Source: Leptolyngbyaceae cyanobacterium JSC-12
GTDB taxonomy: Bacteria > Cyanobacteriota > Cyanobacteriia > Leptolyngbyales > Leptolyngbyaceae
Assembly: GCA_000309945.1 (NCBI GenBank)
Contig: CM001633.1
Coordinates: 2,390,292 to 2,454,291, forward strand
Length of the DNA: 64,000 nt
Direction: 5' to 3'
Every line of letters begins with the position of its first letter. The first letter of the stretch is position 1. The notes under the pieces are model-generated. The model did not search any database. It was not told the DNA's origin and was given only the letters and a program-made list of their open reading frames with translations. Below are positions 1 through 64,000 of the stretch, in pieces. Both the position numbers and the translations under genes were made by a program.

Positions 1-817
1 TTTTCGGGAATGGCTCAAATGCTTCCCGGAGCACACCATCTTTCCGGAAGCGAACCCGCAAAAATTCTTCCTGTGGCTCGATATGAATATCAGATACCCC
101 CTCTTGCAGAGCTTTGATTAGGATTTTGTTTGCTAATGCAATTACGGGAGCTGCTTCAGCATCGGCAACATCCAGATCTGCATCTGTTTCTTCAGGTGCA
201 TCTTGCAAGTCCATGTAACCCAAGCCTTCCAGGTCTGCTTGGATGTCAACTTTTGCTTGTTGTTCAATTTGCTTTTGACGCTCAACCTGTTCATCCAGGT
301 ATTTGGAGATAAGGCGTTGGTAATCCTCGTTGGTAATAACCATGCGCTGAAGCGCGAAACCCCGTGCTCGCAAAACCCGATTCAGATCATCTTGTGCTCT
401 CAAATCGTCTGGGTTTACCATTGCCACCAGAACAGATGGCGGTTCATTCTCAGACTTAGAGAGCGGAACGAGCTTGTGATTGCGGCACATGTCAATCGGA
501 ATGAGCTGATCAATCAGATCACCAACTTCCGCTGTTGGAATTTGGCTGACCTCTGGATCTAGCGATTCTACTCCATAGAGAATTTTAAGTTCAAATAGCT
601 GTTGCTTCTTATATTGCCGAATTAGATCAGGGGGAAGTTGCTGCCCAGTGAGACTTTCTAGAACATCAACGAGGGGTCTGCCAGTTTTGCGACTTTCCAC
701 GAGGGCTTGCTGCATCTGGTCAGTGTTAACGTAGCCAGACTGAACAAGCTTATTCCCGAATGGAGAGAAATTATTTTGGACGACAAGTGCACGACGTGGA
801 GACGAGGAGTTGGTCAT
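1..817 (-). CDS. pilB: PilB, type IV pilus assembly ATPase (5' part, cut by window edge)
   Basis: Hexameric ATPase that powers extension of type IV pili at the inner membrane (motility, DNA uptake). Translating the minus strand from the ATG at 817 gives an open frame to the window edge (272 codons), starting MTNSSSPRRALVVQ. It shows the GspE/PilB N-terminal domain (a GSPII_E_N-like region with LVKSGYV-type and PPDLIRQY-type sequence) and then the start of the ATPase region with SDIHIEP at the 3' end; Walker motifs lie beyond the edge. An AAGGAG sequence at 835-840 is 17 bases from the ATG, longer than usual, so a start at a rarer codon slightly upstream is not excluded. Divergent from grpE. 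The neighbourhood pilB next to grpE-dnaK-dnaJ is, from memory, common in cyanobacteria. Confidence 0.88.
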   Translation of the reverse strand, partial: MTNSSSPRRALVVQNNFSPFGNKLVQSGYVNTDQMQQALVESRKTGRPLVDVLESLTGQQLPPDLIRQYKKQQLFELKILYGVESLDPEVSQIPTAEVGDLIDQLIPIDMCRNHKLVPLSKSENEPPSVLVAMVNPDDLRAQDDLNRVLRARGFALQRMVITNEDYQRLISKYLDEQVERQKQIEQQAKVDIQADLEGLGYMDLQDAPEETDADLDVADAEAAPVIALANKILIKALQEGVSDIHIEPQEEFLRVRFRKDGVLREAFEPFPK

Positions 818-1535
818 AACAATTGCAAGATGAACTCCTTATAGAGTATTCCCAAAACTTTAATTGTTTCGAACTGATCGTCTAGAACGATGAATGATGC
901 AGAAGAAGCAAAATTGCGAACAGAAGAACACACTCTTTTAAGAGTAAATTATGCACCGACAGATTGGATGGTTGCATCTAATTACTTTATGGATAAACAG
1001 ATAATAGCTTTTACTGCAGTTTTCGTCAGGTTTTCCCATGAATCCAGGAATCACGTTGTTTAATTAAGTGATATTTGCAGCATGGCTAAACAGTATTTTT
1101 GCGGTTGTGCCAGGTTGCCCTTGTGTGATCTATGCTTTTGTTATCGCTCATTCGAAGGCTTGATTGAGACTCTGATAAGAGGTTTTTGAATTAATTCTTC
1201 TGATAATCTGTTGGCATCAAAAACGCGATCGCTGTAACAATTGATCGAAAACCAATCAGGCATCCTAGAGTTTGACCACAGTTGAATTAAACCGACATTT
1301 ACGATTTGTTACAAATTTATTAGACTCCCAATTCCTCTAAAGTGTCCTGGCTGGAAAGGAAAGGGCTACTGAGGTAATTGATTCCCAAGAAAATTTTGAT
1401 TAAATGAACTCAAGGCATCGCAAGTGGGGCAGACTTGTAGAGGGTCTACTTAGTGGCTGTTCAATCCCTAGAATGACTAGGATTAAGTTTAGTTAGTACA
1501 TAGGTGACACAGTCTTCATATTTGGGAAACCCACA
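818..1535. other. Intergenic, pilB / grpE divergent promoter region
   Basis: A 718-base spacer between two divergent genes, AT-rich apart from one GCGATCGC-like site near 1227. I see no tRNA T-loop, no convincing small gene and no CIRCE operator (TTAGCACTC-N9-GAGTGCTAA), which often controls heat-shock operons. Promoters for pilB and grpE must lie here but I cannot place them reliably. Confidence 0.5.
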
Positions 1536-2297
1536 ATGATTGACGAAGAATATCAGGTAGAGGGAATGCAAGGTTCATCATCAGTAGAGTCTGAAACAAC
1601 AGGGATCCCTCCTGAGCGGGAGGAACCAGGCGATGTAGACTTGAATGCATCACTGGAGGACACGCCAGAAGCAAGTGAGGGCACGCCCGATTTATCGCTT
1701 GGAGCAGTAGAATTCCCGGATTTGGAAGAAGATGAATTGTCTGCGGGGCAGTCGCCCAGCGGGGTTGACTATGCCAAGCTATCAGCGCTAGAGGGTGAAA
1801 TTCAATCGCTGAAAGCCCAACTAGAAGAGCGAACTGGGCAGTATATGCGAATTGCGGCAGATTTTGATAACTACCGTAAGCGTACTCAGCGCGAGAAGGA
1901 AGAGTTTGAGCAGCAGATTAAGTGCTCAACTATTAATGAATTGTTGCCAGTTGTTGACAATTTTGAGCGGGCGCGATCGCAGCTTAAGCCTCAAACTGAG
2001 CAAGAAACAGCTATACACAAGAGTTACCAGAGTGTTTATAAGCAGTTGGTAGACTGCTTGAAGCGAATTGGCGTATCTCCGATGCGCTCTGAAGGGAAGG
2101 AATTTGATCCGACTTTACACGAAGCAGTCATGCGCCAACCAACTGATGAATATCCTGAAGGAACGGTGATCGAAGAACTGCAACGGGGATATATGTTAGG
2201 CGAACGAGTTTTGCGGCATGCGCTTGTCAAAGTTGCTGCCCCACCAGAACCCGCAATAGCATCTGAGGGATCTGACCAGGGAACTGCGGATACCTAA
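1536..2297 (+). CDS. grpE: GrpE, nucleotide exchange factor of DnaK
   Basis: Cytoplasmic co-chaperone that releases ADP from DnaK. The 253-residue protein has an acidic, low-complexity N-terminal extension (about residues 1-75, rich in E, D, S), a long helical/coiled-coil segment (about 78-150) containing the typical YMRIAADFDNYRKRTQREKEE region, and the C-terminal beta domain ending GYMLGERVLRHALVKVA. Longer than E. coli GrpE (197) because of the acidic N-terminus, as is usual in cyanobacteria. First gene of a plus-strand chaperone block with dnaK and dnaJ. The ATG at 1536 is the first in-frame start; no strong Shine-Dalgarno is seen. Confidence 0.95.
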   Translation: MIDEEYQVEGMQGSSSVESETTGIPPEREEPGDVDLNASLEDTPEASEGTPDLSLGAVEFPDLEEDELSAGQSPSGVDYAKLSALEGEIQSLKAQLEERTGQYMRIAADFDNYRKRTQREKEEFEQQIKCSTINELLPVVDNFERARSQLKPQTEQETAIHKSYQSVYKQLVDCLKRIGVSPMRSEGKEFDPTLHEAVMRQPTDEYPEGTVIEELQRGYMLGERVLRHALVKVAAPPEPAIASEGSDQGTADT

Positions 2298-2430
2298 AAC
2301 TTACGACAGCGTTGGCTAAGGTTCGCAATATAGTCAACGCTTGTTGCACAGTTAGACGGTAACACTCTCATATTCAACGCTCGTTAATCATCTTATTTCT
2401 CTACACGCCTACAATTTACTACCACTAGCC

Positions 2431-4413
2431 ATGGGAAAAGTCATCGGAATCGACCTGGGTACAACCAATAGCTGCGTTGCTGTTTTGGAGGGGGGGCAGC
2501 CGATTGTCATCTCCAGTTCAGAGGGAGGACGGACAACTCCTAGCATGGTGGGATTTGGCAGAGCGAGTGAGCGTTTGGTTGGGCAACTTGCCAAACGACA
2601 GGCTGTGACCAACGCAGAAAATACCATCTTTAGTATCAAGCGCTTTATTGGGCGACGCTGGGAAGAAACAGAACAAGAGAGATCGCGCGTGCCCTACAGT
2701 TGTATACGCGGCAAAGATGATACCGTCGATGTACAAATTCGAGGCAAGAGTTACACCCCTCAAGAAATCTCTGCCATGATTCTGCAAAAGCTCAAGCAAG
2801 ATGCAGAAAGTTACCTTGGCGAAACTGTTACTCAAGCTGTAATTACAGTTCCAGCCTATTTCAGCGATGCTCAACGGCAAGCTACTAAAGATGCAGGCAC
2901 CATCTCTGGGTTAGAAGTCCTACGCATTATCAACGAGCCGACTGCTGCTGCGCTTGCCTATGGCATGGATAAGCAAGACCAGGATCAATGCATCCTCGTG
3001 TTTGACCTCGGTGGTGGCACCTTCGACGTATCTATCCTGCAACTCGGTGATGGGGTGTTTGAAGTTAAAGCTACCTCCGGCAACAATCACCTGGGTGGAG
3101 ATGACTTTGATGATGTCATCGTCCGCTGGATGATTGAAGCTTTCAAAGCGCAAGAAGGAATCGACCTCTCCATTGACAAAATGGCACTGCAACGGCTGCG
3201 AGAAGCGGCAGAGAAAGCTAAGATTGAGCTATCAAGTACACTAACGACTTCAATCAACCTGCCCTTCATCACGGCTGATGAAACTGGACCAAAACATCTG
3301 GAAATGGAGCTAACCCGTGCCAAGTTTGAGGAATTAGCCAGTCATCTAATTGAAAGCACCATCGAACCGACTGCTCAGGCACTCAAAGATGCGGATTTAA
3401 CGATAGATGATATTGACCGTATTCTGCTTGTAGGTGGTTCCACCCGCATTCCAGCTGTGCAGGAGGCGATTCGCAAGTATTTTAACGGCAAAGCACCTGA
3501 TCGTTCCGTTAACCCGGATGAAGCTGTTGCTCTGGGTGCTGCAATTCAGGCAGGTGTACTGGGCGGCGAAGTCAAAGACTTATTGCTGCTAGATGTGACA
3601 CCACTTTCGCTTGGAATCGAAACGTTGGGTGAGGTGTTCACTAAGATCATTGAACGCAATACCACTATTCCCACGAGTAAAACCCAGGTATTCTCTACTG
3701 CAACGGATGGTCAAACCTCAGTTGAGATTCATGCCCTCCAGGGGGAACGGGCAATGGCGAAAGATAACAAAAGCCTTGGAAAGTTCCAGTTGAATGGAAT
3801 TCCGCCCGCACCCCGCGGCGTTCCTCAAATTGAGGTGTCTTTTGATATTGATGCCAATGGGATTTTGAAAGTCTCTGCAAGAGACAAAGGCACTGGACGG
3901 GAACAAAGTATTTCAATTACCAATACAGGCGGGCTAAGCTCTACTGAAATTGAACGGATGCGTCAGGAAGCGGAGGTTTTTGCTGAAGAAGATCAGAATC
4001 GGAAACAACTGGTGGAACTGAAGAACCAGGCAGAAAGCCTGTTCTATAGTTACGAAACCACGATTCGAGATAACGGCGAATTCATTAGTGAAGAACTAAA
4101 AGCCCTGAGTGCTGAACGGTTAGAGGATTTAAAGGCAGCGATCGCAAATCCCAACATCGCGGTTGAAGCGATGAAGCAAAAACTAGATGCGCTCCAACAA
4201 ACCTTACTGGATATTGGCACAGCCGTTTATCAACGAACAACCGAATCCTCCTCTTATGACTCAGTTGGCTACGCTGATGATGTTGCTGCATATAGCGAGG
4301 CAACAGAGGATGCTACTGTCCGATATGATCCCCACTCCAGTGCTTCTCTAGATGAGGAATTTAACTTTGATGAGGATGCGACTATCACCGCAGACTATGA
4401 AGCAGTAGACTAA
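2431..4413 (+). CDS. dnaK: DnaK, Hsp70 chaperone
   Basis: ATP-dependent Hsp70 that binds unfolded segments of client proteins with DnaJ and GrpE. 660 residues. The nucleotide-binding domain starts with IDLGTTNS (6-13) and carries [10 protein letters not shown] near residue 190; the interdomain linker [13 protein letters not shown] is near 386; the beta substrate-binding domain and helical lid follow. The C-terminus is an acidic, Tyr- and Ser-rich tail rather than the EEVD-like end of eukaryotic Hsp70. Cyanobacteria usually carry several dnaK genes; this one, next to grpE and dnaJ, is probably the DnaK1-type copy, an assignment that needs a tree. It lies 133 bases after grpE and 293 before dnaJ. 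Confidence 0.96.
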
Positions 4414-4706
4414 CTTACACAATCCTGGTTAAAAAAAATCAACCGCGTGCATCTAGAACACCACCTTTATCGGTAGTTAATTCGCTAAGGTAATAAAGGG
4501 CGAGTGAACTACTTACCACAATGTTTTTCTGAAGGAGCATTCTTTATCCTACACAAGAGCTTGCTTCATTGGAAAAGAATTCGTGTGCTGGTATTTGAGG
4601 AGGGGTTTTGCCCCTAGCAGTTAACAAGTTCTCGTTCCGCATTATTACCCTTGTATCCTAATCCTTAACTCCATCTAAACCCCTTTATCCCTGAAAGCAA
4701 CACGCT

Positions 4707-5846
4707 ATGGCTGACTTCTACGAAACCCTCGGTGTTTCTCGCGACGCTGATAAGGAAGAGATTAAACAGGCTTATCGACGGTTAGCCCGTAAGTATCATC
4801 CTGATGTTAATAAAGAGCCAGGAGCCGAAGAACGCTTTAAGGAAATTAACCGAGCCTATGAGGTCTTGTCTGAGCCAGAAATGCGTGCTCGTTATGATCG
4901 CTTTGGTGAGGCTGGAATTGGGGGAGCGGCTGCAGGGGCAGGTGGATTCCAAGATTTTGGTGACTTTGGTGGTTTCGCTGCAGATATTTTTGAAAGCTTT
5001 TTTAGTGGCTTCGGTGGCGGGATGGGTACCCAAACAGCTTCTCGTAAAAGAGGACCCACGCGAGGCGATGATCTTCGGTTAGATCTCAAACTTGAATTCC
5101 GGGAAGCCGTATTTGGTGGTGAGAAAGAGATTCGCATCAGTCACTTAGAGACCTGCAACACCTGCGAAGGCTCTGGCGCAAAGCCTGGTACTCGCCCCCA
5201 CACCTGCTCTACCTGTAATGGTTCTGGGCAGGTGCGCCGAGCAGCTCGCACTCCTTTTGGGAGTTTTACCCAAGTCTCTGTTTGTCCTACCTGTAATGGA
5301 ACTGGGCAGGTAATCGACGAGAAGTGCGAAGCCTGTGGTGGGCGTGGGCAGCGGCAGGAAACCAAAAAGCTGAAGATTACAATTCCGGCAGGTGTAGATA
5401 ACGGAACTCGGTTACGTGTGACTGGTGAAGGAGATGCTGGACAGCGAAATGGCCCGTCTGGAGATCTGTATGTTTATCTGTACGTTACTCAAGACTCTGA
5501 ATTCCGTCGTGATGGGATTAACATCCTCTCCGATCTGAAGGTAAGTTACATTCAAGCCTTGTTGGGGGCGCGGGTGGAAGTCAATACAGTGGATGATAAA
5601 CCGCACGAAATTTTGATTCCACCAGGGACTCAACCAGGCACTGTGTTGACGCTGGAAAATAAAGGTGTTCCCAAATTAGGAAATCCTGTCGCTAGAGGGG
5701 ATCATTTAATTACTGTGCACGTGGATATTCCCACTAAGCTGATGCCAGAAGAGCGGGAGTTGTTAGAGAAGATTGCCAAGATTCGAGGCGAACGCACCGA
5801 AAAAGGTGGCATCGAAGGCTTCATTGGTAAGATGTTTGGTGGATGA
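4707..5846 (+). CDS. dnaJ: DnaJ, Hsp40 co-chaperone
   Basis: Stimulates the ATPase of DnaK and delivers unfolded substrates. 379 residues with all type I parts in order: J domain (1-70) with HPD at 31-33; Gly/Phe-rich region (about 70-115); zinc centre with four CxxCxGxG motifs ([32 protein letters not shown]); C-terminal substrate-binding domains. The stop TGA overlaps the ATG of the next gene (ATGA, 5843-5846), showing translational coupling. It is separated from dnaK by 293 bases, enough for its own promoter. Confidence 0.97.
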
Positions 5847-6112
5847 ATGCGAAAACCATGGTGGAAAATCCAGATGTCAGGTTAGATTTACGGGGAACGC
5901 CTTGTCCAATTAACTTTGTGCGGACGAAGTTACGGCTAGAACAGATGCAACCTGGTGAATTATTAGAAGTATGGCTTGATCCAGGGGAACCTGTGGAGCA
6001 AGTACCTGATAGTTTGGCAATGGAGGGATACGCGATCGAGGATTTGGAGAACCACGTTGACTTTTTTGCCTTACAAGTTCGGTGTCCGACTAATAGCGGT
6101 TCCGAGTGCTGA
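5843..6112 (+). CDS. TusA-like (SirA family) sulfur-carrier protein
   Basis: Small 89-residue protein of the TusA/SirA fold. The conserved Cys sits in the segment [14 protein letters not shown]. In E. coli TusA this motif is CPxP; here the fourth residue is Asn, which in my recollection is common in the cyanobacterial group. TusA proteins relay persulfide sulfur to tRNA thiolation or other sulfur routes; the partner here is unknown. It overlaps dnaJ by four bases, so it is co-translated with it. A second in-frame ATG at 5858 is possible. Its last codons (Gly-Ser-Glu-Cys) lie in the first copy of a short direct repeat that also forms the start of rsgA. Confidence 0.85.
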
Positions 6113-6115
6113 GTT

Positions 6116-7318
6116 ATGAGTGCTGAGTTGCAAGAATCATCAGCCAATGACCAGGCATCTAGCAGTGGATTGGTTGGGATGGTGTTGGCAGTTCAGGCAA
6201 ATTTTTATTTGGTTCGATTGAGTGCTCATATTGAAGCCCCTGCACCTATTCACTCTTCTACCTTGTCTTCGCCATCATCCCCTGTTTCTACTGTCCCATC
6301 CTCCTCACTTCCTTTACCTTCTCTATCTCCCTACCCCTCAATCCCCCTGACTCTCCTTTGCACTCGTCGATCGCGCCTGAAGAAATTGGGGCAGCGGGTG
6401 ATGGTCGGCGATCGTGTGGAGATTGAGGAACCCGACTGGCAGGGAGGACGCGGGGCAATTGCCAGGATCTTACCGCGCACGTCAGAATTGGATCGACCGC
6501 CAGTGGCCAATGCCAATCAGGTGTTGTTGGTCTTTGCGTTAGCAGAACCAACTCTTGATCCCAATCAACTAACTCGTTTCTTGATTAAGGCAGAATCAAC
6601 TAGATTAAATGTTTGCTTGTGTTTGAGCAAACGTGATTTAGTCTCGCAGGCGGAGCAAGATCGCTGGCAACAACGGCTGCACCAATGGGGGTATGAACCA
6701 ATTTTTATCAGCACTCACAAGCAGCAAGGAATCGAGAGATTACTTGAGCAGTTGCGCGATCGCATTACGATAGTTTCAGGTCCGTCTGGAGTTGGTAAAT
6801 CGAGCCTGATTAACTATCTGGTTCCCCAGGCAAACCTTCGGGTGGCAAAAGTTTCAGGCAAGTTAGCAAGAGGTCGTCACACCACGCGCCATGTTGAGTT
6901 GTTTGAGTTGCCCGCAGGGGGCTTGCTGGCAGATACACCAGGGTTCAACCAGCCAGAATTAAACTGTAGCCCAGAGGCACTTGCCAGCTATTTCCCTGAG
7001 GTGCAACATCGGCTAGTACAGACATTTTGTCAGTTCAGCAATTGTCTACACCGCAACGAGCCAGGCTGCGTGGTGCGGGGAGATTGGGAGCGATACGATT
7101 CTTATTTGATGTTGCTAGAAGAAGCGATCGCGCGGCAAACGGCTTTAGAGCAAACCCGCACTGAAGAATCTACACTGAAAGTGAAAACCCGCCGTCAGGG
7201 ACGGGAAACCTATGAACCAAAGCTAGAACTCAAGAAATATCGTCGTTTGTCACGCCGCACTCAGCAGCAAGAACTTCTGGAGTTGCAGTATGAGGAGGAA
7301 GCCTCCATTGAGGAATAA
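6116..7318 (+). CDS. rsgA: RsgA, circularly permuted GTPase for 30S subunit maturation
   Basis: Late 30S ribosome assembly GTPase. The 400-residue protein has an N-terminal OB fold, then the permuted G-motif order: G4 SKRD, G1 GPSGVGKSS, G3 DTPG, and a C-terminal zinc-binding domain (Cys-x4-Cys-x-His-x5-Cys: CQFSNCLHRNEPGC). A Pro/Ser-rich stretch (residues about 40-80, bases about 6235-6355) interrupts the OB fold between two conserved strands; it is encoded by a pyrimidine-rich tract and is much longer than in relatives I recall. The start ATG at 6116 lies inside a short direct repeat shared with the end of the upstream gene, four bases after its stop. Convergent with the next gene. Confidence 0.95.
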   Translation: MSAELQESSANDQASSSGLVGMVLAVQANFYLVRLSAHIEAPAPIHSSTLSSPSSPVSTVPSSSLPLPSLSPYPSIPLTLLCTRRSRLKKLGQRVMVGDRVEIEEPDWQGGRGAIARILPRTSELDRPPVANANQVLLVFALAEPTLDPNQLTRFLIKAESTRLNVCLCLSKRDLVSQAEQDRWQQRLHQWGYEPIFISTHKQQGIERLLEQLRDRITIVSGPSGVGKSSLINYLVPQANLRVAKVSGKLARGRHTTRHVELFELPAGGLLADTPGFNQPELNCSPEALASYFPEVQHRLVQTFCQFSNCLHRNEPGCVVRGDWERYDSYLMLLEEAIARQTALEQTRTEESTLKVKTRRQGRETYEPKLELKKYRRLSRRTQQQELLELQYEEEASIEE

Positions 7319-7320
7319 TG

Positions 7321-7824
7321 CTACCCTTTCAGGGTGACTGTTGCCTCAGCGATTGTCCAGAGATATAGCGTGGCAACTTCTCCAGCCTCAATAGGAATTT
7401 TTATTTTGTGCTCTGGCTGCCAATCGCCCATATCAAAATCGTGAGAAATCACGCGAGTACCAGGTTTAAGTTGTTCCCACAGACGAGGACGCAGTTTGAG
7501 ATTAAGGTGAGGCAGGAGATAAAGAATCAGAACTGTTGCATCACCAAATTGACTTTCATATAAATCTTGCTGGTAAAAGGTAAGCAGATGGTGCACTCCA
7601 GCCTGATGAGCAGACTGGGTAGCTTCGTGAACGCGATCGCGATCAATATCAATTCCTACGCCGCGGATACCAAACCGTTGGGCTGCTGCAATCAAAATCC
7701 GCCCATCACCGCAACCCAAATCATATACAAGGTCATTTGGGTCAAGTTTTGCCAGTTGCAGTATCCCCTCCACGACTTCTGGAGGAGTGGGCAAAAAACC
7801 AATATCAGGTCTGCGGTCAGGCAT
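7321..7824 (-). CDS. Class I SAM-dependent methyltransferase
   Basis: 167-residue Rossmann-fold methyltransferase. Motif I is DLGCGDGRI (about 35-43), with the acidic residue ending strand 2 in GIDIDRDRV and a proline-rich LLPHLNLKLR segment in the later part. The beginning DIGFLPTPPEVVEGIL resembles small bacterial methyltransferases related to lysine methyltransferases acting on ribosomal or electron-transfer proteins, but the substrate cannot be read from sequence. It ends two bases after the rsgA stop in convergent orientation. The spacer to the divergent TIR gene is about 210 bases and has a HIP1 site close to the start codon. Confidence 0.8.
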   Translation of the reverse strand: MPDRRPDIGFLPTPPEVVEGILQLAKLDPNDLVYDLGCGDGRILIAAAQRFGIRGVGIDIDRDRVHEATQSAHQAGVHHLLTFYQQDLYESQFGDATVLILYLLPHLNLKLRPRLWEQLKPGTRVISHDFDMGDWQPEHKIKIPIEAGEVATLYLWTIAEATVTLKG

Positions 7825-8035
7825 GGAATAAAGGCGATCGCGTGCATAAGAATCAGCCCTTCATTGTAAAGCTTCAGCAAATATCCTTTGGCTCTCTAAT
7901 AAAAATTCCGTATGATTCAGAAACAGTTCAACTCCTGATTGGGGCACTAGATTTGAGCAACCTCTCTCCAGTCTCCTCAGAGTTGTGCTTGCTTACCTGC
8001 GTTTGGATTGTCACACCTTTACTGCACCTACCACT

Positions 8036-11000
8036 ATGAACCGCTTTCAGGATGTCTTCATTTCCTACGGCAGGGCGGACAGTAAGTTTCTTGCCAAGAA
8101 ATTAAACGATCGCCTGATTGCCCAAGGGCTGGAAGTCTGGTTTGACTTTGAAGACATTCCGCTAGGCGTCAATTATCAGAAGCAAATAGACGATGGGATT
8201 GAAAAAGCAGACAATTTTCTGTTCATTATTTCTCCTCATGCTGTCAATTCGCCCTACTGCGCCTTAGAAGTTGAACGAGCGCTGAAGCAGAATAAACGGA
8301 TTATTCCTGTGCTGCACATTGAGCAGATTAGCCACGAAATTTGGCAACAGCGTTTTCCTCAGGGCACTGCTCAACAATGGGAGTCTTATCAGTCCCAGGG
8401 TAAGCATTCCAGCTTCCCCAACATGCATCCAGAGATCTGCAAAATTAATTGGGTCTACTGTCGGGAAGGAGTGGACGATTTTGAGCAATCGCTGCAAGAT
8501 CTGCTGGCAATTTTTGAGCGCGATCGCGTGTATGTTCGGCAGCACACTGCCTTCTTAGCAAAAGCATTGGAATGGCAGCATCACCACCACGAACCGCAGT
8601 ACCTCTTGATTAGAGAAGAACGACAACAAGCTGAAACCTGGCTCAAAACGCGCTTTCAGGACAGACAACCACCCTGTATTCCCACCGATCTGCACTGTGA
8701 ATTCATCACTGAAAGCACCAAAAATGCCAACAACCTGATGACCCAGGTGTTCATTTCCTGGGCAAGGGACGATCGCGCGTTGATGGAACAGTTCCGTCGC
8801 AGCCTATTGCGAGAAAACCTCACGGTTTGGGTTAGCAAAACGGATATTCAAACTGGAGCTGATTTTCAGCAGGAAATCAACCACGGCATTGAAGAAGCTG
8901 ATAACGTGGTTTACCTGATTTCTCCCGCTGCGCTCAAATCACCCGACTGCCAGCAAGAAATTCAATACGCCCTTAGTCTTAACAAACGCATCATTCCATT
9001 GCTGATTCGCTTTACCGATCTCAATCTCATTCCATCTGAACTTCGGAGTTTACACTTTATTAATTTTGCCGACAATACAACTCAAGCTCAACATGAGCGT
9101 GATGTTGCCAAATTAATCAAAATCCTGAACCAGGATGCTGGGTACTACGAAGAACACAAGATTTTACTCACCAAAGCACTGAAGTGGGATCGGCAGCATC
9201 GGAATCCCAGTATTTTGTTGCGAGGTTATAATCTGCGCCATGCCGAAGCCTGGCTAAAAGTTGCTCACCATCGAGAACAGCATCATCCGATTCCCTTAAT
9301 CGAAGAATTTATTCAGGAAAGTTTACGGCAGCCAGAGGGAGTGCCGCTGGATGTCTTTGTTTCATACTCTCGCAAAGATTCTGAATTTGCCCGTCGGCTC
9401 AACGATGCTTTGCAAATTCATGGAAAAACAACCTGGTTTGACCAGGAGAATATTGCGGCTGGTAGCCCTGATTTTCAGCAAGAAATCTACCGCGGAATTG
9501 AAAACAGCGACCACTTCTTATTTATCATTTCACCCAGTTCAATTGGTTCACCGTATTGCTTTGGCGAGGTAGATTATGCCACACGGCTGAACAAACGTAT
9601 AATCACGGTATTGGCTGAGTCAGTAAAGCTAGAGAGCTTGCCTCCTGCTTTAGCAACTGTGCAGTGGATTGATTTCAGTCGGCATGATAGTGCCTTCGAT
9701 GCCAGTTTCAGTACACTGCTTCGTACCTTGGACACAGATCCAGAGCATTTACGAACCCATACTCGCTTGTTGGTGAGAGCGTTGGAATGGGAAAATCGCG
9801 ATCGCGATGAAAGTTTGTTGTTGCGAGGCAGCAGTTTGAAGGAAATTCAACAATGGCTACTGGCAAGCCCCCACAAAAACCCACAGCCAACCCGCCTGCA
9901 ACGAGATTATGTAACCGCTTCCAACGCGACGGAGATCCAGCGACAACGAGCGACCTTACGCCTGCAACGGGTGGGCTTAGGTCTTATTAGTGTTGCATCC
10001 CTGGCAGCGATCGCCCTAGGATTAACTGCTTACCGACAATATCAGGCAGCCAATCGTTCTCGGATAGAGGCACAAAAAGAGCGCATCTGGGCACAAACCA
10101 GAACTTCTGAAGCGCTGTTTCGCTCTGAGCGTCCATTTGAAGCACTGCTAGAAGCCATGCATGCAGGCATTGAGTTCAAGCAATTTGGCATTGCTGATGA
10201 CAAACTCAAGTCAACCGTTGTCACAGCGTTGCAGCAAGCGGTGTTTTGGGTGCAAGAAAATCAGCGCATTGGTGCCCATGCTGGAATTATTTGGGATGTG
10301 GATACCAGCCCCGATACAAAATTCATTGCGTCAGCTAGTGACGATGGCTCCGTTAAAATCTGGAACCAGGACGGCACCTTAGTCAACCAAATCCGCAGTC
10401 AACAAAATGATGCCTTTATGGCAGTTGCCTTTTCTCCGAATCAGCAACTTTTAGCTGTGGGAGGTTCGAGCCGGAATGGCACACAAGGGCAAGCATTTCT
10501 GGTGCGGTTGGGTGATAAACAGCAGCGAATCCTATTGGGGCGGCAACTGGCTCCTGTAGTGGGGATCGCCTTTTCTCCGAATGGGCAAACGATCGCGACT
10601 GCCAGCGAAGACAGTATGGTGCGGTTGTGGAATGTGAACGGAAAACTGTTGAAAACTCTGGAAGGGCACAATGCCCCTGTGCGGTCAGTGACCTTTAGCC
10701 CCGATGGGCAACTGATTGCCACTGCCAGCGACGATCGCACGATTCGCTTGTGGAGCCAGAATGGCACTCCAATTAAAACCTTGATTGGTCATACGGCTCA
10801 GGTTCGTAGCGTCAGCTTTAGCCGCGATGGCAAACACCTGGTTTCTGCCAGTTGGGATGAAACTGTGCGTCTCTGGAACCGCGACGGCACTCCCATTCGG
10901 GCGATCGCTGGGCATGGTTCTCTGGTGAATGACGCTAAATTTAGCCAGGATGGCAAAACTATTGCCTCAGCAGGATGGGACAAAACTATCAAGTTATGGA

Positions 11001-12112
11001 CGCTGAATGGCACTTTAATCACCAGCCTACCTGGGCACAGTGCCCAAATTCGGAACCTTAGCTTTAGTCATCGGGATGGCTTATTACTTTCGGCAGGAGG
11101 CGATCGCGTGATTCGACGCTGGACACTCAACCGCCCCCTTCTTGCAACACTGCAAGCTCATTGGGCAAGAGTCTACAGTGTCTCGTTTTCTCCAGATGAT
11201 CAAATCCTGGCTTCAGCCGGAGCCGATAATACGATTCACCTTTGGGATCGTCAAGGGAACCCCCTGCGCCAGCTTAAAGGGCATCAAGGCATTGTGTGGT
11301 CAGTTGGCTTTAGTCCAGACAGTAAGCTTCTTGCCTCTGCCAGTTCCGACCATACGATTAAGCTATGGAACCGTAACGGGCAGTTACTCAAAACACTGGT
11401 TGGACATGCGGGGCCTGTCCATTCTGTGAAGTTCAGCCCAGATGGCAACCTGTTGGTTTCAGCCGGAGCCGATCAAACTGTACGGTTGTGGCGGCGGGAT
11501 GGCTTGCTTATTCGCATCCTGCAAAACTTCAACCGCGGGTTGCTCTCAGCCAGCTTTAGCCCCAACGGACGTAGCCTGGCTGTTTCCGGCTGGGATAATA
11601 CGGTTCAGCTAATGACCTTGCAGGGAAAAGTCATCACCCAACTGAAGGGTCACCAGGGATGGGTTTACAGCGTGATGTTTAGTCGGAATGGCAAGCACCT
11701 GTTGACTGCTAGCTACGACGGCACTGCAAAGATTTGGAGCCAAGATGGTCACCTTGTACAGACTTTGAGGGGACACGAAGATGGAGTAGTTGCTGCAGTG
11801 TTTAGCCATGACGAGCGCTTTATTGCTACGGCCAGTTATGACGGCACTGTAAAGCTGTGGAAGCAGGATGGCAGGCTAATTACAACGCTGCGGGGACATC
11901 GCGATCGCGTCAGTGATGTAAGCTTTAGCCAGGATGGTAACTTGCTAGCTACTGCCAGCGAAGATCAAACCGTCTTGCTTTGGAAGTTTGCGATTCAAGG
12001 AGAATTGGACAAGCTTCTGGCACGAAGCTGCGAGTGGACCCATGATTACTTGCAAACCCATGCCCAGATACTTACTGAGATTCAGACATTTTGCAAAACC
12101 CAGCCGCAATAG
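8036..12112 (+). CDS. Triple TIR domain - transmembrane - 14x WD40 protein
   Basis: Large predicted signalling or defence protein, 1358 residues from the ATG at 8036 (a GTG at 7985 would add 17 residues; TIR homology starts right after 8036). Domains in order: TIR1 (about 5-150, FISYGR), TIR2 (236-380, FISWAR), TIR3 (437-585, FVSYSR), one membrane helix (about 645-665), then 14 WD40 repeats (about 745-1318), enough for two seven-bladed propellers. Each TIR keeps the Glu of the SPxC-x2-E motif (E78, E308, E511), the position that is catalytic in NAD-cleaving TIR domains. Each TIR is followed by a similar ~60-residue module (hT-x-LL-x2-ALEW ... LLRG ... WL). TIR-WD40 proteins are known in cyanobacteria; substrate and trigger here are unknown. 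Confidence 0.93.
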   Translation: MNRFQDVFISYGRADSKFLAKKLNDRLIAQGLEVWFDFEDIPLGVNYQKQIDDGIEKADNFLFIISPHAVNSPYCALEVERALKQNKRIIPVLHIEQISHEIWQQRFPQGTAQQWESYQSQGKHSSFPNMHPEICKINWVYCREGVDDFEQSLQDLLAIFERDRVYVRQHTAFLAKALEWQHHHHEPQYLLIREERQQAETWLKTRFQDRQPPCIPTDLHCEFITESTKNANNLMTQVFISWARDDRALMEQFRRSLLRENLTVWVSKTDIQTGADFQQEINHGIEEADNVVYLISPAALKSPDCQQEIQYALSLNKRIIPLLIRFTDLNLIPSELRSLHFINFADNTTQAQHERDVAKLIKILNQDAGYYEEHKILLTKALKWDRQHRNPSILLRGYNLRHAEAWLKVAHHREQHHPIPLIEEFIQESLRQPEGVPLDVFVSYSRKDSEFARRLNDALQIHGKTTWFDQENIAAGSPDFQQEIYRGIENSDHFLFIISPSSIGSPYCFGEVDYATRLNKRIITVLAESVKLESLPPALATVQWIDFSRHDSAFDASFSTLLRTLDTDPEHLRTHTRLLVRALEWENRDRDESLLLRGSSLKEIQQWLLASPHKNPQPTRLQRDYVTASNATEIQRQRATLRLQRVGLGLISVASLAAIALGLTAYRQYQAANRSRIEAQKERIWAQTRTSEALFRSERPFEALLEAMHAGIEFKQFGIADDKLKSTVVTALQQAVFWVQENQRIGAHAGIIWDVDTSPDTKFIASASDDGSVKIWNQDGTLVNQIRSQQNDAFMAVAFSPNQQLLAVGGSSRNGTQGQAFLVRLGDKQQRILLGRQLAPVVGIAFSPNGQTIATASEDSMVRLWNVNGKLLKTLEGHNAPVRSVTFSPDGQLIATASDDRTIRLWSQNGTPIKTLIGHTAQVRSVSFSRDGKHLVSASWDETVRLWNRDGTPIRAIAGHGSLVNDAKFSQDGKTIASAGWDKTIKLWTLNGTLITSLPGHSAQIRNLSFSHRDGLLLSAGGDRVIRRWTLNRPLLATLQAHWARVYSVSFSPDDQILASAGADNTIHLWDRQGNPLRQLKGHQGIVWSVGFSPDSKLLASASSDHTIKLWNRNGQLLKTLVGHAGPVHSVKFSPDGNLLVSAGADQTVRLWRRDGLLIRILQNFNRGLLSASFSPNGRSLAVSGWDNTVQLMTLQGKVITQLKGHQGWVYSVMFSRNGKHLLTASYDGTAKIWSQDGHLVQTLRGHEDGVVAAVFSHDERFIATASYDGTVKLWKQDGRLITTLRGHRDRVSDVSFSQDGNLLATASEDQTVLLWKFAIQGELDKLLARSCEWTHDYLQTHAQILTEIQTFCKTQPQ

Positions 12113-12292
12113 TAGCGTTGGTCAAACAACTCAGATCGGTACTGGTCCGGGTGTTGAGTCACTCATGCTTTCTGACTTGCTTTTTCCTAACTGTTCTATC
12201 GCTACGGCTATAGTTTAAATTCCGAATTAAGAAAGAGGCGCAGCGCTGTAACTTCACGCTAAAAAAGAGAAAAGAGTAGTCAGGAGCGCTCT

Positions 12293-12637
12293 ATGCAACG
12301 GACGATACTCATGCTTGCTGGGACAGTTGTGGCTCTAGTCGGCTTCGTTCCTGTTAGTGTTGCCCAAAATCAGTCCTCATCACCGTCACCCGCTGAGCTA
12401 TTGGGGGTTCAAGAACGGTCTATTCAAAAAAACTCCAGACCTATGCCCCAAGTCATTCCCCCAGAATCAAACCAGGTCTCTGATTCCTCCGATAACCAAC
12501 TCTTGCTATACAGGATTGATCGCAATACACGGGTTGTGGTTGGTCCCAGTCGTAGCACTGCTCAACCAGGTGATTTCCCTAATACAGCTCCCGATAGAGA
12601 TAATAGACTGCAGCTACTCCTCGATTTAGATCAATAA
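12293..12637 (+). CDS. Small exported protein, unknown function
   Basis: 114 residues starting with a signal peptide (MQRTILMLAG..VSVAQ, likely cut after about residue 25), then a Ser/Pro/Gln-rich, probably disordered chain with no recognisable domain. An AGGAG seven bases before the ATG supports the start. It is separated by 180 bases from the TIR gene and by 14 bases from the next plus-strand gene, so the two small genes may form a unit. I do not recognise a family. Confidence 0.65.
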   Translation: MQRTILMLAGTVVALVGFVPVSVAQNQSSSPSPAELLGVQERSIQKNSRPMPQVIPPESNQVSDSSDNQLLLYRIDRNTRVVVGPSRSTAQPGDFPNTAPDRDNRLQLLLDLDQ

Positions 12638-12651
12638 CACGCTCAATTTCA

Positions 12652-13122
12652 ATGAATAAGCCACTGGATGAAGCGCGATCGCACGAATTGGCGCAACAGG
12701 TCAAAAGCAAAACAAAAGCGCCATTTGAGAATGCCCATCGAGCAGCACTAGCGGTTTCGGGAGCGCATTACGTTCAGGGCTTCCTGGTAGTGAAAAATCG
12801 TACTAAACCCCTGGAGCATGCCTGGATTGAGTTAGAAGATTGCATCCTCGATCCATCCTTTCCCTTCCTGAATCACTCGTCTGAGCAACTTTACTACTTC
12901 CCAGTGCAGCGCCTGACGGTAAAGCAACTCAAAACTGCGATCGAAGAAGCTAAAGAAGACTACCCAGATGATCCACCTTTGCCGATTTATGGAGCGGCTC
13001 CCTATGAATACTACGGAGATGTGATGCTCGGTGGTCGAGATTACCAGGAAGCTTTTGAAGCGGCTCAACGTCAATGTCAGGCGTTGAAATCTCCATCATC
13101 TGGAAACGGCAAACGGTTCTAG
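12652..13122 (+). CDS. Conserved hypothetical protein
   Basis: 156-residue cytoplasmic protein without signal peptide or membrane helix. It has a compact central part with the sequence HAWIELEDCILDPSF, suggestive of a small alpha/beta domain, and a Tyr/Pro-rich stretch (PPLPIYGAAPYEYYGD). I do not recognise a named family; codon use and composition are like the surrounding housekeeping genes. It follows the exported protein by 14 bases and ends three bases before the convergent kinase gene. Confidence 0.7.
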   Translation: MNKPLDEARSHELAQQVKSKTKAPFENAHRAALAVSGAHYVQGFLVVKNRTKPLEHAWIELEDCILDPSFPFLNHSSEQLYYFPVQRLTVKQLKTAIEEAKEDYPDDPPLPIYGAAPYEYYGDVMLGGRDYQEAFEAAQRQCQALKSPSSGNGKRF

Positions 13123-13125
13123 CTC

Positions 13126-14769
13126 CTAATGTAAATCAGCTTCCCAAACAGCAATATAAACGCGGTCTTTATCATTTCGTTCAATCACTCCTTTCAAGGC
13201 TCCCGTATTGAAAGTATATTGATTGGAATTTCGATTTCGCACATTGTTCAAGCCTTCTTCAATCGGTGCTGTGAGAGCACCATTGAGCATACTGTTCAGG
13301 GTATTTGCCATCACGGTGCGATCTACTGACTGCGCGAATGATGCCTCTGTTTGCCGTACCTTGTTTGTAGTCTTGTCGTACAAATAGGCAACTGTTACCT
13401 GGTCAGGTACAAGATCATACTGTACAGCTCGCGTATTTGCCCAAAATCCTTCTTTGGCTGTTGTGGGTTCGCCTAATTGTGTCTTAATGCTGTCAATTCC
13501 TGTACCAGTAGGATAACCAGGCACCGCTAGATCAGTTAGAGTTCCCTCCTCATCAGGAGTCGCTTCGGGTGGCACAGGTTCGGGGGAGAGAGAGGGAGTA
13601 GGGGAGGGGGAAACTACAACAGGTGGTGGTGCAGGAGTAGGAGATGTAATGGATGAGGGAGAAGGAGATATGGTAACCGTTGGTGAAGGTGAAGGCTTTA
13701 CCAAATTGGCAGAGTTGGATTGGGAATGATACCAGTAAGCTCCTAAAGCGGAGGCAGACGCACTGGCGATCGCAGCCATAGCCAGAAGAATGCCTAACCT
13801 GGGGCGAGATCGCTGAGGTGAGAGAGGAGGTTGTGGAGTGCTATACACCTCCGGCGTATAACCATTTGGGGCAACTGGGGGCATTGGTGGACTAATCGGA
13901 ACAGTTGCAGCCGTTTTGAGACTTGCTGGCTGAGCTGCGATGGGTGCACTGGTGGTCAGGTTATCCGGTAATAATCGCAGCCAATCCTCAACTGTCGCTG
14001 GGCGATACTGCACATCTAACGCCATCCCTCGCATAATTGCTTGATTCGTGGCTGCTGTAATATCGGGACGCAAATCTTTGGGAGCAGGCATGGGTTGGCG
14101 ATCGCGCAGAATCGAAGGCACTGGCACATGAGCCGTTAAGAGGGCGTAGAGCGTTGCCGCCAGCCCGTATACATCAGTTGCGGGAGTGCGCTGCGCCTGC
14201 GATAGATACTGCTCTGGCGGTGCATAACCAGTGGAAATGATACTGGTATGGGTTTGGGTTGCTCCCAAGGTAAATTCGCGAGCAATGCCAAAATCAATCA
14301 GAATAACTGTGCTTGTTCCTTGACGAAGAATAATGTTTTGAGGCTTGACATCTCGATGCAACAACCCATTCGTATGGACTACCTGGAGTGCTGCCCCAAT
14401 CTGCCGGATGTAGTGAATAGCTGTGGTTTCAGGCAAAGGTTGTTCGGGAAAAACAAGTTCTTCCAGGGTGCAGCCAGGAATATAATCCATTACTAAAAAG
14501 GGTATGCCATTCTCAATAAAAAAATCGCTGACCCGCACAATATTGGGATGGGTGCACAGTGCCAGTCTTCGCCCTTCATCCTGGAATTGTCGCTGTACAG
14601 CACTAAATTCTGCCTGCGGCTGACTGGATGGGTTCAGGGTCTTGATGACGACTGTTTGTTGCAGGTAATGATGAGTGGCTCGGAAGGTCACCCCAAAACC
14701 ACCTTCCCCTAGCACCTGATCAAGAGTATACTTGCCATCCTGTAACGATTTGCCGACCAACGAGTTCAT
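13126..14769 (-). CDS. Ser/Thr protein kinase (Hanks type) with membrane helix
   Basis: 547 residues from the ATG at 14769, which has GAGGAG 11 bases upstream (14781-14786); a GTG at 14781 overlaps that ribosome site and is less likely. Kinase domain about 8-270 with GEGGFG (glycine loop), VVIKTL (Lys), HRDVKPQN (catalytic loop) and IDFG (metal). Then a Pro-rich cytoplasmic linker, one membrane helix ([23 protein letters not shown] region, near 325-347), an S/P/T-rich spacer encoded by a purine-rich tract on the plus strand (13570-13625), and an extracytoplasmic C-terminal domain (about 405-547) of unknown role. Topology suggests a receptor kinase; signal unknown. Confidence 0.93.
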
Positions 14770-14884
14770 GAGTGCGAACACTCCTCAAATTCACCTTTGC
14801 TTATCCAGGATAGCGAAGGACGCTGACGGTATTGTTTGGAGTGAAAGCAATGACTCCTTTTTCGGATGCCTCAAGCTATGTCCA

Positions 14885-16012
14885 CTAGAGTGGATAGGTC
14901 TGGAGGGTGTTGTTCAATAACAAAGTTGTGTGATTATCGATTAACTCTAGATGTCCCTCTGGGGTTATGGCGCTGTAACGTTCAAAATACTCGCGCACAG
15001 TAGTTGGAAAGTGAGGAAAGTGGAAAATCGCATCTCCGCTGGCAATGTCTGACCAGAAATTTCGGAGGTCAGGAATCAAGGCTTCCGCTTCGTCAGCAGA
15101 CAGGCTAAGTGGCGAATGGGTCAGCAACTGTCGTAGAAAAGGGGGGGATTGTAGTGCCAGGCGATCGCGGGAGACTTGCGGCAATTCCTGCCAACCGGGA
15201 ACTGAGGTAACTCGCTCCGAATGAATTGTGAGATAGTGCTGCTGATGGGAATTTACAGAATAATGCAGCAGGCGATAGGGATGGGGATAGCTAATGAGCG
15301 AGCCAGTTGTGATATCGTATAGTCCATCGTGATATGCCACATCCTGTACATGCAAATGCCCTGTGAAAACTAGTTGTACCCCTCCCTGCTGTAATGTTGT
15401 GCGTAACTCAGCCGCATTCTGCAAAAAGTATCGCTTCGCCAGGGGATGCCGTGCTTGATTGGGAAGATGCTCCACAATGTTGTGATGAATCATTACCAGT
15501 TTCAGGTCATCGGGAAACGCTGCCAATATGGCTTTTAACCACTCCAGTTGGAGCGTGTCTAATCGTCCAACCTGTTTTCCTGAACTGTCAAACTCAATCG
15601 AATTTAGCCCAATCAGGCGCACGCCTGGCAATAAAGCTTGAGTGTAATAAAGTTGATGAGAGTCCTGGTAGCCGAATGCCCGGTAATAATGGGGAAAGTC
15701 CTCTGGGGCGATCGCCGCTGCATCTCCCAGGGTCTGAGGCAAGTCGTGATTTCCCGGAATCACGTAAGCTGGGTAGGGAAGTTTTGCCAAGCGATCGGCT
15801 AACCAGGCGTGATTTTCTGGCTCACCGTGCTGGGTTAAATCTCCTGGCAGCAGCAAAAAATCCAACTTTAACTGACTGAGACGGTCTAAGATGACTTCTA
15901 GAGCAGGAATGCTGATTTCAACCAGATGCACTCGATTAGGATGCTCCCAAACAGTGTGAGGCAACGCGATATGTAGGTCGCTAATAATTGCAAATCGAAA
16001 ATCCAGACTCAT
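14885..16012 (-). CDS. Calcineurin-like metallophosphoesterase
   Basis: 375-residue cytoplasmic phosphoesterase. All dinuclear-metal motifs are present: D12-L-H14 (SDLH), GDLTQHG, GNHD, MIHHN and GHLH. This order (D-x-H, GD, GNH[DE], H, GHxH) is that of the class III cyclic nucleotide phosphodiesterase/calcineurin superfamily; the GDLTQHGEP segment resembles CpdA-type enzymes, so cAMP hydrolysis is a possibility, but the substrate is not fixed by sequence. A C-terminal extension of about 100 residues is without recognised domain. Divergent from the exported protein at 16136, with only 123 bases between them. Confidence 0.88.
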   Translation of the reverse strand: MSLDFRFAIISDLHIALPHTVWEHPNRVHLVEISIPALEVILDRLSQLKLDFLLLPGDLTQHGEPENHAWLADRLAKLPYPAYVIPGNHDLPQTLGDAAAIAPEDFPHYYRAFGYQDSHQLYYTQALLPGVRLIGLNSIEFDSSGKQVGRLDTLQLEWLKAILAAFPDDLKLVMIHHNIVEHLPNQARHPLAKRYFLQNAAELRTTLQQGGVQLVFTGHLHVQDVAYHDGLYDITTGSLISYPHPYRLLHYSVNSHQQHYLTIHSERVTSVPGWQELPQVSRDRLALQSPPFLRQLLTHSPLSLSADEAEALIPDLRNFWSDIASGDAIFHFPHFPTTVREYFERYSAITPEGHLELIDNHTTLLLNNTLQTYPL

Positions 16013-16135
16013 GATTCCAATCTACCGCGAACTGGGAAAGGGAAGAATGAGATCGAAACTAATGGCTCATCAAAAACGACAAAGCAAAAAGAGTTTCCAT
16101 AACTGCTCTTGCACCTTACCCTTTGAAAGAACTAC

Positions 16136-16726
16136 ATGAATATGCAACTCACTGCTAAAGCCTGCGCTTCTGCTCTACTCGGAAGTCTTTTGCTAGGAGG
16201 GACAATTCTGATCACTCCTGCTGCTCAAGCTCAGCAAACAGTTCCATCTGTCCCCACTGCTGCAACTGCTCAATGGAAACCGTTTACGCCTGCGAAGGGT
16301 GGCTTTACGATTACGATGCCTGGTCAGCCAACTGAACGCACTCAAACCCTTGATACCCCAGCGGGCAATATCAGTACTTATTTCTATAGCAGCAGTTCCA
16401 ACGGTGGAAAAGTAAACTACACCGTCTCATACGTGGATCTACCAAAAGGGGTTAGTGAAATGCCTGCCAATTTGCTGCTAGAAGCGATCGCTAGTGGGTT
16501 AACTGGGGATGAGCGAGTGAAGGTATTGAGCGAAAAGGTGATTACTCTAGACAATCACCCTGGACGTGAGTTTAAGATCGAAAGCCCAACTAAATCGATC
16601 GTTCGACACCGAGCCTATCTTGTTAACCAGCGGGTTTATCAAGTGGTTGCAGAAGTTCCAGCCGCTGAGGAATCAACTCTGGGCAAGGAGGTTGAACGGT
16701 TTTTGGAGTCATTTAAGTTGCAATAG
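16136..16726 (+). CDS. Exported protein of unknown function
   Basis: 196 residues with a clear signal peptide (cleavage probably after QAQ near residue 33). The mature part has a PFTPAKGGFTITMPGQPTE opening and alternating beta strands (ISTYFYSS, VNYTVSYVDLP), followed by a helix and a final VERFLESFKLQ. This layout is common in secreted cyanobacterial proteins; weak resemblance to PsbP-like or DUF1795-type folds is only an impression. Second ATG two codons downstream. Stop 59 bases before trmB. Confidence 0.72.
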   Translation: MNMQLTAKACASALLGSLLLGGTILITPAAQAQQTVPSVPTAATAQWKPFTPAKGGFTITMPGQPTERTQTLDTPAGNISTYFYSSSSNGGKVNYTVSYVDLPKGVSEMPANLLLEAIASGLTGDERVKVLSEKVITLDNHPGREFKIESPTKSIVRHRAYLVNQRVYQVVAEVPAAEESTLGKEVERFLESFKLQ

Positions 16727-16785
16727 GGACTTAGCATCGCTAAACCCGCACCGACAATTAATCAGATTATTCTAGAGGTTCAGTC

Positions 16786-17436
16786 TTGCCAATTGTTCGC
16801 GTTCGAGAACACGTCAATCCCCTCAGCAAAAAGTATCAAATTGCCGCCACCCCTCCTGACTGGCAAACTATTTACACAGATATTACGCGCCCATTGCATC
16901 TGGATATTGGTTGTGGCAAAGGGCGGTTTTTGCTGGAAATGGCACAGCGCCAACCTGATTGGAATTACCTGGGTTTGGAGATTCGAGAACCACTAGTGGA
17001 GCAAGCCAATCAATGGCGGATGGCGGCAAATCTGTCCAATTTGTACTATTTATTCTGCAACGCCAATAATTCTCTGCGCCCATTGCTGAATTCTTTGCCA
17101 TCTGATGTGTTGCATGTGGTAACGATTCAATTTCCAGATCCCTGGTTCAAACGTCGGCATCAAAAACGGCGAGTGGTGCAGCCAGAGCTTGTGGCAGATT
17201 TGTCTGAGTTTTTGGTGGAGGGTGGCACAGTGTTTATTCAGTCGGATGTGGAGGAAGTGGCACTGGAGATGCGCGATCGCTTTGATGAACACCCAGCTTT
17301 CATCCGGCAGCACATGGATTGGCTCTCTACTAACCCAATGCCAGTGCAGACCGAACGAGAATTGCTGGTGCTGTCGTTTCATGATCCGGTGTATCGCGCC
17401 ATTTACACCCACGATCGCAGCCACATCCGGAGTTGA
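16786..17436 (+). CDS. trmB: TrmB, tRNA (guanine-46-N7) methyltransferase
   Basis: Methylates N7 of G46 in the variable loop of tRNA using SAM. 216 residues. SAM motif LDIGCGKGRFL and the family signature QFPDPWFKRRHQKRR are clear. The start is a TTG at 16786, preceded by AGAGG (16774-16778) seven bases upstream; no ATG fits the conserved N-terminus. Its 3' end overlaps the convergent mannosyltransferase gene by 34 bases. Confidence 0.93.
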   Translation: MPIVRVREHVNPLSKKYQIAATPPDWQTIYTDITRPLHLDIGCGKGRFLLEMAQRQPDWNYLGLEIREPLVEQANQWRMAANLSNLYYLFCNANNSLRPLLNSLPSDVLHVVTIQFPDPWFKRRHQKRRVVQPELVADLSEFLVEGGTVFIQSDVEEVALEMRDRFDEHPAFIRQHMDWLSTNPMPVQTERELLVLSFHDPVYRAIYTHDRSHIRS

Positions 17437-18941
17437 AATTCCATCGGTGACAGCGGTAACCCCAGATAAATTGGCATCCAGAAAACGAATGCCAACCCTA
17501 CTAGCCCTATCACAATCATGCCGATATAGCGTAGATCAGAGCGATCACTTCCCAGCCAGCGATCCACCAACCACGCCAATGCCAGACTGGCAAACACAGA
17601 TGCCCCCATGTAGTGATACAGAAAAATGCAGCGGGCTACCCGTACCCAGGGCAGCAGATTGGCTAGATAGTTAACCGCCAGAAATAACACTAACCATTGT
17701 TCTGCCGGACTTACTCCCCAGATGGATGTTGCAAACAGGGTGAAAGAGCGAGACTGCGAGGAACGACGCTGTTCGATCACGAGTTGAACCATTAACCCCA
17801 GCGCCAGTGCCAGAACTAGCGCAATCGCTAGTGTGGAGAACCACCACAAAAATGGATTGCCCATCGCATGCACATCGTAAATCACCTTTTCTGCTGAAAG
17901 CGGCGGCAACACATGTTCTGAAGGGAGCGGATCGCCCTTGCCCGTAATCCGATAAAAATACGCCACAGGTCGCCACATTACTAACCAGCTATACCAGTTA
18001 GAGCAGTAAGGATGCACATCAGGACCACTACCCACACGATTGTGGTAGCTCAAAATTTCACCCTGGAGCGCCCAAAAGTCTTGCCAGAACCCCATTTTTG
18101 CGTTCAGCCGCAGATGGGGAATCCAGGTAAAGGCATAGGTGAGAAATGGGATAGCTCCCAGATAACCTCCAACCTGCCACCAGCGAAGTTGCAACAGTTT
18201 TTGTAACGGGGTTTGACATAAAGTTTCTGCTGATTCCGTGGCTAGATCCCGGTCAGGATGCAGATGGCGATCGCGCTGCTGGAGCCAATGCAATCCCTGA
18301 GCTAAAATCCATAACCCGTAGGCTCCTAGCAAAAACCACAGCCCATTCCATTTGATAGCAACAGCAGATCCAAAACCCATCCCCGCTAAAATCAGCCAGC
18401 CCACACGATTCACCCCCCGGCAGTTAAGTGCTAGCAGCAAACACCACCAACCCACTAATCCCAAAATCACCAGGTATACATTGTTCAGGGCATAGCGCGA
18501 CTCGACTAAAAACAATCCATCCAGTGCAGCGAATACCCCAGCAATCAGGGCATAGCTCCGCCGCTGCAAAAGTTGATAGGCAATGCCTGCGCTTACTAGC
18601 GGGATGAAGCCTCCCACCAGAGCATTGATCCAGCGGTAGGTCCATGGAGCATATAGCCCACCAGTTAAGCCATTTTTGACTGCTTGACCGAATGGCAATT
18701 GATTTCCCAGCCACATTCCTACCGCAATGATGTATTTGCTCAGGGGTGGATGCCCATCGAAGAATCGTGTTTGGCTAAGGTAGTTGTGAGCAAATTTGGC
18801 GTAATACACTTCGTCGAATACCAGAGTATTGAAGCGATCGAGTCCCCAAAACCGCAGCGTTAAGGAGAAACCTAGCAGTCCAATCATGCTCACGCCAAAC
18901 CAGGGAAATGAAGATTTAGATGGCTTGTGGAACGAAGTCAT
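17403..18941 (-). CDS. PMT-family glycosyltransferase (dolichyl-phosphate-mannose type)
   Basis: Polytopic membrane glycosyltransferase of the GT39/PMT superfamily, which transfers mannose from a polyprenyl phosphate to proteins on the periplasmic face. 512 residues from the ATG at 18941; longer frames upstream add a Ser/His-rich segment without homology. About ten membrane helices. Family marks: FDEVYY (acidic catalytic motif of the first loop) and FDGHPPLSKY. Cyanobacteria have such PMT homologues; the protein acceptor is unknown. Convergent overlap with trmB; divergent from lepB with about 90 bases that contain a purine-rich low-complexity tract. Confidence 0.9.
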   Translation of the reverse strand: MTSFHKPSKSSFPWFGVSMIGLLGFSLTLRFWGLDRFNTLVFDEVYYAKFAHNYLSQTRFFDGHPPLSKYIIAVGMWLGNQLPFGQAVKNGLTGGLYAPWTYRWINALVGGFIPLVSAGIAYQLLQRRSYALIAGVFAALDGLFLVESRYALNNVYLVILGLVGWWCLLLALNCRGVNRVGWLILAGMGFGSAVAIKWNGLWFLLGAYGLWILAQGLHWLQQRDRHLHPDRDLATESAETLCQTPLQKLLQLRWWQVGGYLGAIPFLTYAFTWIPHLRLNAKMGFWQDFWALQGEILSYHNRVGSGPDVHPYCSNWYSWLVMWRPVAYFYRITGKGDPLPSEHVLPPLSAEKVIYDVHAMGNPFLWWFSTLAIALVLALALGLMVQLVIEQRRSSQSRSFTLFATSIWGVSPAEQWLVLFLAVNYLANLLPWVRVARCIFLYHYMGASVFASLALAWLVDRWLGSDRSDLRYIGMIVIGLVGLAFVFWMPIYLGLPLSPMEFQLRMWLRSWV

Positions 18942-19031
18942 AACAAGGGGATGAGGAAGTGGGGATGTGGGGGAGAAATAGTGATATTTGATGCGCGCAG
19001 CCGTTGCATTCAAACCCGTACACTTGCGAGA

Positions 19032-19628
19032 ATGAAGCGTATGACTTCTGAAAAAACTTCTGAGCAACCCGCAAGCACGGCAAACCCATCTGTTAAATCT
19101 CCTGCCAAAATTTGGTGGGATAATTTTCAGGCTCTGTTAACTGCGTTGATTTTAGCGCTGCTGATCCGGTTATTTGTGGCAGAACCGCGATTTATTCCGT
19201 CTGATTCTATGGTGCCGACTCTGGCGGTGGGCGATCGCCTTGTGGTAGAGAAAGTCTCTTATCGCTTTCATCCACCGGAATTTGGTGACATTGTGGTGTT
19301 CGACCCGCCACCCCATCTACAAGAATTCGGCTTTAAGAAAGATCAGGCATTCATCAAGCGGATTATTGCTCAGCCTGGGCAGACAGTGCAGGTATCAGGT
19401 GGCAAGGTGTATGTCGATAACCGTCCTTTAGTGGAACCGTACATTGCTGCTGCACCAGATTATGTACTGCCAGCTGTTGAAGTGCCTCCAGGTCAGTACT
19501 TTGTGATGGGTGATAATCGCCCTAACAGCAATGATTCGCACGTTTGGGGGTTTTTGCCTGCCAATTACATCATCGGTCGCGCCTGCTTTCGGTTTTATCC
19601 GTTTGATCGCATTGGACTCGTTAAATAG
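19032..19628 (+). CDS. lepB: LepB, signal peptidase I
   Basis: Membrane-bound serine protease that removes signal peptides from exported proteins. From the ATG at 19032 it has 198 residues: a cytoplasmic N-terminus, one membrane helix (about 33-50), catalytic Ser59 in PSDSMVPTL and catalytic Lys109 in FIKRII, and the C-terminal GDNRPNSNDSHVWG box. A second ATG at 19041 gives MTSEKT.. and is equally possible; the frame is open further up to 18927 but that part is encoded by a repeat-like tract. Confidence 0.94.
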   Translation: MKRMTSEKTSEQPASTANPSVKSPAKIWWDNFQALLTALILALLIRLFVAEPRFIPSDSMVPTLAVGDRLVVEKVSYRFHPPEFGDIVVFDPPPHLQEFGFKKDQAFIKRIIAQPGQTVQVSGGKVYVDNRPLVEPYIAAAPDYVLPAVEVPPGQYFVMGDNRPNSNDSHVWGFLPANYIIGRACFRFYPFDRIGLVK

Positions 19629-19657
19629 TTGGTTAGATGCCCCAGGGTTGTGCAAAC

Positions 19658-19888
19658 TCAGGATTGTCTAAGCTTAACAGGGGGTAATTGGTGCAAAGAG
19701 GGTAGCTGAATGTTGTCTTGGGCTTCGCGCTGAATGCGTCCAGTTTCTAGAGCTTCGTAGAGTGCTTCTAGTGAGTTGAGATCACTTTTGCGATAACTTT
19801 TGAGGGCAAGCACCTGGCGAATCAGTCCTTCAGATTCAACACTCAAATACCCTGTTTGGAATGCAGACTTTACAAGAGCAGAAATCAT
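19658..19888 (-). CDS. Small conserved cyanobacterial protein, unknown function
   Basis: 76 residues, MISALVKSAFQTGYLSVESE at the start, mostly helical, with no membrane segment. I recall near-identical N-termini in many cyanobacterial genomes as unnamed proteins; no function is known to me. No clear ribosome-binding site. Convergent with lepB (29 bases apart). A perfect CRP-type palindrome lies 107 bases upstream of its start, which suggests cAMP-dependent control of this gene. Confidence 0.75.
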   Translation of the reverse strand: MISALVKSAFQTGYLSVESEGLIRQVLALKSYRKSDLNSLEALYEALETGRIQREAQDNIQLPSLHQLPPVKLRQS

Positions 19889-20337
19889 GGAAGTGCCTGG
19901 TAAAAGGAGGTACAGATAACCTTAATATCAGCGATCTCGCTGGGTTGCTGATTGATACCGATCAATGTCCTCTGTGATACTGCTCGAAAGTTCATGTGAT
20001 GTGCGTCACATGACGGACTTACCCGATGAGTGAGATAGCCAGTAGAAATGGTTCATAATAAAACGTCTTTACAGAAGATAACTTACAAGAACCTAACCCC
20101 TAATCTTTATCCTCTCTGCTACGTTACTTACCAGGCGTTCTTCTCAGATTGTTGGTCCAAATTGGGAATTTGGAGTATTAATGGATGTTGGATTTTACTC
20201 CTTCATGAAGTATCGTCTGATAAATTACAGCCATGGCAGGAGTAGAACACATGTCCAGACTCAGGATGCTTGCCTACAATGGGTGAGAGAGGCGGCAACC
20301 TGATGTTCCCAAGGTGAGCGGTGAGGGTAAAGTCAGT
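19889..20337. other. Intergenic spacer with CRP-type site
   Basis: 449 bases between the divergent small gene and the CapA-like gene. Apart from the palindrome at 19995-20010 I see no gene: an open frame at 20048-20245 has no ribosome site and no recognisable protein. Confidence 0.5.
19995..20010. promoter_or_regulatory. CRP/SYCRP1-type palindromic site
   Basis: TGTGATGTGCGTCACA fits TGTGA-N6-TCACA exactly and is extended by CA/TG on either side to seven-base arms. This is the consensus of E. coli CRP and of cyanobacterial SYCRP1. It lies 107 bases upstream of the gene starting at 19888 and 328 bases upstream of the capA-like start; the closer gene is the more likely target. That a cAMP receptor exists in this organism is inferred. 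Confidence 0.55.
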
Positions 20338-22536
20338 ATGGTTCAGTCGAGCGGTCTGTACTATACATCTGTATATGAGTCAGCGCAGCGCGGAAATGTG
20401 CGAGCGATCGCAGCCTGGTTAAATCAGGTCTTGCTTCCTTATGGGATTCGTGCCCGATTAGGGGCAAAGCATCCTGGAGCCTTGAAGGTATTAGTTGAGT
20501 TTGACTTTCCATACGATCGCAGTAACCCACCAAGGGTCTGGCGAGAGCAATTGATTCGGCTCATCTGTCATCGCCTTTGGAAACTGAATTCTCCTGTAAT
20601 TCACGGAGTCAGCGTTACGGCTCGATTTGTTGATCAGCCCAAACGCTTAGTCTGGAGACAATCTGTTCGGATTGTAACTCCCGCCAATAAGCTAAGACGG
20701 CAGCAATCTAGCCAACTTCGTTCGCGTATCCGCCAAACCTCTCGCCGTAAAAACCGTCTGAGGTTGGCTCGCACCTTACTAGTTGGTGGACCAGCCGTAG
20801 CAGCGGTAGTTGTTGGTGGGCTTCTGGGTTATTCTCGCGCTCCGGTTGAACAAACGGATGCGACCGCATCGTCTCAGCCAGAGAGAATGCCTGCCAACTT
20901 ACCAACCCGCCCTGATACCGTTCGTACTGCCCTGGAAACAGTACCTGTGGTGAAACACAATGATGTTGTCAATCCTCAAGATCCCACAGTGACGTTGATG
21001 TTTTCTGGAGATGTTACCCTGGCAGAAACGTTTAAGGACGTAATGGGCAGTAACTATGCTCAGACTTTTGCGGAGATGCCAGAATACAAGCAAGCAGATT
21101 TGGCGATGGTGAACTTGGAAAATCCTCTCACCCGTTCAACGCTGCAAATGCCTGGGAAACAATTCAATTTCAAAGCAGATCCGGAGTCGGTTGAAGTCCT
21201 GAAATCGGGAGGAGTAGATATTGTGACTTTAGCCAACAATCACTCAATGGATTACGATGCTGAGGGCTTGAAGGAAACGCTAAGCACCCTGGAAGCTGCT
21301 GGGATTGAGTATATGGGTGCAGGCACTGACTTGACCCATGCTCGCCGTCCTCAAATTGTGGATGTGAAAGGGCAACGGATTGCCTATCTGGCTTATTGGG
21401 GGGAAGAGTATGGAGCAGAAGCAAATAAACCAGGGGTGAATAATATCCGCGAAGAGCGCATTGCAGAGGATATTCGTGCGATTCGGGATCAGGTGGATTG
21501 GGTGGTGGTCAATTACCACTGGGGGCAAGAACTGGCAGACTTTCCTGCTGATTGGCAGGTGAAACTGGCGCACTTTACGATCGACCAAGGAGCGGATTTG
21601 ATTGTAGGGCATCATCCCCATGTGTTGCAGGGCGCAGAAATTTACAAAGGACGAGCGATCGCGTATTCATTAGGGAACTTCATTTTTGGTGGCAATTCCC
21701 GCACTGATTACGACACTGCTGTGTTGCGCGTAGCATTGAAAGATAAGCAAATGAAGGTAGAATTCTTGCCTGTAGAAGTGACGGGGTATAAACCAAAAGT
21801 GGCACAGGGCGCTCGCGCAACGCAGATTCTTAATCACATCACTCAAATCTCCGCTGAGTTCAAGCAACCAATGCCCACCACCACGGTGCTCGATGCCCGC
21901 ACACCGACAACTACTACTCCAGAAAGTCTGGCCCCCACCCCACCTGACCCGTCGGTTCCGGCTCCGGTTCCATCCAATAGTCCCAGTTTTGAACCATCTC
22001 CTGCTCCGGAGACAAATCAGCCCGCTGATTCTGGGACAGGGACTAAAGGCTATGAAAAGCCAGCATCCCCTGAAGCTGTCTCACCTTCTAATCAACTGGA
22101 TGGAGCAGCAGAATCCTTGCCGACCCCAATTGATCCGAACAATCTAGATGCATTGCCAGGATATGGTGGCAAGCCAATGCCCTCACCAACTCCCTTGCCA
22201 TCCATTGACCCGATGAATCCCGATGCGTATCTGGAAACTCCCTCCGCTGCTCCAGTTAATCCGACGACAAACTCCATTTCTCCAGGCAACACCCAGGCAC
22301 AACCGTCTCCCAGTCCTCAACTGCCTTCCTTCTCACAACCGAATAACTCATTTACCAACTCGCCCAGCACAACTCCATTGAATTTTGAACAGGCAAATCC
22401 TCAAAATACCCAGGGAAATAAATCTGGCGCAGATTCTAGTATTAGTATTAGTTTCCGAATTCAACCCAATTCCCAGTCAGAAGAAAGCGAGGAAGAACCG
22501 CTCCAGGTTGCCTTAGCCGCTCCCATGATGTGGTGA
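20338..22536 (+). CDS. CapA-like metallophosphoesterase, membrane anchored, Pro-rich tail
   Basis: 732 residues from the ATG at 20338 (GGTGAGGG about 11 bases upstream); a GTG at 20314 would add eight residues but has no room for a ribosome site. An N-terminal cytoplasmic basic region (about 1-145), a membrane helix (LLVGGPAVAAVVVGGLLGYS, about 145-165), then a CapA/PgsA-type calcineurin domain (about 215-500) with FSGDVTL, VNLENPLT, LANNHSMDY, YHWG and GHHPHVLQG. The C-terminal 230 residues are Pro/Ser/Thr-rich, probably a cell-wall-spanning tail. CapA proteins act in poly-gamma-glutamate or capsule assembly; the polymer here is unknown. Ten bases before the next gene. Confidence 0.88.
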   Translation: MVQSSGLYYTSVYESAQRGNVRAIAAWLNQVLLPYGIRARLGAKHPGALKVLVEFDFPYDRSNPPRVWREQLIRLICHRLWKLNSPVIHGVSVTARFVDQPKRLVWRQSVRIVTPANKLRRQQSSQLRSRIRQTSRRKNRLRLARTLLVGGPAVAAVVVGGLLGYSRAPVEQTDATASSQPERMPANLPTRPDTVRTALETVPVVKHNDVVNPQDPTVTLMFSGDVTLAETFKDVMGSNYAQTFAEMPEYKQADLAMVNLENPLTRSTLQMPGKQFNFKADPESVEVLKSGGVDIVTLANNHSMDYDAEGLKETLSTLEAAGIEYMGAGTDLTHARRPQIVDVKGQRIAYLAYWGEEYGAEANKPGVNNIREERIAEDIRAIRDQVDWVVVNYHWGQELADFPADWQVKLAHFTIDQGADLIVGHHPHVLQGAEIYKGRAIAYSLGNFIFGGNSRTDYDTAVLRVALKDKQMKVEFLPVEVTGYKPKVAQGARATQILNHITQISAEFKQPMPTTTVLDARTPTTTTPESLAPTPPDPSVPAPVPSNSPSFEPSPAPETNQPADSGTGTKGYEKPASPEAVSPSNQLDGAAESLPTPIDPNNLDALPGYGGKPMPSPTPLPSIDPMNPDAYLETPSAAPVNPTTNSISPGNTQAQPSPSPQLPSFSQPNNSFTNSPSTTPLNFEQANPQNTQGNKSGADSSISISFRIQPNSQSEESEEEPLQVALAAPMMW

Positions 22537-22546
22537 GGAATTTTTT

Positions 22547-23425
22547 ATGTATGCGATCGCAACTGAAGCCCGGCAGTATCAAACCATCGTTCTCTCCGAT
22601 TCAGCCAAGCAAACTCGGCTGGAAGCGGTACCAGAGCGCGGTGGCATTGTGACCCGGTGGCAACTGAATGGGCAAGAGATTCTGTATCTGGATGAAGCCC
22701 GGTTTCAAGATCCAACCCTCTCGGTACGGGGAGGCATTCCCATCCTGTTTCCGATTTGCGGCAATCTACCCAACAACACCTACACGTATAACGGTCAAAC
22801 CTACACGTTGAAGCAGCATGGCTTTGCCCGTGAGTTGCCCTGGGTTGTCTTAGATCAACAAGCTGATGATAATAGCGCTCGCTTAAGTCTGGGCTTAAGC
22901 AGCAATGAGCACACCCTTGCGGTGTATCCGTTTGAATTTCAACTGGTCTTTACCTACATTTTGCAGGGTAACACGCTGACGCTGCATCAACGCTATACCA
23001 ACCAATCCAACGTGCCCATGCCCTTCTCTGCTGGGTTCCATCCTTACTTTGCTGTGCAGGATAAAGACCAATTACGAGTGCAGATTCCTTCCAGCCAATA
23101 TGATGACAACGTGACGAAATCAGTACAGGCATTTTCTGGGCAGTTTAATTTTGAGCTAGATGAAATTGATGCCGCGTTTACTGAGCTTTCGAGTCGAGTA
23201 TCAAGTGTGGTGGATGAGGGGCGATCACAACGCCTCACCCTTACCTTCAGTCCTGAATTTTCTACCCTGGTTTTTTGGACTGTGAAAGGAAAACCCTTTT
23301 ACTGCCTAGAACCCTGGACCGCTCCCCGCAACGCACTCAACACGGGCAATCATCTACTTCATCTTGATCCCAATCAAAGTTTAGAACTGGAAATGCAACT
23401 AACCGTGTTTAACCTAAACAACTAA
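22547..23425 (+). CDS. Aldose 1-epimerase-like protein (galactose mutarotase fold)
   Basis: 292 residues of the galactose-mutarotase-like superfamily, interconverting alpha and beta anomers of a sugar or sugar phosphate. Evidence: an N-terminal GGIVTRWQLNGQEILYLD strand pair, RGGIPILFPICG, KQHGFARELPW (catalytic His region), SAGFHPYF and the late CLEPWTAP. Close to YeaD/D-hexose-6-phosphate mutarotase types. Downstream of the CapA-like gene by ten bases, so probably co-transcribed. Its last codons and stop fall in an exact 23-base tandem duplication (23396-23441), so the stop codon in use belongs to the second copy. Confidence 0.88.
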   Translation: MYAIATEARQYQTIVLSDSAKQTRLEAVPERGGIVTRWQLNGQEILYLDEARFQDPTLSVRGGIPILFPICGNLPNNTYTYNGQTYTLKQHGFARELPWVVLDQQADDNSARLSLGLSSNEHTLAVYPFEFQLVFTYILQGNTLTLHQRYTNQSNVPMPFSAGFHPYFAVQDKDQLRVQIPSSQYDDNVTKSVQAFSGQFNFELDEIDAAFTELSSRVSSVVDEGRSQRLTLTFSPEFSTLVFWTVKGKPFYCLEPWTAPRNALNTGNHLLHLDPNQSLELEMQLTVFNLNN

Positions 23426-23441
23426 CCGTGTTTAACCTAAA
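23396..23441. repeat. Exact 23-base tandem duplication at a gene end
   Basis: Two adjacent identical copies, 23396-23418 and 23419-23441, of a unit that starts CAACTAACCGTG and ends AACCTAAA. The aldose-epimerase-like frame passes through copy one and stops at the TAA in copy two. An AACCT/AGGTT inverted repeat sits at the end of copy two. Confidence 0.95.
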
Positions 23442-23534
23442 AAGGTTCTGAAGCCTCAACCTGCAATCTGTTCGCTAAGTTTCAAGATTTGCTCTAAAAT
23501 TGGCTTTAGTCCCCAAGCTCGAACAAACGTACTA

Positions 23535-24434
23535 ATGCTAGAGAATAGCTTCAATTCAAATCAAACTGTAGACAGATCTTTTCAGGAAGTTCAAACAAAT
23601 ATTTTGCTAGGTGACTGTCTAGAGAAGCTTGCCTATTTTTCGGATAACACGTTTGATTTGATAGTCACTTCACCGCCTTATGCAGATAGTCGCTCAAAGA
23701 CCTATGGGGGAATTAAACCCGAGGAGTATGTTGAGTGGTTTCTGCCCAGAACGAAAGAATTTTTAAGAGTACTCAAACCCAGTGGAACATTTATATTAAA
23801 CATCAAAGAAAAAGTAGTGAATGGGGAGAGACATACTTACGTTCTAGAGTTGATCCTGGAGATGAGGAAACAGGGATGGCTGTGGACGGAAGAATTTATA
23901 TGGCATAAAAAAAATTGCTATCCAGGCAAGTGGCCTAATCGATTTAGAGATGCTTGGGAAAGGTGCTTACAGTTCAATAAGAGTAAAAAATTTAATATGT
24001 ATCAAGAGACTGTCATGGTTCCGATAGGAAACTGGGCTGACACTCGATTAAGGAACTTGAGTGAGACAGACAAGATTAGGGACGAGTCAAAAGTTGGGAG
24101 TGGATTTGGGAAAAATATTTCTAACTGGTTAAACAGAGATAATGTTTATCCGACTAATGTTATCCATTTATCCACCGAATGCGGCAATAAAAAACATAGC
24201 GCTGCCTTTCCAAAATCTTTACCAGAATGGTTTATAAAGCTTTTTACAAAAGAGGGAGATTGGGTGCTTGATCCCTTTCTGGGTTCTGGAACTACCTGTC
24301 AAGCTGCTCAAGATCTGTATAGAAATTCTGTTGGCATTGAAATCTCTTCTGAATATTATGACTTGGCTTTATCTAGCCTAAAGCCTTTGCAGCGCAAGCT
24401 TTTTGAAGGACCCTCAAAATATGTCGTTCACTGA
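23535..24434 (+). CDS. DNA methyltransferase of R-M system 1 (N4-cytosine or N6-adenine)
   Basis: 299-residue SAM-dependent DNA methylase with motif order IV before I (beta class): DLIVTSPPYADS (motif IV, SPPY typical of N4-cytosine methylases) near residue 40 and DPFLGSGTT (motif I) near 243-251, followed by GIEISSEYYDLA (motif II-like). It protects host DNA from the restriction enzyme encoded immediately downstream, whose ATG lies 14 bases inside its 3' end. AT-richer and with rare-codon use unlike the neighbours (many AAA, TTA, ATA), consistent with horizontal transfer. Confidence 0.92.
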   Translation: MLENSFNSNQTVDRSFQEVQTNILLGDCLEKLAYFSDNTFDLIVTSPPYADSRSKTYGGIKPEEYVEWFLPRTKEFLRVLKPSGTFILNIKEKVVNGERHTYVLELILEMRKQGWLWTEEFIWHKKNCYPGKWPNRFRDAWERCLQFNKSKKFNMYQETVMVPIGNWADTRLRNLSETDKIRDESKVGSGFGKNISNWLNRDNVYPTNVIHLSTECGNKKHSAAFPKSLPEWFIKLFTKEGDWVLDPFLGSGTTCQAAQDLYRNSVGIEISSEYYDLALSSLKPLQRKLFEGPSKYVVH

Positions 24435-25164
24435 GCAACAGGAAATAGTTAGTTATGTTGAGGAAAATATTCCTCAATTTCATCAAAATCGAATAAATGG
24501 TTTGAGGAACTTAAAGTTACAGACGATTCTTAAAAGGAAAAACCCATATCTCTTTAAAGCAAAAAATGTGATTACCGCCAGTGATCTTGTCAAAGGGTTG
24601 TTGGATGCTCATTTGTCGTCCTCCGAAGAAGGGTTATTTGGGGGATTCTTAGAAGGACTTGCTGTGTTTATCTGTACTAGAACATTTAATGGTAGAAAAT
24701 CCTCATCCGAAGGAATAGATTTAGAATTTGAACGAGAGCACGTGAGATATATTGTCTCTATAAAATCTGGACCTAATTGGGGGAATAGCTCTCAAATCAG
24801 AAGGATGGTTGATAACTTCAATAGAGCTAAGCGAGTACTAAGAACTAATACATCTTCGCTCAATGTAGTCGCTGTGAATGGATGTTGTTACGGGAAAGAT
24901 GATCAGCCAGATAAAGGTGAGTACTTAAAGTTGTGTGGGCAACGTTTTTGGGAGTTTATTTCTGGAAATGAGTTGCTATATACGGACATTATTGAACCTT
25001 TTGGATACAAAGCGAAAGAAAATAATGAACTATTTGAGCAAGAATATAGCAAAGTAATCAATAAATTTACCCTTGAGTTTATGCAAAACTTTTGTGACAC
25101 TGAGGGTCAAATTATTTGGCAAAGAATCGTTCAAATGAACTCAGCGAAGAAGATTCAGATCTGA
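24421..25164 (+). CDS. Type II restriction endonuclease of R-M system 1 (PmeII-like)
   Basis: 247 residues from the ATG at 24421, which has GAAGGA (24405-24410) ten bases upstream; a TTG at 24403 would add six residues. The N-terminal segment NLKLQTILKRKNPYLFKAKN and the LLDAHLSSSEEGLFGGFLEGLA region match my memory of the PmeII-type family. A PD-(D/E)xK-like core is seen in SEGIDLEFE followed by YIVSIKSG. It overlaps the methylase gene, as expected for an R-M pair under coupled translation. The recognition sequence cannot be read. AT-rich like its partner; intact. Confidence 0.82.
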   Translation: MSFTEQQEIVSYVEENIPQFHQNRINGLRNLKLQTILKRKNPYLFKAKNVITASDLVKGLLDAHLSSSEEGLFGGFLEGLAVFICTRTFNGRKSSSEGIDLEFEREHVRYIVSIKSGPNWGNSSQIRRMVDNFNRAKRVLRTNTSSLNVVAVNGCCYGKDDQPDKGEYLKLCGQRFWEFISGNELLYTDIIEPFGYKAKENNELFEQEYSKVINKFTLEFMQNFCDTEGQIIWQRIVQMNSAKKIQI

Positions 25165-25245
25165 TTTATAAAGAGAAGCTAAAGAGGAAGAGGCTCAATC
25201 TCGAGCAAATTCTAGACTAGGACGAGTTGAGCGATGATACTTCTG

Positions 25246-25648
25246 ATGACTCGTTTACCTGAAATTGCTAATCCTACTCGTCAGTCTTATCCCAGTGATT
25301 TGAGTGACGCCGGGACATCTTAAAGTCGCTGTTACCCAAACCTAAAGGATTTGGACATCCTGTGGAAGTCGATTTCAGGGAGATTCTCAACGGTATCTTC
25401 TATGTGCAGCGAACGGGTTGTCAATAGGAAATGATGCCGCACGACCTCCTGCTTTACAGCACGGCGTATTCCTATTTCAGCAAGTGGCAACGCAAAGGCA
25501 TCTGGCAACAGATGCACGACCAAATCCGTCAGCAACTGCGAACGACATTAGGTCGAGATGAATATTCCACTGTGGCTATTGCAGATTCCCAATCGGTAAA
25601 GAGCACGGAAAAAAGGGGGAGTTCTAAGGTTTCGACAGTGGCAAGTAG
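25246..25648 (+). pseudogene. IS5-family transposase remnant, frame-broken and truncated
   Basis: The N-terminal half of an IS5-type (IS427-like) transposase can be read across lesions. Frame one: MTRLPEIANPTRQSYPSDLSDA to a stop at 25321. Frame two from 25320: LKSLLPKPKGFGHPVEV..FYVQRTGCQ, an amber TAG replacing a Trp codon, then MMPHDLLLYSTAYSYFSKW..AIADSQSVKSTEKRG, then a further shift into GFDSGK and stop. The catalytic C-terminal half is absent. No terminal repeats found. It lies between the two restriction-modification pairs. Confidence 0.85.
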
Positions 25649-25773
25649 CTCTTAAGTTATCTGTGGGGCAGTAATCGAGACTACTGCTTGAGGAATAAAG
25701 TTTTCAAGCGATCCCTGCTCCAAGGGCATTAGTTCGTGTATACTGCTTGTCCAGAGTAAACGTTGGGAAAGCA

Positions 25774-26649
25774 ATGGGCAAGGTAATTGCATTTGGGTGG
25801 TACGGTGGAAAATTTAATCACCTAAACTGGCTGCTCCCCTTATTGCCCAAAGCAACCCACTACTGTGAGCCATTTGCAGGCTCCGCTGCTGTACTACTCA
25901 ATCGGGAACCTTCTCCAGTGGAAACCTACAACGACATAGATGGAGAAGTTGTCAACTTTTTTCGAGTGCTGCGCGACCAGCCAGAAGACCTGATTCGAGC
26001 GATCGGGCTAACGCCGTTTTCTCGAGAAGAACTGAGAATTGCAGTTGAAGAACCCATTGATGATCTTTCAGAATTGGAAAGGGCACGTCGTTTCTTTGTC
26101 CGTGCTCGTCAAGTGAGGACTGGTCTCGCACAGACAGCCAGTGCTGGAAGGTGGGCACACTGCAAGCTGACCAGTCGAGCGGGGATGGCAGGAGCAGTTT
26201 CTCGTTGGCTGGGAAGTGTTGAAGGACTCTCTGAAATTGTGCAAAGACTGTTGCGAGTTCAGATAGAAAACGCGCCTGCGATCGAAGTGATTCAGCGATA
26301 CGATAGCGAGGAAACCTTGTTTTATTGTGATCCCCCCTATCCTCACGATTCACGGGGTGATAGCCATGCCTACGGATATGAAATGACTGACAACGACCAC
26401 CGAGAACTGGCTGAAGTACTGACCAACCTCAAAGGTAAGGTTGCTTTATCTGGCTATCGTTGCGAATTACTGGATACACTCTACAAAGACTGGAACTACA
26501 TTGAATCTCCCTCGAAACACTGTTTATCAGTTAAGCAACCTCGAACGGAGATACTTTGGACTAATTATGATGTTCCAGGGGATGTGAGTGAATGGCAGAA
26601 CCAATTGAGATCCTCAATGCCGCTCTTCGATGCGCTAATGCAAACTTAG
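25774..26649 (+). CDS. DNA adenine methylase (Dam/D12 class) of R-M system 2
   Basis: N6-adenine methylase of the alpha (D12) class, 291 residues from the ATG at 25774 with GGGAAAG just upstream; a TTG at 25747 would add nine residues. Motif I is FGWYGGKFN..HYCEPFAGSAAV and motif IV is LFYCDPPYPH; these two are the diagnostic pair. The following endonuclease gene begins 58 bases before its end in another frame, so the pair is coupled. The ensemble is the modification part of a type II system; the target site is not readable. GC content is nearer to the host than in system 1. Confidence 0.9.
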   Translation: MGKVIAFGWYGGKFNHLNWLLPLLPKATHYCEPFAGSAAVLLNREPSPVETYNDIDGEVVNFFRVLRDQPEDLIRAIGLTPFSREELRIAVEEPIDDLSELERARRFFVRARQVRTGLAQTASAGRWAHCKLTSRAGMAGAVSRWLGSVEGLSEIVQRLLRVQIENAPAIEVIQRYDSEETLFYCDPPYPHDSRGDSHAYGYEMTDNDHRELAEVLTNLKGKVALSGYRCELLDTLYKDWNYIESPSKHCLSVKQPRTEILWTNYDVPGDVSEWQNQLRSSMPLFDALMQT

Positions 26650-27723
26650 AACAGTCACTCGTTGCTGATCCGCAGATTAGAGAACGTGCTGACTATATTG
26701 CCCGTAACCTCAAGAATCGGGCAGGAGTACGTCTTTTGATGGCTTGTTTGCTGGCAAAACTTCATCGTCCTGATGTCGATATTAGGAAACCCTATACGGA
26801 AATTGGAGATACTGACGCTTTTTCAGGCAGAACTTACGATGAGCGTTACATTACAAATTTTATTAACGAACATAATTTGCCGTGCAATAGCACAACTGCT
26901 TTTCTCACACCCGCGCTACGGAACCGAAATATAACACTCACTAAAGACGTGAATCTCGTCGGTAAGCCACCACAATTGTATCAGGCAGTTCTCAGTCTGC
27001 TTGATGATGTTCACAATGGTCGCTTGGCTGCTGACACTCTGATGGCTGAAATAGTCAGGTTGCTTTTAATTGACAGAAATGAACGGCAGCGACGCATCGA
27101 AGCGTTAGTTGCAACCCTGAATACCACCAAAGATGCAGTTCCTTTGTCTTCTGAGGATATTGTCAACTTGATTGAAAAACACATGAGCCTCAAAGGAACC
27201 AGCCGTCTTTCTGTCCTTGTTGTGGCTGCTGCTTATCAATCTGCTGAAGAGTTTCTCAGAGAAAGAGTTCTCACATTGCAAGCACACAATGCTGCTGACA
27301 TACAGACGGGTGCTTTAGGGGATGTTGAGATTACTCTGATTGCGGACGATAAGGTCATAACCAGTTATGAGATGAAAAATAAACGAGTTAGTCGTGCAGA
27401 TATAGACCGCGCTCTACAGAAATTGCTTTTAAGCGATAGGCGAGTCAACAATTACATTTTCATCACAACTGAGCCAGTACGAGGACGTTCAAGACTACGC
27501 ACGATCTCTGTATCATGAAACGGGAGGTATTGAGTTCGTCATTTTAGACTGCATTAGTTTCATTCGACATTTTCTACATCTGTTTCATCGGTTGAGGACT
27601 AGATTTCTTGAGGCTTATCAAGCACTGATTTTGTCAGAACCTCAAAGTGCTGTGAGCCAGCCAGTCAAAGAAGCTTTTTTGGCAATGAGACAAGCAGCAG
27701 AGATAGGGATAGATGAAGAGTAG
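26592..27723 (+). pseudogene. SacI-family restriction endonuclease, frameshifted near the C-terminus
   Basis: The reading frame from ATG 26592 gives 308 residues with sequence that fits my memory of the SacI endonuclease family (IGDTDAFSGRTYDERYI, LPCNSTTAFLTPALRNRN, and a core with GDVEITLIADDK..SYEMKNKR, a plausible D..E-x-K catalytic pattern). At about 27470-27475 the homology leaves this frame: the +1 frame continues QYEDVQDYARSLYHETGGIEFVIL and runs to a stop at 27721-27723, adding about 82 residues. The in-frame version instead ends at 27518 with ten unrelated residues. A one-base insertion or two-base deletion explains this; a sequencing error is the alternative. Full length would be about 376. 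Confidence 0.8.
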
Positions 27724-27740
27724 ACCTAAATTTTAGTAAG

Positions 27741-27836
27741 CAACAGCCAACTAACAAATCATTGGAGCCGACCGCCAAGAGGCTATCGGTAAGAGTCCGA
27801 GCTTATCTGCGGCAGCTCAACTTCGACGTTTGCTGC
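27741..27836. other. attC-like recombination element (integron type), tentative
   Basis: The left end has ACTAACAAATCATTGGAGC and the right end GCTCAACTTCGACGTTTGC. TT-G-GAGC on the left can pair with GCTC-AA on the right leaving one unpaired G, the extrahelical-base pattern of attC sites, and the outer AAC and GTT triplets are placed as in the R'' and R' boxes. The central region forms a further hairpin (CCGA..GCC-AAGA-GGC..TCGG). The outer boxes deviate from the consensus (RYYYAAC / GTTRRRY), so I call it attC-like only. It lies between two decayed genes. Confidence 0.4.
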
Positions 27837-27914
27837 ATTTGGGCAGATGATGACAGGCAGAATAAGGATGAAGGTTGATAAGCTGGATACAAGCGTTTCG
27901 CACTGGCAGGAACG

Positions 27915-28392
27915 ATGACTGTTACAAGACCTATATCTTTATAACTCTAGAGGATTTTCTGAAGTTACCAGAAACACAGCCTGCCAGTGAATATATTGAT
28001 GGGGAAGTCGTCCAAAAACTAATACCTCTGAAGTTACCAGAAACACAGCCTGCCAGTGAATATATTGATGGGGAAGTCGTCCAAAAACTAATACCAAAGA
28101 CTCGTCATTCAAGACTTCGAGGTAAGTTAATTAATGTGATTAATGAAGTCTCATAGAGGCGAGGCAGATTGCTTATGCTTTTCGAGTTACGGGCAATATT
28201 TTGCACTGTCTAAAGCACGGTTGTCAGCTTGGTTGGTTAGTTGATCCGGACGATCGCTCAGTGATAATCTTTCAGCCGCAACAACAACCAGAGCTATTTC
28301 ATCGAGATGATCGGTTGGTTGTTTTGGAAGGAATTGAGTTAAATCTGACAGCAAAGCAAGTGTTTAGCTGGTTAAAAATGCAAGCTGAGTGA
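27915..28392 (+). pseudogene. Uma2-family (DUF820) endonuclease gene, decayed
   Basis: Uma2 proteins are PD-(D/E)xK nuclease-fold proteins very abundant in cyanobacteria, role unknown. Fragments are read in several frames. MTVTRPISL starts at 27915, then a two-base insertion (TA) breaks the frame before TLEDFLKLPETQPASEYIDGEVV. A 69-base unit is exactly duplicated in tandem (27958-28026 and 28027-28095). Then KTRHSRLRGKLINVINEVS ends at a stop made by another two-base insertion, followed by EARQIAYAF. A deletion of roughly 75-80 codons joins this to GNILHCLKHGCQLGWLVDPDDR..QVFSWLK, the normal C-terminus. The catalytic centre is lost. Confidence 0.85.
27958..28095. repeat. 69-base exact tandem duplication inside the Uma2 pseudogene
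   Basis: Two adjacent identical 69-base copies (27958-28026, 28027-28095), each encoding the 23 residues LKLPETQPASEY..QKLIP in the same frame. Exact identity means the duplication is recent or maintained. Confidence 0.95.
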
Positions 28393-28524
28393 GGAAGATA
28401 CAGTCCACATTCGATACAATCCATGCTCGATGGTGCAATAGGCAACAGGAATGTGGTCGGTGTGTGTAACTAAAATGGATTGTTGGATTTGGGCGGATGG
28501 CAACTTCTGATTTATGCGATCAGG

Positions 28525-30039
28525 CTAGTGCTCTGTTGAGGGTTTGCCACCCGCCATCAGGTAGCCGAGATGATCGATAGTGGCAGTTTTGGCATCAAGC
28601 ATTTCTACAAAGCGTCCGGCAAACATTACGGCAATGCGATCGCTCATAGTCATTACTTCTTCAAGTTCTGTGGAAATGTAAAGGATGGCAGCACCGCGTT
28701 CCCGTTCCGCTAACAATGCTTTTTGCACGTACTCTGTTGCGCCCACATCTAAACCACGAGTCGGCTGTATGGCAATGATCAGATCAGGATGTCCAGAGAG
28801 TTCTCGTGCCAGCACTACTTTTTGCTGATTCCCACCTGACAACTGGCTTACCTTTAAGCTGCCGCTGGTAGCTCGGATGTCGAATGCTTGAATGGCAATG
28901 TTGGCATTGTTTGCGATCGCCGTTGATTGCAACACCCAACGACGACAAAAGGGCAGGAGCTTGAACGCTTTGAGAATCAGGTTTCGAGCAATGCTGAAGG
29001 GTAGAATCAACCCCATCTTTTGCCGATCTTCGGGAATGTAGCCAATCTTGAGTTGCTTCACCCGCTGCTGGGGTGTCCAATTGGTAATCAATTGACCATT
29101 CAGGGTAATCGTGCCCTGTGCTGGTATGCGTAACCCAGCGATCGCGTCTGCCAGTTCCCGCTGCCCATTGCCATCAACTCCGGCAATACCCAAAATTTCC
29201 CCTGCATGAAGCTGAAATGAGATGTTTTGTAAAACTGGCAAGTGGCGATCGCTATCAACTTGCAACCCGTTCACATCCAGGACTACTGATTCAACTGGGC
29301 GAGTAGGTTTCTCACGGTGCAAAATCACTTCTCGCCCCACCATGAGTTCTGCCAGTTCTCGCGGGTTACTTGCTTGCGTGGTCGTTGTAGCGACAACTTT
29401 ACCCCGGCGCAGCACTGTGACGCGATCGCACAGGTTAATCACTTCATCCAGCTTATGACTGATGAAAATAATTGTGTGCTGGTTGGCAGCCAGTTGTCGC
29501 AATACTTCAAAAAACCGCTCAATTTCCGGTGGAGTCAGAACTGCTGTCGGTTCATCCAAAATTAATAGTTTGGCATTGCGGTATAGCGCTTTTAGAATCT
29601 CAACCCGTTGCTGGATACCGACTGGTAAATCACCCACGATCGCCAATGGGTCAACAGGTAAGCCGTACGCTTCCGCCATTTGGGCAATCTCATCAGCTTT
29701 TTGTTTCAGGTTCAGGCGCAGGGACAGGTTCGTTCCCAAGATAATGTTCTCTACCACCGTCAATTGCGGCACCAGCATGAAGTGTTGATGGATCATGCCA
29801 ATACCGTGGGCGATCGCAGCCATGGGTGACAAGATTTTCACAGGTTGGTCATTCAGGAAGATTTGTCCGGCTGTTGGCTGATACAATCCACACAAAATAT
29901 TCATCAACGTGGACTTACCTGCCCCATTTTCCCCCAGCAACGCATGAATGGAGCCAGCTTGCACCTCCATTGAAATCTCGTCATTAGCAACAAACAAGCC
30001 AAACTTTTTAGTAATGCGATCTAAACGCAAATAAGTCAT
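28525..30039 (-). CDS. ABC transporter ATPase, BMP/nucleoside type, two ATPase domains
   Basis: 504 residues holding two fused ABC ATPase domains, the arrangement of monosaccharide and nucleoside importers. First half: GENGAGKST (Walker A near 37), LPVGIQQRVEILKAL (signature, degenerate), LLILDEPTAVLTPPE (Walker B). Second half: AGVDGNGQREL (degenerate Walker A), LSGGNQQKVVLAREL (signature) and LIIAIQPTRGLDVGA (Walker B, with Q in place of the usual D-E). Partner of the BMP lipoprotein 61 bases upstream. No permease gene follows: downstream is the decayed restriction island. Substrate probably purine nucleosides, by analogy with BmpA-type systems. Confidence 0.9.
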   Translation of the reverse strand: MTYLRLDRITKKFGLFVANDEISMEVQAGSIHALLGENGAGKSTLMNILCGLYQPTAGQIFLNDQPVKILSPMAAIAHGIGMIHQHFMLVPQLTVVENIILGTNLSLRLNLKQKADEIAQMAEAYGLPVDPLAIVGDLPVGIQQRVEILKALYRNAKLLILDEPTAVLTPPEIERFFEVLRQLAANQHTIIFISHKLDEVINLCDRVTVLRRGKVVATTTTQASNPRELAELMVGREVILHREKPTRPVESVVLDVNGLQVDSDRHLPVLQNISFQLHAGEILGIAGVDGNGQRELADAIAGLRIPAQGTITLNGQLITNWTPQQRVKQLKIGYIPEDRQKMGLILPFSIARNLILKAFKLLPFCRRWVLQSTAIANNANIAIQAFDIRATSGSLKVSQLSGGNQQKVVLARELSGHPDLIIAIQPTRGLDVGATEYVQKALLAERERGAAILYISTELEEVMTMSDRIAVMFAGRFVEMLDAKTATIDHLGYLMAGGKPSTEH

Positions 30040-30100
30040 AAATGTTGGACTGTAGATTTTGATTGAGAATCTTCAAGCTTAAATCCTCAATCTTCAATGT

Positions 30101-31174
30101 CTAAGCGGCTCCTTTGACGCAGCGAGTTTCCTTACCGCCTTCCTGACAACTTTCAAAGGTGATTTTCTTGTCTAGAATAGCGGATTGAGTCTTTTTCACC
30201 TTATCTTGCAAGTCAGCGGGAACAGCACTATTGAATTTGCCCAGGAATAAGATTTCGGGTTCTTCTAAACCCAGTGTGTAAATCTGCCCTTTGAGTTCGT
30301 TTTTAGAGGCAAGTTCTGCCAGTTTAGCGATCGCCAGATCAATTCGCTTCACCGCACTAGTCAACACTGCCTTTGGAGCAACATCCAACTGATCAGCGGT
30401 ATTCCCAAAGGCGTAAATGCCCTTATCACTAGCCGTTTGCAAGACCGTAGGAGCAGCATTATCCAACCATTGGTAAATGACATCTGCTCCAGAGGAAATC
30501 AGTGCAGCTGCGGCTTCTTTTGCTTTTGCTGCATCGTTCCAATCGCCCGTAAAGCTCGAACTTACCTGAATTGCAGGATCAACAGATTGTGCTCCTAATT
30601 GCAGCCCGCGCAGTTCTTCTTGCGTTGCCTGAAATTCCTGCCCTGCTAAATACGCAATCTTTTTCGACTTAGATATCGTTGCCGCAATAATGCCGCAGAG
30701 ATAGCTTGCCTGCAAATGGTCAATTCTCAGGGCTGCGATGTTTGCTCCAGATGCCGCTCCATTAACACCCACAAAAAATGTTTTTGGGAACTGCCCTGCC
30801 ACCTGTTGAATTGCTGCATCAAACTGTCCTCCGTGCGCGTAGACCAGGTTAAACCCGCGACGAGCAAAATCCGACAGGGCTTCTGCTTGTTCTGCCTGCC
30901 CAATTTTTTCAACATAGGCAGTCTCCGCACCGAATTTAGTTTTAATTTCGTTCAAGCCTTCATAGCCTGCTTGGTTCCAAGCTTTGTCGGTAATTACGCC
31001 AGGAAGAATAATCGCAACTTTGAGATCCGTGGCAGCCGGGCTAGCGGGGGATGCAGGCGAGGCGGTGGTATCTGGGTTACTGGGAGGACTAGCACAGGCC
31101 TTTAGTAGAAAGCTGCCTGTCAAAGCAGCGGTTCCGGTGATTAAAAACTTACGGCGATTAAACTGAACCGTCAT
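30101..31174 (-). CDS. BMP-family substrate-binding lipoprotein
   Basis: Periplasmic binding component for a nucleoside-type ABC importer. 357 residues from the ATG at 31174, supported by AAGGAG (31185-31190) ten bases upstream; a GTG at 31183 is less likely. The N-terminus has a twin-Arg pattern (NRRKFL) and a lipobox-like LKAC, so it may be exported by Tat and lipid-anchored. The body carries the BMP family pattern (KVAIILPGVITDKAWNQAGYEGL, NLVYAHGGQFD, FVGVNGAA, GADVIYQWLDNAAP). Followed after 61 bases by its ATPase. Confidence 0.9.
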   Translation of the reverse strand: MTVQFNRRKFLITGTAALTGSFLLKACASPPSNPDTTASPASPASPAATDLKVAIILPGVITDKAWNQAGYEGLNEIKTKFGAETAYVEKIGQAEQAEALSDFARRGFNLVYAHGGQFDAAIQQVAGQFPKTFFVGVNGAASGANIAALRIDHLQASYLCGIIAATISKSKKIAYLAGQEFQATQEELRGLQLGAQSVDPAIQVSSSFTGDWNDAAKAKEAAAALISSGADVIYQWLDNAAPTVLQTASDKGIYAFGNTADQLDVAPKAVLTSAVKRIDLAIAKLAELASKNELKGQIYTLGLEEPEILFLGKFNSAVPADLQDKVKKTQSAILDKKITFESCQEGGKETRCVKGAA

Positions 31175-31435
31175 TGTGAACACACTCCTTGCGTAATCCA
31201 GTCCTGCACAGCACTATGGGTCATTAAAAAGCCTTCCACAGCGGTAAATTGTATTACTAATCACAGTTTTAGCTCTTTTCAGGAGATTTTCTGCAAAGTG
31301 CAGGACGTAAATTATGAAGGATATAAATCACGCCATGTAGTTAGTTGGATCACTAAAATACTCGATCCCTCTCACTGGAAAAAAGAATTAAATCACTGAT
31401 GATAAAAGAGTCAACCTCTAAGGAACAATTGCCCT

Positions 31436-31630
31436 ATGCAAGCCCCCATGCAGCTTTCTTATCGTGGTTCTGTTTACAACGTAACGCCTGCGATCGCGCC
31501 TGCTGACTCTGAAATCATCGGAAAATATCGCGGGGTACCTATGACTTTCCGCTCTCCTCTAGGTGTAACTTCTGCTGAAACCGTCACAACCCTCTGCTAT
31601 CGCGGCAACCACTATCTGCGAGTGCGTTAA
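31436..31630 (+). CDS. DUF4278 protein
   Basis: 64-residue cyanobacterial protein with two copies of the DUF4278 hallmark (LSYRGSVYNV and LCYRGNHYLRV, with GKYRGVPMTFR between). Function unknown. An AAGGA lies upstream of the ATG at 31436; a second ATG a few codons later is possible. A strong hairpin terminator follows its stop. Confidence 0.85.
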   Translation: MQAPMQLSYRGSVYNVTPAIAPADSEIIGKYRGVPMTFRSPLGVTSAETVTTLCYRGNHYLRVR

Positions 31631-31687
31631 ATGACGCACGCGATTGTTTAACCCTTTGATCTGAGACAACGTTGAATATGAATATTC

Positions 31688-31719
31688 GTCCTGGGAAAAC
31701 CATGTCCCAGGACTTTTTT
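31688..31719 (+). terminator. Rho-independent terminator of the DUF4278 gene
   Basis: GTCCTGGGA (31688-31696) and TCCCAGGAC (31705-31713) form a perfect nine-base-pair stem with an eight-base loop, followed by six T. The U-tract is only on the plus strand, so it ends the small gene at 31630 rather than nrdJ. Confidence 0.9.
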
Positions 31720-31730
31720 CCATACCAGGG

Positions 31731-34067
31731 TCAGGCTTTTTGTTCTGGCAACATACATTTGTCGCTGTCGCAGCCTGCGGGTCCTTCGGCTAAACCAAAA
31801 CCCATATCATAACGGCTGAGTGCAGCGTAGAAGTCGCTGGTGATCTGGCGATCGCGGACTTCCTGCTGGAGGCGATCAAAGGTGGCTTTGTCGATCTTCT
31901 CAAACGGCAACCGTGGGAAGGGGGCGTCAAACCGGGCAAGAAGCGCAGCACTGATGTAACCTGCGTCTTGGGCGATCGCCTGATAAATTCGCTGTGCCAG
32001 CGGTTCCACTTCTGCTTCCGTAAGTTCGATCGTGGCACTGGTGTTATGAGCCGTGTAGTACTTCTGCACCTGCATGTAGAAATCAAACTGGGCTAGAGCT
32101 GAGAATTTCTCAATCGCGATTTCATCTGCGCCTGGCAAGTTTGCCCAGGAGACTTCTACCGGAATTTCCACCAGCCATTCCGTACAGCGTGGATCAAACG
32201 GATCGTTGAGCAAGTTGCCATTCTCATCTTTGTCTGATTGGGATGGCACCACGTTATAGCCATAATCAATACACGCCATCGCGACTGGGTCGTTTTTGCG
32301 GAAGGTGATGCGGCGAATGAAGCGCTGGGCTTTGGGCGGATGCCAGCCTGGGGCAGCGCCGGTTAACAAAGATTTGGTACCAGCGGGTTGAACTGTGGTG
32401 CAACGATTGGGACGCTTTAAGCCATGGCGATCGCAATATTCCCATACCACGCGATGCACAATCGCTTTCCAGTGAGAGAGATATTCCTGCTCTCGTTGTT
32501 TGAACGCCAGGCCCGTCACTGTGTCGGGCCTGCCCGCTTCCCACCAGCGCAACCACTCCACACCAAAAGCATGAACGAAGAAATCAAACAAGCCTGTGAA
32601 CGAAACACCCACAATGGGATCTAGTTCACGAGAATACTGATAACGTGGTTCGGCAAAGTGATGATTCAGCAATGCTGCCACAGATAGGGCACCTGCCGTA
32701 AATGCTTTTTCCTGGGCATCAGTATCCAGTGGATTAATTTGGTTTAGATGAACCTCTGCAAGATTACAGTGGAAATCCATCCCCAAAATTTCACCACAGG
32801 GATTTAAGCCATAGCGTCCAAGACGATGATTCAACTCCTCAGTGGACATTTGAGGCTCATGTCGCCTTAACCAATCCGCTGCCGAGCCTTGAATATAGTT
32901 CGCTAGAAACTCAGCCCGGAGTTGATCCGTTGTTAGCAGATCGGCATTGGATCGGGCGATCGCTTCAGGCGCGTACTGAATCGCACCTTCCCCGGAATAA
33001 AACTGCTTGCGAACCGCATCTATACATTCTTGTTCGGTGGGTTTGTGATGGAAGACGCGGGTGTGGTTTGCCATTCGCAGGGCATCTCGTTCAGGATCGA
33101 TCCGCCAATTCCCGTCAGCATCTTGCTGCCACAAATTATCTTTAGCGCTAGCAAAGGCAGCATCCTCGCTATCACTTTGCCGCATGCCAGCACTCCGCCG
33201 AATATTACCCGCTACCACTGTCGCCGCAGCTTCATCAATCAGCAGACAGCATTCCACCGAGGTCAGTTGCCGTCCCACCGCTTTGTTCAGAATTGCAGCA
33301 CAGCGATTGTACAAACCTGGTAAGCGAATTGGATTTGCCACACCCCCAAAGCCTTTCAACACTTCGCCTTCGGGACGAACATCACTGACATCTACAGTGA
33401 CCTCGACAGTGCCAGAGAAGCGCTCATTTGTGGAAAGCTCCAGCAACGTCTGGTAGGAATAAACCCAACCCTGACGGCTGTCACCCACATGAATCGTGAC
33501 TTGATTGCCATCCACTATCACTTCCGTGGTTTCGCGGCGGCGATCGCTAGGCGTTGCACCCACCTCACCCGCAACCGTGACTCGAATTTCATTCCGAATC
33601 GCTGGCAGTTGGTTGATATACCTAGGTTCCAGGATGGCACCTGTACCGCAACCCATCATGGCGAGATCCATCATTAGCCCAAACGCCCGCCAATCAATAA
33701 CATTCGTGCTGGTACAGTTGTAAGCACCAGAAAAGTTTTCCGGCTTCTCAATCCAGGACGTACCACCTACCCACAGCCAGCGTCCCGACGGTAATGCTTT
33801 CACTTCTCGTTGCATTTGCTCAATTAAACGGGCCTCGTCTGGGTGAAGGTTGCCCAATTTCACTAATCCTTGAGTCGTGCGCTGGACTACTTCATCCCAG
33901 GATTCGCGCCCGCTTTGAGTACGACGGCTATAGGTGCGGTAAAACACTGGATTCGCCGCTGGAGCCGTTTCCGGAAACGGACTGCCTGGATTAGTGGCAA
34001 CATCAGCGCTGAAGGAACGGCTATTACTGGCTATTTGGGAACGAACTGACTGAAGTTCTCCAACCAT
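31731..34067 (-). CDS. nrdJ: NrdJ, adenosylcobalamin-dependent ribonucleoside-triphosphate reductase
   Basis: Class II ribonucleotide reductase: makes deoxyribonucleotides using a B12-derived radical, oxygen-independent. 778 residues. Marks: GLNPCGEILG (active-site Cys and Glu), FSGAYNCTSTN (first redox Cys region), and the C-terminal GCDSDKCML redox pair. Single-chain triphosphate-reductase type as in many cyanobacteria. It is transcribed leftwards from a promoter region at 34068-34360 which contains an NrdR-like box in the -35/-10 spacer. Confidence 0.94.
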   Translation of the reverse strand: MVGELQSVRSQIASNSRSFSADVATNPGSPFPETAPAANPVFYRTYSRRTQSGRESWDEVVQRTTQGLVKLGNLHPDEARLIEQMQREVKALPSGRWLWVGGTSWIEKPENFSGAYNCTSTNVIDWRAFGLMMDLAMMGCGTGAILEPRYINQLPAIRNEIRVTVAGEVGATPSDRRRETTEVIVDGNQVTIHVGDSRQGWVYSYQTLLELSTNERFSGTVEVTVDVSDVRPEGEVLKGFGGVANPIRLPGLYNRCAAILNKAVGRQLTSVECCLLIDEAAATVVAGNIRRSAGMRQSDSEDAAFASAKDNLWQQDADGNWRIDPERDALRMANHTRVFHHKPTEQECIDAVRKQFYSGEGAIQYAPEAIARSNADLLTTDQLRAEFLANYIQGSAADWLRRHEPQMSTEELNHRLGRYGLNPCGEILGMDFHCNLAEVHLNQINPLDTDAQEKAFTAGALSVAALLNHHFAEPRYQYSRELDPIVGVSFTGLFDFFVHAFGVEWLRWWEAGRPDTVTGLAFKQREQEYLSHWKAIVHRVVWEYCDRHGLKRPNRCTTVQPAGTKSLLTGAAPGWHPPKAQRFIRRITFRKNDPVAMACIDYGYNVVPSQSDKDENGNLLNDPFDPRCTEWLVEIPVEVSWANLPGADEIAIEKFSALAQFDFYMQVQKYYTAHNTSATIELTEAEVEPLAQRIYQAIAQDAGYISAALLARFDAPFPRLPFEKIDKATFDRLQQEVRDRQITSDFYAALSRYDMGFGLAEGPAGCDSDKCMLPEQKA

Positions 34068-34119
34068 GGATTCACTCTCGCTGGGGTAAATTGTATTGGG
34101 CTTGAATCAAGCAAACCTA

Positions 34120-34148
34120 TATCTACTCTAAGTGTAGTGTTTTAGCAA
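34120..34148 (-). promoter_or_regulatory. nrdJ promoter with NrdR-like box
   Basis: On the minus strand TTGCTA (34143-34148) and TAGATA (34120-34125) are spaced by 17 bases, a good sigma-70 pair. The spacer is filled by ACACTACACTTAGAGT (34125-34140), which agrees at 12 of 16 positions with the NrdR box ACACTATATATAGTGT. NrdR boxes normally come in pairs; I did not find a second one at the usual distance. A second half-match (ACACTA) and an 8-base inverted repeat lie at 34134-34141 and 34165-34172. Confidence 0.4.
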
Positions 34149-34360
34149 GTTTTTTCAAGGTGAGAACACTACGGGCAGGTACGGGCAAGATTGTGATGTG
34201 TAACGCAGGAAGCAACTTCAAAGCTCAACAAATTTTAATAGGGAACAGAGATCGTCGTTCTCCTTCCCCATATCTCTCTAGGGTTTAGCTTAACAAATGC
34301 TATCGCGACACAGTATGCAGAGCGCTCAGACGTTTGATAGTCGGACTATGTTAGTTTAGG

Positions 34361-36004
34361 TCAGTTTAACTGCAGTTTAAGAGTCCAAAAGGGGACTTTT
34401 TGGGTAGCTTGCAGACTTGCGCCCTGAATGGTTTTTTGGGCAAACAGGAAGTCTTTACTTTGCCACATTGGGATGAAGGGCACATCTTCAACCAGAGCAG
34501 TTTGTAAGTCATTAAATAGTTGTTTGCGTTTGGCAGGATTCAGTTCTTTGCGAGATTCCTCAATCAGTTGGTTGACGCGATCGCTAGAGTAAAATGAGCC
34601 TTGCAAAAAGCTGGAGCCTTCTTCACACTGGTTGGGGGCTGCGCCTTTGGAGCATTCCATAAAGGGTTGAATGTAGTTGTCTGCATCGAGAAAATCAGGA
34701 GTCCAATCGAGTAAAAAGATGGGGTATGCTCCTTTATCTAGATTCTTGTAAGCTGTAGTAGATTCAACCCCTTTCAATTCAAATTGCAGCAAGTTACCGA
34801 GTTGCTTTTTGGCGATCGCTTTTAAGGTAATGGCAGCCAGTTGATCATTCACCAAATTTGAGCGATACCAGAATTCTAGCTTCAGTGGATTGTCGTCTGA
34901 ATATCCAGCCTGGATGAGTAATTGTCTGGCTTTTTCGGCATTGCCATCTCCCAATTCGGCTTTGAAAACAGGATTTTGCACGTCTAAGGTGTTGGGAACC
35001 AAGCTATAAAGCGGCTCAATTTGTCCAGCAAACACCCGATCTTGTAAAATTGGGCGGTCCACTATTGCTGCGATCGCTTGCCGTACTTCCAGTTTGTCTA
35101 AAGGTGGCGACTGCATATTGAGCGTGAGATAGTCAATGCCGCTACCTGCTTTCTCAATGACTTGCCAGCCATTTGTTGCAGCTCCTTCTTGTAAATTCCG
35201 AATTTGGTCAATCGCAAGATTCTGGTATGCCAGATCCACTGCTCCAGTACGAAAGGCGTTGTAGAGGTTTGCTGGACTGGAAAAAAACTGCACGTCTATA
35301 CCTTTGTTGGAAGGTTTTGTGCCCCAGTAGCGATCAAATGCTTCCAGCCGAATCTGATCCGTGCCATAACTCACCAGTTTGTAAGGTCCGGTGCCAATAA
35401 ATGTTTTAGATTTGAAGGCTCCTGCTTGAATTTCGTAAGCATTAGGCGAAACCGCACACAAACCCGAAAACGCCAGCAGGGAAGGGAAAGCGGCAAAGGG
35501 CTTTTTCAATTGGATGGTGAGTTCGTACTCACCTGTTGGTTGGATAGTGTCTACATCTGCTAACAGAAAGGACGGTGATCCAGCATTTTGGATGAAGCGT
35601 TGCAGAGAAAACGCCATTGCCTTCGCGTTGAAGGGGGTACCATCATGAAACACTACACCTCGTCGCAACGGAATGGTATAAGTCAATCCGTCTGCGCTGA
35701 CAGTGGGTAAAGCTGTTGCCAGTTGAGGTTCCAGATTGGTGCTGTTCGCAGCATAGGTGTAGAGGCGATCGCCCAAGTTATACAGCAAGTTTCCAGCAAA
35801 AATGCTGTAGGCATCGGCTGGGTCGAGCGTACTAATGACTGCTGTGGTGCCAATCACAATGCGATCGCGATTCGTGGAACTGGTTTTCAATTCAGATCGG
35901 CTACAGCTAACGATTAGCAGCACACACAACAATGTCAACGATAAAAATCGTACTGGTAAAGACACCTTGTTTCGTAGCCAGCGTCGCCACCTTGGAATTC
36001 CCAT
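34361..36004 (-). CDS. Family 5 extracellular solute-binding lipoprotein (peptide/nickel type)
   Basis: Periplasmic binding protein of a peptide, nickel or opine ABC importer. 547 residues. A Cys lipobox (LLIVSC near residue 34) after a hydrophobic segment suggests a lipoprotein. Family pattern is clear: VIGTTAVISTLDPADAYS, LEPQLATALPTVSADGLTYTIPLRRGVVFHDGTPFNAKAMAFSL and a GTGPYKL turn. No permease or ATPase genes are adjacent, so the transporter's other parts are elsewhere. Confidence 0.9.
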   Translation of the reverse strand: MGIPRWRRWLRNKVSLPVRFLSLTLLCVLLIVSCSRSELKTSSTNRDRIVIGTTAVISTLDPADAYSIFAGNLLYNLGDRLYTYAANSTNLEPQLATALPTVSADGLTYTIPLRRGVVFHDGTPFNAKAMAFSLQRFIQNAGSPSFLLADVDTIQPTGEYELTIQLKKPFAAFPSLLAFSGLCAVSPNAYEIQAGAFKSKTFIGTGPYKLVSYGTDQIRLEAFDRYWGTKPSNKGIDVQFFSSPANLYNAFRTGAVDLAYQNLAIDQIRNLQEGAATNGWQVIEKAGSGIDYLTLNMQSPPLDKLEVRQAIAAIVDRPILQDRVFAGQIEPLYSLVPNTLDVQNPVFKAELGDGNAEKARQLLIQAGYSDDNPLKLEFWYRSNLVNDQLAAITLKAIAKKQLGNLLQFELKGVESTTAYKNLDKGAYPIFLLDWTPDFLDADNYIQPFMECSKGAAPNQCEEGSSFLQGSFYSSDRVNQLIEESRKELNPAKRKQLFNDLQTALVEDVPFIPMWQSKDFLFAQKTIQGASLQATQKVPFWTLKLQLN

Positions 36005-36062
36005 GTAAACCTGCTGATGATCGAGAATTTAGGTGACTAGTTTAGCGCGATCGCGCCAGCTA

Positions 36063-36788
36063 TCAGCCGTTTAATTGACGCCCCTGAAAACCTGTAGACT
36101 TCAGCTTCTCTTCGTAGAAACGGCAGGCAAGATAGCCCATACCATACACCAATGCTGCACTGCTACTTGTACCCACAAGCGTTCCGACACTAGGCAATAG
36201 TTCCACAATGCTCAACCCAATTTTCATCACCTCGGAACTAGCCGTAAACAAGCCCCATAGTGTCAGCACTTCCCCCCGACGGGCTGGTTCATTGGGCGAA
36301 AAACCGTAAATCACGGCAATGCGGTAAATCATTTCAGCTTGTAGGGCAGAAATTGCTCCCAAATCGATTGCAAACAGAGTCAGCGCTAGCGGTGGGATAA
36401 AATTCGTTGCCAGCCCAATTCCTGCAGCTTTCCACGCAGTATCCATCATGACGCGATGGGCGAGTTGCTGGGGCGTATCAGCCGGATACTGACGCTGTAA
36501 CTCAGCCACATCTTTTTTGACCATCTCCACATTAACCTGCCCCAATGCTGCAAACAGCCAGCGAATAACAGGAATACTTGTGGCAAATTTGACGAACGAG
36601 TTTTCGGCAATCGGTGTCACAACTCTGCCAACCGTTTCCGTTCCTTGTTCGACGAATTCGTACAGTACCGGACTAATGCTGTCGCCTGTAGTGGTTGCGA
36701 CTGTTTTAATTTTGTCGGCTAATGCCTGAGAGGTACGAATAGCAGAGGCGATCGCATCGCTCATGGAAAAACTGGGAGAAGATGACAT
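36063..36788 (-). CDS. Membrane-associated protein of unknown function (possible EcsC-like)
   Basis: About 241 residues from the ATG at 36788; a GTG at 36821 is an alternative (no clear ribosome site for either). It has an amphipathic N-terminal half and hydrophobic, Gly/Ala-rich segments (AAGIGLATNFIPPLALTLFAIDLGA and VGTSSSAALVYGMGYLACR), typical of EcsC-type or DUF697-like helical proteins, but I cannot confirm the family. Its neighbours give no clue. Confidence 0.65.
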   Translation of the reverse strand: MSSSPSFSMSDAIASAIRTSQALADKIKTVATTTGDSISPVLYEFVEQGTETVGRVVTPIAENSFVKFATSIPVIRWLFAALGQVNVEMVKKDVAELQRQYPADTPQQLAHRVMMDTAWKAAGIGLATNFIPPLALTLFAIDLGAISALQAEMIYRIAVIYGFSPNEPARRGEVLTLWGLFTASSEVMKIGLSIVELLPSVGTLVGTSSSAALVYGMGYLACRFYEEKLKSTGFQGRQLNG

Positions 36789-36894
36789 TGCTGGATTAAT
36801 CAAAGTGAGATTCCACTTCACTCTAAAAAATGCACAGCAAAACAGGATCTACCTGGCAGTAGCAAGAACCGCCCTATCTCCGGTGAGAATTCCG

Positions 36895-36922
36895 TAGTCA
36901 GAAGTCAAAGGTCAAAAGTCAG
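36895..36922. repeat. Short heptamer-like repeat cluster
   Basis: Runs of AGTCAGAAGTCAAAGGTC then AAAAGTCAGGAG: repeated GTCARA-type units, as in the short tandemly repeated repeats common in cyanobacteria. Lies downstream of gyrA on the plus-strand reading side. Confidence 0.7.
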
Positions 36923-36977
36923 GAGCAAGAGATGCAATTCTGATTCTTAATATGTCTAACTTCCCACCTTCATTGCC

Positions 36978-39701
36978 TTATTCTGCGTCTTCCTCTGCCT
37001 CAACCTCGTTGATCGCTGCCAAATCCTCCAGCGGGGATGTAGCTCCTGCCCCCTCAGTGGCAACCGCTGTCATGGCAACCGTCGTTTCGCTTGTGCTTTC
37101 GTCTTCGCTGCTAATCTCCTCGGAAGTCGCTTCTTCCTCATTTGAGGCAGGAATCACTGTTGCAGCGACAATTTCGTCATCCTCGTCCAGGCGTTGTAAG
37201 CGTACCCCTGATGCCGCACGGGATTGGCAAGAAATTGCATCTACTGACTGTCGAATAATAATGCCGCGATTCGTAATCATCATCAGTTCATCGCCTTCGT
37301 TGACAATGCGGAGGGCTGCCATGCGATCGCCTGTTTTTCGGAATTTCGTCGCCACAATTCCCATGCCTGCCCGGTTTTGCAAACGAAATTGGGACATTGG
37401 CACGCGCTTGCCGTAACCACCTGCTGTCACTATCAAAATCCAGGGACCCAAGGGAGCGCTGGTTTCTATCACCTCTTCTCCAACTGTTGTGGAAGCCTCT
37501 TCCTCACCCGATTCTGTTTCTAGTGCAGCGCCCAAGTCTGCCACAACATCGCTGGGCAAGATATCTAATCCCACTAAGCGATCGCCCGTCCGCAGGTTCA
37601 TTGCCCGCACGCCACGGGTTGCCCGCCCCAGAGGACGCAGTTGCTCATGATTTGCTCGAAAATGAATGGATTTACCCTGGCTAGAGCCAATGATGATAGT
37701 ATCTTCTGCCCGCGCCCGTCGTACCCAGCGTAACTGATCGCCTTCTTCCAGCGAAATTGCAATCAAACCATTAGTGCGAATGTTGCTGAAAGCAGACAGG
37801 GCTGTTTTCTTGATGTAACCGTTACAAGTCAGCATCACCAGATATTCGTCCTCTGTGAATTCAGTCACCGAGACGATAGAGGTGATTTTTTCATCTACAG
37901 GAATCGGAAGCAGTTGTACGATTGGCGTGCCGCGAGAGGTGCGAGACCCAGTGGGGATTTGGTAAGCTTTGACGCAGTAAACTACGCCGCGATCGCTAAA
38001 CAACAACACACTGTCATGATCACGGCATGCAAGGAAATGTTGTACCGTGTCATCTTCCTTCATCCGTGTGCCGGATTTGCCACGAGTCGCCCGATTTTGA
38101 GATTCAAACGTGTTAACGGGCATTCGTTTAATATAGCCCTGCTCGGTTACGAGAATGACAGCCCGTTCATTCGCAATCAAATCAGCATCCGCGATCTCAT
38201 CTTCCGACTGCTCAATCACAGTGCGGCGCGGAGTAGCATAGGCAGTTTTGACCTCATTTAGTTCGGTTTCAATGATGCTAAGAATTCGTTCACGCCGTGC
38301 CAGAATATCCTGCAAATCGGCAATCTGGCGTTGCAAGTCGTCGTGTTCCTGTTGAATTTTCTCGGCTTCCAGAGCTGTGAGGCGGCGTAACTGCATTTGC
38401 AAAATTGCATCAGCTTGCGTTTCCGACAGGTCATAACGCTCAATCAACTGCTGGCGAGCCGTGGGAGCATCGGCAGCATGACGAATTAACTCAATAATGG
38501 CATCCAGGTTTGCCAGCGCCACCAACAAGCCTTGCAGAATATGATCTCGTTCCTGGGCTTTGCGGAGTTGATACTGTGTCCGGCGAGTAATTGTCTCTAC
38601 GCGGAAATCCAGGAACACATGGAGAAACTGGCTGAGGGTAAGCAGTTGCGGCTCACCATTGACCAGTGCCAGCATGTTTGCGCCAAAGTTTGCCTGGAGA
38701 GGGGTTTGCTTATAGAGGTTATTTAGCACTACGCGGGGATAGGCATCGCGCTTGAGTTCGATCACAATTCGCATCCCGTCGCGATCGCTCTCATCCCGAA
38801 TGTCTGAAATGCCCTCCAAGCGGCGATCATTTACTAATTCAGCAATTTTCTCAATCAGCGCTGCTTTGTTGGTCTGGTAAGGCAATTCCGTAATAATGAT
38901 CGCTTCGCGCTCAGGTCTACCCCGTTGCTCCAGGGTTTCAATATTCGCGATACCGCGCATGATAATGGAACCGCGTCCGGTGCGGTAGGCTTCCCGAATT
39001 GCAGAGGTGCCAAGGATCTGCCCACCCGTGGGAAAGTCAGGACCGGGAATATATTGCATCAATTCCAAATCAGTCATTTCCGGGTTGTGAATTAAGGCAA
39101 TCAGCCCGTCAATCAGTTCTCCCAGGTTGTGGGGAGGAATGTTGGTTGCCATACCCACAGCAATCCCTGAAGATCCGTTCAGCAAAAGCTGCGGAAAGCG
39201 CGCCGGAAGAACAATTGGCTCTTGCTGTGACCCATCAAAGTTGTCAACAAAATCCACTGTTTCCGATTCGATGTCTTGCAGCATCGCGTTGGTGGTCAAC
39301 GGACGCAGGCGCGACTCAGTGTATCGCATCGCGGCAGGCGGATCATTATCAACCGAGCCAAAGTTCCCGTGCCCGTCAATTAAGGGCGCTCGCATCGAGA
39401 AGTCCTGTGCCATTCGCACCAAGGCATCATAAACCGCTGTATCACCGTGAGGATGGTATTTACCCAGTACTTCTCCCACCACACGGGCACACTTCCGAAA
39501 GGGACGATCCGGCGTTAAACCCAGTTCATGCATAGCATAGAGAATACGACGATGCACAGGTTTCAGTCCGTCTCGTGCGTCGGGGAGTGCTCGTCCTACG
39601 ATTACGCTCATGGCGTATTCCAGGTAAGACCTTTGCATCTCGTTCCGCAAATCTGTAGGGACAATCCGGTCTTGAGACGGTGGTTCCTGGGAAAACGTCA
39701 T
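36978..39701 (-). CDS. gyrA: GyrA, DNA gyrase subunit A
   Basis: Breaks and rejoins DNA in the GyrA2GyrB2 enzyme that introduces negative supercoils. 907 residues. Catalytic Tyr127 in [11 protein letters not shown]; the quinolone-region motif [19 protein letters not shown] is intact with Thr88 at the position of E. coli Ser83. The C-terminal beta-pinwheel begins with a GyrA-box-like ATRGKSGT region, followed by repeats, and ends with an acidic tail rich in E, S and T (about the last 60 residues). A large AT-rich spacer (39702-40269) lies upstream. Confidence 0.95.
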
Positions 39702-40269
39702 ACCCGAAAAAGCTCCGATGTCTTTAACATTTGACTGCTAATGAGCACACGCCTCTAGAGCGCATTCATTAAACGCCCAAACGCCTTTGTTTTAAGGCAC
39801 TCATTAACTTATAAATTGTATCACAAGACGCTATTCATGGAGCGATCGCGTTGTTTTTAGTGCCTCTAAAACCGTCTTTAGAATTAATCATAAGTTTTCA
39901 ATAAAATTTTTTTTCGATACTGATTGCAGAGTGAATCACAGAATTTAAAGTGAATTCTAAATAAATGAGGTGAGCACCAACAATCATTGATAAAGTTTTT
40001 GACAAGAAAACATTTACCTTAAAGACAGAAGTGATTTTGAACTATTGATTTTGTGTTTGCGATTTCCTTTTCTCATGCTTTTGAAAAAAATGATAAATCA
40101 TGGAATTCCAATCACAATTTTTATCTCCTGTCTAGCCTTGAGTGCCTGATCCTAATACTCTTCTCAATATTCACAATCTTTTAGCTCAAACTTTATTTCC
40201 TTGTCCATATTTCCTCCTTCATCGCTATAATTCCGGGAATACAAGCCTTTAATCAGATAAGGATTCGCT
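39702..40269. other. AT-rich intergenic spacer upstream of gyrA
   Basis: 568 bases between divergent genes. I see no gene, tRNA or strong hairpin; the stretch around 39890-40080 is especially AT-rich. It must hold the gyrA promoter and that of the HDAC-like gene. Confidence 0.5.
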
Positions 40270-41205
40270 ATGCTGCCAGTGATTTACTCCGATGAGTTTT
40301 TGCTGCATGAAACTGGCTACTTCCACCCTGAAAGACCTGCACGCTTAACTGCAATTAAAGAGGCTCTAAAAGCTGCATCCTGGGCAGACCGATTACTATG
40401 GAAAACTCCAACGCCTGTAGCACAACGCTCTGTAATGTCGGAGATTAAGCGGGTTCATTCATCACGATACATTGAGGCAGTGCGGCAGTTGGCGAATCGC
40501 GGTGGTGGATACCTGGATGCTGATACACCTGTTTCTCCCCGCACATTTGAAGTAGCACAACTGGCTGTCAGTGCCTGGCTGGATGGGGTAGACTATGTGC
40601 TGCAAACCGCTGAACCGTCTTTTGTGCTGGCGCGTCCCCCTGGGCATCATGCGGTTAGTGATCGCGGTATGGGGTTTTGCATCTTCTCAAACGCGGCGAT
40701 CGCTGCATTCTATGCTCTGGAACAACCGAAGGTAAACCGAGTTGCGATTTTGGATTGGGATGTGCATCATGGCAACGGTACCCAGGCGATCGTGGAACTG
40801 AATCCTAATATTGCCTATTGCTCTTTGCACGAATCACCCCAATATCCGGGAACTGGAGCCGCCAGTGAACACGGATTTCACAATAATGTGCTGAATGTGC
40901 CAATGCGATCGGGCAGTACGATCTCTGATTATCAGCCCGCCTTTGAGCAAGCGATCATGCCATTTCTGGCAAACTTTCAGCCCGATTTGCTAATCGTTAG
41001 TGCAGGGTATGATGCCACCCAAGATGATCCACTGGCTGGAATTTGTCTGCAACCCGATGATTACCATTTCTTCACTCAACAGTGCTTACAACTCACCCAC
41101 AACATCCTGTTTGGGCTGGAAGGTGGTTATGATCTGGAAGCATTGTCCCAATCTGTGATTGCCACAATTCGGGCTTGTCTAGACGTTCATCAGGAGCTTG
41201 TTTGA
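40270..41205 (+). CDS. HDAC-like deacetylase (class II / AcuC-type)
   Basis: Zinc-dependent deacetylase superfamily; bacterial members act on acetylpolyamines or lysines. 311 residues with RPPGHHA (catalytic His pair), DWDVHHGNGTQ (zinc ligands Asp, His), and the later SAGYDA..DPL motif (Asp ligand) and GGYDLEAL. AAGGA six bases before the ATG. It ends 57 bases before a convergent glycosyltransferase; a weak CTTCG-CAAA-CGAAG hairpin with a short T-run at 41218-41234 may end its transcript. Confidence 0.93.
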   Translation: MLPVIYSDEFLLHETGYFHPERPARLTAIKEALKAASWADRLLWKTPTPVAQRSVMSEIKRVHSSRYIEAVRQLANRGGGYLDADTPVSPRTFEVAQLAVSAWLDGVDYVLQTAEPSFVLARPPGHHAVSDRGMGFCIFSNAAIAAFYALEQPKVNRVAILDWDVHHGNGTQAIVELNPNIAYCSLHESPQYPGTGAASEHGFHNNVLNVPMRSGSTISDYQPAFEQAIMPFLANFQPDLLIVSAGYDATQDDPLAGICLQPDDYHFFTQQCLQLTHNILFGLEGGYDLEALSQSVIATIRACLDVHQELV

Positions 41206-41262
41206 GCGGAAGAGTTGCTTCGCAAACGAAGTTTAGGGTTGCCAGGCGGCGAAGGCTCATAT

Positions 41263-42522
41263 TTATTTCACTTGCGTCACTCGCCAACTTAGCTTCAGGT
41301 TGATCCAGAAGTTCCAGAAGGTGACGATCGCGATCGCAAGCAAATTTGCGACATATGCATTGAGATTTAACCCATTGAAAAACAGGTTTAGCAGCAGAAT
41401 TTTCAGAATCAGCCCCATCAAGCACACAATATTGAACTTGAAGAAGCGTTTAATCATCAACTGCCAGCCCCGTTGCTGCTTTGCAAGGTCACTAAATGTC
41501 CACACATCATTCCAGTAGAAATTGTTGATAATGGCAAGCTCGGCTGCGAAAATAGCGCTGCGCGTTAGCCCAACATTCAAAACCTCAAAAAAGAAATAGA
41601 GCGCCGTCATGTCTACAACCAACCCACTCAGCCCAACCAGCCCAAAGCGCAAAAAGCGCCCCACTGGAAATTTGAAGTTACGGCTTAATCGGCCCAGGCG
41701 ACCAGAAGCAATTCGCAACCTGAGCAGGTGCTGCAAGTAATCGGTGTACTGCTTCCAGGTAACTTTGCTCTCGCCTTCTTCTCGTTCATGAAAAACATAG
41801 CCGACTTCAGCAATTGTTTTGATTGAGCCACGTCCCAAGACTTCAATTAAAATTTTGTATCCAACTGGGTTGAGGGGAACATCGGCGATCGCAGCTCGTT
41901 GTACCAGGAAATATCCACTCATTGGATCAGTCACCCGACTAACCACCTGCGGCAACACAATCAGCCCCAGCAGTTGAGCTCCACGGGACAAAAACCGTCG
42001 AGTAGCACTCCAGGTGCTAACACCACCACCTTCCACATGCCGACTGGCAACGGCTAAATCTGCCCCATCGTCAATTTTGGCAAGCAGAGCCAGCAATGTT
42101 TCAGGTGGATGCTGCAAATCTCCATCGATCACGCCTAAAATCTCGCCATGAGCTGCCTGCCAGCCGCGGATGACTGCTGTAGAAAGCCCTCGTTCATGTT
42201 GACGACGCATGACTCGTAGATGAGGATATTCAGGCATTAACGCCTGAGCATAGTGCCAGGTTTGGTCTGGACTATCATCATCAACGATGATTAATTCATA
42301 ATCATCAGTCAGAGACTCGTCTAAAAGGTGGCTAAGTAGCCGAATGATCCGTTCAATGTTTCCAGCTTCATTGTAGGTGGGAACCACCAGCGAAAATTTC
42401 ACTGGATGAGCGATCGCCAGTTCGGGCAGATGGCTGTCTCTAACGTGCCAAGAATTTGGCAATCTGCAAATTCGCAGCTCACCGGATGGAACGGGAAGTA
42501 AATTCTGTCCTGTTATTAGCAT
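41263..42522 (-). CDS. GT2 glycosyltransferase fused to GtrA-type membrane domain
   Basis: DPM1-like polyprenyl-phosphate mannosyltransferase domain followed by a GtrA domain. 419 residues from the ATG at 42522, chosen because AGGAGG (complement of 42530-42535) is seven bases upstream; a TTG further up overlaps that site. GT2 marks: SLVVPTYNEAGNIERII, IIVDDDSPDQTW, and DGDLQHPP (DxD). The GtrA part (about 285-419) has four membrane helices. Likely transfers a sugar to undecaprenyl phosphate and moves or anchors the product for glycan or lipid decoration; possible supplier for the PMT at 17403, which is only an idea. Confidence 0.92.
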   Translation of the reverse strand: MLITGQNLLPVPSGELRICRLPNSWHVRDSHLPELAIAHPVKFSLVVPTYNEAGNIERIIRLLSHLLDESLTDDYELIIVDDDSPDQTWHYAQALMPEYPHLRVMRRQHERGLSTAVIRGWQAAHGEILGVIDGDLQHPPETLLALLAKIDDGADLAVASRHVEGGGVSTWSATRRFLSRGAQLLGLIVLPQVVSRVTDPMSGYFLVQRAAIADVPLNPVGYKILIEVLGRGSIKTIAEVGYVFHEREEGESKVTWKQYTDYLQHLLRLRIASGRLGRLSRNFKFPVGRFLRFGLVGLSGLVVDMTALYFFFEVLNVGLTRSAIFAAELAIINNFYWNDVWTFSDLAKQQRGWQLMIKRFFKFNIVCLMGLILKILLLNLFFNGLNLNAYVANLLAIAIVTFWNFWINLKLSWRVTQVK

Positions 42523-42812
42523 TGACCAGCCTCCTGCCAAACCTCAACCACACCAGCAGAGAAGAATCACCGCCAGGAGCATTAAGCTTCATGGGGATGA
42601 CTCTCAACCGGGATCGCTTCGCAATCTGTAAAACGACCGTATCTGTTGCAGTCTACAACAAGACTGGGAACTTGTTTGGGCTGCGATCGATTTGCAGCGT
42701 TCAATTTCCAACCGTCAATAGGAGACATGCAAAATATTTCTGCATTGTGACCTGTTCCTAGAAATTTAGGCACTCCTCCTGAAAGGGGATTTTGCGGTCG
42801 GATCAAAATTCG

Positions 42813-43808
42813 CTAGTCATGGATTGTGCCATCGGGCAAAGTGGCTCCTTGCAGGTTTGCTCCATTCAAATTGGCGCTACTTAGCTCTGCTTTTGCCAAA
42901 TTGGCATCTTTCAGGTTGGCATTTCGTAAATCGGCTCTGCCCAGGTATGCCTCGATAAACGTGGTTTCTGTCAGATCCACTCCTCGTAAATCTGCCCGGC
43001 TGAGGTCTGCCCGGTTAAAGCGAGATCGCATCATCTTTGCCTGGAGGCAACGCACCTTTACCAGGGTGGCATCTGTTAAGTTGGCATCACTCAAATTACA
43101 GTTAGTTAAATCGGCTTCCGTTAAATTGGCCCGTTCCAACTTGGCATTCACTAGGTTCGCCTGCTTGAATACCGCTTCAATCGCGATCGCATCGGTTAAA
43201 AAAGTCCCTCTCAGTTCCGCTTCTATTAAGATCGCCCCACTCAAATTCACTTCACGCAAACTGGCTTCGCTCAAGTTTGCACACGTTAGATCTGCTTTGC
43301 CTAAGTCTGCACCTGTTAAGTTTGCCCCTCGCAAATCCGCATTCCGCAAATCCGCCCCTCGCAGGTTAGCGCCATCGTAGCAGCGCTTCTCATAGCGCAG
43401 ATTTGCCCCTCGCAAACATGCCCCTCGCAGGGTGGCACCGCTCAAGTTCACATTCCGTAAATCAGCACTAATCAAGTTCGCATCCAACAAATTTGCCAGC
43501 GTGATGTCTGCACCTCGCAGATCAGCCGCGTATAAAATCGCTCCATGCAAATCGGTATCTTGCAGGTTGGCGCAAAGCAAATCCGCCTGGCTTAAATTCG
43601 CACCGCTGAGACGAGCACCCACCAGATTAGCACGGCTCAAGTTGGCTCGGTTGAGGTATGCCAGCACAAAATTGGCACCCCGCAGATCGCATCCTGTGAG
43701 GTCTATTCCAATGAGATCAGCTCCACTTAAATCGACTCCATACAGATTTTCACCTTGAAAGTCTGTTTCTCCGGCATCGTAGCGCTTCAATAACTCACTG
43801 GCATTCAT
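42813..43808 (-). CDS. Pentapeptide repeat protein
   Basis: 331 residues almost wholly made of A(D/N)Lxx pentapeptide repeats, giving a right-handed quadrilateral beta helix; begins with a short leader (MNASELLKRYDAGETDFQGE). A break near the middle contains LRYEKRCYDG, a common insertion. No signal peptide or kinase domain. Function unknown; some such proteins bind or mimic DNA. The complement of this repetitive gene produces long open frames on the plus strand that are not genes. Confidence 0.95.
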   Translation of the reverse strand: MNASELLKRYDAGETDFQGENLYGVDLSGADLIGIDLTGCDLRGANFVLAYLNRANLSRANLVGARLSGANLSQADLLCANLQDTDLHGAILYAADLRGADITLANLLDANLISADLRNVNLSGATLRGACLRGANLRYEKRCYDGANLRGADLRNADLRGANLTGADLGKADLTCANLSEASLREVNLSGAILIEAELRGTFLTDAIAIEAVFKQANLVNAKLERANLTEADLTNCNLSDANLTDATLVKVRCLQAKMMRSRFNRADLSRADLRGVDLTETTFIEAYLGRADLRNANLKDANLAKAELSSANLNGANLQGATLPDGTIHD

Positions 43809-43883
43809 GGGCGTTTGGCTTCAAGGTCTTCTGAATCCAGCGTTGTGGACAAGGCACAGAACAAAGTGATTTCGTTCCACCCG

Positions 43884-46178
43884 CTATTCCCCAGATATTG
43901 AACCTTGCTCTGTGGTGGGAAGCAGGCAGGTGCTACTGCCCAAATCCGGAGGTTGATTCATACTGTTATTTAACCCTGGTGTGGACGAAACTAACTGGCA
44001 TGTATGATCAAATTCATCCTCCAGGCTGGCAAGTCCACGAGTTGCTTCTTCAAAATCATCCAAGCTAATCTTAGTCTCATCTGGTACGAGACTAGCCGTG
44101 AAGGAAGGACTTCCGTGGAGATAAAAAATGCGGAGAAATTTGGTTACGGTATCAGCCGCCTGAATCAGGTCTTCAGGGTCTTTGAGGCGTCTGGCTGTGG
44201 AATAAAGCAAGTGTTCCAAGTCCGTGTAGCTGCGGCAGGCTTTTAACAATCCGCGCAGGAGTTCATCTAATTCGTGTGATTTTAAGCTGAACCAGTCTTG
44301 TTCACTAAAGGTAAACTCGGAATGCAAGGCAGAAAATGCCAGAATTTTGGCTCGCAAGGGGTTGGTGTATTTTTGAATTGCCAGTCGTACATCAAACAAG
44401 TTGATGGGTAAGCGATCGCCTGGTTGTGCTTTGTTGATATCATCCTGCAAATTTGGTGTGGGTGCATCTCGGCTGGGTTGAACTGTGCCTGACTCAGATT
44501 GCGTTGGGGTGTTTGCAGGAGAAGGTTGTAAGGAACTATCCAATGGCGCAGCTTGAGGCTGGGATTGGGACGGAACCTGATACAAAGGACGAAGTTTTTG
44601 CATCAACAGATTGGCGATCGCATGATATTCAGCAGGTTTACTTAAACTTTTGACAATCGACATCAGTGCTTGATGCAAGCGTTCCGCCGAGGGTGCCAGC
44701 GTGTGAAGCTCCTCTACGAGTCCCGCTGTGCTAAACCCAGCCAATAGAGCGGAATCACTAATCCACTGAGACTGGCAGACAAAAATCATCAATTTCTTAA
44801 TCCGCAAAATTTGGGGATCTTGATCGAGTCGGGCGGCGATCGCATGGTACAGGCTAGTCTTATCCGACGAAGGGAGTACACCATCGACATCAGAAGGATT
44901 CAGAACCATCCCAGAAGTCAATGCATCGGGAACTGCCGTACTCACCTCAGACAAAGACTCCCCATACAATGGCCCTACGTGCTCTATCAGCGTCGCTGCT
45001 ACAAGTGCATACTCTGTCCGTTTGTTCAACGTTTGGACAAATTTGTCAACTAGGTGGTGGAGTTGTTCAAAATCAGGCGCAAACCCATGTACTGCTTGAA
45101 TGAGAGATTCCGTGCTAATGCTGCTAAGTTGCGTCGTGTCACTTACCCAACTGCGTTGACAAATGTAATAAAGCAATTTCTTAATTCGTAACGCATCGCT
45201 GTGGCGGTCCAACTTCTGAGCAATATGCCGATAAAGCTGCTGGTGTTCTGGAGTGGCGGGTTGTAGGGAAGGGACTGAAGTTCCTGGATAGGCAGGTGAT
45301 TCAATATTGGCAGTTCCAACTGGAAGTGGTTTTCCACCGAAGTAAAATGAGGAAACCGTGGATAAAATTTCATCTGCAACTAAGGAGTACTCCACTTGCT
45401 TGCTCAGGTTCGCAACCGCAGAACGTAGCAGTTCTTTCAATTGCTCATAGCTGGAAGCCATCCCCAGAAATTCCTGCACTGCTCCCCGTAAGTGCAATTT
45501 CATCAGTTTTGCTTCATCAGTTTCCCAGCGATGTTTGCAAACATAAAACATCAGTTTGCGGATGCGGGAGAAATTAGGACTGCGTTCGAGCTGGCGCGCA
45601 GCTTCCAGGTAGGGATCGTTTTTAGAGAGTTCTTGATCCAGCAACACTCGATAGGCTGGTACCACTTCCCGAATATTCTTGAGATCACGCGGACCAAGAT
45701 ACTCTGTAACGAGTTGCAACCCATGTTTGACAACGTCATAAACCGTTTGAGAAATACAAATTCCACCGGGATCGGCTTCAGTTTGTAACCGGGCGGCAAT
45801 ATTAACCCCATTGCCCATGACATCAGTTTTGGTGATGTACATATCCGCCAGATGGATGCCAATTCGGTGTAGCAAGGCATCACTGGGGGGCAGGGTTGCA
45901 ATGGCTTCAGCGATCGCCCGCTGAATTGCGATCGCGCACTCCACCGCCTTAACTGCACTAGAGAAACACATCAACAGTCCATCACCTGTTGTTTTCAAAA
46001 CTCGCCCTTCATACTGCTTACACACCTTTTGCATGAGCTTTAAATCACGCCGGATCAAGTCAAGTGTATGTTCCTCATTCACCGACATCCGGGCACTAAA
46101 CCCCACACAGTCCGTAAACACTACCGTGGCGAGTGTACGTTGTCCCTTTAATTCTGATGTCAGCATCTCGTTATCCAT
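43884..46178 (-). CDS. Class III adenylate/guanylate cyclase with four tandem unknown helical modules
   Basis: 764 residues from the ATG at 46178 (weak ribosome site; ATG and TTG a few codons upstream also in frame). The catalytic domain is N-terminal (about 10-190): VVFTDCVGFS (first metal Asp), VLKTTGDGLLMCF (second Asp), and GVNIAARLQ (Asn and Arg). Cofactor residues are intact; AC versus GC specificity is not decided. After it come four copies of a ~90-residue helical module (about 190-281, 316-404, 446-533, 593-688), with a pattern RI-x-KL...C...W-x-D...EY-x2-VA...LY. The fourth is the most diverged. I recognise no family for the module. No membrane helix, no receiver. Confidence 0.9.
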   Translation of the reverse strand: MDNEMLTSELKGQRTLATVVFTDCVGFSARMSVNEEHTLDLIRRDLKLMQKVCKQYEGRVLKTTGDGLLMCFSSAVKAVECAIAIQRAIAEAIATLPPSDALLHRIGIHLADMYITKTDVMGNGVNIAARLQTEADPGGICISQTVYDVVKHGLQLVTEYLGPRDLKNIREVVPAYRVLLDQELSKNDPYLEAARQLERSPNFSRIRKLMFYVCKHRWETDEAKLMKLHLRGAVQEFLGMASSYEQLKELLRSAVANLSKQVEYSLVADEILSTVSSFYFGGKPLPVGTANIESPAYPGTSVPSLQPATPEHQQLYRHIAQKLDRHSDALRIKKLLYYICQRSWVSDTTQLSSISTESLIQAVHGFAPDFEQLHHLVDKFVQTLNKRTEYALVAATLIEHVGPLYGESLSEVSTAVPDALTSGMVLNPSDVDGVLPSSDKTSLYHAIAARLDQDPQILRIKKLMIFVCQSQWISDSALLAGFSTAGLVEELHTLAPSAERLHQALMSIVKSLSKPAEYHAIANLLMQKLRPLYQVPSQSQPQAAPLDSSLQPSPANTPTQSESGTVQPSRDAPTPNLQDDINKAQPGDRLPINLFDVRLAIQKYTNPLRAKILAFSALHSEFTFSEQDWFSLKSHELDELLRGLLKACRSYTDLEHLLYSTARRLKDPEDLIQAADTVTKFLRIFYLHGSPSFTASLVPDETKISLDDFEEATRGLASLEDEFDHTCQLVSSTPGLNNSMNQPPDLGSSTCLLPTTEQGSISGE

Positions 46179-46196
46179 AAGGAGCATCACCGGCAA

Positions 46197-47163
46197 ACAG
46201 AGATCAGGTTACTTGCAGAGGTGCGGTAGAGAGCAGGATTAATAAAAAGGACTCCTTTCTGCGTCAAAATGCCAGATAACCGATATTTTTGTGTGTAATT
46301 TATCACATCGTCCTAGGCGGCTATGCTGTTGAGAATGAGTCAGGAGGCAGGTTTAGGCTAACTTAGATTGGTTGTGAATTCAAATCTAAACTGGGAAACA
46401 GGGGATTCGGTTTCTTTTATAGAGTGCCCTGATCTGCAAGGGTTCACACAGAATCGGTAAAACTCACCCGCTAATACAAGGATTGTCAGTAACATAAGAG
46501 CGACCTCTGTGTAAATTGAAGGATAGAGAAGCACGAATCTATACCTCCACTCCAGAACCTTCTTGATCTTGACTCTCTTAAGGTGCGGAGAGTTGTCAAG
46601 CAGTTGTAAAGATGTCATGTTTTTTGAATGGATTTATGCAAATTTAATAAAACGCCTACAGTGTGCCATGAGCCAGTTAGTTCATACAAGCTGTATCTAG
46701 CCACTAACCAAAGTGGGTACTCTTAGTGTAGAAATCGAGAATATCAATTGATAGGGGAAACTCTATGCTGAGATTAATGCAATACCCTTTCAAAACCCCA
46801 AAACCGTTAACTGTACTAATGACTGGTAAAACGCAGCTTGCAGGCTAGTAATAAGTTTTAGTTTCTGAATTTGATTAAGCAGGCGATCGCGAAAAATTAG
46901 CATTGAGCTTTTCACAACGGTGTGCATCTCTGGAGTAGGTTATGCTTTTCGAGTTTCTTAGTTTATCTTCCTGGAAAGCATCACCAGGCTGTGTAGGTAG
47001 TGAAGAGATAGGTGTCGTAAAGCACATCTAAATCCTCTTCTAACGAAGTTCTAAGTCAAAAAAAACCTACATAGCACCAGTTTTGTCTATATCCGCGATG
47101 ATGGAAATCCTATACCTTATTGGAGTCATGACCCGAATATTCAGGTTGGGCTGCTAAACACCG
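46197..47163. other. Long spacer between nucleotide cyclase and diguanylate cyclase
   Basis: 967 bases between divergent genes, the longest gene-poor stretch here. Contains a short frame with ribosome-like AGGGGA at 46765-46848 (27 codons, MLRLMQYPFKTPKPLTVLMT); I cannot tell whether it is translated. A longer frame on the minus strand at 46358-46618 has a hydrophobic stretch but no ribosome site and looks spurious. Confidence 0.4.
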
Positions 47164-48189
47164 ATGGATGCTTCAATTCTGTTGGTCGGAGGTGATGACT
47201 TTCTCTCAACACTTCTGGATCGAATCCACAATTTAGTGAACTGTACAACTGAGGTTGCATGCAGCCCCAGCGAAGCGGTGCCACTTATCCAGGCGCAACA
47301 ACCTGATCTCATGATCTTGCAAGGAAATCAGCCTGGTGGTTTAGAACTTTGCTACGAAATCAAAGAGCAGGCAAAACTTGCCTGGATTTATTGCATTCTG
47401 TTGGATATTCCTAACCAAAAACTGGCGGAGGTTTGGCAGGAATATGATTGGGAAGTTGAGTCTAAAACAGAAGCTCTAGAGAGCGGTGCGGATGCTTATT
47501 TATGGTTACCCCAGCACGATCCCTATGGCAAAGAATTAGGAAAAGAGGTGTTAGCCAAGCAAGACCGACTTTTGCGATCGCAAATTGTTGCAGGGTTGCG
47601 CACCGTCAAAAATCATCGGGAACTGATGCGAACTAATGATATCCTTTCAGCGATTGCCCTATCAGACCCGCTTACAGAACTCAACAACCGACGTGCACTG
47701 GATTGGGAACTTCCACGCCAGATTCAGAATGCTCGTAATCGGGCGGAGACTCTGAGCCTGGTAATGCTGGATGTAGATTACTTTAAGCGCATTAATGACA
47801 CCTATGGGCATCCTGTTGGCGATCGCGCCCTGCAACTTGTAGCCAGTCGCCTACGTCACAACCTGCGCTTCCGAGATACCCTGTTCCGCTACGGCGGCGA
47901 AGAATTTGTGATTATTTTGAGCAATACAGATCAACATGAAGCCCTGGTGGTATCGCGTCGCCTCTGCCGCCTGATTAGCGAACAAGTTTTCAATATTGAA
48001 GAAGGACTGGATTTAAACATCACTATTAGTGCTGGAACGGCAACCCTTGAACCACACGACGACCCCAAAGGACTGAGCCTGCTACGACGAGCCGACCAAA
48101 ATTTGTTGCGGGCTAAATCGTCCGGACGCAATCGGGTAGTAGGGGGGGCAGAGGCGAATCCAGATAAGGATAGTAACTTGGGACAATAG
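47164..48189 (+). CDS. Diguanylate cyclase with degenerate receiver domain
   Basis: 341 residues. The C-terminal GGDEF domain (about 165-325) has the active-site GGEEF at 244-248 and an inhibitory RxxD site (RFRD, 235-238) exactly five residues upstream, so it should make cyclic-di-GMP under product feedback. The N-terminal 120 residues look like a response-regulator receiver (LLVGGDDF, LMILQGNQPGG), but the phosphoacceptor position has Gln53 instead of Asp, so it is probably not phosphorylated. It lies 967 bases from a class III cyclase on the other strand. Confidence 0.93.
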   Translation: MDASILLVGGDDFLSTLLDRIHNLVNCTTEVACSPSEAVPLIQAQQPDLMILQGNQPGGLELCYEIKEQAKLAWIYCILLDIPNQKLAEVWQEYDWEVESKTEALESGADAYLWLPQHDPYGKELGKEVLAKQDRLLRSQIVAGLRTVKNHRELMRTNDILSAIALSDPLTELNNRRALDWELPRQIQNARNRAETLSLVMLDVDYFKRINDTYGHPVGDRALQLVASRLRHNLRFRDTLFRYGGEEFVIILSNTDQHEALVVSRRLCRLISEQVFNIEEGLDLNITISAGTATLEPHDDPKGLSLLRRADQNLLRAKSSGRNRVVGGAEANPDKDSNLGQ

Positions 48190-48279
48190 GAAAAGGCAGA
48201 GGCAGAAGGATTGTAGAGTGTTTTGAGATCCTGGATTCAAGGAATCAGAAGCCAGAAGTCAGGAGATAGTAGCAGAAGA
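48190..48279. repeat. Short repeat cluster (GCAGAGGCAGAAG and GCCAGAAGTCAG type)
   Basis: Between convergent genes: GGCAGAGGCAGAAGGA at about 48195-48210 and GCCAGAAGTCAGGAG at 48251-48265. The 12-mer GCCAGAAGTCAG is repeated in reverse complement at 51388-51399, and the piece AGTCAGGAG also occurs at 36914-36922. Confidence 0.7.
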
Positions 48280-49383
48280 TTAACTAGCCTGCCGTTGAAC
48301 CTGAATGCCTCGTTCTGCAAGGGTTTGCTTAAACAGGGGTGTGGGAAGGGCTTGTTCCACTACCCAAACGCCTGGTTTATGAAGCTGCCCAGATAGCAAG
48401 AGTTGAGCCACACTGCCAGTCCCGCACGCTGCCGCGATCGCGGTATTTTCGTGAACCAAGGTGGAGCAAGAGCGGGCAGGCTGTCCATCTTTTTGACCAG
48501 TCACTTCTGAGCGAATCGCCACGCCAATGCCACTGATATGGTCAGTCACATCAGTCATGAAGTGGCTAACGCGCGCGAGAAATTCAATCACGGGCTTTTG
48601 TTTTAGCATCCAAGGGTGCCACCAGTGCGCCACACTCCAGGTTAAATAGTTATAGAAGTCAGGAATCGTGCCAAATTTGGTAATTACTGTTTTAACCGGG
48701 AAGGAGTTGGGTAGGGTAAAAGTTTCAGGCATATCGAACCAGTACACGCCTGTTCGTCCATAGGGGGCTGGGAACTCAACAAGTTCGCGATCGCTGTAGG
48801 GTTTTATGGTCTGCCACTGCCCATCAATCCAGGCTTGAAAGGGTTTTTGTAATCCTAAAAAGGTGGTTCGCATGACAGTAATGCCTGCACCGCCCGACCC
48901 CGCCACTACATAGCTGAGGTGAATGCGATCAGCTTCATCCAGTTGTTCCACATCCTGCAACACCATACTGTTAGAAATCCCTGGAAAGATACCAGTGTTG
49001 ACGATGGCAGTGACACCCGCATTGGTCGCCATTTCAGCATAGTCCATTGCTTTTCGAGTAAAGGACGAATGATCGCTGATGTCTACATAGTTCACGCCAC
49101 TTTCAATGCAGGTTTGGAGAACTGTGGCATCTCGATAATGAAACGGACCAGCACAGTGAATTACCAGATCTGAGCCGGAGATTGCGCTTCTCAAATTCTC
49201 ACGATCACCCAAATCTAAATTCAAGAACGTTACACGTGCACCGAGGCGATCACGAACGTTTATCCCTGTTGAAATTGTTCGACCTGTGATCACAATATCT
49301 GCCTGGGTATGTGCCAGCAAGTCGGCTGCTACACTGCTGCCAATCCGACCACTCCCCCCCAAAATCAACACGTGTTTTGCCAT
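48280..49383 (-). CDS. Saccharopine-dehydrogenase-like NAD(P)-binding oxidoreductase
   Basis: About 367 residues from the ATG at 49383. N-terminal Rossmann fold with LILGGSGRIGSSVA and the CAGPFHYRDATVLQTCIESGVNYVDISD region, typical of the saccharopine dehydrogenase / trans-acting enoyl reductase superfamily in which catalysis is often not lysine metabolism. It lies upstream in genome order and 152 bases from crtO, both on the minus strand with crtO first, so the two may be transcribed together. A role in carotenoid or lipid metabolism is only a guess from context. Confidence 0.85.
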   Translation of the reverse strand: MAKHVLILGGSGRIGSSVAADLLAHTQADIVITGRTISTGINVRDRLGARVTFLNLDLGDRENLRSAISGSDLVIHCAGPFHYRDATVLQTCIESGVNYVDISDHSSFTRKAMDYAEMATNAGVTAIVNTGIFPGISNSMVLQDVEQLDEADRIHLSYVVAGSGGAGITVMRTTFLGLQKPFQAWIDGQWQTIKPYSDRELVEFPAPYGRTGVYWFDMPETFTLPNSFPVKTVITKFGTIPDFYNYLTWSVAHWWHPWMLKQKPVIEFLARVSHFMTDVTDHISGIGVAIRSEVTGQKDGQPARSCSTLVHENTAIAAACGTGSVAQLLLSGQLHKPGVWVVEQALPTPLFKQTLAERGIQVQRQAS

Positions 49384-49535
49384 GAGAACTCTCAACCCAA
49401 ACCTACACTCTTTGACGGTGCCCTGAAGATGGCAGTTCAGAACTAAAACCCAAAGATTCTTAACACCTCACTGTTAGGGATTGGATATTAGAGCCTGTGA
49501 CAGTCAGCATCCAGAATGACAAGTTTGCTTAAAAA

Positions 49536-51224
49536 TCACCCTAATAAGGACTGGAATACCGCTTTGACGGCTGCCCCTACATCGTGTAAACGATGGGTAA
49601 ATGGGTGCTGAGTCTGCAAAAAGACACGGGCACAGTTGCGACCAGGCATTCCCGAAATGGAACCACCAGGATGGGTTCCAGCTCCAGTCAAAAACAGCCC
49701 GTCGATGGGAGTTTTGTAATTGGCTATTTCGGGTAAAGGACGGAAGAACACCATCTGTTCTAGGGTCATATCGATGTGGTAATAGTTGCCCTTAAGCACT
49801 CCCAGTCGTTCGCTCAATTCTGCCGGACTTTCAACTCGGCGGGCAATGGTGGCAGTTTTGACGTTGGGTGCATATTCTGCCAGTTTGTCGATTATGCGAT
49901 CGCCAACTTTGTGCTTTAGCTCATCCGTCCAACCCGTGCCGTTATATCCAGTGCCTTCCAATCCGGCAATCTGATAAGGGGCGAAGAATTCAATCCAGAC
50001 AGTGTGCATTCCTTTAGGAGCCATTGTGGGGTCAAGCATCGTAGGCTGAACCACATACAAAGATGGATCAGCATCGGGAATGCGACCCAACATCGGATCG
50101 GCATGGGCAATTTCCACATGGCGCACGGAGTCGGCAATGAGCACAGAGCCGATCAGGTACTCATCCCGATGGTTGTGATGCACAAAGCGCAATGGTTCTG
50201 ACATTGCCAGATCCATTTTCAGGATAGTTTCGTTGTTATTAACAATGCGACGTTCCAGGCGATCGCGCAGGTTAGGGTCAGCATCGTTCACATCTGCCGC
50301 ATCCATCAAATGCAGAAATAACCGCTGGGCATCGATGTTGGAAATCACGCCTTTGGTAGCACGGTACTCGGTGCCGTTGGTAGCTCTCACACCCACCGCC
50401 CGCCCATCGTCAATCAACACCTGCTTCACAGGCTGATCGGCCAAAATCCTGCCACCCTTGGCTTTGACCAAATTCACCAATGCCTGGGTCAGGGCACCTG
50501 TGCCGCCTTTGGGTCGTGCCATTCCCGGTTCGTGCCGCAGTGCCATCATGATCGTGCCAATGCCAAGATTTTTTTGGGAGGGCGGAACGCCCATTTCAGC
50601 AGCGAGTCGTGCTAGCGGAGCTTTAATGATTTCCGAGTCAAACCATTCATTGAGCAGGTCTTCTGCACTGGAAAGCATAGTGCGAACAAAGTCCATTGCC
50701 TTATGAGTACCACCTACCACCGACAGTAGATCTTTGAGCTTAGCGGGGTTAAAGTTTCCGGCGATATCCAGCAGCGATCGCGGCGGTGCATTGAATATAG
50801 GACTCATTGCCCGGATAGTGCGTAGCCAGTAGTCCGTGAATTCCGCATACTTTTTGGCATCGCGAGGACTGAATTGGGCAATCTCAGCGCAAGTTTGTTC
50901 CAGCGATCGATGCCCCAAAAAGTAACGCCCATCAGGATGGGGACAAAATACCACCGGATCGCAAAACAGATATTCCAACCCGTATCGAGTCAGTTCCAGT
51001 TCTTCTACAACTGGCCCCAAATGGATAAATTCGTGGTCGATCGCACACAAATTGAACTTGAATCCTGGAGCTTCCTCCGGCAGAACTTCTTCGGTAGTCG
51101 CGGCTCCACCTGGCACCGGGCGCTTCTCCAGCAGCAACACACTATATCCTGCTTTCAGTAAATAAGCCGCACACACTAGCCCATTATGTCCGGCTCCAAT
51201 TATGACCACATCGTAATGTTCCAT
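49536..51224 (-). CDS. crtO: CrtO, beta-carotene 4-ketolase
   Basis: FAD-dependent ketolase that converts beta-carotene to echinenone/canthaxanthin, in thylakoid and cytoplasmic membranes. 562 residues with an N-terminal dinucleotide motif VIIGAGHNGLVCAAYL, followed by EKRPVPGGAATTEE. Internal motifs close to the Synechocystis enzyme as I recall it: FNLCAIDHEFIHLGPV, GLEYLFCDPVVFCP, ARPKGGTGALTQALV, GLFLTGAGTHPGGSISGMPGRNC. Homologous to CrtI desaturases; distinguished by these cyanobacterial CrtO segments. The ATG has AGGAAG eight bases upstream. Ketocarotenoid production fits with orange-carotenoid-type photoprotection. Confidence 0.93.
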   Translation of the reverse strand: MEHYDVVIIGAGHNGLVCAAYLLKAGYSVLLLEKRPVPGGAATTEEVLPEEAPGFKFNLCAIDHEFIHLGPVVEELELTRYGLEYLFCDPVVFCPHPDGRYFLGHRSLEQTCAEIAQFSPRDAKKYAEFTDYWLRTIRAMSPIFNAPPRSLLDIAGNFNPAKLKDLLSVVGGTHKAMDFVRTMLSSAEDLLNEWFDSEIIKAPLARLAAEMGVPPSQKNLGIGTIMMALRHEPGMARPKGGTGALTQALVNLVKAKGGRILADQPVKQVLIDDGRAVGVRATNGTEYRATKGVISNIDAQRLFLHLMDAADVNDADPNLRDRLERRIVNNNETILKMDLAMSEPLRFVHHNHRDEYLIGSVLIADSVRHVEIAHADPMLGRIPDADPSLYVVQPTMLDPTMAPKGMHTVWIEFFAPYQIAGLEGTGYNGTGWTDELKHKVGDRIIDKLAEYAPNVKTATIARRVESPAELSERLGVLKGNYYHIDMTLEQMVFFRPLPEIANYKTPIDGLFLTGAGTHPGGSISGMPGRNCARVFLQTQHPFTHRLHDVGAAVKAVFQSLLG

Positions 51225-51259
51225 CCAAACCGCTTCCTACAGAGGACTCTCCCCCTTCA

Positions 51260-51430
51260 CCATAGACTAGATTGGAGATTGAAGACGTTAGATTGGAGAT
51301 TGGTCATAAATGATTCGGTGATTGATGACTGAAGTTTGGCAGCAGGTGATAGGGAACAGGGAATCGGTGAATCTCGGACTCTGGTTTCTGACTTCTGGCT
51401 TTCGGCTTCTAATTCCTCTCCGGATTAGTC
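51260..51430. repeat. Short-repeat region upstream of leuS
   Basis: Contains GATTGGAGATT units (about 51282-51300) and a pyrimidine-rich block TCTGACTTCTGGCTTTCGGCTTC (51385-51410), the reverse complement of a repeat type seen at 48251. No gene found. Confidence 0.55.
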
Positions 51431-51509
51431 TTTTCTCCGTGAGAATACAGACGGAGTTAGACAGGTTGCTCAGAACTTCTGGGAGAACACTGTACATCCT
51501 CTCTACGAT

Positions 51510-51576
51510 GCGGGAAAGTCTGGACTTGTCCCGCTTTTCTTTAAGCCGCTATCATTTCATTCTTCGGAAAGCGGGA
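51510..51576 (+). promoter_or_regulatory. Possible attenuator of leuS: two mutually exclusive hairpins
   Basis: Hairpin A: GCGGGA (51510-51515) pairs with TCCCGC (51529-51534), plus an inner AAGT/ACTT stem, followed by TTTTCTTT, a terminator shape. Hairpin B: TCCCGCTTT (51529-51537) pairs with AAAGCGGGA (51568-51576). Both use TCCCGC, so only one can form. A 26-codon frame overlaps them (ATG 51508 to TGA 51586-51588) with four different Leu codons. It lies 98 bases ahead of the leuS GTG. Confidence 0.45.
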
Positions 51577-51673
51577 GCAATTGCTTGAAGCAGGGATTAG
51601 CAGCAACAGACTGCGAACCAATGACCTCCACCTTTTAGAATGGATTAGACAAACTGTTTGCAGGAGTTCGTCC

Positions 51674-54256
51674 GTGGAATCTCGATACAATCCGGCAGCA
51701 ATCGAAGCAAAGTGGCAGAAAACGTGGGCAGAGCAGGGGCTATCCCAAACCTCAGAAGAGAGCAGCAAGCCCAAGTTCTATGCGCTGTCGATGTTTCCCT
51801 ATCCATCGGGCAACCTGCACATGGGACATGTCCGTGTCTACACTATTGTGGATGTGATTGCCCGTGTCCGCCGGATGCAGGGGTTTCGTGTGTTAAACCC
51901 AATGGGCTGGGATGCCTTTGGGTTGCCCGCAGAAAATGCTGCGATCGAACGGGGTATCCATCCTGCCAAATGGACGTATCAAAACATTGCCCAGATGCGG
52001 CAACAACTCGACCAGTTGGGGATTTCCTTTGACTGGGGGCGGGAAGTTACCACCTGCGCACCCGACTATTACAAATGGACGCAGTGGATTTTCTTGCAAT
52101 TCTTTCAAGCAGGCTTGGCTTATCAAAAAGAAGCCACCGTCAACTGGGACCCAATTGACCAAACGGTGCTGGCAAATGAGCAGGTGGATAGCGAAGGGCG
52201 ATCCTGGCGATCAGGAGCAAAAGTGGAACGCAAGCAATTGCGCCAGTGGTTTCTCAAAATCACTGACTACGCCGAACAGTTACTCAACGATTTAGACAAA
52301 CTCAGCGGCTGGCCCGAAAAGGTGCGGTTGATGCAGGCAAACTGGATTGGCAAATCCACAGGTGCGCAGGTCACTTTCAAAACGGAGGCAGGTGATGACA
52401 TTGTTGTTTTCACCACGCGTCCTGATACTTTGTGGGGTGCCACCTTCATGGTGTTGTCGCCAGAACATCCGTTAGTAGAGAAGTTAACTACAAGGGAACA
52501 GGCAACTGCCATCAAAGCTTACCAGGAGGAAGCCGCCGCCAAGAGCGAAATCGATCGCACCGCTGAAGGGCGCGAAAAAACGGGCGTGTGGACGGGCAGT
52601 TATGCGATTAATCCGGTTAATGACGAAAAAATCCCCATCTGGATTGCCGACTATGTGCTAATGGACTACGGCACTGGGGCGATTATGGCGGTTCCGGCTC
52701 ATGACCAGCGTGACTTTGAATTTGCTCGTCAGTTCAACTTGCCTGTGAAAGTAGTGGTGCAACCAGAGGGCGATCGCCTAGACGGCGACACCATGACCGC
52801 TGCCCATGCGGGTGATGGTGTAATGGTCAACTCTGGCGCATTAAACGGCATTCCGGCTGGCAAAGAGAAAGGTCAGAGTGTGGAAGCGGCTGTGCAATGG
52901 CTGGAACAACATGGCAAAGGCAAGGGCACAGCCAACTATCGGTTGCGCGACTGGTTGATTTCTCGCCAGCGCTACTGGGGGGCGCCCATCCCCATCATTC
53001 ATTGCCCCGAGTGCGGTGCAGTTCCCGTTCCCGATGCAGATTTGCCTGTGCAGTTGCCAGAAGATGTGGAATTCACTGGGCGGGGTGCATCCCCGTTGGC
53101 GAAATTGGAGTCTTGGATGAATGTGCCCTGTCCTACTTGCGGTACTCCAGCTAAGCGCGAAACCGACACGATGGATACTTTTATCGATTCATCCTGGTAT
53201 TTCTTGCGTTACCCCGATGCCAGGAATGAGCAGCAGGCGTTTGACCCCTCAAAAGCCAACGCCTGGATGCCCGTAGATCAGTACGTGGGCGGGATTGAAC
53301 ATGCAATTTTGCACTTGCTGTACTCTCGATTCTTTACCAAAGTGTTGCGCGATCGCGGCTTGTTAAACTGCGATGAACCCTTTCAGCGATTGCTGACCCA
53401 GGGCATGGTGCAGGGCAAAACCTACAAAAATCCTCGCACGGGCAAATACGTCTTTCCCATGAACATTGCTGACTTGAGCAATCCCGTTGATCCAGAAACT
53501 GGAGATGCGTTGGAAGTCGTGTATGAAAAAATGTCCAAATCTAAGTACAACGGCGTTGCGCCTGGAGACGTAGTGAACAAATACGGAGCCGACACCGCCC
53601 GCATGTTCATCCTGTTCAAAGCGCCGCCCGAAAAAGATTTGGAATGGGAAGATGCCGACGTGGAAGGACAATTCCGCTTCTTAAACCGTGTTTGGCGTTT
53701 AGTGACGGAGTATGGAGAGCAGCAGCCAGATGCCAGACGCCAGACAGTGAATCAAGCTGCTTTGTCTAAGCCGGAAAAAGACTTGCGGCGTGCTATCCAT
53801 ACAGCCATTAAGGAAGTCACTGAAGACTTAGAGGGAGAGTATCAGTTCAACACGGCCGTGTCCGAGTTGATGAAATTGAGCAATGCCCTGACCGATGCCA
53901 CCTGCAAAGACTCGCCTGTCTATGCCGAGGGCATTCAAACCTTGTTGATTTTGCTGGCTCCCTTTGCACCGCACATTGCCGATGAACTATGGCAGAGCTT
54001 GGGCAATACTCACTCCATTCACACCCAACCCTGGCTCCAGGCTGATCCGGAGGCATTGGTTGCCGATGAGATCAATCTGGTAATTCAAATTCTGGGTAAA
54101 ACGCGGGGCGCGATTCCGGTTCCGGCACAATCCACCAAGGAGGAGTTGGAGCGATACGCCCGAGAGTCGGAGATTGGCAAGCGCTACCTGGAAGGCAAAG
54201 AAGTCAAAAAAGTGATTGTGGTGCCTGGAAAGTTGGTGAACTTCGTTGTGGCATGA
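51674..54256 (+). CDS. leuS: LeuS, leucyl-tRNA synthetase
   Basis: Class I aminoacyl-tRNA synthetase that charges tRNA-Leu. The frame is open further up, but the GTG at 51674 has AGGAG seven bases upstream (51662-51666) and gives [15 protein letters not shown], the normal N-terminus; this yields 860 residues, the usual length. Marks: [13 protein letters not shown] (HIGH) and MSKSKYNG (KMSKS) and an intact editing (CP1) domain. Expression may be controlled by a hairpin-rich leader. Confidence 0.96.
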
Positions 54257-54358
54257 CTTCTGCAAGACAGTATGGATTCAGCGATTCTCGTATCAGATGA
54301 GAATTTCCTAGTGAGTTGGGATTGGTAGGATGGAAGGACTGTTTGCGATGGGTAATCT

Positions 54359-55807
54359 ATGCGTGACGCTGAACAATCTAGCCTTTCAGCCTCCAATCCA
54401 CTTTTAACCTGTCAATATGAACCTGTTCTAGAGTTGCTGGGCGACGATTATTACGATGTTGTTCCTGCCGCAGAGTTTCCAGTGCACATTCTGCGGTTTC
54501 GCAACGATGAGGTATTGCCAATTTTAGGACTTGATCCACAACAGATTAGCGATGACCATTTCATTGAGGCGTTTGGCAAATTTCAAAATGCTCCCCGTCC
54601 ATTTCTGGCGCTGCGTTACCATGGCTATCAATTTGGGGAATACAATCGTTTTTTGGGAGATGGCAGGGGCTTTTTGTACGGGCAGGTGCGCGGTACGGAT
54701 GGCAATTTGTATGACTTTGGCACCAAAGGGTCTGGAACTACCCCCTATTCCCGTGGTGGAGATGGTCGTTTAACGCTGAAGGGTGGTGTGCGGGAAGTAA
54801 TTGCGGCGGAGGCACTGCATCGCATGGGTGTTCGCACCTCTCGCTGTTTGAGTTTGGTCGAAACAGGAGAACAACTTTGGCGGGGAGATGAACCCTCGCC
54901 TACACGGTCTTCGGTGATGGTACGGATGCAGCGATCGCACATTCGGTTTGGCACCTTTGAACGGTTACATGCTCTGGAACGCAAAGATTTGATTGCCATC
55001 CTGCTAGATCATGTGATTGAGCAGTATTACCCCCATTTGCAGCCAGAGCGCGATCGCTACGCCCGATTTTATGCTGAACTGGTGCAACGAGTGGCAGAAC
55101 TGGCAGCTCAATGGATGGCAGCAGGCTTTTGTCATGCTGTTTTAAATACTGACAATATGGCAATCACAGGCGAAAGCTTTGATTACGGACCGTTTGCGTT
55201 CATTCCCGTGTACGACCCCACTTTTACGGCTGCCTATTTTGATTACTTTGGTCGCTATAGCTATGCCAATCAGCCAGGCATCTGTCGCTGGAATCTAGAA
55301 ATGTTGCAAGCACCCCTGAGCCGAGTGATTTCTCCCATTGAGATGGAACGAGGGTTGATGACCTTTAGTGAAGTATACGATCGCGTCTATCGCCAACTGA
55401 TGCTCAACAAACTGGGATTTGGTGAGGCGACCGTACCTGAAGCTGATGAATTATTGTTACTCACATTCCGATTTTTGAAAGAATCCCAGATTGGCTATCA
55501 CAGTTTCTTTGCCGAACTAAGACAACAATTTCATCCAACTTGGCGAGATGATGTCGCTGTCATCTTCCCAAAGATACAAATTCTAGATGACGACTTGCAA
55601 ACAATTTGGCAGCAATGGAAAATTGCTTATTTCAAGCTCCTGCTGAGTTTACCAGAAGATGAACTGGATGCGGTTGCACGTCGTCTCGAAACCTACAATC
55701 CATTAACAGTGCCTATCCGTCCTGAAATTGAAGCGGTTTGGGAAAAAATTGTAGAAGAAGATGATTGGACTGATTTTTACAAACTGCTTAACACAATCAA
55801 ACTCTAA
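54359..55807 (+). CDS. selO: SelO, pseudokinase-type AMPylase (YdiU/UPF0061)
   Basis: 482 residues. SelO attaches AMP to Ser/Thr/Tyr of target proteins in redox regulation. Marks: [30 protein letters not shown] and [23 protein letters not shown], the most conserved block. Shorter than the E. coli protein only slightly; the C-terminal selenocysteine or Cys of some family members is not seen here. GNAT gene follows 85 bases on. Confidence 0.93.
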
Positions 55808-55892
55808 TGAGTTTGTGATTCCCTCAAATTTCCGATCCCTTCATTGGTTTTCTCATTTACCCTTTCAATGCATCTCCTTAGAGGACTCATCT

Positions 55893-56474
55893 GTGTATCT
55901 GAATCCACCTGTGCTTGAAAGTGATCGCCTGATTTTGAGAATGGCAACCCGCAGCGAAGCAGCTGCGATCGTAGACTATTATTTAGAAAATAAAGATTTC
56001 CTCACAGCCGTTGAACCTGCTCGCAGCCCAGGGTTTTACACAGTAGAATTTTGGCAAGAACAAATTGATAAAACCTTGTTTGAATACAGTTATGACCAAA
56101 GTTTGAAACTATGCTTGTTCAAGCAAGACGACCCTAAAAGAATTATTGGTAAAGTCAACTTTCACCAGATCCAACGGGGTGTTTCTCACTCTTGCATCCT
56201 GGGTTATAGCCTTGCTGAAGCAGAACAGGGTAAGGGATACATGACTGAAGCACTCAAAATTGCTATCGCTTATCTATTTAATGAACAACAATTTCATCGC
56301 ATCAGCGCCAACTATATGCCCCGCAACCAGCGCAGTAGCAATGTGCTACGCCGTTTAGGTTTTGTGATAGAAGGCTATGCTCGTGATTATTTATTGATTA
56401 ACGGCAAATGGGAAGATCACATTCTCGCTAGCCTCACTAATCCCCACTGGCAAAACCCAGAATTGCCTCAATAA
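55893..56474 (+). CDS. GNAT acetyltransferase (RimJ/RimL type)
   Basis: 193 residues from a GTG at 55893, with AGAGGA seven bases upstream; longer ORF upstream overlaps selO and lacks homology. Sequence starts LNPPVLESDRLILR, a typical GNAT opening; acetyl-CoA motif GYSLAEAEQGKGYMTEAL (like Q/R-x2-G-x-G/A), and NVLRRLGF near the end. RimJ-type enzymes acetylate protein N-termini or small molecules; the target is unknown. Confidence 0.9.
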   Translation: MYLNPPVLESDRLILRMATRSEAAAIVDYYLENKDFLTAVEPARSPGFYTVEFWQEQIDKTLFEYSYDQSLKLCLFKQDDPKRIIGKVNFHQIQRGVSHSCILGYSLAEAEQGKGYMTEALKIAIAYLFNEQQFHRISANYMPRNQRSSNVLRRLGFVIEGYARDYLLINGKWEDHILASLTNPHWQNPELPQ

Positions 56475-56526
56475 CTCTCGCCCTTTATTCCATTAACCAG
56501 CCCATTTGTCACATTTCTCACATTTC

Positions 56527-57498
56527 CTATATTGAAGGAGTTGGCGAGTTTAGTGCGATCGCGCGTGTTTGGGGCAAAAATTGAGGAGGTAAAGTCTGTG
56601 CTTCGTCTCGTGATGTATTTTGCAATAAGATTGTGAATGCTCCTGCCCCCAAACCTGATTGGGGAAACAGGCGATAACAGGGGAGATCCGTTAGATGAGA
56701 TTGATAAATCTGCAAATGTGGGACTGCCACGGGCTGAAACTGAGGAAAACGAGTTAAAAACCATTCTGCAACCTGTTCATTTTCTTCCGGCGAGTAGGTA
56801 CACGTCATATAAGCAAGGTAGCCCTGTCCCGCGACGAGTTGTGCTGAATTTGCTAGGATGCGCTTCTGCCGATTAGCGTTGTTGTTGATGGTGACGGGGT
56901 GAAAGCAGCCAGGAGCTTTGCCGCCTTTGGCAAGGAGGGATTGTCCGGTACAGGGTGCATCCACCAGCACAACTTGTGCGGTTTGCGGGATATTTTCTGC
57001 TAACACTTGAGAATCCAAATTGGTGATGCATGCAGGCTGGATCTGGCAACGCTTGAGGTTAGAGAGCAAGGCCCCAATCCGCTTGCCGATCACCTCGTTA
57101 CTAATCAGCAAGTCCGGTTGTAAAGCTCTCCAGGCGAAAATACTTTTGCCTCCAGGAGCAGCGCATACATCCACTACAAGATTGACAGGAGTGGGAATGG
57201 TCAACAAAATGGAAACGGCAAAGATGGAGGAAAAATCCAGGCAATAAAATGCCCCTTGATCATGCAAGGAATGTTTACTAGGCTGCTGCCCAAAGACAAG
57301 GCGATCGCACCAGTTTGGTTGCCACGGTAAGGGCGGTTCGATCTCAAAAGGGGATGGTTCGGATGGCGGCTGACACCAGAGAATGCAGGGATGCAGGGGT
57401 TGAGGATGAGTCAGGCGATCGCAAAAGGCTGCCTGTTCCGTCTCATCCCGAAACAATCGCTGACTCAGTTTGACCAGTAGCCTGGATGCCTCGCCCAT
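56527..57498 (-). CDS. RsmB/NOP-type RNA cytosine-C5 methyltransferase
   Basis: 323-residue SAM-dependent rRNA or tRNA m5C methylase. Motif I VVDVCAAPGGKS, motif IV DAPCTGQS (second Cys, product release) and motif VI TCTYSPEENE (catalytic Cys). No PUA or NusB domain is attached. Convergent-side partner of the GNAT gene with about 50 bases between. Confidence 0.92.
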   Translation of the reverse strand: MGEASRLLVKLSQRLFRDETEQAAFCDRLTHPQPLHPCILWCQPPSEPSPFEIEPPLPWQPNWCDRLVFGQQPSKHSLHDQGAFYCLDFSSIFAVSILLTIPTPVNLVVDVCAAPGGKSIFAWRALQPDLLISNEVIGKRIGALLSNLKRCQIQPACITNLDSQVLAENIPQTAQVVLVDAPCTGQSLLAKGGKAPGCFHPVTINNNANRQKRILANSAQLVAGQGYLAYMTCTYSPEENEQVAEWFLTRFPQFQPVAVPHLQIYQSHLTDLPCYRLFPQSGLGAGAFTILLQNTSRDEAQTLPPQFLPQTRAIALNSPTPSI

Positions 57499-57688
57499 CT
57501 CAACCCTTCGTTACAGCATGTGCGATCGCTAGCGGAGGAGCGATCAGAAGATTCGGCTGTGGCTAACTTCAACGTATTCGCTATTTTGCAAGATATTGCT
57601 TTGAATTGCCCTTGCTGGAAACTCCATAGCACCCAGCGGTACGTACTGCCCCGGTAGAACGCTGATTTGCTAGAGTGCCAGGTATACC

Positions 57689-57730
57689 TATGAATGTATG
57701 AATGTATGAATGCGAATGTATGAATGTCGC
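57689..57730. repeat. TATGAATG short tandem repeats
   Basis: TATGAATG is repeated three times in succession and again after a short gap (TATGAATGTATGAATG...GCGAATGTATGAATG). Lies downstream of DUF1825 gene's end, in a gene-free spacer. Confidence 0.9.
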
Positions 57731-57742
57731 AGCAGTCCTTTG

Positions 57743-58066
57743 CTACAGCGGCTTTTCAATCTCTGCTTTCATACGGTTGAGGGTCAGGTTCATCTGGTCA
57801 AACATCTGCTGTGGTGTCATTCCAAACTGCCCCAACTGAGTTTTGAGCTGCTCCACCGTCATCTGTGCCATAAAATCTTCAGACAGTTCAAACCGCTTCA
57901 TGAAAATGCGGTAGCGCTCCATGATGGCTTCCATCTGTTCAATAAAAATCTTTTTGCCTTCCCGATCAAACTTGCCATAGTTGCTACCCAACTGGATGAG
58001 AGATTGATAATCTTCAAAGAGTTGCTTAGCTTCTTGCTGAACAATTTCAGAATCGAAAAATCCCAT
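57743..58066 (-). CDS. DUF1825 protein
   Basis: 107 residues, all helical, with no signal peptide, matching the cyanobacterial DUF1825 family (start MGFFDSEIVQQEAKQLFEDYQ). Function unknown. Ends near the short tandem repeat cluster. Upstream neighbour 58190 is on the same strand with 123 bases between. Confidence 0.88.
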   Translation of the reverse strand: MGFFDSEIVQQEAKQLFEDYQSLIQLGSNYGKFDREGKKIFIEQMEAIMERYRIFMKRFELSEDFMAQMTVEQLKTQLGQFGMTPQQMFDQMNLTLNRMKAEIEKPL

Positions 58067-58189
58067 CGCCTTGGAGTTAAATATTAACTACTTGAAACAG
58101 TGTATTTAGAAGTGCTTGTACAAATATCTTAGTGCAGCAGTTGGGTGGAGGTTAAGTAGGGGTTCCACTACATTACTTTTGTTCACAAG

Positions 58190-59137
58190 TTACTTCTTGC
58201 CAAACAACCCAAACAATCCACCACGTTTTATTGATTGGCTAGTGGCTTTAGTGCCATGACTGGGTTGTTTACCGTTGTTTTGGTGAGTTGAGGCTGGAAC
58301 AACCAACCCAAGTTTGGGACCGATTTTTTGCGCATAGGCATCGCTCGGATTCAGCTCCAATGCTCGTTTTAAGTGGACTTTCGCCATTCCTGGCAGGGGT
58401 TTTTCCAGGTTGAGATAGGCAATACCCAGTAATGAGTGATATTCGCTCTTATCTGCTTTGATTTTGATGGCATCCCGGAGTTCTTGTACGACCTGAGACC
58501 AGGCGCGTTTTTTTGCATACTCTTGGGCACGCCGATAGTGTCGCTGGTCGTAACTTTCAGTCATAACTTCTGGGTTGGCAGGGGCAGGGGCAAACTGAAT
58601 GGGTTTAGCCTCGCTGCCAGCGACAAGCCCCGTGCGTTTTTCTTGGACTCCCAGATCTCCCATCTTAAGCTGGAGATAGACCAGATTCAGTTCAAGCAGT
58701 TGCTCTGTTGTGTCGTTGAATTGGTCATAGGGTTCAAATTGGCTATCTGCTAGTTTGGCGATCGCCTGCTCATAAAACACATCGACATCGCTTACTGGAC
58801 ATTGCATTAACTCACGGGCAATCTGGCTTTTGGGCGACAACGGACCCTCCCGCGTAAGGCGACGGACCTTTAGACGCAACAATGCTAAATGCTCTTTACG
58901 CCCTTTTTCCTGCTGGATTTTTTCGTAGGCTGGGTTGACTAACCGTGCCAGCAATTTTCCGGTAATGTCCTTTGTGACCTCGTCCGCGTCCACAAACCGA
59001 TCTGGGTGAAGCCGCATTGCCACACTCCGATAGCGCTTTTGCACCCGGCGATCATCTGCTGTAACAGAAACACCCAGTACTGCAAACGGATCTGTAAATT
59101 TATTGACCCAGTCTGATACGAGCGAACTTTGCGACAT
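58190..59137 (-). CDS. J-domain protein with TPR-like region
   Basis: 315 residues from the ATG at 59137, with AAGG ten bases upstream; a TTG six bases earlier is in frame. J domain in the N-terminal 75 residues with HPDR, so it may stimulate a DnaK. Central helical region, then a TPR-like segment (DQRHYRRAQEYAKKRAWSQVVQELRDAIK..LLGIAYLNLEKPLPGMAKVHLKRALELNP) and a basic C-terminal tail ending GGLFGLFGKK. Distinct from DnaJ at 4707 (no Gly/Phe or zinc region). Client unknown. Confidence 0.9.
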   Translation of the reverse strand: MSQSSLVSDWVNKFTDPFAVLGVSVTADDRRVQKRYRSVAMRLHPDRFVDADEVTKDITGKLLARLVNPAYEKIQQEKGRKEHLALLRLKVRRLTREGPLSPKSQIARELMQCPVSDVDVFYEQAIAKLADSQFEPYDQFNDTTEQLLELNLVYLQLKMGDLGVQEKRTGLVAGSEAKPIQFAPAPANPEVMTESYDQRHYRRAQEYAKKRAWSQVVQELRDAIKIKADKSEYHSLLGIAYLNLEKPLPGMAKVHLKRALELNPSDAYAQKIGPKLGLVVPASTHQNNGKQPSHGTKATSQSIKRGGLFGLFGKK

Positions 59138-59143
59138 TGACAA

Positions 59144-59535
59144 ACAGCCTTGTTAACAGTGGACAATAAATTTTTCATTCAGTAAATAACATCTCTCTAC
59201 AGTAGCAAGATCATCTCTTTTCTGCCTCTAGCAGCCTTGTTAATGAAAGGAACTAACTACTGAAATATCACTATTCTCTGAACAAGAATGTAGTGAGCGA
59301 CCAAAAACAGTTGATGCCAAACTGCTGCCGGAACAGACAGACTTACTCAATGAGACTGATTCACCCCTGATGCCGTCTACTTTACTGTACTGTGTAACTT
59401 CCCTATCAACAGGACAGTCATAGGGTAGGTTTTTACTTTCTGTCTTGAGATACAGAGTGGGAAGGATAGAATGAAACGATAGACTAAGTTAGCTGATTCT
59501 AGTTTAATGACTTTGAATTCGAGCGGAGCCTAGAC
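59144..59535. other. Intergenic spacer
   Basis: 392 bases between divergent genes with no gene or repeat I can support. Confidence 0.5.
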
Positions 59536-59949
59536 GTGCAAGGTTGGAATGGGTTGTTGGGTAAACCAAAAGACCGAAAAATTGCCTCTCTGCTAGCGAT
59601 CGCGGGAGCCATCGCCCCAATTTCAGGCTTTCACAAATTTTATCTAAAGCAGCCTGTTTGGGGAGTGTTGTATTTGTTGCTATCGTGGACGCCGATTCCG
59701 CGTGTGGCGAGCGGCATCGAGGCAGTCTGGTATTTATTTCAGGACTCTAGCGAATTTGATCGTCGGTTTAATGACGGCTTGGCTACATCGGTGACGGTGT
59801 CTGCCACTACTGTTAAAGACATTGATCCTGAAAAAATCGGGGCGATCGCTGAAGCATTACGTAAACTCGATCAACTTCGGGAAGATGGTCTCATTTCTGA
59901 GTATGAATTTGAGCAAAAGCGTCGCACCTTGCTTGATCATATTGCTTAA
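59536..59949 (+). CDS. TM2-domain-like membrane protein with SHOCT-like end
   Basis: 137 residues from a GTG at 59536. Two membrane helices (ASLLAIAGAIAPISGFHKFYL and WGVLYLLLSWTPIPRVASGIEAVWYL), with the intervening GFHKFYL turn of TM2 domains, then a charged linker and a helical end (LRKLDQLREDGLISEYEFEQKRRTLL) like SHOCT domains, usually an interaction module. Function unknown. Confidence 0.82.
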   Translation: MQGWNGLLGKPKDRKIASLLAIAGAIAPISGFHKFYLKQPVWGVLYLLLSWTPIPRVASGIEAVWYLFQDSSEFDRRFNDGLATSVTVSATTVKDIDPEKIGAIAEALRKLDQLREDGLISEYEFEQKRRTLLDHIA

Positions 59950-60006
59950 GCATCCCTCTGCGTTCATCTTTCACTAACTGCCTTCCTTTTTGCCCCTTTA
60001 TTGTGA

Positions 60007-60531
60007 ATGTCCCTCTTCAACTGGTTCACCAAAGCCGCTCAGTCGCAAACCATTAAGTCGCGCATTTTGCACGACCCATACTATCGCTTTCAATCAGTTG
60101 AAGAACTGCAATTGGCTGCCAGCTTCGGCGTTCGGATCGATGTTAATCGGGCAGGGGTTGATGATTGGTTACGGCTCCCTGGTCTTTCTATTCATCAAGC
60201 GCGCACGCTCACAGAGTTAACTCAAGCAGGTATACAGCTACATTCGCTAGAAGACATTGCTGCTGCGTTAAATCTGCCTGCTCAACGGCTCAACCCTTTA
60301 GCACCTGTGTTGCAATTTTGCTACTACGACGAAAACAGCCTGCATACGATTCAGCCAGTCGATGTTAACGTTGCTTCAGTTGAGACCCTTGCCCGCATTC
60401 CCCCTGTCGATCTGTATCTGGCACGGTTGATAGTGCAGAATCGCCCTTATCGCAACCTACCTCATTTGCAACGCAAACTCTCATTATCTAGCGAATTGAC
60501 TGCACAACTTCTGCACTACCTGAAATTTTAG
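60007..60531 (+). CDS. Helix-hairpin-helix (ComEA-like) protein
   Basis: 174 residues with two HhH units (IDVNRAGVDDWLRLPGLSIHQARTL and VDVNVASVETLARIPPVDLYLARLIV). HhH pairs bind DNA non-specifically in ComEA. No signal peptide or membrane anchor is evident, unlike ComEA itself, so cytoplasmic action is likelier. Overlaps the convergent selD fusion by four bases. Confidence 0.85.
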   Translation: MSLFNWFTKAAQSQTIKSRILHDPYYRFQSVEELQLAASFGVRIDVNRAGVDDWLRLPGLSIHQARTLTELTQAGIQLHSLEDIAAALNLPAQRLNPLAPVLQFCYYDENSLHTIQPVDVNVASVETLARIPPVDLYLARLIVQNRPYRNLPHLQRKLSLSSELTAQLLHYLKF

Positions 60532-62792
60532 GCAGGTGTGTCGAATTGAATTGAGATAGGAGGGTTTTGGTGTTGCCAGGGAACCGTCTGTCCGATGATT
60601 GCACTATCGGTGTATCCCAAGTGCTTTAAATGTTGTAAACAGGAGATCGCCCGCTCCAACGGAACCGCAGCCAGTAACCCACCCGAAGTTTGCGGATCAA
60701 ATAGCAGTTGAAATTTGGGATGCTGGATCACACTGTCTAGATTTTGAATAAACTGAGATCCTTCCAGGTTTTTGGGGGGTAAAGAACTCAGAATGCCCAT
60801 CGCCATAGTTTCTAAAGCACCTGGCAAAATGGGAATCGCCTCTAAATTCAGATTTACGGCAACACTAGAGGCTCGAATCATTTCCAGCAGATGCCCTACT
60901 AATCCAAAGCCTGCGATATCGGTACAGGCAACGGCTTGCTGTTGTAAAAAACAGAATGCTGCCTGCTGGTTGGATTGCAGCATAGACCTTACAGCCAAAT
61001 CAATCCAGCGTCCCAAAGCTTTTCGTTGCATTTTGGCAGCAAAAAGAGTGCCAGTGCCTAACGGCTTTGTCAGAATCAAGGCGTGCTCAGGTTGTAATTC
61101 GTTCTTGCGTAATAGAGTGTTTGCATCTGCCAGACCGTTACAAGATAACCCAAACGCCAGCATTGCCCCTTCTGTCATGTGTCCACCAATTAACACGGCT
61201 CCTGCTTCGTGCAAAACTTTGACGGTTCCAGACAATAGTTGATACAAACTTTCTTCCACCTTCGCTGCGGTGCCAAAAGGAACGGTTGCTATCGCCAGGG
61301 CGCTCTGTGGCATTGCTCCCACGGCATATAAATCGTTCAACGCCTGGTTTGCACTAATTTGCCCAAACACAAATGGGTCATCCAGCAAGGCAGTGAAATA
61401 ATCAACGGCTTGTACCAGCACCTTGCCAGGAGGGATCTGTACTATCGCCGCAGCATCGGGCGTGTTCAATCCCAGCAGAATTTCAGTAGTAGAGGGATAA
61501 GGAACAGCCTGGATGCGTTGTAGAACACGAAACAGGATAGAACTATCAACTTTACTGGGAATGGGGGATGGAGGAGAGGGGGGGATGGGGATGTGGGGGG
61601 ATGGGGAGAGGGAGAGGTGGGAAGATATTTGGGGCGGATGATTTAGCCGTCGTATGAAGCGCTGGTCGATGTAGTTTTTCCATTGCCAAAGGAGGGGCGA
61701 TCGCCAACCCCAGGCTCCCCTGGCAGCAACAGCTTTTCCATCAGCAGTGTTCAGTAGACTGAGATAATGCGTTTGCGGATGAAAGGGTTTCAGTGGTTGA
61801 TTTTGCAGAAAGCGCCGCAGGTTGTGAAACAGAGGTTTTCCCTGCCGCACTGCGAATACTCCTGCTTTGGGGCGGGGGTGGTTAGCCATTGTGGCAATGT
61901 CACCCGTTGCAAACACAAATGGATAGTTGAGGGATTGCAGCATGTCGTTGACTAATACAAACCCTTTTTCATCAGTTGCCAGCCCAGTTTTACGTAACCA
62001 ATCCGGAGCAGCGGCTTGAGTCACCCAAATAATTGCATCACACTCTAGTTCAAACCCTGATTGACAGCGAATGAAGCGTGATTCTACCGTCTGAACTTCT
62101 TGATTCAAATGGAGATGAATATGACGCTGGATTAACAGCGATCGCAGGCAGTTTCGCACCCAGGCATTGAACTGGGGTACCAGTTGCGATCCCCGATGAA
62201 TCAGATGTATCTCCAGATTAGTCGAAGGTTGGTTGGCTGCTTGCAGAATCTTTTGGATGCGGTGATGCATTGTGAAGCAGAGTTCAACTCCGGCTGCCCC
62301 ACCTCCCACAATGCCTAACCGAATTGGCTGTTCAGGATGGCAGGAAATTTGCTTAATCAGGTCATCCCAGCGATCAAGGAAAACACGAGTCGGTTTTGCA
62401 GGAATGACACTTTCGACATCCGCTAATCCTACTGGCAGCAGAGGCGTGCTCCCAATATCAAGAGACAGCACATCAAACGCAACAGGTGGATGTTGGGCAC
62501 AAATGACTTGTTTATGTTCCAAATCCAGACTGATCGCCTGATCTACATAAAGCTGCGCTCCAGCAAAATCTGCTAAAGCGCATAAGTTAATGTGGCATGT
62601 TTCATCCGAGTAGAAACCTGCTACACGTCCCGGTAACATCCCGGAATATGCACTTTCGAAAGCCTCGGAAATCAGAGTAAGACGAATCCCTGGTAGGGGT
62701 TTCATCCCGAACATTCGGAGCACAATCGCATGGGCATGCCCCCCACCCACCAACACCAAATCTTGAGTGACTGGCTCAACAGTGAATCTCAT
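60528..62792 (-). CDS. selD: NDH2-like oxidoreductase fused to SelD (selenophosphate synthetase), Cys motif lost
   Basis: 754 residues. N-terminal part (about 1-385) is an FAD-dependent pyridine nucleotide oxidoreductase (VLVGGGHAHAIVLR, GIVGGGAAGVELCF, FATGDIATMA). The C-terminal part (about 416-754) is SelD: VDYFTALLDDPFVFGQISANQALNDLYAVGA, IGGHMTEGAMLAFGLSCNG, TKPLGTGTLFAA, and FDPQTSGGLL. This fusion is known in cyanobacteria. In usual forms the SelD domain starts with a Cys-Gly-x-Lys motif (selenide-binding Cys); here the position reads PIPSKVDSS after a Ser/Pro low-complexity run (about 390-412), so the Cys is gone while the Lys remains. The run is encoded by a purine-rich tract at 61556-61622. 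Confidence 0.92.
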   Translation of the reverse strand: MRFTVEPVTQDLVLVGGGHAHAIVLRMFGMKPLPGIRLTLISEAFESAYSGMLPGRVAGFYSDETCHINLCALADFAGAQLYVDQAISLDLEHKQVICAQHPPVAFDVLSLDIGSTPLLPVGLADVESVIPAKPTRVFLDRWDDLIKQISCHPEQPIRLGIVGGGAAGVELCFTMHHRIQKILQAANQPSTNLEIHLIHRGSQLVPQFNAWVRNCLRSLLIQRHIHLHLNQEVQTVESRFIRCQSGFELECDAIIWVTQAAAPDWLRKTGLATDEKGFVLVNDMLQSLNYPFVFATGDIATMANHPRPKAGVFAVRQGKPLFHNLRRFLQNQPLKPFHPQTHYLSLLNTADGKAVAARGAWGWRSPLLWQWKNYIDQRFIRRLNHPPQISSHLSLSPSPHIPIPPSPPSPIPSKVDSSILFRVLQRIQAVPYPSTTEILLGLNTPDAAAIVQIPPGKVLVQAVDYFTALLDDPFVFGQISANQALNDLYAVGAMPQSALAIATVPFGTAAKVEESLYQLLSGTVKVLHEAGAVLIGGHMTEGAMLAFGLSCNGLADANTLLRKNELQPEHALILTKPLGTGTLFAAKMQRKALGRWIDLAVRSMLQSNQQAAFCFLQQQAVACTDIAGFGLVGHLLEMIRASSVAVNLNLEAIPILPGALETMAMGILSSLPPKNLEGSQFIQNLDSVIQHPKFQLLFDPQTSGGLLAAVPLERAISCLQHLKHLGYTDSAIIGQTVPWQHQNPPISIQFDTPA
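61556..61622. repeat. Purine-rich low-complexity tract inside the selD fusion gene
   Basis: Almost only G and A on the plus strand, rich in GGGGATG/TGGGGAG units. The 14-mer TGGGGATGTGGGGG is also present at about 18960-18973 between two genes. It encodes the Ser/Pro run at the SelD entry. Confidence 0.85.
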
Positions 62793-62916
62793 AAATTAAA
62801 TGAAGGGTTGATTGACTCAACCAACCACTTCCTAATTACTGAACATTCCAGCCCGAGTATCTCGAGTTCATTCAGCAATAATCACGCAACGACTGGCAGA
62901 CATGGCAACCAATCGG

Positions 62917-63198
62917 CTATTCTTTCCCCACTACCCTGTCCTTAAACACCTTGCCCGCACTAAATGCCGGAACTTTGGTTGCTGGAATTTTAATGGGTTC
63001 GCCAGTAGAAGGATTGCGCCCCTCACGGGCTTGGCGATCTCTTGCTTCAAACGTGCCAAAGCCTACAAGCGTTACCTTGTCACCGCTGGCAACGGTTTCC
63101 AAAATCACGTCTAACATTGCAGACAAAATCGTGTCAGCATCTTTTTTGGTTACGTTTGCTTTTTCGGCAATTTTGTCAACTAATTCGCCCTTATTCAT
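62917..63198 (-). CDS. hup: HU, histone-like DNA-binding protein
   Basis: 93-residue nucleoid protein that bends DNA without sequence specificity. Full HU/IHF fold: MNKGELVDKIAEKANVTKKDADTIL, GDKVTLVGFGTFEAR, and the RNPSTGEPIKIP arm with the Pro. C-terminal FSAGKVFKDRV. Single subunit as usual in cyanobacteria. Confidence 0.96.
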   Translation of the reverse strand: MNKGELVDKIAEKANVTKKDADTILSAMLDVILETVASGDKVTLVGFGTFEARDRQAREGRNPSTGEPIKIPATKVPAFSAGKVFKDRVVGKE

Positions 63199-63415
63199 AT
63201 CCCACGATCCTTAGAATGGCTGCTGTGATTATACTTGAGGCTCCTGAAAGTGCAACAATTTAGCGATTTTTTATAGAGAATTCTATTAATTGAAAATTTA
63301 ACATCCTGCGATGAAATAGCTGAAAAGCTTGCTGAATAAGGATTTAGGCTAGGGCGAGAGTTCCAGTCACCAATAACATCCGTTAAGAAATTCGTTGATA
63401 CCTCTGAGTCCGCAG

Positions 63416-63455
63416 GGAGATCAGGTGATCGCCAAAACAACAATGCCTGATCTCC
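63416..63455 (-). terminator. Hairpin downstream of ndhD, without U-tract
   Basis: GGAGATCAGG (63416-63425) pairs perfectly with CCTGATCTCC (63446-63455), 20-base loop. About 30 bases after the ndhD stop on the minus strand. No T-run follows, so it may be a processing or stability element rather than a terminator. Confidence 0.45.
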
Positions 63456-63484
63456 TCTTACCTTGAGTGACTGGAAGATAACGA

Positions 63485-64000
63485 CTAATGAACCATAATG
63501 GACGGACGCTTAGCTTCTAGGATTGCGGGTGCAGTTAGGGAGGATGAGTCAACAGGGAGCAGCGCAATCGGCTTAGAGGTTTCTCCCACAAGACTGGGGA
63601 CATTAGAGCGTAAGCGTTCGGTCAATTGAATTGTTTTTGCATCATAAATTTGGGTGAGCACTTTGGGATATAGCCCAATCCCAATAATTGGCACTAACAA
63701 TGCCCCGATAATGAAGATTTCACGCGGTTCTGCATCCACCAGCACTTCGTGAGAGGTTAATTCCTTGTTCTCCGGTCCGTAGAAGATTTCGCGCAAGTTC
63801 GAGAGTAGGTAAATGGGGGTCAAAATCACACCCACTGCTGCTAAAAGCACCACGATAATGCGGAAGGGCACGCTGTAGGCATCACTGGTTGCAAATCCGA
63901 CAAACACCATCAACTCAGCAACAAACCCGCTCATACCAGGCAATGCCAGGGATGCTAAAGAGCAGGCAGTCCACATGGCGAAGATTTTCTTCATCTTTTG
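63485..64000 (-). CDS. ndhD: NdhD, NAD(P)H-quinone oxidoreductase subunit 4 (3' part)
   Basis: Proton-pumping membrane subunit of the cyanobacterial NDH-1 complex, active in respiration and cyclic electron flow. Only the C-terminal 170 or so residues are in the window: two helices (MWTACSLASLALPGMSGFVAELMVF and IIVVLLAAVGVILTPIYLLSNLREIFYGP), then AEPREIFIIGALLVPIIGIGLYPKV. The lines fit NdhD1 rather than NdhF. The gene continues past 64000. Confidence 0.92.
   Translation of the reverse strand, partial: QKMKKIFAMWTACSLASLALPGMSGFVAELMVFVGFATSDAYSVPFRIIVVLLAAVGVILTPIYLLSNLREIFYGPENKELTSHEVLVDAEPREIFIIGALLVPIIGIGLYPKVLTQIYDAKTIQLTERLRSNVPSLVGETSKPIALLPVDSSSLTAPAILEAKRPSIMVH

What the first reader, a model, noticed from the sequence alone, without database searches (positions are those of the whole stretch)
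61530..61640. SelD domain without its catalytic Cys: motif replaced by a Ser/Pro insert
In the usual fusion, SelD starts with a Cys-Gly-x-Lys type segment. Here PIPSKVDSSILFRVLQRI stands in its place after a Ser/Pro run; the Lys and what follows are kept. The lost Cys binds selenide in E. coli SelD (Cys17). So either selenophosphate synthesis is dead, or another Cys serves, or the enzyme has a changed function. The insert is made by a purine-rich tract, which offers a mechanism for the loss.
Basis: partly seen in the sequence, partly recalled or inferred. Interest (0 to 1): 0.6.

Follow-up and report, generated by a model that had tools for sequence, protein, structure and literature searches.

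The report
Dead selenium-enzyme domain in cyanobacterial fusion
A cyanobacterium that has lost the gene that uses activated selenium to modify tRNA still carries the gene that would make that activated selenium, but the selenium half of that gene has lost its catalytic cysteine and a metal-binding residue, so it is almost certainly a decaying relic attached to a still-conserved oxidoreductase.

Summary
In the 754-aa NDH2-like/SelD fusion (60528-62792, minus), the CxGC(G/A)xK motif kept by 25 of 25 aligned fused relatives is missing; only the Lys (K414) remains, behind a Ser/Pro run. Against the closest congener this reads most simply as a 15-nt in-frame loss of Cys-Ala-Gly-Cys-Gly at the edge of a Ser/Pro tract that the congener also has, in shorter form. 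The tract did not cause the loss by itself.

The 'dead' option is best supported. The domain also lost the E. coli Asp51 equivalent (D447A) and five other otherwise invariant residues, while the NDH half departs at 0 of 75. The complete genome has no second selD, no mnmH, no SelA, SelB or YqeB, and no tRNA-Sec above cut-off. mnmH was excised 3 kb away, inside this window (57509-57547), where the congener has it. Of 149 cyanobacterial SelD sequences inspected, the two without the Cys motif (this one and G288) are two of only three from genomes without mnmH.

Selection on the domain is only mildly relaxed and there is no frameshift, so the loss is recent or the domain still serves structurally. 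A co-opted pseudoenzyme is not excluded. It is a relic of a lost selenium trait, not a new system.

The parts
60528..62792 (-). NDH2-like oxidoreductase / SelD fusion gene, 754 aa, open reading frame intact
61647..62762 (-). oxidoreductase domain (TIGR03169, residues 11-382); 0 departures at 75 columns invariant in 25 relatives
60654..61556 (-). degenerating SelD domain (TIGR00476, residues 413-713)
61554..61613 (-). Ser/Pro run (residues 394-413) encoded by a G-rich purine tract on the + strand; tandem repeat of about 16 bp, 3.1 copies at 61563-61612
61556..61557 (-). inferred junction (between P412 and S413) where Cys-Ala-Gly-Cys-Gly (15 nt) is missing relative to congener G002
61551..61553 (-). 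Lys414, equivalent of E. coli SelD Lys20, retained
61452..61454 (-). Ala447 in place of an Asp found in all 25 aligned relatives (E. coli Asp51, a metal ligand)
61344..61346 (-). Gln483 in place of the otherwise invariant His at the position aligned to E. coli Asn87
57509..57547 (.). deletion scar: site where the congener carries mnmH (selU/ybbB); the whole gene except its last few bases is absent here
57548..57688 (-). remnant of the Uma2-type gene that lies next to mnmH in the congener (two pieces, 57548-57629 and 57634-57688)

Best explanation
The SelD half of this fusion is a decaying, catalytically dead relic of a lost selenium trait. The ancestor made selenophosphate with the fused SelD and used it through MnmH to put selenium into tRNA (2-selenouridine). 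In this lineage mnmH was deleted (scar at 57509-57547) and no other consumer of selenophosphate was found. Released from selection, the SelD half lost its Cys motif through an in-frame deletion/expansion at the G-rich linker tract and acquired other active-site changes (D447A and others). The reading frame persists because the N-terminal oxidoreductase is still under selection and works without SelD, as in relatives that carry it alone. Shown: loss of Cys and Asp51 equivalents, mnmH deletion, absence of other selenium genes, unequal conservation of the two halves, co-occurrence pattern. Inferred: loss of enzymatic activity, order of events, replication slippage as the mechanism, independent function of the oxidoreductase.
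For: 25/25 aligned fused relatives keep the Cys motif. Besides the motif, six columns invariant in all others are changed in this SelD half (D447A, T462A, H483Q, M491V, G565E, G569E), the highest count of 26 genomes, against 0/75 in the NDH half; D447 aligns to E. coli Asp51. The metal-binding Asp residues and the Cys-x-x-Lys motif are described as essential (PMC4210487) and C17S is catalytically inactive (PMC3956282). mnmH: none in the complete 5.53-Mb genome, present in the congener; the congener's mnmH lies in a block syntenic with this window, and the window lacks exactly that piece but keeps remnants of the neighbouring gene. No second selD, SelB, YqeB or SelA, and no tRNA-Sec over the gathering score. 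In 291 cyanobacterial genomes 157 have both SelD and mnmH and only 3 have SelD without mnmH; of 149 SelD sequences inspected only 2 lack the motif, both from those 3 (Fisher about 3e-4, ignoring phylogeny). SelD branch omega 0.19 against background 0.10 (2dlnL 3.2), NDH not raised. Relatives carry the NDH domain alone, including the congener G001, where SelD is gone.
Against: The SelD half has no stop or frameshift, and neutral evolution along its whole branch is rejected (omega = 1: 2dlnL 8.1), so either the loss is recent or some constraint remains. The rise in omega is not significant at 5%. Lys20, Asp68, Asp91 and Asp227 equivalents are kept. No activity was measured.
Confidence: 0.83

Rival explanations
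1. Co-opted pseudoenzyme: the SelD half no longer makes selenophosphate but is kept as a structural, dimerising, ATP-binding or regulatory module for the fused oxidoreductase, in the way that animal SPS1 proteins lack Sec/Cys yet are kept.
For: Frame intact; omega on the branch 0.19, well below 1; other active-site Asp and Lys residues kept; additional SPS genes that are neither selenoproteins nor Cys homologues exist in animals (PMC4561486).
Against: Changes hit residues otherwise invariant, including a metal ligand and two Gly-to-Glu in one loop. Relatives with no SelD at all keep the oxidoreductase, so it does not need the module. The other Cys-less case, G288, has a far more degraded SelD half, as expected for decay. 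No long-lived Cys-less clade was found.
Confidence: 0.12
2. Still an active selenophosphate synthetase, with another Cys taking the role of Cys17.
For: SelD-half Cys at 551, 614, 623 and 718 exist; Cys623 lies two residues from the Asp227 equivalent.
Against: Those Cys are at positions where most or all relatives also have Cys in addition to the catalytic one, and E. coli C17S is inactive (PMC3956282). The Asp51 equivalent is also lost and no selenophosphate user was found in the genome.
Confidence: 0.03
3. Sequencing or assembly error in the G-rich tract hides the motif.
For: The tract has long G runs that some platforms misread (own knowledge; one search shows the runs).
Against: The genome is one contig with 100% estimated completeness. 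The frame is intact on both sides, no frame encodes the motif, and loss of 15 nt in frame is not a typical homopolymer error. D447A and the mnmH deletion lie outside the tract and tell the same story.
Confidence: 0.02

Closest known systems
Cyanobacterial NADH-oxidoreductase-like/SelD fusion (COG1252-COG0709; TIGR03169 + TIGR00476)
   Same: Same domain order, length and sequence (up to 73% identity to the congener), same family of organisms.
   Different: Lacks the Cys motif and the Asp51 equivalent, and the genome lacks mnmH.
Orphan SelD (PMC5029168, PMC2432076)
   Same: SelD-family domain in a genome without the known selenium-use genes searched for.
   Different: Published orphan SelDs are discussed as possible markers of an unknown selenium trait, with pseudogenes not excluded; this one is visibly damaged in its active site with an mnmH deletion scar nearby.
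NCBIfam TIGR04369 'fusion_not_SelD'
   Same: Same fusion architecture; the name denotes a SelD-like half taken not to be SelD.
   Different: 428.7 bits against a cut-off of 700. True members (picocyanobacteria, 955-1032 bits) keep CRGC(A)xK and are in genomes with mnmH, so this protein is not one.
SPS1-type Cys/Sec-less selenophosphate synthetase paralogues of animals
   Same: SelD homologue without Sec/Cys at the catalytic position.
   Different: SPS1 proteins arose by duplication of SPS2 (PMC4561486); here the only SelD copy is damaged and there is no working one.

Membership tests
SelD (selenide, water dikinase, TIGR00476) | Profile score over curated cut-off | tested here: met
   251.8 bits against 125, the lowest score among the family-f1 fusions
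SelD (selenide, water dikinase, TIGR00476) | Catalytic Cys/Sec of Cys/Sec-x-x-Lys | tested here: not met
   SPIPSK in place of CAGCGSK; only Lys kept
SelD (selenide, water dikinase, TIGR00476) | Four metal-binding Asp (E. coli 51, 68, 91, 227) | tested here: not met
   Asp51 equivalent is Ala447; Asp464, 487 and 625 kept. Residue numbers are from own knowledge of E. coli SelD; the role is described in PMC4210487
SelD (selenide, water dikinase, TIGR00476) | Genome has a user of selenophosphate (mnmH, selA/selB, yqeB) | tested here: not met
SelD (selenide, water dikinase, TIGR00476) | Makes selenophosphate | not testable with these tools
   needs an enzyme assay
TIGR03169 oxidoreductase fused to SelD | Profile over cut-off, N-terminal position | tested here: met
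   477.8 bits against 310, residues 11-382
TIGR04369 fusion_not_SelD | Score over 700 bits | tested here: not met
   428.7 bits
Decayed relic of a lost trait | Partner gene of the pathway lost in the same genome | tested here: met
   mnmH absent genome-wide and deleted at its syntenic site
Decayed relic of a lost trait | Relaxed selection on the domain | tested here: inconclusive
   omega 0.19 against 0.10, 2dlnL 3.2; omega = 1 rejected

The most novel reading that the evidence does not exclude
The Cys-less SelD half has become a pseudoenzyme that serves the fused oxidoreductase (ATP or metal sensing, dimerisation or localisation), a change of function that followed loss of selenium use and happened more than once in cyanobacteria.
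Probability: 0.1. Interest if true: 0.55.

Novelty: new member of a known kind. Interest (0 to 1): 0.36.

Why it matters
It shows selenium-trait loss caught midway. Within one genus there is an intact state (G002: Cys motif and mnmH), a damaged state (this genome: SelD in frame but without Cys, mnmH excised) and a state with the SelD domain gone (G001, incomplete assembly). It warns that a SelD profile hit over cut-off is not proof of selenium use: annotation should check the Cys motif and mnmH. It also suggests that the fused oxidoreductase, proposed to feed SelD a reduced selenium compound (PMC2432076), has a role independent of selenium.

Tried and rejected
Frame error in the G-rich tract: no frame encodes the motif. 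A second selD elsewhere: the only other match is a weak one in a 363-aa ORF, most likely ThiL. Selenocysteine route: best SelB hit is under cut-off in a 417-aa ORF, most likely EF-Tu; no SelA; tRNA-Sec hits all under gathering score and probably ordinary long-arm tRNAs. Selenium-cofactor route: no YqeB (YqeC not searched). TIGR04369 membership: score far under cut-off. Structure prediction was not run because it would not separate the rivals.

Full report
What is there. The minus-strand ORF 60528-62792 encodes 754 aa: an NDH2-like oxidoreductase domain (TIGR03169, residues 11-382) followed by a SelD domain (TIGR00476, residues 413-713, 251.8 bits, cut-off 125). Between them lies a Ser/Pro run encoded by a purine-rich, G-rich + strand tract (TRF: 16-bp unit, 3.1 copies, 61563-61612). 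The protein reads ...SPSPHIPIPPSPPSPIPSKVDSSILFRVL.

Is the Cys motif lost? Yes. All 25 aligned fused relatives have CxGC(G/A)xK at this point; this protein alone does not. The closest congener (G002, 73% identical) has ...PSPPPLSPMP-CAGCG-SKVGSN. The simplest reading is loss of five codons (15 nt) between Pro412 and Ser413, plus about nine codons of growth in a Ser/Pro tract that the congener also has in shorter form. The alignment in a repeat is not unique, so the exact breakpoint is inferred. Other relatives carry Ser/Pro-rich linkers with the motif intact. The tract type is dispersed in this genome: 75 matches to a GGGGATGKGGRGRNGGGG pattern (up to two mismatches) against 18 for the reversed control, some of them overlapping hits in single tracts.

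Is the rest of the SelD half sound? No. Counting columns invariant in all other 25 sequences, it departs at six of 71 (D447A, T462A, H483Q, M491V, G565E, G569E), the most of any of the 26 genomes, not counting the motif columns; the NDH half departs at 0 of 75. In the alignment to E. coli SelD (3u0o), residue 447 matches Asp51 and residue 483 matches Asn87, where the fused relatives have His. The metal-binding Asp residues, Asn87 and Cys-x-x-Lys are described as essential (PMC4210487), and the E. coli C17S mutant is catalytically inactive (PMC3956282). Lys414, Asp464, Asp487 and Asp625 are kept.

Selection. On a nine-taxon tree the protein branch to this genome is longer than its sister branch in the SelD half (0.294 against 0.219) but hardly in the NDH half (0.142 against 0.135). 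A codon model written for this task gives omega 0.193 on the SelD branch against 0.100 elsewhere (2dlnL 3.2, about p = 0.07), omega = 1 rejected (2dlnL 8.1), and no rise in the NDH half (0.136 against 0.124). This fits decay over a short, late part of the branch, or partial constraint; it does not separate them.

Genome context. The genome is one contig of 5.53 Mb. It has no other SelD, no mnmH, no SelA, no SelB over cut-off, no YqeB and no tRNA-Sec over the gathering score. The congener G002 has mnmH, at L156 5558-6676. That region is syntenic with this window: window 56546-57508 matches L156 4603-5566; 57548-57629 matches 6767-6849 and 57634-57688 matches 7240-7294, both inside the neighbouring Uma2-type gene; 57720-59278 matches 7295-8851; 59384-60531 matches 8853-9973. 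All of mnmH except its last few bases is missing at 57509-57547, about 3 kb from the fusion gene, and the neighbouring gene is left as fragments, which supports a deletion here rather than an insertion in the congener.

Comparative test. In 58 relatives SelD and mnmH nearly always go together. In 291 genomes of the class (completeness at least 90%), 160 have SelD and 161 have mnmH; only three have SelD without mnmH (G000, G288, G290) and four have mnmH without SelD (G010, G071, G172, G237). I inspected the motif in 149 of the 160: it is missing in two, this genome and G288; L245 was missed by the regular expression but has CAGCGSKA. G288 (L161) keeps a strong oxidoreductase domain (528.8 bits) and a badly damaged SelD half. 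G290 keeps the motif, but its assembly is in about 590 contigs. Fisher's exact test gives about 3e-4, ignoring phylogeny. The eleven uninspected sequences belong to family f2 (picocyanobacteria).

The oxidoreductase without SelD. Several relatives carry the domain alone (G007, G013, G024 and others). In the same genus, G001 has the domain ending in a stop where the SelD half would begin, with a carbonic-anhydrase-like ORF downstream, and no mnmH was found (84% complete). G001 branches outside G000 and G002, so its loss appears independent.

Conclusion. The best explanation is a recently dead SelD half, left attached to a conserved oxidoreductase after mnmH was deleted. The order of the two losses is not known. 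Co-option as a pseudoenzyme is the main rival (0.12); rescue by another Cys and sequencing error are unlikely. The kind of thing is known (trait loss and orphan SelD), so novelty is limited; the value lies in the clear, mutually supporting evidence within one window and in the caution for annotation.

Noticed in passing
L167, L168, L170 (picocyanobacterial genomes G202, G173, G059): Members of NCBIfam 'fusion_not_SelD' (TIGR04369, 955-1032 bits) keep the CRGC(A)xK motif and their genomes have mnmH, so the family name may be misleading and these may be working SelDs.
   Followed up: partly
L161:1043-3250 (G288): Second Cys-less fusion in a genome without mnmH: strong oxidoreductase domain, SelD half lacking the Cys motif, the DDAA segment and the TDxTGFG motif.
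   Followed up: partly
L164 (G136:C4:933500-938500): Fusion gene cut short, with another SelD-like piece on the opposite strand nearby, suggesting a rearranged or inverted copy, in a genome that still has mnmH.
   Followed up: no
window 57689-57727: Short tandem repeat (TATGAATG) at the edge of the mnmH deletion scar; absent from the matched stretch of the congener.
   Followed up: no
window 27958-28095: 69-bp unit repeated twice, identical copies.
   Followed up: no
G010, G071, G172, G237: mnmH present but no SelD found; could be incomplete assemblies or MnmH used only for geranylation.
   Followed up: no
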